Shown here piece by piece: positions 1 to 43,711 of a stretch of 43,711 nt of DNA; position 1 is the first letter of the stretch; every line of letters begins with the position of its first letter. Below the pieces are notes generated by a model, which saw nothing but the letters and a program-made list of their open reading frames with translations, made no database searches and had not been told where the DNA came from. Made by a program: the position numbers and the translations under genes. Source of the stretch: a bacterium BMS3Abin01 (lineage in GTDB: Bacteria > Actinomycetota > Thermoleophilia > BMS3ABIN01); assembly GCA_002897715.1 (NCBI GenBank), contig BDUA01000051.1, positions 1 to 43,711 on the forward strand, in the 5' to 3' direction.

Positions 1-1691
1 TGCAATAACTGGCGCTCCAGACGCTTCTGTTCTGTCAGGTCCCTGATGGTGACCAGGCGGACCTGCTGGCCCATGAAGGTGAAGTTGCTGCCTTGAAGCT
101 GGCCGGGGAAGGTGCTGCCGTCCTTCCTCAGGCCCATGGCTTCGTAGGGTTGTTCGTAGCCCGAATCGATATTCGCCGACACGACCTCCCGAGACTCCGG
201 AGCGGAGAAATCAAGGCCGCTCATGCCGATGGCCTCCTCGCTGCTGTATCCGAACATTCTCACGAAAGCGCGGTTCACGTCCAGCAGGATGCCGTCGCGA
301 TGGATGACGATGGCCTCGGTGGTGGCGTCGGAGAGCTTTCTGTAACGTATTTCGCTCTCTCGCAGGGCGTGTTCAGCCGCCAGGCGCTCGCTGACATCGC
401 GGATGAGCCCGACGAAGGCGATGGTATTGCCTCCCGGGTCACGGGCGAAAAAGACATTGGTCTCGCCGGGGAACACGGTGCCATCTTTCCTGCGGTAATT
501 TACTGTTTTGAGGAAGCCGTCCGCCTGGGAACGCTCCTGGAGCGAATCCTCCAGTTTCTGGAATTCCTGTTCCTGTTCGTAAACGGACAGGGTCTGTTTT
601 CCTTTAAGATCGTCCAGCGTATAGCCTAAAAGGCTGGTGAAGGCAGGGTTGAGGTCTATGATTCTGAGTTGGGTGTCGGCGACCAGGATGGCGTCGCGGT
701 TGCCCTCGAACAAACCCCGGTAGCGCTCCTCGCTGGCCCGCTGCAGTTCGAATGAACGGGTCAGTTCGGCACGCGCCCTGAGGGTGAATACGCCATACGC
801 CAGGTCGTTGGCCAGCTCCTGCAGCAGCTCCATCTCGGATTCGTCGAAGGCGTCGCTTTGGTTGGAATAGATGTTCAGAGCGCCGAGAGTCCGGCCCTCA
901 GAGATAAGTGGCAGGGCCAGGGAGGAAGCGTAACCGCGTTCTTTGGCTTCCCGGCGCCAGGGTTCGTATGCCGGGTTACCTGCGATATCGCGCATCAATG
1001 ATGCTTTACCGGTCCTGATGGCGATGCCGGTCGGTCCGTGTCCACGCTTTTCGTCGGACCAGCGGATATCGACCGCGTCCAGATAGCCGTCATCGCAGCC
1101 GCATTGCGCCACGGGGCGGACGCTACGGGTTTCATCATCCTCCGCATAGCCGACCCAGACCATGTGGTAACCGCCGTGCTTGATGATGATCCGGCAGACA
1201 TTATCCAGCATCGCCTGTTCGTCCACGGCGCGTACCACTGCCTGGTTGCACTCGGATAAGACTTTGAGGGAGCGGTTGGCCCGCTCCAGTTCCACTTCGG
1301 ACTGTTTGCGCTCGATAGCGTAGAAGATGGAGCGAGCCAGCATCTTTCCGTCCACATGGCTCTTGACCAGATAGTCCTGGGCCTGCTGTCCGGCCGCCTC
1401 GATGGCGGCGGCCTCGTCCTCATAGCCGGTGAGGATGATAACCGGTATCTCGTTGAACCGGGCCACAGTCCTCCGGAGGGTGTCCAGCCCCATGGAGTCG
1501 GGAAGACCCAGGTCCAGAAGCACCACGTCGATGGTCTCAGCCTCCAGCAGCCCCAATCCGGCGGCCAGGTCGCTGGCATTGATGATCTCAAAACGGTTGC
1601 CGTTGACATCCGCCAGCATATCCTCTATGAGTCGCACGTCACCGGGGTTGTCCTCGACCAGCAATACCTTTGTTCGCATACGGTCACTCAT
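1..1691 (-). CDS. Response regulator receiver - GAF - multi-PAS signalling protein, C-terminus off the left edge
   Basis: Own translation of the - strand from ATG at 1691: MSDRMRTKVLLVEDNPGDVRLIEDMLAD..., then GAF-like (KRGHGPTGIAIRTGKASLMRDI) and PAS repeats (RYRGLFEGNRDAILVADTQLRIIDLNPAF...). No stop in window, so missing from the ORF track. ATGA overlap with the upstream response regulator. Confidence 0.85.
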   Translation of the reverse strand, partial: MSDRMRTKVLLVEDNPGDVRLIEDMLADVNGNRFEIINASDLAAGLGLLEAETIDVVLLDLGLPDSMGLDTLRRTVARFNEIPVIILTGYEDEAAAIEAAGQQAQDYLVKSHVDGKMLARSIFYAIERKQSEVELERANRSLKVLSECNQAVVRAVDEQAMLDNVCRIIIKHGGYHMVWVGYAEDDETRSVRPVAQCGCDDGYLDAVDIRWSDEKRGHGPTGIAIRTGKASLMRDIAGNPAYEPWRREAKERGYASSLALPLISEGRTLGALNIYSNQSDAFDESEMELLQELANDLAYGVFTLRARAELTRSFELQRASEERYRGLFEGNRDAILVADTQLRIIDLNPAFTSLLGYTLDDLKGKQTLSVYEQEQEFQKLEDSLQERSQADGFLKTVNYRRKDGTVFPGETNVFFARDPGGNTIAFVGLIRDVSERLAAEHALRESEIRYRKLSDATTEAIVIHRDGILLDVNRAFVRMFGYSSEEAIGMSGLDFSAPESREVVSANIDSGYEQPYEAMGLRKDGSTFPGQLQGSNFTFMGQQVRLVTIRDLTEQKRLERQLL

Positions 1692-2143
1692 GAGTCGTCC
1701 CCGGAGACTGTCTGGCTTAAGGGTAGCCAGTAGTTGAGGATATGTTCCAGCACCTGCACGTAGTCATCGTAGTTCATCGGTTTGGTGAAGAAGCAATTGG
1801 CGCTCGCTTTGTATAAGGAAGATATGTCATCCAGGGATCGTGACGCGGTCAGCACTACCACGGGTATCGGCTGAAGAACAGCGTCCTGCCGCATTACCTC
1901 CAACATCACGCGGCCGTCCATCTGCGGCAGGTTGAGGTCCAGCAACACCAGGTCGGGTCTTGGCGCTCGGCGGTAATCGCCTTCCCGGTGCAAATAGGCC
2001 AGTGCTTCAGCTCCGCTGGTCTTGATCTCCAGATCAACCGGCATGCCCAACTGGGCCAACGCTTCGCGCGCCAGTCTGATGTCGCCCGGGTTATCCTCCA
2101 CCAGCAGGACATTGAACCTGCGCCTGTGCGGCGAGGCGTTCAC
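1688..2143 (-). CDS. Response regulator, single receiver domain (Rcp1-like)
   Basis: 151 aa: FNVLLVEDNPGDIRLAREAL...PDLVLLDLNLPQMDGRVMLEVMR...VVVLTAS...FFTKPMNYDDY; typical REC motifs. Confidence 0.92.
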   Translation of the reverse strand: MNASPHRRRFNVLLVEDNPGDIRLAREALAQLGMPVDLEIKTSGAEALAYLHREGDYRRAPRPDLVLLDLNLPQMDGRVMLEVMRQDAVLQPIPVVVLTASRSLDDISSLYKASANCFFTKPMNYDDYVQVLEHILNYWLPLSQTVSGDDS

Positions 2144-2310
2144 CGGACGCCGTCTTCAGGTATCTCGTCAACGGCGCCGTGGGCCGTCACGGCATCGACA
2201 AACCGGCGCTCTATGGCCCTGTGATTGTCTCGGAGATCGGTAAGGATGTTAATCGGCACCCCCGCTGCCTTCCGGCAGATGAAACAGTAAACCCAGAACA
2301 TTGTTCATCA

Positions 2311-5013
2311 TCACCGTTCGTTTCCCTGCGTCGGCAAGGTGAAGAAAAAGGTAGAGCCCCTGCCTGGCGTCGATTCGAACCATATGCGGCCACCGTGTCG
2401 TTCCACTATCCGTTTGCAGATGGACAGTCCTATGCCGGTTCCGGGATATTCTTCCCGCCCGTGCAGGCGCTTGAAGATGGTAAAGATATGCTCGCTGTAC
2501 CGGGAGTCGATCCCCAGGCCGTCATCGGCGACGGAGAACAGCCATTCACCGACTGTCTGCTGTGCCGAGACGTGAATCAGCGGCGGTGTCTCTTTATTAT
2601 GGAACTTCAGCGAGTTGCTGATCAGATTCTGGAATACCTGTGTCAGCTGCGAGGCGTCGGCGTGAACGTCGGGCAGGGGGTCGCTGGTTACCCGGGCGCC
2701 ATTGTCGCTGATGGCGGCTTCCAGGTTGGCGAGTGCTGTTTTCAGGATATGGTTACTGTCCACCGGCATAAACGGCTTTCCCTGTGTTTCCACCCGGGAG
2801 AACTCCAGAAGGTCGTTGATCAGTGTCTGCATGCGGCTGGCGCCGTCGGCGGCGAACCAGATGTAATCCCTGGCGTCACTGTCCAGTATCTTCCCGTACC
2901 GTTTTTCGAGTAACTGCACGTAACTGGCGACCATCCGCAACGGCTCCTGGAGGTCATGGGAGGCAACATAAGCAAACTGTTGCAGCTCGGCGTTGGAAGC
3001 CGCCAGCGCGTCGATCAGCTGTTTCTGGGCCTGTTCGGCCGCGATGCGTTCGGAGATATCGGTAAGGATGGAGACGAAATACCCCGGCTGGGGGCTATAT
3101 ATTGAGATGGAGAACCACTTGTCCAGCGGCTGGAAGTAAATCTCGAATTTTTTCTCCCCACCGGTTAACGCAACCTTGTCGTAAATCTTGATCAAGTCCG
3201 GTTGGGCATCCTGAATATCAGGAAAGACCTCAGTGGCCCTTTTGTTCAGGATATCCTCCCGGCTCAACCCGGTGAACCGCTCGAAAGAATCGTTAACCTC
3301 CAGGAACACGGAATCTACCGGCCTGTTTTCCGAATCAGTGAGGATACGATGGAAGGCGAATCCCTCGTTCATGCTTTCGAAGAGGGAACGGTATTTCTTC
3401 TCGCTTTCAATGAGCGCCCTCTCGGTTTTCTTCTGTTCGGTGATATCGAGGATGAAGGCGATGAACGCCGGTTTGAGTTCGTAATCGGAGAGTTGTATGT
3501 GGACTTCCACGTCGTAGCTGGTCCCGTTTTTACGTTGATGGTAAGTAGAGATCAATACGGTTTCCCGCTCGCCGCTGCGGAGCGGTTCCAAAAGCCGCAA
3601 GAATGACTCCGTCGTGAACTCCGGTTTCAGGTCGAGCGGTGTCATCCGGTACAGTTCGTTCATGTCATAACCGAGGTTCTCCCTGGCGCCTCGATTCACC
3701 AGAAGAAAGCGCAGCGTGTCGGCGTCGAAGATGTAGATCTCACTTATGGACGTCTCCAGCATCCGGCCGAAACTTGTTTCGAAGGCTTCGGCCTTTTTCC
3801 GCTCAGAAATGTCCCTGGCCGTGTTGAGGATTACCATGCTTCCGCCGAATTCGATAGGCTTGGTGCTGATCTCCACGGGAAAACCGGTGCCGTCTTTGCT
3901 GCGAAACTTTGACTCGAACACGGCCGAGCTGTTTTTTGACAGCTTCTCCTTGCCGGACCGCAGAACGCCGGCCAATGCAGGATCGACGATATCCGACATG
4001 TCCGAAGACAGGATCTGGTCCTTGCTGTATCCCAGCATATCGGAAGCTGTGGTGTTAACGTCGATGAGGTTGCCATCCGGATCGTTGATAAAGATGGCGT
4101 CGGAAGATGAGTCGAACAGGGTGCGAAGGTTTTCTTCGGCCTCCTGACGCTTCCGCTCGGCGCGGTCGATAGAGCCGCCGATGGATTTGGATATGCGGCC
4201 GATGATAAAGGAGAAGATGATAATGGCAAATATGGCGGTGGAGCCGATGGATAAAGCCGGATTGTCCGGTATCCAGGTACTGAGCGAATAGGTTTCAATG
4301 AAGCCCAACAGCAGGATTATGCCGATGGTGAGCGGCAGGAAGGCACGTAACAGCCGGGACGCGGTCGCATCGCCGACCATGGTGCTGAGGGGCCAGTAAT
4401 CCGGCCCCGCCGACAGGATAATGGATACATCCAGCAGGACAAAAGACAGGGCGGCCAGCAGGGCCATGGGCCGGACGTCACCGCCATACAGCAGGGGAGC
4501 GTTGTAGATATAACCCAGGATGGTGAAGGCTCCCAGGGTTGCCGCCAGAAAGGCGGAAAAAACAGCAACCTTTATTAGCTTACCGTATTTCATGGGCACC
4601 AGGAAGGACATGGTCGCCAGTACGCAGAGGATAAAGCCGGTTCCCGCCAGGGGAGACATGCGCACCGTGGAAATGCCCAGGAACTTGTCGTTGGTCTTGA
4701 ACAGGCTGTATTCGATGCTGGACTGGGTATCGGCGAGATATTCGAAGATCAGGTAGGACAGGAGCAGGAACAGCACCAGCATCAATACCGAGGAAGCGTA
4801 TCTCACCGTTTTTGACGCCGGCCAGACGATGTTGGCGGATACCGTGCCGCCCAGCAGTACGAATGACAGGGCGGCGCCGGGGGCGATGGGAAAATAATCG
4901 CTGGAGACGCTGACCAGAGGACGCCAGGACATCACCCAGCCCAGGTAGGCAAGGACGCCGATCAGCACCATCGTCGCCGAGAAGACAAGCGCTGATTTCT
5001 GGTATTTAGTCAT
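2311..5013 (-). CDS. Membrane multi-PAS sensor histidine kinase
   Basis: 900 aa; N-terminal multi-TM region, PAS repeats, HisKA (LQQFAYVASHDLQEPLRMVASYVQLLEKRYG), HATPase (LISNSLKFHN, DDGLGID, GTGIGLSICKRIVERHGG). Confidence 0.93.
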   Translation of the reverse strand: MTKYQKSALVFSATMVLIGVLAYLGWVMSWRPLVSVSSDYFPIAPGAALSFVLLGGTVSANIVWPASKTVRYASSVLMLVLFLLLSYLIFEYLADTQSSIEYSLFKTNDKFLGISTVRMSPLAGTGFILCVLATMSFLVPMKYGKLIKVAVFSAFLAATLGAFTILGYIYNAPLLYGGDVRPMALLAALSFVLLDVSIILSAGPDYWPLSTMVGDATASRLLRAFLPLTIGIILLLGFIETYSLSTWIPDNPALSIGSTAIFAIIIFSFIIGRISKSIGGSIDRAERKRQEAEENLRTLFDSSSDAIFINDPDGNLIDVNTTASDMLGYSKDQILSSDMSDIVDPALAGVLRSGKEKLSKNSSAVFESKFRSKDGTGFPVEISTKPIEFGGSMVILNTARDISERKKAEAFETSFGRMLETSISEIYIFDADTLRFLLVNRGARENLGYDMNELYRMTPLDLKPEFTTESFLRLLEPLRSGERETVLISTYHQRKNGTSYDVEVHIQLSDYELKPAFIAFILDITEQKKTERALIESEKKYRSLFESMNEGFAFHRILTDSENRPVDSVFLEVNDSFERFTGLSREDILNKRATEVFPDIQDAQPDLIKIYDKVALTGGEKKFEIYFQPLDKWFSISIYSPQPGYFVSILTDISERIAAEQAQKQLIDALAASNAELQQFAYVASHDLQEPLRMVASYVQLLEKRYGKILDSDARDYIWFAADGASRMQTLINDLLEFSRVETQGKPFMPVDSNHILKTALANLEAAISDNGARVTSDPLPDVHADASQLTQVFQNLISNSLKFHNKETPPLIHVSAQQTVGEWLFSVADDGLGIDSRYSEHIFTIFKRLHGREEYPGTGIGLSICKRIVERHGGRIWFESTPGRGSTFFFTLPTQGNER

Positions 5014-5120
5014 ACCTTCTTCGCAGTCGCAGTCCTGATCGCATTATTGATGGAAACCCGGTTATCGCCAGACAGCGGCGGGCTATTAGACTTTCTAACC
5101 TTAATCGAGGAAAAACAAAC

Positions 5121-6347
5121 CTAGGACCGTCTCCGTTTCAGGAGGCGGTAGCCCACCGCTGCCACCAGTACCAGCATCAACGTCACCGGCACTATCACGC
5201 CCAGGGCCATGATGACGAAGTTCACTGTCTGGACCGACAGCCAGCCTGCATACTTGAGCGAAGCCAGGAAACCCCAGTCGGTGCCGTCTCCACCACCCTC
5301 ATCCGCCGGTGCCGCGCTTTCCTCACGCAGCTCAACGGAGATGGTGGCGTAGTCGGCCCTGCTGTCGATGTAGTTGATACGTCCCTGCAGCTGTTCGATC
5401 TGGGACCTTGCCGTATTGATCTCCGCCTGCACCATCAGCATCTCGTCGACGCTGGCAGCCTTCTCCATCAGGCTCAGCAGTGAGTTCTCATATGACTGGG
5501 CATTGCGCAGGCGGCTCTGCAGGTCGACGTATTCAGCGGAAACGTCGTCGCCCGAGACCGTCCGTTTAACGACCTTGCCCAGTTCGTCCAGTTCGGACAT
5601 GGCCCGGGTGAAGTTGTCATCCACGTCGGCGATGCGGATGGTTACCGTGCCCCGGTTTATGGCCTGGTCGTCCCGGGATGCTGTGGTGTCAGCCGAGACT
5701 ACGAAGCCGCCGTACTTCGCCGCCAGCGCCGTAATCTTGCCGTATTTCTCCTGAAACTCACCGTTGGCTACCTCGATCTGGTAGTCGGCCGTCTGGATGA
5801 CCTGCCGTGTAGTGGGTATGACGGCGGCTGCGCCGGCGCCGGACTGCCCTGCTTCCTTGAATGTCTCCGGCGCGCCGGAGACGCCGGCGCTATCATCACC
5901 AGGCTGTATAGAACGGGCGTTGTCGTTCTCCGGGATGCCGGTATTGCCGGCCACGTCGGAACTGATCCCGGTATAGCCGCTGTCCCGTTCCTGCATCAGG
6001 ACGCCTGTGAGCCCGGCCATCCCCAGGCCTAATACCAGCGCCGCTGACAGGGCGGCCACCCGTCTTACAGTGAACCACGGCGGCAGCCAGCGGCCCTGTC
6101 TCTGCCTCACGGTCTTTCCTTGCCCCTTTAAGTGTTCAGTTGTAGTAGCGGCTTCCTGCATTATCTTCCTCTCCATTCTCTGTTCGAACTCCGCTGAAGG
6201 CCGGGGACGATGTTCCCTGAGGTCGCGGGCGAGCCTGAGCATCTGCTCTTTTTCCTCATCCGCGAGCCCTGCAAGGTCGGCCGTCTCGCCGGCCAGCAGC
6301 CGTTCGATGGCGTCCAGGATATGCTGTTGTCCGCTGTTCTCAGTCAT
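5121..6347 (-). CDS. DUF4349 domain-containing membrane protein, possible anti-sigma factor
   Basis: 408 aa; cytoplasmic N-terminal helix-rich part, central TM (VAALSAALVLGLGMAGLTG), DUF4349-like region (RQVIQTADYQIEVANGEFQEKYGKITALAAKYGGFVVSADT...GTVTIRIADVDDNFTRAMSELDELGKVVKRTVSGDDVSAEYVDLQSRLRNAQ), C-terminal TM. 8-bp overlap with the upstream sigma gene. Confidence 0.8.
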   Translation of the reverse strand: MTENSGQQHILDAIERLLAGETADLAGLADEEKEQMLRLARDLREHRPRPSAEFEQRMERKIMQEAATTTEHLKGQGKTVRQRQGRWLPPWFTVRRVAALSAALVLGLGMAGLTGVLMQERDSGYTGISSDVAGNTGIPENDNARSIQPGDDSAGVSGAPETFKEAGQSGAGAAAVIPTTRQVIQTADYQIEVANGEFQEKYGKITALAAKYGGFVVSADTTASRDDQAINRGTVTIRIADVDDNFTRAMSELDELGKVVKRTVSGDDVSAEYVDLQSRLRNAQSYENSLLSLMEKAASVDEMLMVQAEINTARSQIEQLQGRINYIDSRADYATISVELREESAAPADEGGGDGTDWGFLASLKYAGWLSVQTVNFVIMALGVIVPVTLMLVLVAAVGYRLLKRRRS

Positions 6348-6915
6348 TGGCGTTCACGCCCTCAAGCTCTGTTTTCAGTTTCTTTAGAGACCGGTAGAGG
6401 ATAGTACCGGCGTTGGATTCACTTATCTCCAGCAGGTCGGCTATCCGGCGGTTGGTAAGACCGGCGCCGAACTTCAGCGCCAATACCTCATGTTCACGTA
6501 TCTCCAGGTCCGCCAGAGCGGCGGCCAGTTCGCGGCGCATCTCGCTGGCATGTAGCTCCGCCTGCGGATCACCGTCGCCGGAAACGGTGGTGTGCTCATC
6601 CAGCCCGGTGTGGCTATGGCGGCCCTGGCTGCGGAAGTGGTCGCTGATGGCGTTGCGGGCGATGGCATAGAGCCAGGTGGACACGGTGCCGCGCCGGGAA
6701 TCGTAGCCGGGGAATGCCTTGAGCGCCTTCTCGAACACCTGGGACGTGATGTCCTCGGCGGCGGTCCGGTCGCAGACCCGGTAGGCGACGAAGGCATAAA
6801 GCGGCCGGAAATGACGCCGGTAAACTTCCGCGAATGCGGGGGCCTTTGCTTGCGCCTCCTGCTGTTGTCTGCGTTTCAGCCTCATCGTCACCAGTGATTG
6901 TTCCGCTATTGCCAA
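6340..6915 (-). CDS. RNA polymerase sigma factor, ECF (sigma-70 family)
   Basis: 191 aa: FAEVYRRHFRPLYAFVAYRVCDRTAAEDITSQVFEKALKAF...TVSTWLYAIARNAISDHFRS...LEIREHEVLALKFGAGLTNRRIADLLEISESNAGTILYRSLKKLK. Confidence 0.93.
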   Translation of the reverse strand: MAIAEQSLVTMRLKRRQQQEAQAKAPAFAEVYRRHFRPLYAFVAYRVCDRTAAEDITSQVFEKALKAFPGYDSRRGTVSTWLYAIARNAISDHFRSQGRHSHTGLDEHTTVSGDGDPQAELHASEMRRELAAALADLEIREHEVLALKFGAGLTNRRIADLLEISESNAGTILYRSLKKLKTELEGVNAND

Positions 6916-7203
6916 AGCGCTAACCCTCTGGAGTAGTTCGGTCTCACCGGCTTATACGTTGAGCCGGCCAAAGTATCACAGGCGGATATCCGCGTGGGAG
7001 ACTGGATATTCCTAAGGGGTTTATCCGGTACCAAGGGGGGAATCCCCCTATTACGCAGGGGAATGATCGATAATATATTGGACTTTAAGGCCAACCGGGG
7101 CACGAAGGGAGAGAATCCGCCGCCGCCGGCCTTGTCACATGGGATGTTCTGTCTGTGATAAGATACGAAGGCCACGCCGTCGATACACAGGAGGACAATC
7201 CTG

Positions 7204-7572
7204 ATGGACTGGACAGCAATTCTGGAAGCAGCACTGAGCTTCTTTCTCGTAGTTACTGCACTGGCTTTAGCTTACATGTTGCTAAAGGTCGGTGGAACCT
7301 TTTCGCGCCTGAACGTGTTTCTCAAACGGCTGGACGAGGAAGTCATACCGCTGTTGACCAAGTTGCAGGTGACTCTCGACGAGGTCAACAGCAACCTGGA
7401 GAAAGCGGATGACATGATGGGTTCCCTGGTGGACGTCACCGATAGCGTAGAGTCGACTACCAGGGCCGTGCAGATGGCGGTGACCACGCCGGTCAAGAAG
7501 GTCGCCGGCTTTTCCAGTGGAGTCTCTCAGGCCATCTCCACCCTGTTGACCCAGCAGCGGGGGAGGGGTTAG
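7204..7572 (+). CDS. DUF948 domain-containing membrane protein
   Basis: 122 aa: N-terminal TM then VIPLLTKLQVTLDEVNSNLEKADDMMGSLVDVTDSVESTTRAVQ, typical of DUF948 proteins. Confidence 0.75.
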   Translation: MDWTAILEAALSFFLVVTALALAYMLLKVGGTFSRLNVFLKRLDEEVIPLLTKLQVTLDEVNSNLEKADDMMGSLVDVTDSVESTTRAVQMAVTTPVKKVAGFSSGVSQAISTLLTQQRGRG

Positions 7573-7574
7573 AG

Positions 7575-7877
7575 ATGGCCAGACTGCTGTCCGGTATGGG
7601 ATGGATGACGGTCCTGGGCGGTGCGGCGATAGTGGCATTCGCGCAGTACCGCAGCAATCAGACCGGGAAGGATATCGTGACCATAATGCAGAATCTTCCC
7701 CAGGAAATAAAGGAAGCGCAGGCGGAATGGCAACAGCGCCTGCTGACGGCGATGGAGGCAGGCAGGCAGGCTGCCGGGGAGAAGGAGGCGGAGATAGAGC
7801 AGGCACTCTCCGCACAGGAGCATCAATTCTCCGCGCAGGAAACCTACCAGGAGGAAACAGCCGAGGTAAACGTCTGA
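7575..7877 (+). CDS. Small hypothetical protein (YtxH-like context)
   Basis: 100 aa; starts 2 nt after the DUF948 stop; N-terminal hydrophobic segment then charged coiled-coil-like tail. Confidence 0.6.
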   Translation: MARLLSGMGWMTVLGGAAIVAFAQYRSNQTGKDIVTIMQNLPQEIKEAQAEWQQRLLTAMEAGRQAAGEKEAEIEQALSAQEHQFSAQETYQEETAEVNV

Positions 7878-8034
7878 TAAGGATTTTCCGGAAAAGTGCC
7901 TATATTTGGCAGGTTTCGCGGTTGTAGCAGCAGGATGGGCGGAGGCGAGGCGCAAGCAGGGCTTTACGGTTGGGGTTACCACTACTATCGAATCAATTGG
8001 AGACAAGCGCTCCCGGGGCGGGGAGCGAGTATCG

Positions 8035-8910
8035 ATGGAGGTGGACATGAGCACTATATGCTATCCCAGTCAACCTACTAGCAGTGCGTCATACGGGCAC
8101 CATGTGGACGTCGGCCGCCTCAGCGAAAAGGAGCTGTTGACCGCATATTGCCGCCAGGGGGACTCCCGGGCACGCGACGAGTTGATACTGCGGTATCTAC
8201 CCCTTGTTTACGGCGTCTCCCGGCGCTACTGCCAGCGTGGTGAACAGCTGGAAGACCTGGTCCAGGTCGGTTGTATCGGTCTGATCAAGGCCATCGACAG
8301 GTTCGACCTGGACCGCGGCGTGGCCCTCTCCACTTACGCCACTCCCAATATCATCGGCGAGATAAAGCGTTATTTCCGCGACAAGGGCTGGGCGGTGAAG
8401 GTTCCTCGCGGCATGCTGGAGCTCAACATGAAGGTCGAGCAGGTGATGGGTGACCTGGCGGCGGATTTACACCATTCTCCTACAGTCCAGGAGTTGGCGG
8501 AAGCGGTGGAGGCGACGCCTGAGCAGGTGATGGAAGCGATCGAAGCCGGGCGCTCGCGCAATTCGTTCTCGCTGGATCATGCCCTGGGGTTCGGCGACGG
8601 CGACGAACAGAGGATGCCGCTGGAGACCATCGGCGATGATGATGAAGGTTTCGAAAAGGCGGAACTGCGTATAATCCTGGAGCCGGGGTTCGCGCGTCTG
8701 AGCGAGCGTGAGCGGCATATTCTTCATCAGAGGTTTTTCGAGGGCTTGACTCAATCGCAAATAGCGGCGAACATAGGTGTATCACAGATGCATGTATCCC
8801 GCCTGATACGGAGAGCTCTCGTCAAGGTGCACGCGGAGATTTCCAGGCGGGAAAGAAAGGAGTTTGTAAGACCGTTTGAAAAGTTTCGAGATCCGCTCAA
8901 GCTTCCGTGA
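8035..8910 (+). CDS. RNA polymerase sigma factor, SigB/SigF/SigG family
   Basis: Within ORF 7906..8910; likely start MEVDMSTIC. LSEKELLTAYCRQGDSRARDELILRYLPLVYGVSRRYCQRGEQLEDLVQVGCIGLIKAIDRFDLDRGVALSTYATPNIIGEIKRYFRDKGWAVKVPR; C-terminal HTH LTQSQIAANIGVSQMHVSRLIRRAL. Confidence 0.93.
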   Translation: MEVDMSTICYPSQPTSSASYGHHVDVGRLSEKELLTAYCRQGDSRARDELILRYLPLVYGVSRRYCQRGEQLEDLVQVGCIGLIKAIDRFDLDRGVALSTYATPNIIGEIKRYFRDKGWAVKVPRGMLELNMKVEQVMGDLAADLHHSPTVQELAEAVEATPEQVMEAIEAGRSRNSFSLDHALGFGDGDEQRMPLETIGDDDEGFEKAELRIILEPGFARLSERERHILHQRFFEGLTQSQIAANIGVSQMHVSRLIRRALVKVHAEISRRERKEFVRPFEKFRDPLKLP

Positions 8911-11497
8911 GTTTTTCACCGAGAATGGACACCAAAGCCGGCCCAGTTCGTCGCTGGTCCCAGCAGGGGACCCCAGCGTCCTGCTCACCACCGCCGGCAT
9001 GCAGCAGTTCAAGCCCTATTTCCTGGGCATAAAGGAACCGCCCCATCCGCGACTGACGACCTGTCAGAAGTGTTTTCGCACCACTGATATCGACCTGGTG
9101 GGCAAGACCGCCCGCCACCTTACCTTTTTCGAGATGCTGGGCAACTTCTCGTTCGGGGATTATTTCAAGGAGGGCGCCATCGATCTGGCCTGGCGTTATT
9201 CAACCGGGGTGCTGGGCCTGGATACGGACAGGATATGGGTGACGGTCTTCGAGGGCGATGACCAGGTGCCTGCCGATGACGAGGCGGGCAATGCCTGGGC
9301 GGCGGCGGGTGTGGCGGCCGAGCGCATCGTCCGCCTGCCGGCCGGCGAGAATTTCTGGTCGGCCGGTCCCACCGGCCCCTGCGGCCCCTGCACTGAACTT
9401 TACTTCGATTTGGGAGAAGATGCCGGTTGCGGCCAGGCGGGCTGCCGTCCCGGTTGCGACTGCGATCGCTTCGTGGAGTACTGGAACCTGGTCTTCATGC
9501 AGTTCAACCGTGACGACGCGGGTATTCTTACGCCGCTTCCCAGGCAGAACGTGGACACGGGCATGGGCCTGGAGAGGATCACGGCGGTGATGGAGGGAAA
9601 AATAAGCGTCTTTGAAACGGACCTGTTCTCGCCGCTGATAGACTTCGTATGTGAAGCCGCGGGAGTGGGATATGGAAAAGATGAACATACCGATCGCGCT
9701 ATCCGCGTGCTGGCGGACCATAGCCGGGCCATTGCCTTCCTCGTCAGCGCCGGTGTGTTCGCGGGCAACGAGGGCCGCAATTACGTGCTCAGGCGGGTGA
9801 TGCGGCGGGCCATCCAGGCCGCATCGACCCTGGGGATAGGCGGACCATTCCTGGCCGGCATGTGCGACAGGGTTATCGAGATCATGCATGACACCTACCC
9901 GGAGCTGGGGGAGAACCGCAAGATGATTGAGGACTCGGTCACGCAGGAGGAGGAGCGTTTCGGCCTGACACTGGAACAGGGCAATACCATCCTGGCGCGT
10001 GCTATAGAGGACGCCCGGTCATCGGGCGCCGGGGTCATCGAGGGGGAGGTGGCGTTCCGGCTGCATGATACCTACGGTTTCCCCTTCGACCTCACCAGCG
10101 AGATCATCCATGACGAGGGGCTGGAGGTGGATGAAGAGGGGTTCGACAGGCTCATGGAAGAACAGCGACAGCGGGCCCGGACCTCGATGAAGACGGTGGG
10201 CGCCGAGGAGCGTGAAGCGCTGGCCGAACTGGGGCACCACGCCAGGGTCAAGACCGAGTTCGCCGGTTACCGCAAGAACGAGTTGCACACATCCGTGGGC
10301 GACCTGCTGGAACTGGACAGCGGCCGCATAGCCGTCAAGCTGAGGGAGTCGCCTTTTTATGCCGAGTCCGGCGGCCAGGTCTCCGACTCCGGCTGGATAC
10401 ATACGGACGACGGCAAGGCGGTGGTGGTGGATGTGCTGGCGCTGGACGGCGATCAGGTCATCCTGGCCGAAGTGGAAGAGGGAAGGCTGGAGGCCGGTGC
10501 CCGCGCCAAGGCGATGATCAACCGCGTACGCCGTCACGCCATCGCCTGCAACCATACGGCGACCCACCTGTTGCAGCACGCGCTGAGGGGTCTGCTGGGG
10601 GAACAGGTGCGCCAGACCGGTTCCTTCGTGGGCCCGGAGAAGCTGCGTTTCGATTTCAGCCACGGCGGCGCTTTGAGCCGTGAGGATCTGTGCCTGCTGG
10701 AGGATATCGTAAACCGCAAGATCATTGAGAACCATCAGGTCAAGGCGTTCACCACTTCCATAGATTACGCGCGTGACATGGGCGCCATGGCTCTTTTCGA
10801 CGAGAAATACGGGGAGTTCGTCCGGGTCATCGAAGTGGGCGATTTCAGCCGGGAGCTGTGCGGCGGCACCCATGTGACGCAGACGGCCGAGATCGGCGCC
10901 TTCAAGATCCTGTCGGAGTCGAGCGTTGGCGCCAATATCCGACGCATCGAAGCCATAACGTCCAGGGAGGCCATCGATTACCTGCGGGGTCGGGACGCGG
11001 CCATCGAGGCGCTTTCGCGGAGGCTGAAGACGGAGCCGGAACGGCTGGAGGCGGTGATCGGGGAGATGGAGGAAGAGCTGGCTGGACTCAGGGCCATGGC
11101 CCGCGATGCCAGCCGGCAGAGGGTTGCCGGCGAGAGCCGCCAGCTGGCGGAGCAGGCTGATGACCTGGATGGCATAAAGGTCCTGGCGGCACAGGTGGAA
11201 ACCGGTTCACCGGAAGAGTTGATGGAGCTGTCCGACCACCTGAAGGAGCAGCTGGGACCGTCGGCCATCATGCTGGCCGCGGACCAGGAGGGGAAGGTGG
11301 TTATGGTCGCCAACTTCGCCGATCAGGCTGTGGACCGGGGAGCCCGGGCCGGTGATCTGATAAAGGAGATAGCCCCCGTAGTCGGTGGCAAGGGCGGCGG
11401 CAAGGCGACCATGGCCCGCGGCGGCGGCGGCGATGTGGCAAGCCTGGACCAGGCCCTGGACACGGCCCGCGAATGGTTCAAGCGGAAACTGGCGTAA
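8876..11497 (+). CDS. alaS: Alanine--tRNA ligase
   Basis: 873 aa from TTG: [51 protein letters not shown]...; editing domain [11 protein letters not shown]; C-Ala domain. Confidence 0.98.
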   Translation: [873 protein letters not shown]

Positions 11498-11511
11498 ATA
11501 TATCACTCATC

Positions 11512-11949
11512 ATGCGTATCCTGGCACTAGACTACGGCCGCGTCCATACCGGTACCGCCATCAGCGATCCCACCGGAACGGTAGCGCGCCCCCTGGAAGA
11601 CGTTAGCGATGTGACGACGGAAGCCGGCCTGGAGAAGATAGCGGCGATAGCCAGGCGGGAAGGTGCCGCGCGCGTAGTGGTCGGCATGCCTGTGAGCCTT
11701 TCCGGCGAAACGGGACCGCAGGCCCGGGAGACCGGCCGTTTCCTGGAGTCATTGCGTCGCCTTCTTGATATCCCGGTTTCGTCATGGGACGAGCGTTTTA
11801 CCAGCAAGCTGGCGGCGGAGAAGGAACGGGATTCGTCCAGTTCCAGTCACAGCCTTGCCGCCTGCTACCTGCTTGAGAATTTTCTGGCGTCACGACAGTA
11901 CAAGAGCATGGCTGCGGACGAGGGCCGCGGTGAGGGCGGCCGCCGATGA
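11512..11949 (+). CDS. ruvX: Holliday junction resolvase-like RuvX/YqgF family protein
   Basis: MRILALDYGRVHTGTAISDPTGTVARPLEDV...GAARVVVGMPVSLSGETGPQARETGRFLESLR...VSSWDERFTSKLA. Confidence 0.93.
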   Translation: MRILALDYGRVHTGTAISDPTGTVARPLEDVSDVTTEAGLEKIAAIARREGAARVVVGMPVSLSGETGPQARETGRFLESLRRLLDIPVSSWDERFTSKLAAEKERDSSSSSHSLAACYLLENFLASRQYKSMAADEGRGEGGRR

Positions 11950-12944
11950 GATCCTGTTTCAGGATCAGGCGCGCCGTGGCTCTGTCGCTGATTGCGGCGG
12001 CGCTGACGGTTCTTGTATCGGCCGCCGTGTTTTCCTGCGGCGGTGAGCGTCGCGGTGGAGAGGCCACCATCTACATCAGCCCCGGCAGCAGCACCGCTGA
12101 TATCGCTTCCCGGCTGGTGGATGAGGATGTGATCGATGACCAGAAGGAATTTCTCAAAAAGGCGGCTGAGATGGGCGTGGACCAGAAGCTCAAACCCGGT
12201 ACTTATCGCTTCACCCGGGGCGAACCGGTAGAAGGGATCCTCGCGAAGCTGGAACAGGGTGAACAGGCGCCGGAGGCGACGCTGACCATACCCGAGGGCT
12301 TCAGCATCAATGATATCGCCACGCTGGTAGCGGCAAGGACCAGTATAAGCAAACAGGAATATCTGCAGGCGACCATGGTGGGCGGGCGCCGGCTGCCCCT
12401 GAATGGTTCCTCGGACGCTGGCAACCTGGAGGGTTTGCTGTTTCCCAGCACCTATGACCTGGAGCCGGACATCACCGCCGGCCAGCTGGTCGATATGCAG
12501 CTCGAGGCTTTTTTCAGAAAAACCGGTGATGCCGGCTGGAGCAACGCCTCAGGTCTGGGTCTCACCCCGTACCAGGCGCTCATCGTGGCCTCCATGGTGG
12601 AGCGTGAAGCCAGGGTGCCCGAAGAGCGGCCGGTGGTCGCGGCGGTGATTTACAACCGTCTGGCGGAGGGCATGAAGCTGGAGGTGGACGCCACCGTGCA
12701 GTACGCCCTGGGATACTGGAAGACGGAGCTGACGCAGGCGGACCTGGAGACCGACTCGCCCTACAATACCCGGCTGTACGGCGGGCTGCCGCCGGGTCCC
12801 ATCTGTAATCCCGGCCTGGATGCCATCGAGGCGGCGCTCAACCCGGCAGACGTGGATTACCTGTATTATGTGGCCACCGGCGACGCCGAAGGACACCATT
12901 TCTTCACCCGCTCCTATGAAGAGTTCCTGGCGGCCGGGAACTAG
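11946..12944 (+). CDS. mltG: Endolytic transglycosylase MltG (YceG-like)
   Basis: 332 aa; signal/TM, LysM-like part, YQALIVASMVEREARVPEERPVVAAVIYNRLAEGMKLEVDATVQYALG...SPYNTRLYGGLPPGPICNPGLDAIEAALNPADVDYLYYVA. ATGA overlap with ruvX. Confidence 0.95.
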   Translation: MRSCFRIRRAVALSLIAAALTVLVSAAVFSCGGERRGGEATIYISPGSSTADIASRLVDEDVIDDQKEFLKKAAEMGVDQKLKPGTYRFTRGEPVEGILAKLEQGEQAPEATLTIPEGFSINDIATLVAARTSISKQEYLQATMVGGRRLPLNGSSDAGNLEGLLFPSTYDLEPDITAGQLVDMQLEAFFRKTGDAGWSNASGLGLTPYQALIVASMVEREARVPEERPVVAAVIYNRLAEGMKLEVDATVQYALGYWKTELTQADLETDSPYNTRLYGGLPPGPICNPGLDAIEAALNPADVDYLYYVATGDAEGHHFFTRSYEEFLAAGN

Positions 12945-12954
12945 TAGTACAAAC

Positions 12955-13080
12955 TGTCATCCCGAGCCGTCAACGTGTCACCCGGCCGTTTAACCTTGTC
13001 ATCCCGAGCCGTCAACGTGTCACCCGGCCGTTTAACCTTGTCATCCCGAGCCGTAGGCGAGGGATCTGCTTTTCCGCCCT
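12955..13080 (+). repeat. 42-bp tandem repeat (2 full copies + 16-bp partial) fused to a dispersed intergenic repeat
   Basis: TGTCATCCCGAGCCGTCAACGTGTCACCCGGCCGTTTAACCT at 12955-12996 and 12997-13038, then TGTCATCCCGAGCCGTAGGCGAGGGATCTGCTTTTCCGCCCTGCC from 13039. Confidence 0.9.
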
Positions 13081-13090
13081 GCCTCCGCTC

Positions 13091-13819
13091 TCAGGGTTCC
13101 AGTCTCAGCTCACATCCCAGGTAAAAGCGGCACAGTTCGCGGATGCAAAGCCAGGTCTCATGGACGGCCTTTTCGCCGGCCTCCATCTGCGTGGCCTGTG
13201 ACAGGGGCTGTTCCAGAAGGACTCTCATCAGGCTGACAGTCTCCGGCGTGACGCTGAAAGCCTCACCCGGGCAACCGGGGCAGAGGACGCCACCGGTTGC
13301 GGCCGAGAACCGGCGCAGGTCTTCATCCCGGCCACAGACGGCGCAGCTGGCCAGGTGCGGCAGATACCCCGCCAGCAGCAACAGCTTAAGCTGAGCCCCC
13401 AGCGCCGGCGTCTTGAATGAGTGATCGTCGCCAGCGGCCGCCGCCGCCGTCTCCCGCAGATAATTGGCCAGGAGGTTGTAGGTCCGGGGACGGTGTTCCA
13501 GCTCCGGGATGGCCCGGCTGAACATGTCGATCACGGCGAGGCCGGCTTTCAGCGCCGCCGGGCGGTCGCGGATGACGGCATTGGTCTCGATGGTGTCGGC
13601 GCCGGTGAGCGTATGCAGGTTGCGGCCCTCGTAAAGCTGTGCCTGGATCCGCGAAAAGGGTTCCAGCCTGCCGCCGAAACGAGACTTTATCTTGCGCACG
13701 CCCTTGACAACCGTCGGCACCTTGCCGCGTTCGGCGGTAAGCAGCGAAACTACGCGGTCCGCTTCACCCAGCTTGTGACTGCCCAGGACGATGGCGTCGG
13801 TATTGTAAGTGCGGGGCAC
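13091..13819 (-). CDS. recO: DNA repair protein RecO
   Basis: GTG start: VPRTYNTDAIVLGSHKLGEADRVVSLLTAERGKVPTVVKGVRKIKSRFGGRLEPFSRIQAQLYEGRNLHTLTGADTIE...; zinc motif CAVCGRDEDLRRFSAATGGVLCPGC. Confidence 0.92.
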   Translation of the reverse strand: MPRTYNTDAIVLGSHKLGEADRVVSLLTAERGKVPTVVKGVRKIKSRFGGRLEPFSRIQAQLYEGRNLHTLTGADTIETNAVIRDRPAALKAGLAVIDMFSRAIPELEHRPRTYNLLANYLRETAAAAAGDDHSFKTPALGAQLKLLLLAGYLPHLASCAVCGRDEDLRRFSAATGGVLCPGCPGEAFSVTPETVSLMRVLLEQPLSQATQMEAGEKAVHETWLCIRELCRFYLGCELRLEP

Positions 13820-13823
13820 GGCA

Positions 13824-14078
13824 TCATCCCTGCTGGAACCGTGTGAATATGACCGTGCGGAAGCCCTTGTCGCCGGCACGGCGGGAGCAGGTTATGTACC
13901 AGTAGTAATAGATGGACTCGACATTCTCTCCTCCCGCCGACAGGTCACGCATCAGTTGCCGGGTCGGCTTGGATATCTCGCGCCACTTTCCCTCATGAAT
14001 GCAGCGATAGGCCTGCGCCGGTTCGAATGTGGCCACGTCCGGGTCGGGTCCGGCGGGTGTCTTGAAGACCATCACCAA
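13824..14078 (-). CDS. Small hypothetical protein upstream of recO
   Basis: 84 aa MVMVFKTPAGPDPDVATFEPAQAYRCIHEGKWREISKPTRQLMRDLSAGGENVESIYYYWYITCSRRAGDKGFRTVIFTRFQQG; 4 nt between its stop and the recO GTG; not antisense to a recognised gene. Confidence 0.5.
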   Translation of the reverse strand: MVMVFKTPAGPDPDVATFEPAQAYRCIHEGKWREISKPTRQLMRDLSAGGENVESIYYYWYITCSRRAGDKGFRTVIFTRFQQG

Positions 14079-14184
14079 CTAGCTGCGAAAAAGGGCGTCA
14101 CGCGAAAGGACCATCAAGGATTTACCTCACCGGTTGTGTTCACGGTCCTGCCAGTCGTCATCGTTGATGCGCGGACAGTTGTAT

Positions 14185-15093
14185 TCAGGCATTGTAGTCC
14201 TGCAGCCGGTAGACCGAGAAGGCCTTGCCGAACACCTCGTCTTTCTCGCCGGGAAGACTCACTATCTCCGCGGCACGACCGATCCCGGGGACCAGCCATA
14301 CGTAATCCCAGGTAGAGACGGAATCATTATCGCTGGTGGCCGTCACCCTGGTCTGCAGCAGGAAGGCATCGAATCGGCCGGCTGGTACCTCCAGGGTGTT
14401 ATAGGCGACGATGCGGTTCTCGGCGCGGATGTCGGTTACCCGGCCGTCTTCGGTCTGCTGGTAGATGTCAACCCACCGGTCGCCGACGGCGGCGGGGAAT
14501 ATCAGCGCGTGCGATGGCTGTGAGAAGACGACAAGGCGGTCGGCGCCGGCGTTGCCGTAGGAGAGCCAGGACTCAGCGTCCAGATCCTGGAAGATATATT
14601 TATCCTCCACCAGCGCCGGCTTCCAGGAAGACCTGACCACCATCGTAGCGTCGGGGAACCGGTCGGCATGAGGCGCGTCTGACTTGTCAACGGGAGCCAT
14701 GGTGAGGGTCAGGGCAGACGGTCCCCGGGTCAGGTCCCACGGGCCTTCCAGGTCGAAGTCCACCCGGGCGGGAGAACCGGTGGAGTTGGCGGCGAACACC
14801 AGCTTGGCACCGACCTCAAAGGGTAAGCTGGCGGCGTTGAGTACGGCGCCGGAGCCGACGGCGGCGCCGGCATTGACGAGAGGCGCCGGCTGGGCGACCG
14901 TATCGATGAGCGCCCTGTCCATGAGGTGTGATTCATCCTGTGTGCTCCCGCAATCGGATACCACCAGCACCAGCATGATGGAGAGGAGGATGACCAGGAC
15001 AGGCAGGCACACGGCTGTTATGGTGCGCGATGATGCTATCTTTTTCAATGAATTTCTCATTTTAACTATTCTATCATGCCGGCGGGAATACAC
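14185..15093 (-). CDS. Secreted/membrane-anchored hypothetical protein
   Basis: 302 aa; N-terminal hydrophobic anchor (ITAVCLPVLVILLSIMLVLVVSDCGS); beta-rich remainder (FEVGAKLVFAANST..., GDRWVDIYQQTEDGRVTDIRAENRIVAYNTLEVPAGRFDAFLLQTRVT). Confidence 0.7.
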   Translation of the reverse strand: MYSRRHDRIVKMRNSLKKIASSRTITAVCLPVLVILLSIMLVLVVSDCGSTQDESHLMDRALIDTVAQPAPLVNAGAAVGSGAVLNAASLPFEVGAKLVFAANSTGSPARVDFDLEGPWDLTRGPSALTLTMAPVDKSDAPHADRFPDATMVVRSSWKPALVEDKYIFQDLDAESWLSYGNAGADRLVVFSQPSHALIFPAAVGDRWVDIYQQTEDGRVTDIRAENRIVAYNTLEVPAGRFDAFLLQTRVTATSDNDSVSTWDYVWLVPGIGRAAEIVSLPGEKDEVFGKAFSVYRLQDYNA

Positions 15094-15131
15094 TACTGCC
15101 GATATCCAGCTCCCGGGCGCCCGGCCCGCCC

Positions 15132-15160
15132 TTGTTAAAAAGCCCGCCGTCTTGTAATAT
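15132..15160 (+). promoter_or_regulatory. Candidate sigma-A promoter for glyQS
   Basis: TTGTTA (15132-15137) - 17 bp - TAATAT (15155-15160), immediately upstream of glyQ. Confidence 0.6.
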
Positions 15161-15171
15161 TACTCCCCGCT

Positions 15172-16038
15172 TTGAACCACTATCCCAGCTTTCAACAGAT
15201 CATACTAACCCTGCAGGAGTACTGGGCTGATCAGGGCTGCGTTCTGATGCAGCCATATCATACGGAAGTAGGGGCCGGTACGTTCAACCCCGCTACCTTT
15301 CTGCGGTGTCTGGATGGCAAACCCTGGCGCGCCGCCTATGTGGAACCCTGCATCCGGCCCGCGGATGGACGTTATGGCGAAAACCCCTACCGGCTGGCGC
15401 ATTATTATCAGTATCAGGTCATCCTCAAGCCGGCGCCGGCGGATGTGCAGGACCTCTACCTCGATTCCCTGGAACGGCTGGGAATCGACCTGGCGGCCCA
15501 TGACGTACGTTTCGTGGAAGACGACTGGGAGGGGCCGACCCTGGGCGCGTGGGGCCTGGGATGGGAGGTCTGGATAGACGGCATGGAGATTACCCAGTTC
15601 ACCTACTTCCAGCAGGTGGGCGGCATCGACCTGGACCCGGTGTCGGTGGAGCTGACCTACGGCCTGGAACGTATCGGCATGTACCTTCAGCAGAGGAACA
15701 GCGTCTACGATCTTCAATGGGCGGAGGGCGTGACCTACGGCGACGTCTATCGCGAGGGAGAGGTGCAGTGGTCGCGATACAATTTCGAGGTAGCCGATAC
15801 GGAGATGCTGCATAGCCATTTCATCGATTACGAACAGGAATGCGAACGCTGCCTGGCTGCCGATCTGCCCCTGGCGGCATATGACTACGTGCTCAAGTGC
15901 TCCCATACCTTCAACCTTCTCGATTCCCGTGGCGTGATCAGCGTTACCGACCGCACGGGCTACATCGCCCGCGTGAGGAACCTGGCCAGGCGCTGCGCCG
16001 AGATGTACCTGCACCATATGGCCGGGGGGGTGTCCTGA
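15172..16038 (+). CDS. glyQ: Glycine--tRNA ligase alpha subunit
   Basis: TTG start; [89 protein letters not shown]. Confidence 0.97.
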
Positions 16039-18149
16039 TGGCCGGCCGCGACTTCCTCCTGGAGATCGGCGTAGAGGAGTTGCCGGCGGCGGCGGCTGCT
16101 TCCGCTCTGAGCCAGGCGGGGCCCGCGGCCAGGGAAGCTTTCGGCGCCCGGCGCGTACAGGTGGAAGAGGAGCAGGTTGATGTATGGGTTACGCCTCGTC
16201 GTATCGCTATATTCATCAAGTCCCTGCCGGAGGTGCAACCGGCGGAGGAGATCGCTGAGCGGGGGCCGGCGGCCGCAGCCGCTTTCGACGGTGACGGTAA
16301 CCCCACCCGGGCCGCTGAAGGTTTCGCCCGGGCCAAGGGTGTGGGGATAGATGAGCTGGAGATCAGGGAGCACCAGGGCAAGGAATTCGTGTTCGCCGTC
16401 CACCGGCGTGAAGGGCAGCCGGTAGCCGGCCTGATACCGGATATCTGCCGCAGCATCCTGAAATCTTTCAGTTTTCCCAAAACCATGCGCTGGGACGGCG
16501 ACGGTCTGCGTTTTCCACGGCCGGTACGCTGGCTGGTGACCAAGTTCGGCGAGGAGACTATCGAATACGAGGCGGCGGGTATAACCGCGGGCGGCGTCAG
16601 CCGGGGACATCGCTTCCTGTCGCCCGGCGAGGTAAGGATCGACAGCGCGGCATGCTACCGGGAGGCTATGGCGTCTGCTTTGGTGATGGTCGACCAGGAG
16701 GAACGCCGGCGTCTCATCCAGGAAGGACTGGCGGCCGGAGCCGGGGAGCAGCGCGCCGCTTTCAGTGACCCCGCAGGCGAGCTGGAGGAGGTTCTGTACC
16801 TGGTGGAATACCCCAGCGTCCAGGCGGGTTCCTTCGGAGAGGAGCATCTGCGGTTGCCGGACCGGGTGCTGGTCACCGCCATGCAGTCGCACCAGCGTTA
16901 CTTTCCCCTGGTAAACGATGACGGTTCCCTGGTGAACGGTTTTCTGTACGTCATGAACGGCGACCCCCGGCACGCGGAGTCCATCACCGCCGGCAACGAG
17001 CGCATACTGGCCGGTAGGATCGAGGACGCGGAGTTCTCCTTCGACAAGGATCTGGACGAGGGTATCGATGCCATGGTCTCCAGGCTGGCAGATGTGGTTT
17101 TCCATCAGAAGCTGGGCACCCTTGCCGACAAGACCGGGAGACTGAAGGCGCTGGTGGACAGCCTGGCACGTATGGTGGGGATGGAGAGTCAGGAACTCGA
17201 TGCGGCCCGGACGGCGGCGGCTCTGGCCAAGGCGGACCTGGTGAGCGCCATGGTGCAGGAATTCCCTGACCTGGAGGGATACATCGGTTCGGTCTACGCC
17301 GAGATAGAAGGATACCCCTCGAATATCTGCCGGGCCATCTCCGAGCAGTATATGCCCACGGCCGCCGGCGGCGACCTGCCGGATACCGGTCCCGGGGCGG
17401 TCCTGGCGATATGCGACAAAGTAGACAATATCGTTGGTGCTTTCTCCGTGGATGAGTCGCCCACCGGTTCGCGTGATCCCTACGGGTTACGCCGGGCGGC
17501 GGTCGGCATCGCCGCCATCGCTGAAAAGTTCAGCTTCGACTTCGATCTGGCGCCGCTGCTGGCAGCCGGCCACACCCTGTATATAGAACAGAAGAAGGAT
17601 GTGAATCGCAGCGCCGCCCTGATAGCGGACATGACCGGCTTTATCCTGGATCGAATCCAGCATCGCCGGATGGAGCAGGGCATGCCGGTGGAGGTGTTCG
17701 AGGCGGCGCGGGCCTCCGGGCAGGAGAACACCAACCGGCTGGTGGCGCTGGCGGAGGCGTTGGACCGCTTCCGGGCCGACCCCGCCTTCGAGGACCTGCA
17801 CACCGCCTATTTCCGCTGTTCCAAGATAGCGGCCAAGGCGGGGGAGGGGAGCGAGGCCTTAACTGTGGACCCGGGTCTTTTCCGGGAGACCGGTGAGCAG
17901 CGGCTCAATGATGAGATCGACGCTCTGGGCCGTAAGCTGGACGAACTGCTGAGCTCAGGTGAATATGAAACCGCCCTGGCGGCCGCCGCCTCCATACGTC
18001 CGGTCGTGGACGACTTCTTCGACGAGGTCATGGTGATGGCTGAGGACCGGCAGTTGCGCGACAACCGGTTGGCTCTGGTGAGGAAAGCGGCAGAGACCCT
18101 GCGGAAGGTTGGCGATCCCATGTGCGCCGCGGCCGCCCCCAGGGACTGA
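16038..18149 (+). CDS. glyS: Glycine--tRNA ligase beta subunit
   Basis: ORF 15897..18149 is open further upstream; likely start [24 protein letters not shown] at 16038, TGATG overlap with glyQ. Confidence 0.96.
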   Translation: MAGRDFLLEIGVEELPAAAAASALSQAGPAAREAFGARRVQVEEEQVDVWVTPRRIAIFIKSLPEVQPAEEIAERGPAAAAAFDGDGNPTRAAEGFARAKGVGIDELEIREHQGKEFVFAVHRREGQPVAGLIPDICRSILKSFSFPKTMRWDGDGLRFPRPVRWLVTKFGEETIEYEAAGITAGGVSRGHRFLSPGEVRIDSAACYREAMASALVMVDQEERRRLIQEGLAAGAGEQRAAFSDPAGELEEVLYLVEYPSVQAGSFGEEHLRLPDRVLVTAMQSHQRYFPLVNDDGSLVNGFLYVMNGDPRHAESITAGNERILAGRIEDAEFSFDKDLDEGIDAMVSRLADVVFHQKLGTLADKTGRLKALVDSLARMVGMESQELDAARTAAALAKADLVSAMVQEFPDLEGYIGSVYAEIEGYPSNICRAISEQYMPTAAGGDLPDTGPGAVLAICDKVDNIVGAFSVDESPTGSRDPYGLRRAAVGIAAIAEKFSFDFDLAPLLAAGHTLYIEQKKDVNRSAALIADMTGFILDRIQHRRMEQGMPVEVFEAARASGQENTNRLVALAEALDRFRADPAFEDLHTAYFRCSKIAAKAGEGSEALTVDPGLFRETGEQRLNDEIDALGRKLDELLSSGEYETALAAAASIRPVVDDFFDEVMVMAEDRQLRDNRLALVRKAAETLRKVGDPMCAAAAPRD

Positions 18150-18235
18150 AAGAGCGTTGGCGGCGTGGGTGTGGCCTAAAAACGCCGGTTACGATAAACT
18201 AGTGCACCCGTACCTGACTTCTTAGGAGGAGATGC

Positions 18236-20902
18236 ATGGGCAAGAAATACGTATACGATTTTTCGGAGGGTTCCATGGACATGAAGCCTCTCCTGGGGGG
18301 GAAGGGGGCCAACCTTTGTGAGATGACCAAGCTGGGCATCCCCGTACCCAGCGGTTTCGTTATAAGCACGGAAGCCTGTATCGCCTTCGGCAAGGCCGGC
18401 AACGAGTTCCCCGACGGCCTCCAGGAGGAGGTGGCGGAACATCTGGCCGGCCTGGAGGAGCGTACGGGCAAGTCACTGGGTGACCCGGACAACCCGTTGC
18501 TGGTGAGCGTTCGCTCCGGTGCCATGTTCAGCATGCCGGGCATGATGGATACGGTGCTGAACCTGGGGCTCAATAACGATTCCGTTCTGGGGCTGGCGGC
18601 GATGACCGGCGATGAGCGCTTCGCTTTTGATGCCTACCGCCGTTTCATCCAGATGTTCGGCAAAGTAGTAAAAGAGGTGGACGGCCAGATGTTCGAGGAT
18701 GCCATAACCGCCCGGCGGGAAAAGGCCGGTGTCCAGTTTGATAACGAACTGTCGGCCACTGACCTGAAACAGCTGGTCAGCGAGTTCAAGAAGATACTCA
18801 GGGATGAAACCGGCGAGTCCTTCCCGGAGGACCCCCCGGTCCAGCTGGAGATGGCCATCAAGGCGGTCTTCCAGAGCTGGGGCAATCCCCGGGCCGTGAC
18901 CTACCGGCGCCATTACAATATCTCCGATGACCTGGGCACGGCGGTAAATGTGCAGCAGATGGTCTTCGGTAACATGGGCGACGACTCCGGCACCGGCGTG
19001 GCTTTTACGCGTAACCCCTCCACCGGCGACAAGGAGATATTCGGGGATTACCTGATAAACGCCCAGGGCGAGGATGTGGTCGCCGGTATCCGCAAGACCA
19101 GGAAACTTTCCGAGATGGGCGAGGATATGCCCCAGGTGTTCGAGGAGCTCATCGGCGTGATGCAGAAGCTGGAACAGCATTACCGTGATATGGAAGACAT
19201 CGAATTCACCATCGAGAAGGGGAAGCTGTATATGCTTCAGACCCGCGACGGCAAACGTACCGCCGCGGCGGCGGTGAAGATCGCCGTGGACATGGTGGAG
19301 GAGGGGCTCATCACCAGGGAGGAAGCTGTGGCCAAGGTGGACCCGGCCCAGCTGGACCAGCTGATGCACCCCATGATCGACCCCAAGGCTGATTATAAAC
19401 AGATCGCCACCGGCCTCAACGCCTCTCCCGGCGCCGCCGTGGGCAAGGCGGTATTCGACGCGGATACCGCCGCGGAGCAGGGCAAGAACGGTGAAGCCGT
19501 CATCCTGGTTCGCTGGGAGACCAGCCCGGATGACATCCATGGCCTCATCGAGTCCGAGGGTGTGCTCACCTCCCATGGAGGAATGACCAGCCACGCGGCG
19601 GTGGTGGCCCGCGGCATGGGCAAGCCGGCGGTCTGTGGCGCCGACCAGATAAACATCGACGAGAAAGAACGGCGGTTCACCGTCGACGGAAATGTGGTCA
19701 AGGAGGGGGATATACTGTCCATCGACGGTACCACGGGGAAGGTTATCATGGGCGCCGTGGACCTGGTGCCACCTCTGATAAACGAGAACTTCCAGGCTAT
19801 CGTGGCGTGGGCCGACGGCATCAGGACGCTGGGTGTCCGCACTAACGCCGACACGCCGGAGGATTCGTCCAAGGCCCGCGAGTTCGGCGCAGAGGGCATA
19901 GGCCTGTGCCGCACCGAGCACATGTTCATGGCTGAGGCCCGCCTGCCAATCGTGCGCAAGATGATAATGTCGGAATCCGCCGACGACCGTGCCGAGGCCC
20001 TGGAAAAGCTGCTGCCCATGCAGCAGGAGGACTTCGAGGGTATCTTCGAGGCCATGCACGGGCTGCCGGTGACCATCAGGCTGCTGGATCCGCCGTTGCA
20101 CGAGTTCCTGCCGGACTACGCCGAGGTGCTGGTGGATCTGGAGCGTCTCAAACTGAGCGGCGGCAGCCGGGAGGATATCGAAGAGAAGGAGGGTATCGCC
20201 GCCCGGGTCCGCTCCCTGCGCGAAATGAACCCCATGCTGGGAACGAGGGGCTGCCGTCTGGGCATCCAGTGGCCCGAGATATATGAGATGCAGGTCAGGG
20301 CCATCATGCAGGCGGCGGTGGCCATCAATGCCAGGAGGGGGGACGCCCCCCTGGTGGAGATCATGATACCGCTGGTAGCGTTCGCCGAAGAGTTGCGTAT
20401 CCTGCGGGAGCTGACGGTGCGGACCTGCGACGCCGTGCTGGCGGATGCCGGCGTCGGCATCGATTACCTGGTGGGCACCATGATCGAGCTGCCGCGGGCG
20501 GCGCTGACAGCCGATGAGATATCGGAATACGCGGATTTCTTCAGCTTCGGCACCAACGACCTTACCCAGACGACCCTGGGATTCTCACGGGACGACGCCG
20601 AAGGCAAGTTCCTCACCTATTACCTGGAGGAGGGTATCATCAGGCAGAACCCCTTCGAGACCATAGATGTGGATGGCGTCGGCAAGCTGGTGGAAACGGC
20701 GGTGAAGCTCAGCCGGGGCAAGAAGTCCGATATCAAGCTGGGTGTCTGCGGTGAGCATGGGGGGGAAGCGGAGAGCGTAAAGTTCTGTCACGGTATCGGT
20801 CTCGATTACGTGAGCTGTTCTCCTTACCGGGTGCCGATCGCCAGTCTGGCTGCGGCCCAGGCCGTACTGGAGGAAAAGAAGATGGTATACTCCAACGTCT
20901 GA
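18236..20902 (+). CDS. ppdK: Pyruvate, phosphate dikinase
   Basis: 888 aa; KKYVYDFSEGSMDMKPLLGGKGANLCEMTKLGIPVPSGFVISTEAC; LTSHGGMTSHAAVVARGMGKPAVCG; good SD AGGAGGAG. Confidence 0.98.
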   Translation: MGKKYVYDFSEGSMDMKPLLGGKGANLCEMTKLGIPVPSGFVISTEACIAFGKAGNEFPDGLQEEVAEHLAGLEERTGKSLGDPDNPLLVSVRSGAMFSMPGMMDTVLNLGLNNDSVLGLAAMTGDERFAFDAYRRFIQMFGKVVKEVDGQMFEDAITARREKAGVQFDNELSATDLKQLVSEFKKILRDETGESFPEDPPVQLEMAIKAVFQSWGNPRAVTYRRHYNISDDLGTAVNVQQMVFGNMGDDSGTGVAFTRNPSTGDKEIFGDYLINAQGEDVVAGIRKTRKLSEMGEDMPQVFEELIGVMQKLEQHYRDMEDIEFTIEKGKLYMLQTRDGKRTAAAAVKIAVDMVEEGLITREEAVAKVDPAQLDQLMHPMIDPKADYKQIATGLNASPGAAVGKAVFDADTAAEQGKNGEAVILVRWETSPDDIHGLIESEGVLTSHGGMTSHAAVVARGMGKPAVCGADQINIDEKERRFTVDGNVVKEGDILSIDGTTGKVIMGAVDLVPPLINENFQAIVAWADGIRTLGVRTNADTPEDSSKAREFGAEGIGLCRTEHMFMAEARLPIVRKMIMSESADDRAEALEKLLPMQQEDFEGIFEAMHGLPVTIRLLDPPLHEFLPDYAEVLVDLERLKLSGGSREDIEEKEGIAARVRSLREMNPMLGTRGCRLGIQWPEIYEMQVRAIMQAAVAINARRGDAPLVEIMIPLVAFAEELRILRELTVRTCDAVLADAGVGIDYLVGTMIELPRAALTADEISEYADFFSFGTNDLTQTTLGFSRDDAEGKFLTYYLEEGIIRQNPFETIDVDGVGKLVETAVKLSRGKKSDIKLGVCGEHGGEAESVKFCHGIGLDYVSCSPYRVPIASLAAAQAVLEEKKMVYSNV

Positions 20903-20996
20903 CGCCGGCCTCCGGCTTTCAGCGCCGGACTTCTATCCGGGACGGTTCATATAATGGCATAAAGGCCTTTCCGGCAGGAGATGAAGGTACCCAGAG

Positions 20997-22007
20997 ATGA
21001 GCCAGGACCCGGAGACAACCATACTACACGCTGATGAAGGACTGTCCTCTTACGCCCGGAAAGCATCGGAGAGCCTGGGCAGGGACGAGCCGGAGGAGCC
21101 GTGCAGCCTGAGGACCTGCTTCCAGCGTGACCGCGACCGCATCGTTCACAGCAAGAGCTTCCGCCGGCTCAAGCACAAGACACAGGTGTTTATCGCGCCC
21201 GAGGGCGACCATTACCGTACACGGATTACGCATACGCTGGAGGTTTCCGGCATCTCCCGGACTATCGCCCGCGCCCTTCGCCTCAACGAGGACCTGGCCG
21301 AGGCTGTCAGCCTGGGACATGACCTGGGGCACACGCCTTTCGGGCATATCGGTGAGGAGGCGCTCTCCCGGGCCCTGATGTCGCGTACCGGGCGCCGCTT
21401 CGAACACAATCACCAAAGTCTGAGGGTGGTCAGATATCTGGAGAAGGACGGAAAAGGCCTCAACCTCTGCCGTGAGGTGAATGACGGCATACTCAGGCAT
21501 ACCGGCGACGCCGAGCCGCAGACCCTGGAGGGGTGTATCGTGCGTATCGCCGACCGTATCGCCTACATCAACCATGATATCGACGATGCTCTGCGGGCGG
21601 GCATCGTCAGCCAGACGGACCTGCCGGAGCAGGTGACGGGGCTGCTGGGACGGACCTGCCGCCAACGCATCGATACCCTGGTGCACGACCTGGTGAACTC
21701 CAGCTGGGAACGGGGGGAGATACGCCTGAGCCCGTCCATGTCCGACGCCGCCCAGGCTCTGAGAAACTACCTTTCCGAAAACGTCTATACCGGGGTCGGA
21801 ACCAGGAGACAGGCGGCCAAGGTCTCCGGACTGGTGGAGAAGCTGTTTGACTACTATATGGAGAACAGCAACCTGCTGCCCCGCTGGACCGGCAACGGTG
21901 AGAGCGATGACGCCGTCAGGGTCACCGATTACATCGCCGGCATGACCGACCGCTTCGCCATCCGCACCTACAGGGAGCTGTTCGTACCCCGGGAATGGGG
22001 GCTTTGA
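20997..22007 (+). CDS. dgt: Deoxyguanosinetriphosphate triphosphohydrolase-like protein (HD family)
   Basis: 336 aa; RTCFQRDRDRIVHSKSFRRLKHKTQVFIAPEGDHYRTRITHTLEVSGISRTIARALRLNEDLAEAVSLGHDLGHTPFGHIGE. Confidence 0.94.
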   Translation: MSQDPETTILHADEGLSSYARKASESLGRDEPEEPCSLRTCFQRDRDRIVHSKSFRRLKHKTQVFIAPEGDHYRTRITHTLEVSGISRTIARALRLNEDLAEAVSLGHDLGHTPFGHIGEEALSRALMSRTGRRFEHNHQSLRVVRYLEKDGKGLNLCREVNDGILRHTGDAEPQTLEGCIVRIADRIAYINHDIDDALRAGIVSQTDLPEQVTGLLGRTCRQRIDTLVHDLVNSSWERGEIRLSPSMSDAAQALRNYLSENVYTGVGTRRQAAKVSGLVEKLFDYYMENSNLLPRWTGNGESDDAVRVTDYIAGMTDRFAIRTYRELFVPREWGL

Positions 22008-22011
22008 GCCG

Positions 22012-23799
22012 GTGGCGCTGATCAGGCAGGAAAGCATCGATGCGGTACTGGAGGCGTGCGACATGACAGAGATCGTGGCCCCGTACACGACCATCAGGAA
22101 GAGCGGCAGCACCTACAAAGGCAAGTGCCCCTTCCACAGCGAAAAGACCCCTTCCTTCACCATAGATCCGGTGCGCAAGCTGTATCACTGCTTCGGTTGT
22201 GGCGAGGGCGGCAACGTCTTCCGGTTTATCGAGGCCAAGGAGGGCCTGAGCTTCGGCGAGGCGGTCAAGTGGCTGGCCGACAAATACGGGGTGAGGCTGG
22301 AATACGAGCAGAGCAGCCCCCAGCAGGAGGAGCGGCGGCGCCTGCGGGAGAGGGCCTTCTCCCTGCTGGACCAGGCGGCGTCCTTTTACACCAGGACGTT
22401 GTGGGAATCGCCAAGGGCCGCCGCTGCCAGGGAATATCTGCGGCAGCGGGGGTTCAGTGAGGAAGTCATCCGCCGGTTCCGCCTGGGATTCTCGCCGGCG
22501 GGGGGCAAGGAACTGCTGGAGAAGGCGAAGGCCAAGGGTTACCGGCAGGAGGAACTGGTGCGGGCAGGGCTTGCCGGCGAACGCGACGGGCGTGCCTACG
22601 ACCGGTTCAGGGGCCGGCTGATGTTTCCCTTTACCGATCATCGCGGACGGGTTCTAGGTTTCGGCGCCCGCGTGCTGGACGACAGTAAACCCAAGTATCT
22701 CAACTCACCGGATTCAGACATATATCACAAGAGCGATCTGGTGTTCGGCCTGGGTAACGCCCGGCAGGCCAGCATCGGTGAGGACCGCATCTATATCGTT
22801 GAGGGATATACCGATGTGCTGGCGCTTTGCCAGGCGGGCATCAATAACGCCGTAGCTTCCATGGGGACGGCTCTCACCGAGTCCCAGCTGAAGGAGGTCT
22901 CCCGCTATACGGGAAACGTGTATCTTGCCTTCGACGCCGACGTTGCCGGTCAGAAGGCCATGATGCGGGCCCAGGAGCTGTCACGCCGGCTGGCGATAGA
23001 GGTAAAGCTGGTGCGAATGCCGCCGGGGAGCGATCCGGCGGAACTGGTTGTTTCCGGGGGCGGCAGGGAGAGGTTTCTGAAACTTGCGGACGACGCACTG
23101 GCGTTGCTAGAATACCAGGTTCAAGCCGCCTTGGCGGCGGCGGATCTCGAAAGCGCCGAGGGAAGGGTCAAGGCTTTCGGGGCGCTAAAGCCTATTCTGG
23201 CCAATGCCGTTAATGCTGTTGAACGCGATGAACAGTCGCGCCTAATTGCTGACAGACTCCGCCTTAGCCCTGAAAATGTGGCATACTTATTAGAGTCGGG
23301 CGCGCGGGTGGGAACAGCGCCGGACGCGGGCGGGACGGGTCGGCGGGTTTTATCGCATGATGAGATTACCGAGAGAAGCTTCTTGAGCGTTTGTCTTGCT
23401 CAAACCGGGGAGGCCGGAAGGTATTTACAGGACATGACCGAATCCTATTTCACGACTGCAGCCAACCGGTCAGCTTTCAACTGGGTCAGAGAGAGGATCG
23501 GCGGTATTCAGTCCGGGTCGGGATCTGACATGACTTCGCTGCCGCCGGAAGACCCGGCGCAGGCGGTCATGCCGGAATTGATAATACGTTCCGAGACCGA
23601 ACCCTACTCACCCCAGGCACTCCCCGAACTGTTTCTGCGGCTTTCCGCCGCCGAACTGCTCAGGCGTATCGATTCCCTCAAATCAAGCCTCGGCGATGGC
23701 GATGATGAAAAAGACAGGTTCCGGGAACTGGCACGGCTGGAAGAGAAGCGGCGCCGGATACTGGAACATATACAGTCGGGTGATTTCAGCGACACATGA
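22012..23799 (+). CDS. dnaG: DNA primase
   Basis: GTG start; zinc-binding [82 protein letters not shown]. Confidence 0.97.
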
Positions 23800-24893
23800 G
23801 CCATCCTGAAGAGATAACCATCGACGAGGTACGCGAGCTTATCCTGGAAGGCAGGGAGCAGGGCTACCTGTCCGCCGACCGTGTGGCGGACGTGCTCCAG
23901 GATGTGGACCTGACTACGGAGCAGATCGAGGGCATCTATTCCACCTTCATCGATCTGGGCATTGAAGTGCTGGATGACGAGGATGAGCTGGCGGCCGAGC
24001 TGGAGAAGGAGCACAAGAAGGCGGAAGAGGATATCATCAAACGCCTCGATCTAACGGTGAAGACCCCCACCAGTGACCCCGTGCGTTTGTACCTGAAGGA
24101 GATAGGCCGGGTGCCGTTGCTCACCGCCGAGGAGGAGGTGACGCTGGCCAAGCGTATCGAGCGTCAGGACATGGAGGCCAAGCGCCGGCTGATACAGGCC
24201 AACCTGCGCCTGGTGGTCAGCATCGCCAAGCGCTACGTGGGCCGGGGCATGCTGTTCCTGGACCTGATCCAGGAAGGCAACCTGGGGCTGATCCGGGCCG
24301 TGGAGAAGTTCGATTACCGCAAGGGATACAAATTCTCCACCTACGCCACCTGGTGGATCCGTCAGGCCATCACCCGTGCCATAGCCGACCAGGCCCGGAC
24401 CATCCGCATACCGGTGCATATGGTCGAGACTATCAACAAGCTGATACGGGTACAGCGACAGCTGCTGCAGGACAAGGGGCGGGAGCCTACTCCCTTTGAG
24501 ATCGCCAGTGAGATGGACACCACGCCGGAGAAGGTGCGGGAGATCCTGAAGATCTCCCAGGAACCGGTATCACTGGAGACACCCATCGGTGAGGAGGAGG
24601 ACAGCCAACTGGGTGACTTCATCGAAGATTGCGACGCGGTGGCGCCGGTGGACGCGGTATCCGACATAGTCCAGAAAGAGGACCTGGCCCAGGTGCTGGG
24701 AAGTCTCACTCACAGGGAACGTAAGGTGATAGAGCTCAGGTTCGGGCTGAAGGGTGAGCATCCACGCACACTGGAGGAAGTGGGACAGAAGTTCGGGGTG
24801 ACCCGTGAACGCATCCGCCAGATCGAAGCCAAGACACTGGTGAAGCTCAAGAGTTACCGTGAGTCCCAAAAGCTCAGGGAGTTCCTCGAGTAG
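23796..24893 (+). CDS. rpoD: RNA polymerase primary sigma factor (RpoD/SigA)
   Basis: 365 aa; [29 protein letters not shown]..., [63 protein letters not shown] overlap with dnaG. Confidence 0.98.
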
Positions 24894-25048
24894 CCAGGTA
24901 TCATCACCCGTTTACATCTTCCGCTATCGTAATTTTTATTTCACAGGCGCCCTCCGGCTTGAACCACTGGTCATGTTTGATATACTACTTTTCCTGATTG
25001 TTCTGGCGGTGGTATCAAGTCGCATGAATCCCTCAGAGGGATGGGAAA

Positions 25049-25315
25049 TTGGGTCAACGCAAGTGCTGGGAGATAAAGACTGATTGCCTGATGCGTGACC
25101 GGGCGCGGGAGAACGCCGGGTGCCCTGCCTATCGTGAAGGCAGGAGTTGCTGGGAGGTGGACTGGCGTGAGGTCATCAGGTTTCTTCCAGCCAGTCAGCA
25201 GGAATATTGGTACTCCCACATGCATAAATGTTTCTCCTGTGCCGTATACCGGGTTCACCCAGAGGAGATGCAGGCACGGGTCGATGAGGTCAAATCGTTC
25301 TACCTGGATGACTGA
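25049..25315 (+). CDS. Small Cys/Trp-rich protein ('two-CW'-like)
   Basis: 88 aa from TTG: KCWEIKTDC...CPAYREGRSCWEVDW...HKCFSCAVYRVHPEE. Confidence 0.7.
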   Translation: MGQRKCWEIKTDCLMRDRARENAGCPAYREGRSCWEVDWREVIRFLPASQQEYWYSHMHKCFSCAVYRVHPEEMQARVDEVKSFYLDD

Positions 25316-25389
25316 GCTCCAGCGACGCCGTTCTTGAAATGACCTGTTTCAGTTCTCTATAATGCGTAGGGTCGCAACTTCACTGATAC

Positions 25390-25464
25390 TCCCCGGTAGC
25401 TCAATGGTAGAGCAATCGGCTGTTAACCGATAGGTTGCAGGTTCAAGTCCCGCCCGGGGAGCCA
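25390..25464 (+). tRNA. tRNA-Asn (anticodon GTT), CCA encoded
   Basis: Acceptor TCCCCGG/CCGGGGA, D-arm AGCTCAATGGTAGAGC, anticodon arm ATCGG-CTGTTAA-CCGAT, T-arm GCAGGTTCAAGTCCCGC, ends GCCA. Confidence 0.97.
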
Positions 25465-25562
25465 TTAATCTTATAAGCCTCCATGACCCCTGCCACCGAT
25501 GCGGGTTTTCAGGGGAAACCCCGATGCCGGACAGGGCCCGGAGAGCCTACAATTAATCCACA

Positions 25563-25907
25563 ATGGAAGCGATGAAGTGCCCATATTGTGGACAGGTAAA
25601 GGAAGGCGGCGTCGACTGTAACTTCACCCGGTGTCGTTTCTGTGGCTTCAGGTCGGCGCTGGTGGATTCAGCGAGAAACGGACGGATGCTGATCGTAGAC
25701 CGGAGGATGCCGTTTCTGCAGAAGCGTTGCGATAACCTGTCATCACAGATGACCGATGTGACCATCATCGTGGACCGGCGCGTGGCCCAGGACGTTCGCG
25801 ACCAGCCGGAACGCCGGTTTAATTACTTCGAAGAAGACGAGGGGCTCTTGCATGCGCCCCGTTCCATGGAGGAACAGGTCGGCGCCGAAGACATCAACTC
25901 CGCGTAG
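25563..25907 (+). CDS. Small zinc-ribbon hypothetical protein
   Basis: 114 aa; MKCPYCGQVKEGGVDCNFTRCRFCGFRSALVDSARNGRMLIVDRRMPFLQKRCD; Cys4-type motif. Confidence 0.65.
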   Translation: MEAMKCPYCGQVKEGGVDCNFTRCRFCGFRSALVDSARNGRMLIVDRRMPFLQKRCDNLSSQMTDVTIIVDRRVAQDVRDQPERRFNYFEEDEGLLHAPRSMEEQVGAEDINSA

Positions 25908-26481
25908 CCAGCATCTTTCCCAGCCTGGCCGCTGATTGCGGTATCCCTTCCCTCCGCCTGATCTCACCCTTCTCATCCACACCCCGCACCAGCAGGTAAC
26001 TGTCGCTGAGAGGCTTGACGGAGATGGCATCGAAGAAATATTTAAGGGTAAGGATGGTGCCGTCGAACAGCTGCTTGCCCCTGGTGGCGCCCACGCCGAT
26101 GAACGACCCATACCTTGCGGCTGAGCTTCGCGCCGGGAAGTCCTCTTTAAGCAGGTACTTCAGCGCCCAGTAGCGTTGTGTGCGGTCGATCATCGCCTTT
26201 GCCTGTGACGGCAGGCCCATGAAGAATATGGGTGACGCCAGCAGTATCCTGTCGGCCCTCTCCAGGGCGTCATATACCCGGTCCATGTCGTCCTCGATGC
26301 TGCACTGGCCGGTGACGTAACAGTCCTCACACTCGCTGCAACCGCTGAAATCCAGGCCGGCGAGTTTCAGCTTCTCGGTGCCGGCGCCGGCTTCGCCGGC
26401 GCCGCGGAGGGCCTCGTCCAGCAATATCTCTGTGTTTCCCTGCTCCCGGGGGCTGCCCAGGATGCCCAGAACCTTGACCAT
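25894..26481 (-). CDS. Flavodoxin-like NADPH-dependent FMN reductase / iron-sulfur flavoprotein family
   Basis: MVKVLGILGSPREQGNTEILLDEALRGAGEAGAGTEKLKLAGLDFSGCSECEDCYVTGQCSIEDDMDRVYDALERADRILLASPIFFMGLPSQAKAMIDRTQRYW. Confidence 0.9.
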   Translation of the reverse strand: MVKVLGILGSPREQGNTEILLDEALRGAGEAGAGTEKLKLAGLDFSGCSECEDCYVTGQCSIEDDMDRVYDALERADRILLASPIFFMGLPSQAKAMIDRTQRYWALKYLLKEDFPARSSAARYGSFIGVGATRGKQLFDGTILTLKYFFDAISVKPLSDSYLLVRGVDEKGEIRRREGIPQSAARLGKMLATRS

Positions 26482-26727
26482 CGGTTGCCTTCTCCTCACC
26501 TTGTTGCCGGTGTTTTGACGGCCGCCAGGCGTCAGCGCGGCCACTCATCAGGCAGGATAACCGATGGCGGCATCTACCACAAGATGAGACTACGGGGCCG
26601 GGTGGATAACGCCGGTTAAGCATAATCGGCGGCGGGCTGTCAACAGGACAAATATGCTGGAATTCACGGTGATCTGTAAAGTATCCCCGGCCGTTACCGA
26701 TGAACAACAGAGAGTCTGGTAGGGGCG

Positions 26728-29700
26728 GTGGCAACGGTGATCATCCAAAACAGGGGTAACACAGGAAAGTTATGGAAACGTGGCTTACGGCTGGGTATCA
26801 GCGGCAAGGTTACGCTGCTGGTCACCGTGGTGATCATGCTGTTTCTGGCCGTCGCTGTAATCGGTTATACGACTTCGCGTGAAATCTCCGCACGGATGCA
26901 GAAATCCAGGAAGCTCATCGATGCCGGTGGCAAAGTAACGGCCATCAAGGCTGTCGAGCAGGAACAGCAAAAGCTTCTCAGTGAACTTTCAGCCGGTGGC
27001 GTCAGCCGGATAGACGAGGTTCGGGACACCGTCTCCAGGCAGCGAGAGCTGATCAATCAGACCCGTGAGGATATTGACAGCGTTTCCGGCGGCGTGGCTA
27101 TTCTGGAGCGGATGCGCGGGGTCACGGGCCGGATGGGGGTGCTGGTGGAGGATGACATAACCGCGGCGCTGGCAACCGGTGACGCGGTGACCCTGACGAG
27201 ACTCTCCCGGGAGCTGGACGATCTGAACCGGCAACTGGACAGCCAAGTCAACGAACTGGATGGAATGGTTAAGCAGTCCGTGGTCCAGTGGGAGTCCGGG
27301 TATGACCGGTTCATATCGGCCAGCGCCATGATACAGTCAGCGGCCACCGTGGTGGCTACCCTGCTTGCCATAGCTCTGGGCCTGTTTTATGCGCGACGGC
27401 TGAGGAAACGGCTGAAATCAGTATCACAGGGGGTCAGCTCTCTGGCGTCGGGGGATATGGATACGAGGATAGCTGTATCCGGTGACGATGAAGTATCGGA
27501 ACTGGGGGTCGCTTTCAACAGCATGGCGGCGGCCATGGCAACCATCACCAGGAGACTGGAGCAGGAACGCAACCAGATAAGATCCATCCATCAGGGGATA
27601 ACCGACGGCATCGTCGTCTATGACGATAAAGGGAAGATCATATCCGCAAACCCTGCGGCGGAAGCGGCAATGGGCATGCTGGAACGGGACCTGCGCGGCG
27701 GAGCGGCCACCGGCATAAACGAGATCGACGAGATCGCCGGACTCGGACAACTGGTGACGCGCGACAGGATGGTGAGATGCTGGGAGGAAAAAGCCTGTAC
27801 CCACCCCGATTGCCCTTCTTTCAAAAGCTCCGACCTGCAGTGCTGGCTCCAGTGCGGCACCTACTGTTACAACGAGATCCAGGGAACGTTCAAGCAGAAG
27901 CGTGATGCATGCGAGCGCTGTGAGGTATATGTTCGAAACGGTCTCCGGAAAGTCGAATTCGAGAAGGGTGGACGTACCTTCACCGCCACCATCAGCCCCA
28001 TCCTCAACGACTTAGGCCATGAAGAGGGACGCATGGTGGTATTACATGAGATCACGGAAATCAGGAAGACGGAAGAGATGTTACGGTCACGGAACGACGA
28101 ACTCATGGTGCTGAACGAAATTGCATCCTCCCTGTCTCAATCCATGGATGAACCGGACACTATCCTGAATGAGGCCATGGCCGGACTGGCCAGAGCCGTA
28201 GGCGCCTCAGCCTGTTTCATCGCTACCTTTCGGAAAGGCCGGGAAAATGTCTGTATACGGGGAACGGTGGGTATTTCACCACAGACGGAGGCGTTTATGG
28301 GGCTGTTGCCGGCCAGTCCACTGCGGGACCTGGATGTGGACGAGAAGACGGGATTACTCGACACGGATCAGGTTATGAAAGGCTGGAAGGCGGTAGGGCC
28401 GTTGCTGAAGAGGGAGGGGCTGAAAAGGCCGGTCATCCTGCCGATTGAGATCGAAGGCAGGATATCCGGCATGCTGGCTGTAGCCGACGACCAAAAAGAA
28501 GAATACAGCAACGACGACCTGCGCCTGATCAGGGCCTGCGGGCTCCAGTTCGGCGTTGCCATCAACAACACCGATCTTTTCCGGCAGCTGGACAAGGCGA
28601 CCAAGACCTGGGAGACGACTTTCGATTCCATGGGCGACGGCATCCTGGTGCTGGACCCGAACCGCACCATAGTAATGGCCAACGGAATGATGTCGGAAAT
28701 GCTGGACATGCCGGTCAAGAATATGATTGGCAGGAAATGTTATGAAATAGTGCACGGGATCGATGCTCCCATCGATTCCTGCCCCTTTGACGAGGCGATG
28801 GACAGAGGTGCCGGCGGTTCCGTAGAGATAGATGAAAAGAAATCGGGAAGGACTTTCCGTGTCAGCGTCAATCCCATAAAGGATGAGAGTGGCAACGTAA
28901 TAGGCATGGTGCATGTGATGAGCGACATTACGGATAAGAACCGCCTGCGGAACCAGTTGATACGATCCGAGAAGATGGTCGCTGTAGGGCAACTGGTGGC
29001 CGGCGTGGCCCACGAACTGAACAATCCCCTGACCGGCGTAATGGGCTACGCGCAACTGCTGATGCGCCGCTACCAGGACCGGGACGAGGAGACGACCCGG
29101 GACCTGGCGGCTGTTATCAGCGAGACGGAGCGGGCCACCCGCATAGTACAGAACCTGCTGTCGTTCGCCCGCAAGCACAAACCGCAAAAGAACATGGTCG
29201 ACGTGAACGCGGCCGTAGAGGATGTCGTAGAGTTGAGAGAGTATGAATTAAAGGTGAATGATATCAAGGTCGCTGTCGAACTCGACAGGGACCTGCCGCT
29301 GACCATGGCTGACATGCACCAGATCCAGCAGGTGCTGTTGAATGTGATCAACAACGCCGCTGAGGCGTTGCGGGACCGCAAGGACGGACAAATCAAGGTT
29401 ATGACGCGTCACGATGATGCCTTCATCAGGGTCACCGTTTCGGACAACGGCGCCGGCATCGACCCGGACGATCTTCCCCGGGTGTTCGACCCCTTTTTCA
29501 CTACCAGGGACGTGGGCCAGGGAACGGGCCTGGGTCTTAGCGTCTGTTACGGGATTATCGAGGAACATGGCGGTGAGATCACCATCAACAGTGAACCGGG
29601 CAAGGGTGCGAGCGTGAGCTTCAGCCTGCCGGTTGTTTCTGCTGCGGCCGGCGATAACGCCGGACCGGAAGAAGTACGGGGGGCGGAGGCCGGGAGCCTG

Positions 29701-30069
29701 CGCCATGTGCTGCTGGTGGATAATGAACCCGCTATCGTTGAGCTGCTGTCTGACATGCTGACCATGGACGGCTACGGTGTGGATGTGGCCGATAACTGCA
29801 GCCTGGCACTGAAAAAGCTGTCGCAGACCACCTATGACAGCGTCATAACCGATTTCAGCGACGCACGCTGCGGTGGGGATGAGTTGTACCGGCGTATCCG
29901 TGAGATGGACCCGGAACTGGCGGCCAATGTGATCTTTATTCTTGATGAAACGGAAAACGGGGGTAAACGGCGATATCTTGACCAGGAGGGCAATTTGTAC
30001 CTGATCAAACCTTTCGACCTGCAAAATCTGAGGGATACATTACGGACGGTGATGAAGAGTCATGGGTGA
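26728..30069 (+). CDS. Hybrid sensor histidine kinase (TM-HAMP-PAS-Cys-rich segment-GAF-PAS-HisKA-HATPase-REC)
   Basis: 1113 aa, GTG start; HAMP ([26 protein letters not shown]), GAF, HisKA [28 protein letters not shown], HATPase [44 protein letters not shown], C-terminal receiver. Confidence 0.94.
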   Translation: [1113 protein letters not shown]

Positions 30070-31105
30070 GAAGAAGAGAAAAAAGATATTGATCGTGGAC
30101 GACGAGCAGACGGTGCGCGATGTGCTGAACCGGGCGCTGGTAGAGGCGGGCTACGAATGCGTGGTCGCCTCCAGGGTCGATGAGGCGCTGCTGGCGTTGC
30201 AGCAGGAGCGTTTCAACCTGGTGCTGTCGGATATCCTCATGCCGGAAAAGACGGGCATAGACCTTCTGGCGGCCGTGACCGAGAACCATCCGGAAACCGC
30301 GGTGATGATGGTAACCGCCGTGTCCGACACGGAGACGGCGGTCAACACGCTCAAGATGGGCGCCTATGACTACCTGACCAAGCCGTTCAACCTGGAAGAG
30401 GTATGCATCAGTGTCGGTAGGGTGCTGGACAAACAGAGCCTGGAGGTCGCCAACCGCGAGTACCGGGATCATCTGGAGCAGAAGGTCGAGAGACAGACGG
30501 AAAAGCTGCGAGATACCTTCATGGGCGCCATCAGGGCGCTGGCGGATGCCCTGGAGGCAAAGGATGCCTATACCCATGGACATTCGGAGCGGGTGACCAT
30601 CATCGCTGTGATGATCTCCGAGGCGATAGGCATGACCGGTGAAGAGGTGGAAAAGGTCAGGCTGGCGGGCACGGTTCACGACATAGGCAAGATCGGCGTG
30701 CCGGAGAAGGTGCTGAACAAGCCGGCCAGGCTGACGGACGAGGAGTTCGAACAGGTGAAGATACACAGCGAGCTGGGCGAGGATATCCTGAGGAACCTGG
30801 TAAGCGACCCTGACGTGCTCTCCTATGTGCGGCACCACCACGAGCGCTTCGGCGGCGGCGGGTATCCGGACGGTCTCTCGGCCACGGCCATACCTATAGG
30901 AGCAAGGTTGCTGGCGGTAGCTGATGCATTCGACGCCATGATATCAGATCGTCCTTACCGGGATTCCCTGTCACAGGAGAAGGCCTGTCAGCAGCTGATG
31001 TCCAATCGCGGCAGCCAGTTCGACCCGGATATCGTTGATGCCTTCATGTGTTCCCGGGACAAGCTGGCCATTTGTCCGTTACCCAATATACCCCGGGCCG
31101 GATGA
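30062..31105 (+). CDS. Response regulator with HD-GYP domain (putative c-di-GMP phosphodiesterase)
   Basis: 347 aa; REC (KILIVDDEQTVRDVL...LVLSDILMPEKTGIDLL...YLTKPF) and HD-GYP (HGHSERV, HDIGKIGVPEKVLNKPARLTDEE, HHHERFGGGGYPDGL). 8-bp overlap with the kinase. Confidence 0.95.
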   Translation: MGEKKRKKILIVDDEQTVRDVLNRALVEAGYECVVASRVDEALLALQQERFNLVLSDILMPEKTGIDLLAAVTENHPETAVMMVTAVSDTETAVNTLKMGAYDYLTKPFNLEEVCISVGRVLDKQSLEVANREYRDHLEQKVERQTEKLRDTFMGAIRALADALEAKDAYTHGHSERVTIIAVMISEAIGMTGEEVEKVRLAGTVHDIGKIGVPEKVLNKPARLTDEEFEQVKIHSELGEDILRNLVSDPDVLSYVRHHHERFGGGGYPDGLSATAIPIGARLLAVADAFDAMISDRPYRDSLSQEKACQQLMSNRGSQFDPDIVDAFMCSRDKLAICPLPNIPRAG

Positions 31106-31305
31106 AGGGACAGGGCGGCCGGCGGAGAATAACCCTACACTTTTCAGTGAGCGACGACCGGCTTTTGGAACCGGCTGAAAAGTTTACTATGCCCTGATTC
31201 GGGGTAGTCAATATGCAGTACAATTCAAGCTTAGAGGCTGGTTCCGCGAAAAAGATCAAGGATTCAGCACAGGAAAGGCAGGCTGCGGGAATGGAGGTGA
31301 AAACG

Positions 31306-31542
31306 ATGAAAATGCAGGACTGCGATATATGTTTGTCAGCAGGCTCGGTAAACAAATGGGGGGTATGCGAGATCTGCGGTGAAGACTTCGAGGTAGTGAC
31401 CACCTATTCGCCGTTGAAACAACTCTCCTCCAGTTCCGTGCCTCAGCAGGGTGAATCAGACACTTTGGAAGCGGGGGTTGCCGTATCCTCCGCAAAGGAT
31501 ACGGGTCAGGGCATTTCATCGATAGGGCAGGACGCCGCCTGA
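31306..31542 (+). CDS. Small protein with two CxxC motifs
   Basis: Within ORF 31213..31542; start preceded by SD GGAGGTG: MKMQDCDICLSAGSVNKWGVCEICGEDFEVVTTYSPLKQL... Confidence 0.55.
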   Translation: MKMQDCDICLSAGSVNKWGVCEICGEDFEVVTTYSPLKQLSSSSVPQQGESDTLEAGVAVSSAKDTGQGISSIGQDAA

Positions 31543-31589
31543 GGGCTCGTATTCGGATTCCTGTTAGTAACCCGGAAACATCCGTATGA

Positions 31590-31595
31590 TATAAT
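31590..31595 (+). promoter_or_regulatory. Candidate -10 box (TATAAT) for the thi operon
   Basis: Consensus TATAAT about 16 nt before the riboswitch; -35 not convincing. Confidence 0.5.
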
Positions 31596-31610
31596 CCATT
31601 CGTAAAATAA

Positions 31611-31695
31611 CGGGGGAGCTGCATCCAGCGGCTGAGAAAGTGATATGTCACTGACCCCACGAACCTGATCTGGATAATGCCAGCGCAGGGATGTC
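31611..31695 (+). ncRNA. TPP riboswitch (THI element)
   Basis: CGGGGGAGCTGCATCCAGCGGCTGAGAAAG...CTGACCCCACGAACCTGATCTGGATAATGCCAGCGCAGGGA matches the THI-box consensus; upstream of thi4. Confidence 0.97.
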
Positions 31696-31710
31696 TCTTT
31701 TGATGTGAGA

Positions 31711-31736
31711 GCCGTACCGGCGAGGGTGCGGCTTTT
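31711..31736 (+). terminator. Intrinsic terminator downstream of the TPP aptamer (expression platform)
   Basis: GCCGTACC-GGCGAG-GGTGCGGC-TTTT: 8-bp stem with one G-U wobble plus T tract. Confidence 0.8.
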
Positions 31737-31781
31737 CTGTTGCTGGCGCACAGATCACGGAAACAAGGAAAGGAAGGCGAC

Positions 31782-32579
31782 ATGGCAGTTTTCGAGCCGA
31801 TTGACGAGAAAGATGTGACCAGAGCGATAGTCGGCAGCTTCCTCAAGCAGTTCGATGAGTACGCCGAGAGCGACGTCATCATTGTCGGCGGTGGTCCCAG
31901 CGGCCTGATGGCGGGGAAGGTACTGGCTGAGAACGGAATCAAAACGCTTATCGTCGAGAGGAACAACTACATCGGCGGCGGTTTCTGGATAGGCGGCTAC
32001 CTGATGAACAAGGTGACGCTGCGTGCGCCGGCGCAGGGGGTGCTCGACGAACTTGGGATTCCCCACGAGGAAGCAAAGCCGGGGCTGTTCGTAGCCGATG
32101 GGCCGCACGCATGTTCCAAGCTTATCGCCGCCGCCTGTGACGCCGGCGTCAAGTTCGCCAACATGACGATCTTCGAAGACGTGGTCCTGCGGGAGGGCAA
32201 CCGGGTGGCCGGGGCTGTGATCAACTGGACCCCCATCGCTTCGCTGCCGCGGGAGATAACCTGTGTGGACCCGGTGGCCATCGAGTCCAAGATGGTGATG
32301 GACGCCACCGGCCACGACGCCTGCGTGGTTTCCAAACTGGAAGAACGGGGAATTGCTGAAACAGTTGGTTTCGGCGCCATGTGGGTGGAGCGCTCCGAGG
32401 AACTCATCCTGGAGCATACCGGGGAGTTCATGCCCGGTCTCATAGTGACCGGCATGTCCGTATCCACGACCTACGGCCTGCCGCGCATGGGGCCGACCTT
32501 CGGTTCCATGTTGCTTTCAGGGAAGAAAGCGGCGGAGATCGCAATCTCCAAATTGTCGGAGATGAGCGCCACCAGTTAG
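31782..32579 (+). CDS. thi4: Thi4 family thiazole synthase (ADP-thiazole biosynthesis)
   Basis: [85 protein letters not shown]...; [27 protein letters not shown]; riboswitch context. Confidence 0.95.
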
Positions 32580-32606
32580 GGTCCGGCGCGGACAGCGGGA
32601 ACGGAG

Positions 32607-33437
32607 ATGATACCTGTTTCAAATGTCTACATCTACAGCGAGCCGAGATGCGGGTTCGTCGATTTCCAGGAGGTTACCGGATTTGTGCGCGGATACACCC
32701 CGGGGGCGGTGGTCAAGCTGCGAGGGCCGCTCCTGGAAGGGGCCATCCGGCGCGGTGGAACCGAGCCGGGAGAAGCGGGTCACACGCTACAGTCGCGGTT
32801 GGCCTTGTTGTTGGCGAAGGCCAAGGTGAAGGTGATGGAGTCACCGGTGCCGGTGGGACAGTCACCGCTTCCGGGTGAGGTGGACTATGAGCGGCGGCGG
32901 CTTGCCGATACTAATAAAACCGTGTTCGGCATCCTGTATGACGCCTATCTGCTCAGCGCCATATATCGGCGCCTGCTGGATGGAGGTGAGACCGGCATGG
33001 GATATGTGCACGTCGTATTCACTAACCAGTTGATAGGGACCTGGGACGAAGGGGACAGGCGATATCACGCCAGGTCAGTGCTTCTGGGATCACCATCCAT
33101 AGTATCGCTCAGCGGCATGGTGGAAGCGCCGGCCCGGGCTACCGGCTATTATCTGGCGAGGCGCAGCGCCGAGGCCATGGGGCTGGCGGAGGAAAAAAAG
33201 ATGGAGCTGGCCCGCTCTTTTGACGATGACTGTCTGGAACATGACGACGAGAGGATGACCGAGGTGGCGAAAGGATATGCCATGCAGCCGGTGGCGTACC
33301 GGCTTACCGGTGAGGTATTTTGTGAGGATCCGGATTGCCGTCTGTTCAACGCCCATTGGCAACGCGAACTTCTGCGGGCGCAAACGGGCGAGGGCGAAGA
33401 TTTTTGTTCAATGCACAGAGAGATTCTCTGCCAATGA
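32607..33437 (+). CDS. Putative metallopeptidase-like protein (resembles the family annotated DUF6775)
   Basis: 276 aa; GYVHVVFTNQLIGTWDEGDRRYHARSVLLGSPSIVSLSGMVEAPARATGYYLARR and FCEDPDCRLFNAHWQRELLRAQ...CSMH recall DUF6775 proteins (from memory). Confidence 0.65.
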   Translation: MIPVSNVYIYSEPRCGFVDFQEVTGFVRGYTPGAVVKLRGPLLEGAIRRGGTEPGEAGHTLQSRLALLLAKAKVKVMESPVPVGQSPLPGEVDYERRRLADTNKTVFGILYDAYLLSAIYRRLLDGGETGMGYVHVVFTNQLIGTWDEGDRRYHARSVLLGSPSIVSLSGMVEAPARATGYYLARRSAEAMGLAEEKKMELARSFDDDCLEHDDERMTEVAKGYAMQPVAYRLTGEVFCEDPDCRLFNAHWQRELLRAQTGEGEDFCSMHREILCQ

Positions 33438-34093
33438 GAGGTGATGAGCGGGTGGATCTGGGTCTGTATGTGATAACCGCGTCGATCCCCGGCATGGGGC
33501 GTGACCATGTGGACGTGGCGACCGCCGCCATCGAGGGCGGCGCCACGGCGATCCAGTTGCGGATCAAGAGACGCAGTATGGGCCAGGCCCTGAAGATCGC
33601 CATCGCCATTCGCTGCAGTGCCCGTGAGGCCGGTGTACCCTTGTTCATCAACGACCATGTGGGTATCGCCATGGCCAGTAATGCGGAGGGTCTTCATACC
33701 GGGCCTGATGATATCTCCCTATCTTCGGCGCGACGCATGCTGGGATCAGAGATACTGCTGGGCAGGTCTACGGATGGCCGGCCCGCGGACGCCATCAAGA
33801 TGGAAAAGGCAGGTGCCGACTACATCGCCGTGGGGCCTGTTTATCCCACCGATACCAAGCGCATCGAGAAAACCGTGACCGGCCCCGGCGCCATCGCCAA
33901 GATCAAGGCGGTGGTCAATATCCCGGTGCTGGCTATCGGCGGTATCAACCGGGACAACCTGGGAGAGTGTATCGAAGCGGGAGCAGACGGGGTGGCAGTC
34001 ATCTCGGCGGTAGCCATGGCCGAAGATATGGTGGCGGCCACCGCGGAGTTGCGCCAGAAACTGGATATTGCACGAAAGAAACGCGGCGGTTGA
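33434..34093 (+). CDS. thiE: Thiamine-phosphate synthase
   Basis: MRGDERVDLGLYVITASIPGMGRDHVDVATAAIEGGATAIQLRIKRRSMGQAL...PLFINDHVGIAMASNAEGLHTGPDDIS...DYIAVGPVYPTDTK...VLAIGGINRDNLGECIEAGADGVAVISAV. Confidence 0.95.
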   Translation: MRGDERVDLGLYVITASIPGMGRDHVDVATAAIEGGATAIQLRIKRRSMGQALKIAIAIRCSAREAGVPLFINDHVGIAMASNAEGLHTGPDDISLSSARRMLGSEILLGRSTDGRPADAIKMEKAGADYIAVGPVYPTDTKRIEKTVTGPGAIAKIKAVVNIPVLAIGGINRDNLGECIEAGADGVAVISAVAMAEDMVAATAELRQKLDIARKKRGG

Positions 34094-34107
34094 GGGGTCG
34101 GGACGGA

Positions 34108-35424
34108 ATGCCTTCGAAGGCCATTATGAAATTGCTCAGGGAAGGGACGATGCCGCCGGTGGTGGTGGCTGCCGCCGCTATGGAGGGCATGGCTGCCGAG
34201 GCTCTGGCGGAACAGGTCCTGGCGGGGACAGCGGTGATCCCTGCGGCGATCTCGGACCGCGAGGTTCGCGCTACCGCCATTGGCGGGGGCCTGCGCACCA
34301 AGGTCAACGCCAATATCGGCTCCTCCAGCGAGGCGGTGGACGCCGGCAACGAGAAGATGAAGCTGGAGGCGGCTGTGGCCGCCGGGGCCGACGCCGTAAT
34401 GGACCTCTCCAGCGCCGGCGACCTGGTTTCCATGCGCGGGATGCTGATGGCAGCCTGTGACCTGCCTTTTGGCACCGTGCCTGTTTATGAGGCCGCAGCC
34501 ACAGCCAGGGAGAGCGAAGGAAGCGTCATCGACCTGGACCGGGCCGGTCTGTTCGAGGCCGTAAGGCGGCAGGCAGTTGAGGGCGTAGACTTCATGACTG
34601 TCCACGCCGGGCTTACTCGCGCTGCACTGGATGAGCTTCAGGCGGAAGGTCGCCTGATGGACGTGGTAAGCCGTGGCGGCGCTTTCATGATCGCCATGAT
34701 GCTGCACCGCGACTGCGAGAATCCGTTTTACCAGGATTTCGATCTGCTGCTGGAGATCCTGCTGGAAAGGGATGTCACGCTGAGCCTGGGCGACGGACTG
34801 CGGCCGGGCTGCATAGCTGACGCCACCGACCGCGCGCAGATACATGAGCTGATGACCCTGGGAAGACTGGCGCGACGGGCACAGGCGGCCGGTGTCCAGG
34901 TGATGATCGAAGGGCCTGGGCACGTTCCGCTACAGGATATAGAAGTTAACGTGAGACTGGCCAAGGAGCTTACCGGAGACGCGCCCTTTTATGTCCTGGG
35001 ACCGTTGGTGACCGACGTGGCGCCGGGATACGATCATATTACGGCAGCTATCGGCGGAGCGGTGGCCGGCGCCGCCGGCGCCGACTTCCTGTGTTACGTC
35101 ACATCCGCCGAACATCTGGGCCTGCCCCGGGTGTCCGATGTACGTGAGGGTGTGATGGCTTCGCGGATAGCAGCCCACGCGGCGGATGTGGCCAAGGGTA
35201 TTTCAGGAGCTGCTGATTGGGACCGGCAGATGGCGCAGGCGCGCAAGTCGCTGGACTGGGAGGCGCAGATAAACCTGGCCGTGGATCCGGAGAGGGCGCG
35301 TGCTATCTACCGGGAGCGGCAGAGTGAGGGCGTGGAGGGTTGCAGCATGTGCGGCGAACTCTGCGCCATGAAGATAGTTTCTGACCATCTGGGTGTAAAG
35401 GCCGGAGAGATATCAGGTTGCTAG
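34108..35424 (+). CDS. thiC: Phosphomethylpyrimidine synthase ThiC
   Basis: Within ORF 33967..35424 (an in-frame TTG at 34090 is an alternative start). TKVNANIGSSSEAV, GLRPGCIADATDRAQ, MIEGPGHVPLQDIEVNVRLAKELTGDAPFYVLGPLVTDVAPGYDHITAAIGGAVAG, C-terminal CSMCGELCAMK Fe-S motif. Confidence 0.97.
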   Translation: MPSKAIMKLLREGTMPPVVVAAAAMEGMAAEALAEQVLAGTAVIPAAISDREVRATAIGGGLRTKVNANIGSSSEAVDAGNEKMKLEAAVAAGADAVMDLSSAGDLVSMRGMLMAACDLPFGTVPVYEAAATARESEGSVIDLDRAGLFEAVRRQAVEGVDFMTVHAGLTRAALDELQAEGRLMDVVSRGGAFMIAMMLHRDCENPFYQDFDLLLEILLERDVTLSLGDGLRPGCIADATDRAQIHELMTLGRLARRAQAAGVQVMIEGPGHVPLQDIEVNVRLAKELTGDAPFYVLGPLVTDVAPGYDHITAAIGGAVAGAAGADFLCYVTSAEHLGLPRVSDVREGVMASRIAAHAADVAKGISGAADWDRQMAQARKSLDWEAQINLAVDPERARAIYRERQSEGVEGCSMCGELCAMKIVSDHLGVKAGEISGC

Positions 35425-36419
35425 TCAGCGATCTCGGTGAAGAAGGATTGCTGGAACAGATAAGCGCCATCTTCGCGGATAAGGCGTCCCGGTTAACCGT
35501 GCCCATCGGTGATGATGCCGCCGTGTTCGATTGCCCCCCCGGGACACAGCAGGTCTGGACCACGGACCTCATACTGGAGGGCGTCCATTTCCAGAGGCCC
35601 TGGCTGACGCCCGCAGAGTTGGGCCGGAAGAGCCTGGCTGTGAACCTGAGCGACCTGGCGGCCATGGGCGCCCGTCCCGGTTGCGCCCTCCTGTCGATGG
35701 CCCTGCCCCCGGATACGCAAGTGGAATATGTAACCGATTTTTGCAGAGGATTTTCGGCAATGGCCGGGGAGGTGGACATGCCGGTCGCCGGTGGCGACAC
35801 CTGCAGGGCCGACAGGGGTCTGATGGTGAGCGTGACCGCAGGCGGGACCGTACCCGTGGGGGGAGCCCTGCTCCGTTCGGGGGCAAGCGAGGGTGAAATT
35901 ATATATGTAAGCGGCTTTCCCGGCAGCGCCGCTGCGGGCATGAGACTTATCGAGGCCGGTCGGAGTGAGGAATTCCCCGGGCTGCGCAAGGCGTTTATCG
36001 CTCCCCGGCCGCGTCTGGATGTGGGAAGGTCGTTAGCCGCCCTGGGGGTGGGTGCCGGCATCGATATAAGTGATGGCATCGCCGCTGACCTCCGGCATAT
36101 ATGCAGGGAGAGCGGCGTAGGCGCTGAGGTCCGGCGGGAACAGCTGCCGGTTTCGTCGGAGCTGAAACGTGCCTGCGCACTGCGGGGATGGCTGCCAGGG
36201 GATCTGGCGCTGGGCGGGGGAGAGGACTACGAACTGCTGTTCACCGCCAGGGAGGCACTGACCGACCGGGTGGCCCGTCTCTCCGGTGAACTGGGTGTAC
36301 CGCTCACGCGCATCGGCAGGGTTACCGGAGCGGCTGCCGGAGTCGTAATGATGGATGGCTCGGGGGCCGGTACGGCAATGCCGCTCAAGGGTTATGACCA
36401 CTTCCGCAAGGACGGCTGA
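35418..36419 (+). CDS. thiL: Thiamine-monophosphate kinase
   Basis: 333 aa, TTG start; LLEQISAIFADKASRLTVPIGDDAAVFDCPPGTQQVWTTDLILEGVHFQRPWLTPAELGRKSLAVNLSDLAAMGARP; GIDISDGIAADLRHIC. Confidence 0.96.
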   Translation: MLVSDLGEEGLLEQISAIFADKASRLTVPIGDDAAVFDCPPGTQQVWTTDLILEGVHFQRPWLTPAELGRKSLAVNLSDLAAMGARPGCALLSMALPPDTQVEYVTDFCRGFSAMAGEVDMPVAGGDTCRADRGLMVSVTAGGTVPVGGALLRSGASEGEIIYVSGFPGSAAAGMRLIEAGRSEEFPGLRKAFIAPRPRLDVGRSLAALGVGAGIDISDGIAADLRHICRESGVGAEVRREQLPVSSELKRACALRGWLPGDLALGGGEDYELLFTAREALTDRVARLSGELGVPLTRIGRVTGAAAGVVMMDGSGAGTAMPLKGYDHFRKDG

Positions 36420-36420
36420 G

Positions 36421-37236
36421 GTGGAACCGGTTCCCGTCCTGTCCATCGCCGGGTTCGATCCCGCGGCGGGCGCCGGCATTCTGGCCGACCTGCGCGTTTT
36501 CGGCGCCCTGGGTCTTTATGGCATGGCGGTCGTCACCGCGGTAACGGCGCAGAACACCGAGGATGTCACGGCAGTCTACCCCACGGAAGGCGACGCCATC
36601 GCCACCCAGGCAGAGACCCTGATAACCGATATCCCGCCGGTGGCGACGAAAACGGGGATGCTGGCCAGCAAGGAGGCTGTGGAATCCGTAGCCGCCTTTG
36701 CCGCCAGGGATCGCCTGGGGCGGCTGGTGGTTGATCCGGTATTGGCAAGCAGCAGCGGCGCCGTCCTGGCGGAGGAGGGGGTGCTGGGAGCGATCAGGGA
36801 GACGCTGCTGGGATGCTGCGAGCTGGTAACACCCAACCTGGACGAGGCCGGACTGCTGTCGGGTATGGAGATCGTTGACCGGGAAAGCGCTGCGGCGGCG
36901 GCGCAGGTCATGAGGAAACTGGGAGCGGCGAATGTGTGCATAACCGGAGGCCACTGGCACGAGGCTCCCGTGGATCTGCTGGTAACTGCGGAGGAATCGA
37001 TCTTTCTCGAGGGAAAAAGGATAGGAGGGGAGAGGACATATCATGGCACCGGCTGTTTCTTTTCAGCAGCCATAGCGGCATACATGGCGCTGGGAGAAAG
37101 CACAGGCGTCGCTGTTAGAAAGGCGAAGAAGTATACCGAAGCCGCCCTCCGGAGCAGCATCAGGCCGGGAAAGGGCATGGCGATACCCTGGTTGGGCTCC
37201 GGCTTGAACCACGAGACTTCAGAGACTAATCTGTGA
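36421..37236 (+). CDS. thiD: Bifunctional hydroxymethylpyrimidine kinase/phosphomethylpyrimidine kinase
   Basis: VEPVPVLSIAGFDPAAGAGILADLRVFGALGLYGMAVVTAVTAQNTEDVTAVYPTEGDAIATQAETLITDIPPVATKTGMLAS...TYHGTGCFFSAAIAAYMALG. GTG start preferred; ATG at 36394 also possible. Confidence 0.95.
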   Translation: MEPVPVLSIAGFDPAAGAGILADLRVFGALGLYGMAVVTAVTAQNTEDVTAVYPTEGDAIATQAETLITDIPPVATKTGMLASKEAVESVAAFAARDRLGRLVVDPVLASSSGAVLAEEGVLGAIRETLLGCCELVTPNLDEAGLLSGMEIVDRESAAAAAQVMRKLGAANVCITGGHWHEAPVDLLVTAEESIFLEGKRIGGERTYHGTGCFFSAAIAAYMALGESTGVAVRKAKKYTEAALRSSIRPGKGMAIPWLGSGLNHETSETNL

Positions 37237-37239
37237 AAC

Positions 37240-38304
37240 ATGAAAACTCTTAAACGCGGAGACAGGGGCAAGGAAGTGCTGGATGTACAGGCTCGGCTGA
37301 AATCGCTGGCCTATGATGTCGGCACCGACGGTGTGGACGGCCTTTTCGGCAGCGACACTGAAGCTGCGGTAATGCTTTTTCAGCAGAACAGTGGACTGAT
37401 CGTCGACGGGGTCATCGGAGAGAATACCTGGTGTGAACTGGTGGAATCGCGTTACGAACCGGGGGAGCGCCTGCTCTACCTGCGCATCCCGCCGTTCCGC
37501 GGCGCTGATGTTCTGGCGCTTCAGCGTTCCCTCAACTGTCTGGGTTTCAATGCCGGTCCGGAGGACGGCATCTTCGGGGCCAAGACGGAGGGGGCGGTCC
37601 TGGATTTCCAGAAGAACGCCGGGTTGGTTATGGACGGCATGGTGGATGAATCGGTTATAAAGGTGATGGCCAAAGTAACCAAGGACGGGGAGCCGCATAA
37701 CTCGGAGGCCAAGATACCGGATCGAAACGGCGGCTACGCCAGCGGCCGCGAGCTGGCGGAACTGACCATCGCCATCGATCCGGGACATGGCGGTGAAGAT
37801 GAAGGAGCGTGCACGGCTGATGGCCTGCGGGAGAAGGACATAAACCTTAAGCTGGGGAAGAAACTGGCGAGGATACTGATCTCCGCCGGAGCCACCGTGA
37901 TGATGACACGTGATGCGGATCAGCGGGTGTCGTTGTATGAACGTCCGGCGGCGGCCAATCATGCCGGGGCCGATATCTTCCTGAGCATCCATCATAACAG
38001 TCACCATCATCCCGGGGCCCAGGCGGTGGCGGCCTATTACTTCTGTCGCCAGGGTTACTATTCCGAGGCCGGCCGCGTACTGGCCGAACACATCGTCGAC
38101 CGTATCTCCGAGCGTCTGGGGCTGGAGCTGATACCGGCGATGGGGCGGAACTATGCCGTTCTCAGGGAGACGGAGATGACCGCGGTCATGGTGGAGCCGC
38201 TGTTCATCACCGCCGGCGGCATGGGCGAAAAGATGGCGGATGGGGAGCTGATCGGGCTTGAAGCGGAGGCCATTTTTCAAGGTTTGAAGGATTACTTTGC
38301 TTGA
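37240..38304 (+). CDS. N-acetylmuramoyl-L-alanine amidase with two peptidoglycan-binding repeats
   Basis: 354 aa; LKRGDRGKEVLDVQARLKSLAYDVGTDGVDGLFGSDTEAAVMLFQQNSGLIVDGVIGENTW; IAIDPGHGGEDEGACTADGLREKDINLKLGKKLARIL; FLSIHHNSHHHPGAQAVAAYYF. Confidence 0.95.
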   Translation: MKTLKRGDRGKEVLDVQARLKSLAYDVGTDGVDGLFGSDTEAAVMLFQQNSGLIVDGVIGENTWCELVESRYEPGERLLYLRIPPFRGADVLALQRSLNCLGFNAGPEDGIFGAKTEGAVLDFQKNAGLVMDGMVDESVIKVMAKVTKDGEPHNSEAKIPDRNGGYASGRELAELTIAIDPGHGGEDEGACTADGLREKDINLKLGKKLARILISAGATVMMTRDADQRVSLYERPAAANHAGADIFLSIHHNSHHHPGAQAVAAYYFCRQGYYSEAGRVLAEHIVDRISERLGLELIPAMGRNYAVLRETEMTAVMVEPLFITAGGMGEKMADGELIGLEAEAIFQGLKDYFA

Positions 38305-38320
38305 AAAAAGGATTATTTAG

Positions 38321-38345
38321 CCCGGAAATTAACGCAATTTGCGGG
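38321..38345 (+). other. Hairpin downstream of the amidase gene
   Basis: CCCGgAAATTaacgcAATTTgCGGG: 4+5 bp stem with one G-G mismatch; no strong T tract. Confidence 0.4.
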
Positions 38346-38388
38346 ATTTCAATGTTAAGAAGATGCTTTTGTCTCACATGGAGTTGAA

Positions 38389-38409
38389 TTAGCAAAAACC
38401 CTTTGCTAA
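38389..38409 (+). other. Perfect 8-bp hairpin in the NlpC leader
   Basis: TTAGCAAA-AACCC-TTTGCTAA. Confidence 0.6.
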
Positions 38410-38481
38410 GCTCCTGAAAGTTTGCAATGAAAGCGATAGCCAACTGGCGACGCAGACGCGTTCAAAAGGAGGCGAAGATCA

Positions 38482-39645
38482 ATCAGGTTTAAGTTAAAGT
38501 TTTTATCAGGATCAAGCGGAACCCACTCTCGCTCCGATTCCTCAATAACAGTCAACTCCAGAAGACACCTTGCGGTTGTCTTCTTTCTGTGTATCCCACT
38601 TATCAGTCTCATCGCCCTAACCATCTCCGTATCCTATGCCGGGGCTGAGCCTGGGGGGGATATAGATGCCAAACAGTCTCAGGCTGATTCTGTGCGCAGC
38701 GAGATAGCAGGGATGAACAGCGAGCTGGAAGCCAAGGTAGAAAGTTACAATTACGCCAACTACCAGCTCAGCCAGATAGAGGCGAATATCGCCGATAACG
38801 AGGCCAGGCTGCAGGAGGCGATAGTGACTCTGGACGAGACGCAGTCGCGTCTGAATGATCGTGTGGAGAAGATCTACAAGAACGGTTCAGTCGAGATGCT
38901 GGATGTACTGATGGACACCAGCGACCTCTCGGAGTTTCTTACGACCTATGACATGCTTACCAAGGTGAGCGAGCAGGATAGCAACGATGTCGAGCAGGTC
39001 AAGATGCTCAAGTCCCAGGTCGAGGATGCCAGGGCGCAACTGGCGGAAGACAAGGACTCACAAGAAGGACTGGTGGCGCAGCTGTCTGCGGAACAGGCGG
39101 CTATCGAGTCAGGCATTGCCGAGAGGAACACGGCTCTTGCCGGCATCGAGGCGGATATCTCACAGCTGGAGGCCGAGCAGGCCGCGGCCAACGAAGTTTC
39201 TTTCCAGGCACAGGTTGCTGCCAGTAACACCGATAGCAGTGGCGGCGGCGGCGGATACAATGATAGCGGCGGCAACTATGGGCCCGCACCGGCGCCCAGC
39301 GCCGGCGGCGCAGTCGGCATCGCCCAGCAGTACCTGGGAGTGCCTTACGTCTGGGGTGGAGCATCGCCTTCAGGGTTCGACTGCTCCGGACTGACAATGT
39401 ACGTCTACGCTCAGATGGGGATATCACTACCTCACTCGGCGGCGGCGCAGTTGTCCTCGGGTACACCCATAAGCTACTCGCAACTGGCGCCGGGCGATCT
39501 GGTTTTCTTCGGCAGCGGCGGCATCAGCCACGTCGGCATCTATGTCGGTGGTGGCAGTATGATCCATGCTCCCTATCCGGGCGCATCGGTAATGATCTCG
39601 CCCCTGGCGTACGGCGGCTCCTATCGCGGCGCCTGCCGGCTCTGA
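38482..39645 (+). CDS. Secreted NlpC/P60 peptidoglycan hydrolase with coiled-coil N-terminal domain; start codon uncertain
   Basis: Track ORF starts at GTG 38692, but the same frame is open to about 38440 and encodes a signal peptide ([33 protein letters not shown]). NlpC/P60: [59 protein letters not shown]...[20 protein letters not shown] 38482 lies 9 nt after AGGAGG. Confidence 0.75.
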
Positions 39646-39667
39646 CAGGGCAAATATCCTGAAATCC

Positions 39668-39697
39668 AAAGGGCCCGATGAACATCGGGCCCTTTTT
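39668..39697 (+). terminator. Intrinsic terminator after the NlpC/P60 gene
   Basis: AAAGGGCCCGATGAACATCGGGCCCTTTTT: strong GC stem with T tract. Confidence 0.95.
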
Positions 39698-39742
39698 CAT
39701 GCCTGTCTCCGAGCTTCTTGTATATAATCCCGGGCTACACCA

Positions 39743-39822
39743 TTGTCATCCCGGAGTGCACTCTGTCATCTCGGAGTGCACCATTGTCATCCCGAGCCGC
39801 AGGCGAGGCTCTGCTTTTCCGG
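39743..39822 (+). repeat. Second locus of the dispersed TGTCATCCCGAGCCG repeat with degenerate tandem units
   Basis: TTGTCATCCCGGAGTGCA CTCTGTCATCTCGGAGTGCA CCATTGTCATCCCGAGCCGCAGGCGAGGCTCTGCTTTTCCGG; last unit nearly matches 13039-13077. Confidence 0.85.
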
Positions 39823-39891
39823 CCGGGCACAGAGTTGTTTTGTCGTATCTGATATCATTGCTGGGGGCTTTGATCCGATAAGGAAGGGATA

Positions 39892-41373
39892 ATGGAAAGA
39901 ACAGACAAAGCAGGTGTACGCGTGAGATTTGCGCCCAGCCCCACCGGGCATCTTCATGTGGGCGGCGCGCGGACAGCCTTGTACAATTGGCTGTTGGCCC
40001 GTTCACAGGGTGGAACCTTCGTCCTCAGGATAGAAGATACGGACCTGGAACGCTCCACGGAGCAGGCGATCGACCAGATAGTCGACGGTTTGCAGTGGCT
40101 GGGCCTGGATTGGGATGAAGGTCCGCGAATCGGCGGACCCCATGGCCCATACCGGCAGATGGAGAGGGCCGGACTTTATGCGGAAAAAGCCGACGGCCTG
40201 CTGGCGGACAGGAAAGCATACCGGTGTTACTGCTCTGCCGAGGACCTGGATGCGGCCCGCAGCCAGGCCAGGGAGAAGGGAGAGCCGTACATTTATGACG
40301 GGCGCTGCCAGCGGCTCGACGGCGACACGGAAGCTGTCTTCCGGGAGGAGGGGCGCCAGTCGGTGATACGTCTCCGGACGCCCACGACCGGGAACACCGT
40401 GGTCAAGGACCTGGTTCACGGAGAAGTGAGTTTTGAGAACGTTCTATGCGGTGATTTCATCCTGGTCAGGTCCAGCGGCGTGCCTACCTATAACTTCGCT
40501 GTGGCGGTAGACGACATCGCCATGGGAATAACCCATGTCATCCGTGGTGACGACCATCTGCCCAACACGCCCAAGCAGCTTATGGTGATGGCGGCTATGG
40601 GTGAGGAGCCGCCGCAGTACGCGCATCTGCCGCTCATCCTGGGAACGGATCGGGCCCCTCTGTCCAAACGTCACGGGGACGTGTCCGTGGAGGAGTTCCG
40701 CGAACATGGCTATGTCAGGGAGGCTTTGTGCAACTACCTGGCCTTGCTGGGCTGGAGCTTCGATGGCGAGACCACGCTTTTCTCCATGGAGGAACTGGTG
40801 GAAAAGTTCTCGCTGGAGCGGGTGGGCAGCACCGCCGCCGTCTTCGACCGCGTGAAGCTTCTATGGATGAACGGGAGCTATATCCGTGACATGGAACCCA
40901 TCGAACTGGCGGAACGTCTGGAGGAGTTTCTGCCGTCCACCCGTCTTGCCGGGTTGCCCGGCGGCGAAGGCAGGCCGGAGATCGCCGATCTGGTCCCGCT
41001 GGTGCAGGAGAAGCTCAAGACGCTGGCAGACTTCGTCGAACTGACGGACTTCTTCTTCCTGCCGGTGGAATTCGAGGAGAAGGCGCTGGACAAGTTGCTG
41101 AGCAATGGCGAGGCGCCGGCGCTTCTGCGGGTAGCGGCGGGCATAATCGCTGAAGTCGAACCTTACAGCTCCGAAGCCATCGAAGCCGCCATGAGGAAGG
41201 CCGCGGAGGATATGCAAGTGAAGCTGGGCAAGTTCCTGCAGCCGGTGCGCATCGCCGTGAGCGGCAAGATGGTGACGCCGGGGATGTTCGAGACGCTGAG
41301 CGTTCTGGGACGCGAGGAGAGTCTCCGCCGGATCGAACACGTCCTCAGCAAGCAGTTCAAGGGGCATTCCTGA
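39892..41373 (+). CDS. gltX: Glutamate--tRNA ligase
   Basis: 493 aa; VRFAPSPTGHLHVGGARTALYNWLLARSQGGTFVLRIEDTDLERSTEQAIDQIVDGLQWLGLDWDEGP; APLSKRHGDVSVEEFREHGY. Confidence 0.97.
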   Translation: MERTDKAGVRVRFAPSPTGHLHVGGARTALYNWLLARSQGGTFVLRIEDTDLERSTEQAIDQIVDGLQWLGLDWDEGPRIGGPHGPYRQMERAGLYAEKADGLLADRKAYRCYCSAEDLDAARSQAREKGEPYIYDGRCQRLDGDTEAVFREEGRQSVIRLRTPTTGNTVVKDLVHGEVSFENVLCGDFILVRSSGVPTYNFAVAVDDIAMGITHVIRGDDHLPNTPKQLMVMAAMGEEPPQYAHLPLILGTDRAPLSKRHGDVSVEEFREHGYVREALCNYLALLGWSFDGETTLFSMEELVEKFSLERVGSTAAVFDRVKLLWMNGSYIRDMEPIELAERLEEFLPSTRLAGLPGGEGRPEIADLVPLVQEKLKTLADFVELTDFFFLPVEFEEKALDKLLSNGEAPALLRVAAGIIAEVEPYSSEAIEAAMRKAAEDMQVKLGKFLQPVRIAVSGKMVTPGMFETLSVLGREESLRRIEHVLSKQFKGHS

Positions 41374-41395
41374 CGTATTTCACAGGGCCGGCCCT

Positions 41396-41848
41396 TTATT
41401 CAGCCGTAACTCTGACACGATATTCCTGATCTCGAAGATCAGGATGACCAGCACCGGCAGCAGCTACCTCCCAGTTATCGACTGTGTCGTTGGCGTCGCC
41501 TTTGGTTATAAACCTGAGACCCCCGCTGTCAGCGATGACCCTGGTGACCCGGTGCGTGGTATTGGCTGGCTCCTGATTATCAGGTTTCCGGGGTAGCGGG
41601 AAGGTAATGATGTCGTCAACCTTGATATCGTCAGGGTTAACGGCGGCGACCAGGACCACGCTGCCCACCTTGATGCCGGGCTCCATGCTGCCGCTGAGAA
41701 CAACCATCGGCTTATATCTGCCCACAACGGGCAGGTTCTGGAAAGCTCTCACCGTTGTCAGCATGAACATGATCAAAACCATTACCATGAGTGCGATCAT
41801 GATAGAGAGCGTCCATTTGGCTGTTTTCCATATGGTCTTATTGATCAT
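41396..41848 (-). CDS. SipW-like (ER-type) signal peptidase I, apparently C-terminally truncated/frameshifted
   Basis: MINKTIWKTAKWTLSIMIALMVMVLIMFMLTTVRAFQNLPVVGRYKPMVVLSGSMEPGIKVGSVVLV...ANTTHRVTRVIADSGGLRFITKGDANDTVDNWEV; catalytic Ser, His, Asp motifs present, usual C-terminal TM missing in frame. Confidence 0.8.
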   Translation of the reverse strand: MINKTIWKTAKWTLSIMIALMVMVLIMFMLTTVRAFQNLPVVGRYKPMVVLSGSMEPGIKVGSVVLVAAVNPDDIKVDDIITFPLPRKPDNQEPANTTHRVTRVIADSGGLRFITKGDANDTVDNWEVAAAGAGHPDLRDQEYRVRVTAE

Positions 41849-41863
41849 ATCTGATAATGGATG

Positions 41864-41898
41864 GCGCTCCCGGGCGGCTGGCAGCCGCCCGGGAGCGC
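41864..41898. other. Perfect 16-bp inverted repeat, 3-nt loop, between the tasA-like and sipW-like genes
   Basis: GCGCTCCCGGGCGGCT-GGC-AGCCGCCCGGGAGCGC; no adjacent T tract. Confidence 0.9.
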
Positions 41899-41927
41899 TG
41901 TGATATCTTGTCCCTTTGGAGTACCAC

Positions 41928-42572
41928 CTACTGGCTGGCATCCTGGTTGAGGGTCGAGGTGACGCTCATGGTCAGTATGTCACCCTGGATGTCGTTGCCG
42001 GCTTCCGGCCGGAAAAACAGAGACATGTTGAGACTCTGCGAACCGACCTGGACGGGCAGCGGCGCCAGCAGGTTGTCCAGGTATCCGCCGCTACTGGAAT
42101 AAGGCGGCAGGGACAGGTCCTCCAGGTCGAACCAGCCGTTGCCGTTGGCATCGACAAAGGATGTGGCGAAGTTCACGCCGTCGTAGGTCATGGCGGTGAT
42201 CTCGATCATCCTCGCCATATCCCCCGGCGCCGATGCCGGGTTGGTGTCCGACTCCACCGGGTTTGATGTCTCATCGATGCTGTAGCTGAAACCAAGCTCG
42301 ATATGGTCCGCATTCACGCTTCCAGCGTTCTGAAGCGACATGCTGTTGGTGACACTGGATACCCCGGGGACCATATTGCCTATTACCCAGGTCTGGGATA
42401 CCCCGTCACCATAGCCCTCATCGTTATCAGCCACCTTCAGGTCAAGAGTTCCGGCGGCAAAGCTGTTGCCGCTGGAGGTCTCGCTGTCGCTGAAGTATGC
42501 GTATGTGCCGGCGCCTGCCAGCATGGCCAGCAGAGAGACGGCCAGGACAGATATCAGTATGCGTTTATTCAT
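41928..42572 (-). CDS. TasA/CalY (camelysin)-like secreted protein, SipW-dependent-type signal
   Basis: MNKRILISVLAVSLLAMLAGAGTYAYFSDSETSSGNSFAAGTLDLKVADN...; YFSDSETS motif. Confidence 0.85.
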   Translation of the reverse strand: MNKRILISVLAVSLLAMLAGAGTYAYFSDSETSSGNSFAAGTLDLKVADNDEGYGDGVSQTWVIGNMVPGVSSVTNSMSLQNAGSVNADHIELGFSYSIDETSNPVESDTNPASAPGDMARMIEITAMTYDGVNFATSFVDANGNGWFDLEDLSLPPYSSSGGYLDNLLAPLPVQVGSQSLNMSLFFRPEAGNDIQGDILTMSVTSTLNQDASQ

Positions 42573-42639
42573 TCATAACACCCCATCTCGATACGGATGA
42601 GGATTCATGTGATCACTCCTGATCGACGCGTAATCCGTC

Positions 42640-43233
42640 CTAGTTCTGTGTAAGGTCGACGACGATGTCGAAGGTGACCGCGTCGCTCTGGATGATGTTG
42701 CCGACGCTCGTACCTATCGAGCCCTGCAGTTCGAAGTTGCGGGTCTGTGAGGCGTTAAGCGAGCCCAGAGATACAGAGCCTGCACCTGCCAGCTGATTCA
42801 GCGTGCCTGACCAGATAGGAGCAGCAGCATCCACATCGTAGATTACGATATCCATTTTGGCGCCCAGATCGCCGTCCGGGTCAACGCCACAGGTAGTGTC
42901 GACAAGGGCCTCCGGCTCATTACAGCCGTTGTCATCGTTTGCCAGGTTCTGGACCGACACAGTCAGCGTGTTGCCGTCTATGGTGCCGCCATTGGTCACT
43001 GTGATCGGTTCTGTGCTACTCCAGCCCGGGTACAGATTGCTTTCGGCGAACGCGGAAGACAGCGGATTTTCACCGTTTACTATTAGATCGAGGGTACCGG
43101 CGCCGAAGGTGTTGCCCGTACTGGTTTCAGAGTCACTGAAGTAGGCGAACGTGCCCAGGGTCACCATGGCGGTGGCCACGGCGATAACCAGGACGCTCAT
43201 GGCTATTTTTCTTGTCAATATCCTGCCAAGCAT
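42640..43233 (-). CDS. TasA/CalY (camelysin)-like secreted protein, second paralogue
   Basis: MLGRILTRKIAMSVLVIAVATAMVTLGTFAYFSDSETSTGNTFGAGTLDLIVNGENPLSSAFAESNLYPGWSSTEPITVTNGG... Confidence 0.85.
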   Translation of the reverse strand: MLGRILTRKIAMSVLVIAVATAMVTLGTFAYFSDSETSTGNTFGAGTLDLIVNGENPLSSAFAESNLYPGWSSTEPITVTNGGTIDGNTLTVSVQNLANDDNGCNEPEALVDTTCGVDPDGDLGAKMDIVIYDVDAAAPIWSGTLNQLAGAGSVSLGSLNASQTRNFELQGSIGTSVGNIIQSDAVTFDIVVDLTQN

Positions 43234-43471
43234 AATCCATTCTCCTTTTTTTTAATCATCAATATATCTCGGTGTACAATTACTTCCGCCGAACATCTTT
43301 TACATCCAGCCACCTCTCTTTCTTCTCTTTTACTGCACCTGCCGTACTTTTCTCCAGCTCGGCCACCGCCGTTTCGCTGCCGTTGCCGCTTGCCTTATAA
43401 GACCGTGAAGCCTTAAAATGAAAACGGCTGCGAAAAGCGTGCCTTTCCGGGTGCAATTTTCAAAGCTAACC

Positions 43472-43501
43472 GGGCTGAAGAAGGTCGCTCTTCTTCAGCC
43501 C
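43472..43501. other. Perfect 12-bp inverted repeat upstream of the tasA-like operon
   Basis: GGGCTGAAGAAG-GTCGCT-CTTCTTCAGCCC. Confidence 0.8.
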
Positions 43502-43711
43502 ATACTTATCCGGGAGACATATCTCACTCCATTAACCGCTCCCAGCCTTGAGTAAAATCAGCCATAGTCGCTCCTACCAATCGCTCAGGAAGGGTTCCGG
43601 CCAAATCGAAATCGCGGAAAGATAAGAAGGATGATTCAGTAGGAGAGCATCTGCTGATGAGATGCTTCACGGTGATACGGTAGGGTGTTCCCCTTGGTTC
43701 CACTTCCCTTA

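Follow-up and report, generated by a model that had tools for sequence, protein, structure and literature searches.

Conserved AUC at the predicted start of nlpC, behind a folded leader, in a family of uncultured Actinomycetota

Comparison of orthologous loci strongly supports AUC as the start codon of nlpC, a gene for a putative secreted cell-wall endopeptidase, in one family of uncultured Actinomycetota, and we infer that this codon is used in vivo. With a probability of roughly 0.8, the AUC start, its rejection by IF3 and a brake formed by the leader RNA together limit NlpC synthesis. The gene was studied in a window of 43,711 nt, the whole stretch of DNA that was analysed, which comes from contig 51 (BDUA01000051.1) of the draft assembly GCA_002897715.1 (57 contigs, 1.50-Mb, 86% complete). 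Orthologues were collected from 17 of the 19 genomes of the family, representing six genera, and were drawn from several independent assemblies, including the JAJYIM, JAJYXB, JACWAD, JACUUL and CAJVWY records. The order amidase-nlpC-gltX is common to all 17 orthologous loci, with gltX present wherever the contig extends that far. The three genes lie in the window as follows:

37240 to 38304, forward strand: upstream gene, N-acetylmuramoyl-L-alanine amidase (Amidase_3) with two peptidoglycan-binding domains, assigned from Pfam and synteny
38482 to 39645, forward strand: nlpC coding sequence, 387 aa, with a predicted signal peptide, PcsB-type coiled coil, Gly/Pro linker and NlpC/P60 endopeptidase domain; RipC-like, assigned from Pfam and a PDB sequence search
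39892 to 41373, forward strand: downstream gene gltX (glutamyl-tRNA synthetase), assigned from Pfam and, where the contig reaches, synteny

The product appears to be a secreted NlpC/P60 endopeptidase of the RipC-like type. The NLPC_P60 domain scored 104.8 bits against a Pfam curated cut-off of 23 and the CC_PcsB coiled coil 30.2 bits against a cut-off of 27. In a phmmer search of PDB sequences, residues 99–381 matched 8idc_E, the mycobacterial NlpC/P60 endopeptidase MT2245, which is the closest solved relative matching most of the length of NlpC and which we take to be RipC, the FtsEX partner. The features that define RipC/PcsB-type enzymes, namely a PcsB coiled coil, an NlpC/P60 domain and a secretion signal, are all present, and NlpC thus has the signal peptide, coiled coil and NlpC/P60 domain in common with the FtsEX-activated endopeptidases of the RipC/PcsB/CwlO type. 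To our knowledge, neither start-codon nor leader control has been described for the genes of such endopeptidases, and a literature search combining NlpC with ‘noncanonical start codon’ found no paper.

Four features mark the start region:

38427 to 38492, forward strand: 21-codon ORF from ATG 38427, ending with TAA at 38490–38492, present only in genus g1 and lacking a Shine-Dalgarno; judged non-functional
38437 to 38439, forward strand: in-frame TAG, the upstream limit of the open NlpC frame, read from the sequence
38467 to 38472, forward strand: Shine-Dalgarno AGGAGG, with AAGGAGGCG invariant in 17/17 orthologues
38482 to 38484, forward strand: predicted ATC start codon, 8–9 nt from AGGAGG; ATC in 16/17 orthologues and TTG in 1/17

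The initial annotation had reported that no ATG, GTG or TTG occurs in the NlpC frame between this TAG and GTG 38692, that AGGAGG sits 9 nt ahead of ATC 38482 and that ATG 38427 opens a 21-residue ORF ending at TAA 38490–38492. The coordinates were re-checked and found to be correct in each case, and the arrangement of AGGAGG and ATC recurs in 16 of the 17 orthologues. A signal peptide encoded upstream of GTG 38692, also proposed at that stage, was borne out by a basic n-region (6 K/R, 1 D/E), a hydrophobic stretch (Kyte-Doolittle mean 2.97 over 15 residues) followed by ..SYAGA-EPGG, and a bias in codon position 3. Over codons 2–50, 81 of the 159 differences between close orthologues fall at codon position 3 (p = 3.5e-6), a value obtained from seven pairs that are partly dependent because L011/L014 and L014/L015 share a sequence. 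Judged by this pattern of substitution, the signal-peptide region shows coding constraint in the NlpC frame.

Conservation of the ATC itself strongly supports its use. The codon stands behind AAGGAGGCG in 16 of the 17 syntenic orthologues, these 16 representing five genera; the spacing is 9 nt in both genomes of genus g1, to which the window belongs, and 8 nt elsewhere. In the orthologue alignment all three of its bases are invariant, and bases −1 to −5 are variable. The comparison with related genomes that had been proposed as a check revealed no conventional start in place of ATC in any genus except g2, where the single locus (L019) has TTG at that position, 9 nt after AGGAGG; a tree intended to polarise this change did not resolve the branching among genera. 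An identical ATC in 16 genomes, spread over several independent assemblies, excludes a sequencing or assembly error that conceals a canonical start, an explanation which the draft state of the source assembly might have encouraged and to which we give a negligible chance. The TAAG at 38490–38493 (+8 to +11 after the ATC) was also seen to be invariant, in 16 of 16 genomes, though codon 3 varies (always NNT).

Outside the family, canonical starts are available both in a paralogue encoded by the source genome and in relatives from other families of the class (for example ATG in L002, ATG after AAAGGAGGCGACGGC in L025 and GTG after AAAAGGAGGCGATGCA in L031), so that the ATC start is, among the genomes examined, a feature of one family. 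A search with the pattern AAGGAGGCGNANNNATCNG gave no match, and a spacing-corrected pattern gave eight matches outside the family, at single scattered places. In other families, L024, L026, L029, L030, L032 and L033 appear to have a GTG a few bases past a promoter-like TAG-containing element, and these may be leaderless mRNAs.

The extent of the nlpC leader was estimated from a predicted promoter. The motif TTGA(C/A)T-N17-TAnnnT is found in all 17 orthologous leaders, with TTGACT as the general form, TTGAAT in genus g1 and, mostly, an extended TGn. The conserved promoter predicts a leader of about 60–68 nt (approx. 65 nt), within which a conserved RNA element was found:

38384 to 38412, forward strand: predicted promoter, with TTGAAT at 38384–38389, a 17-nt spacer ending in TGC (extended -10) and TAAGCT at 38407–38412; conserved in 17/17
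38439 to 38473, forward strand: leader RNA element, with GCC 38439–38441 paired to GGC 38471–38473, CU 38444–38445 to AG 38467–38468 and, in the upper hairpin, 38449–38453 to 38458–38462; supported by RNAalifold, pair counts and a model search

Initiation at some other codon, either upstream in frame or at a downstream canonical codon that would yield a shorter protein, appears very improbable. In-frame ATG, GTG or TTG codons do occur in the leaders of L007, L020, L010, L013, L016, L018 and L021, where a longer product would be possible, and ATG, TTG or GTG is found within the hydrophobic stretch of many orthologues, but none of these codons is at a conserved place. In nine of the 16 ATC genomes, an in-frame stop 11–14 codons upstream is followed by no canonical codon, leaving no upstream candidate, while L001, L012 and L021 have no in-frame canonical codon, and hence no downstream candidate, from the ATC to the mature domain. 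In L012 both the leader and the signal peptide are devoid of in-frame canonical codons, so this locus has no canonical option, given the predicted promoter. With a downstream start, moreover, a peptidoglycan enzyme would lose its signal peptide, and the spacing from Shine-Dalgarno to ATC is maintained.

The same leaders argue against a programmed +1 frameshift, in which ribosomes initiating at ATG 38427 would change to the NlpC frame at GTT TAA G. The invariant TAAG after the ATC means that the stop in that frame is kept, and the peptide of the short ORF is identical in G000 and G001, where the sole difference is synonymous. However, ATG 38427 lacks a Shine-Dalgarno and occurs in no orthologous leader outside the two g1 genomes, and in the L009 and L012 leaders all three frames are free of ATG, GTG and TTG. 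A leader ATG before CCAACTGACC in genera g3 and g7 falls in frame 0 (L010, L013), 1 (L011, L015) or 2 (L018) relative to nlpC, so no single frameshift could serve, and the difference between 8 and 9 nt spacing among genera likewise implies that the upstream frames are not conserved. The distance between AGGAGG and the GTT P-site codon is 14 nt, much greater than the 3-nt Shine-Dalgarno spacing of the prfB +1 site. Classification as a prfB-type frameshift gene was considered and rejected, as the combination of a conserved upstream start in another frame with a slippery stop is absent here. We consider a frameshift very improbable. Of the three explanations first offered for the missing start codon, initiation at ATC is the one upheld, by 16 of 17 orthologues; sequence error is contradicted by the independent assemblies and the frameshift by the L009 and L012 leaders.

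The RNAalifold consensus of the leader, GCC..CU....(hairpin)....AG..GGC, has the Shine-Dalgarno as its 3′ strand. Across the alignment, 99.3% of cells are paired and nine cells are changed on both sides, a result that none of 500 shuffles equalled; in controls with the structure slid along the alignment, 33–53% of cells pair. Within the upper stem, nine genomes have GC and seven have AU at one pair, and a second pair is AU, GU or GC. The lower helix is invariant (GCCAACU in 16 leaders and GCCCACU in one), so covariation backs the upper stem only and the lower helix is supported by conservation alone. When the leaders are folded as single sequences, most show no gain in stability over shuffled ones (z between −2.3 and +0.1). 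A covariance model found one match per genome in the 17 family genomes, always at nlpC, and none elsewhere in 149 genomes of the class. An Rfam search of 38200–38800 gave no credible match to a riboswitch, RNA thermometer or other family, only chance microRNA matches, and the element is not described in Rfam. The modelled hairpin would sequester the Shine-Dalgarno, which points to a regulatory role.

Conserved non-canonical starts are known from other actinobacterial genes. Streptomyces sigR has a GTC start that is repressed by IF3, as proven experimentally (Feeney et al. 2017, PMC5472188); the codon is GTC in 32 of 34 species and GTT in two, behind the long Shine-Dalgarno AGGAGGTG (PMC5472188). 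It had been missed by annotation because pipelines permit only ATG, GTG and TTG (PMC5472188). By the same token, standard gene callers would lose the NlpC signal peptide, and a secreted enzyme would be annotated as cytoplasmic. Both sigR and nlpC are actinobacterial, with a non-canonical start, a long or strong Shine-Dalgarno and conservation across species. They differ in that sigR encodes a sigma factor and uses GTC, with proven IF3 repression, whereas nlpC would encode a secreted peptidoglycan hydrolase and use ATC, with a leader that would sequester the Shine-Dalgarno. The infC start is ATT in E. coli and ATC in Streptomyces (PMC5472188). The latter resembles nlpC in its conserved non-canonical ATC, but infC is under feedback control by the protein it encodes, a translation factor, which NlpC is not, and the infC of the family appears to use GTC. 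According to its abstract, Borrelia burgdorferi bbe22 (pncA) has an AUU start that was missed in databases (PMC13398362); like nlpC, it is a non-translation gene with a near-cognate AU(U)-type start. It differs in using AUU and in being a plasmid gene, and the abstract mentions neither leader structure nor cross-genus conservation (PMC13398362). In nlpC, the absence of a canonical codon at the start, a proper Shine-Dalgarno spacing and cross-species conservation are all found, and the gene appears on these grounds to join the small class with conserved non-canonical starts.

In infC of the family there is no well-placed ATG, GTG or TTG, and GTC stands 8–9 nt after a GGAGG-type Shine-Dalgarno in 15 of 15 genomes (L065–L079, with L068 at G000:C10). 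In L065 and L067 an in-frame TAG lies one codon ahead of CCA-GTC. The gene for IF3 thus probably starts at GTC, and the occurrence of its own conserved GTC start in the same family supports the IF3-linked reading of nlpC. In other families (L107, L109, L111 and L122), the infC frames open a few codons before the domain and the only candidates are of the ATA/ATC type, which suggests a putative ATA start for infC in family f5. A search for initiator-like tRNAs with anticodon GAU found none, only CAU; two GGGCTGATAACCC matches considered as GAU initiator tRNAs were ruled out, as they are not tRNAs. The 16S tail pattern, found in one draft genome (G006), is the standard CCTCC.

We propose that the nlpC mRNA would have its 5′ end about 65 nt before the gene, and that the ordinary initiator tRNA(CAU) would start with fMet at AUC 38482, placed there by the strong Shine-Dalgarno 8–9 nt upstream. 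A C:C mismatch at the third codon position would make initiation weak, and IF3, by its established role, would selectively reject this start. The leader hairpin, paired with the Shine-Dalgarno, would form a second brake, and together they would restrain the production of a wall-cutting enzyme that could be lethal and link that production to the IF3 level or to free initiation capacity. With one reporter, four alternative codons, AUC among them, reached 5–20% of the AUG level in clostridia and 0.1–0.3% in E. coli (PMC9680021). By analogy with the characterized genes, NlpC output is most likely low and IF3-sensitive via the AUC.

It is rather unlikely that the AUC, while being the start, is just a weak codon that is tolerated, with no regulation and an ordinary leader. 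The TTG of genus g2 indicates that ATC is not indispensable, and a weak codon may suffice behind a strong Shine-Dalgarno. Yet a single C-to-G change would give ATG, and ATC has been kept in 16 genomes from five genera, with the leader fold and promoter also conserved. Retention of ATC behind a folded leader suggests a deliberate restraint on output at the step of translation initiation, and a conserved AUC on a cell-wall hydrolase raises the prospect that IF3 start-codon discrimination may serve to limit dangerous enzymes. More tentatively, infC (GTC) and nlpC (ATC) could possibly belong to a group of IF3-discriminated genes in which the AUC and the Shine-Dalgarno-sequestering leader tie a division or growth endopeptidase to initiation capacity; if so, wall cutting would be adjusted to the state of protein synthesis.

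Two further observations concern the surroundings of the gene. Between nlpC and gltX, the intergenic motif CATTGTCATCCCGGAGTGCAC and its variants are repeated at 39738–39800. On the reverse strand at 41396–43233, a weak match to signal peptidase S26 is clustered with two camelysin/TasA-like proteins (Peptidase_M73).
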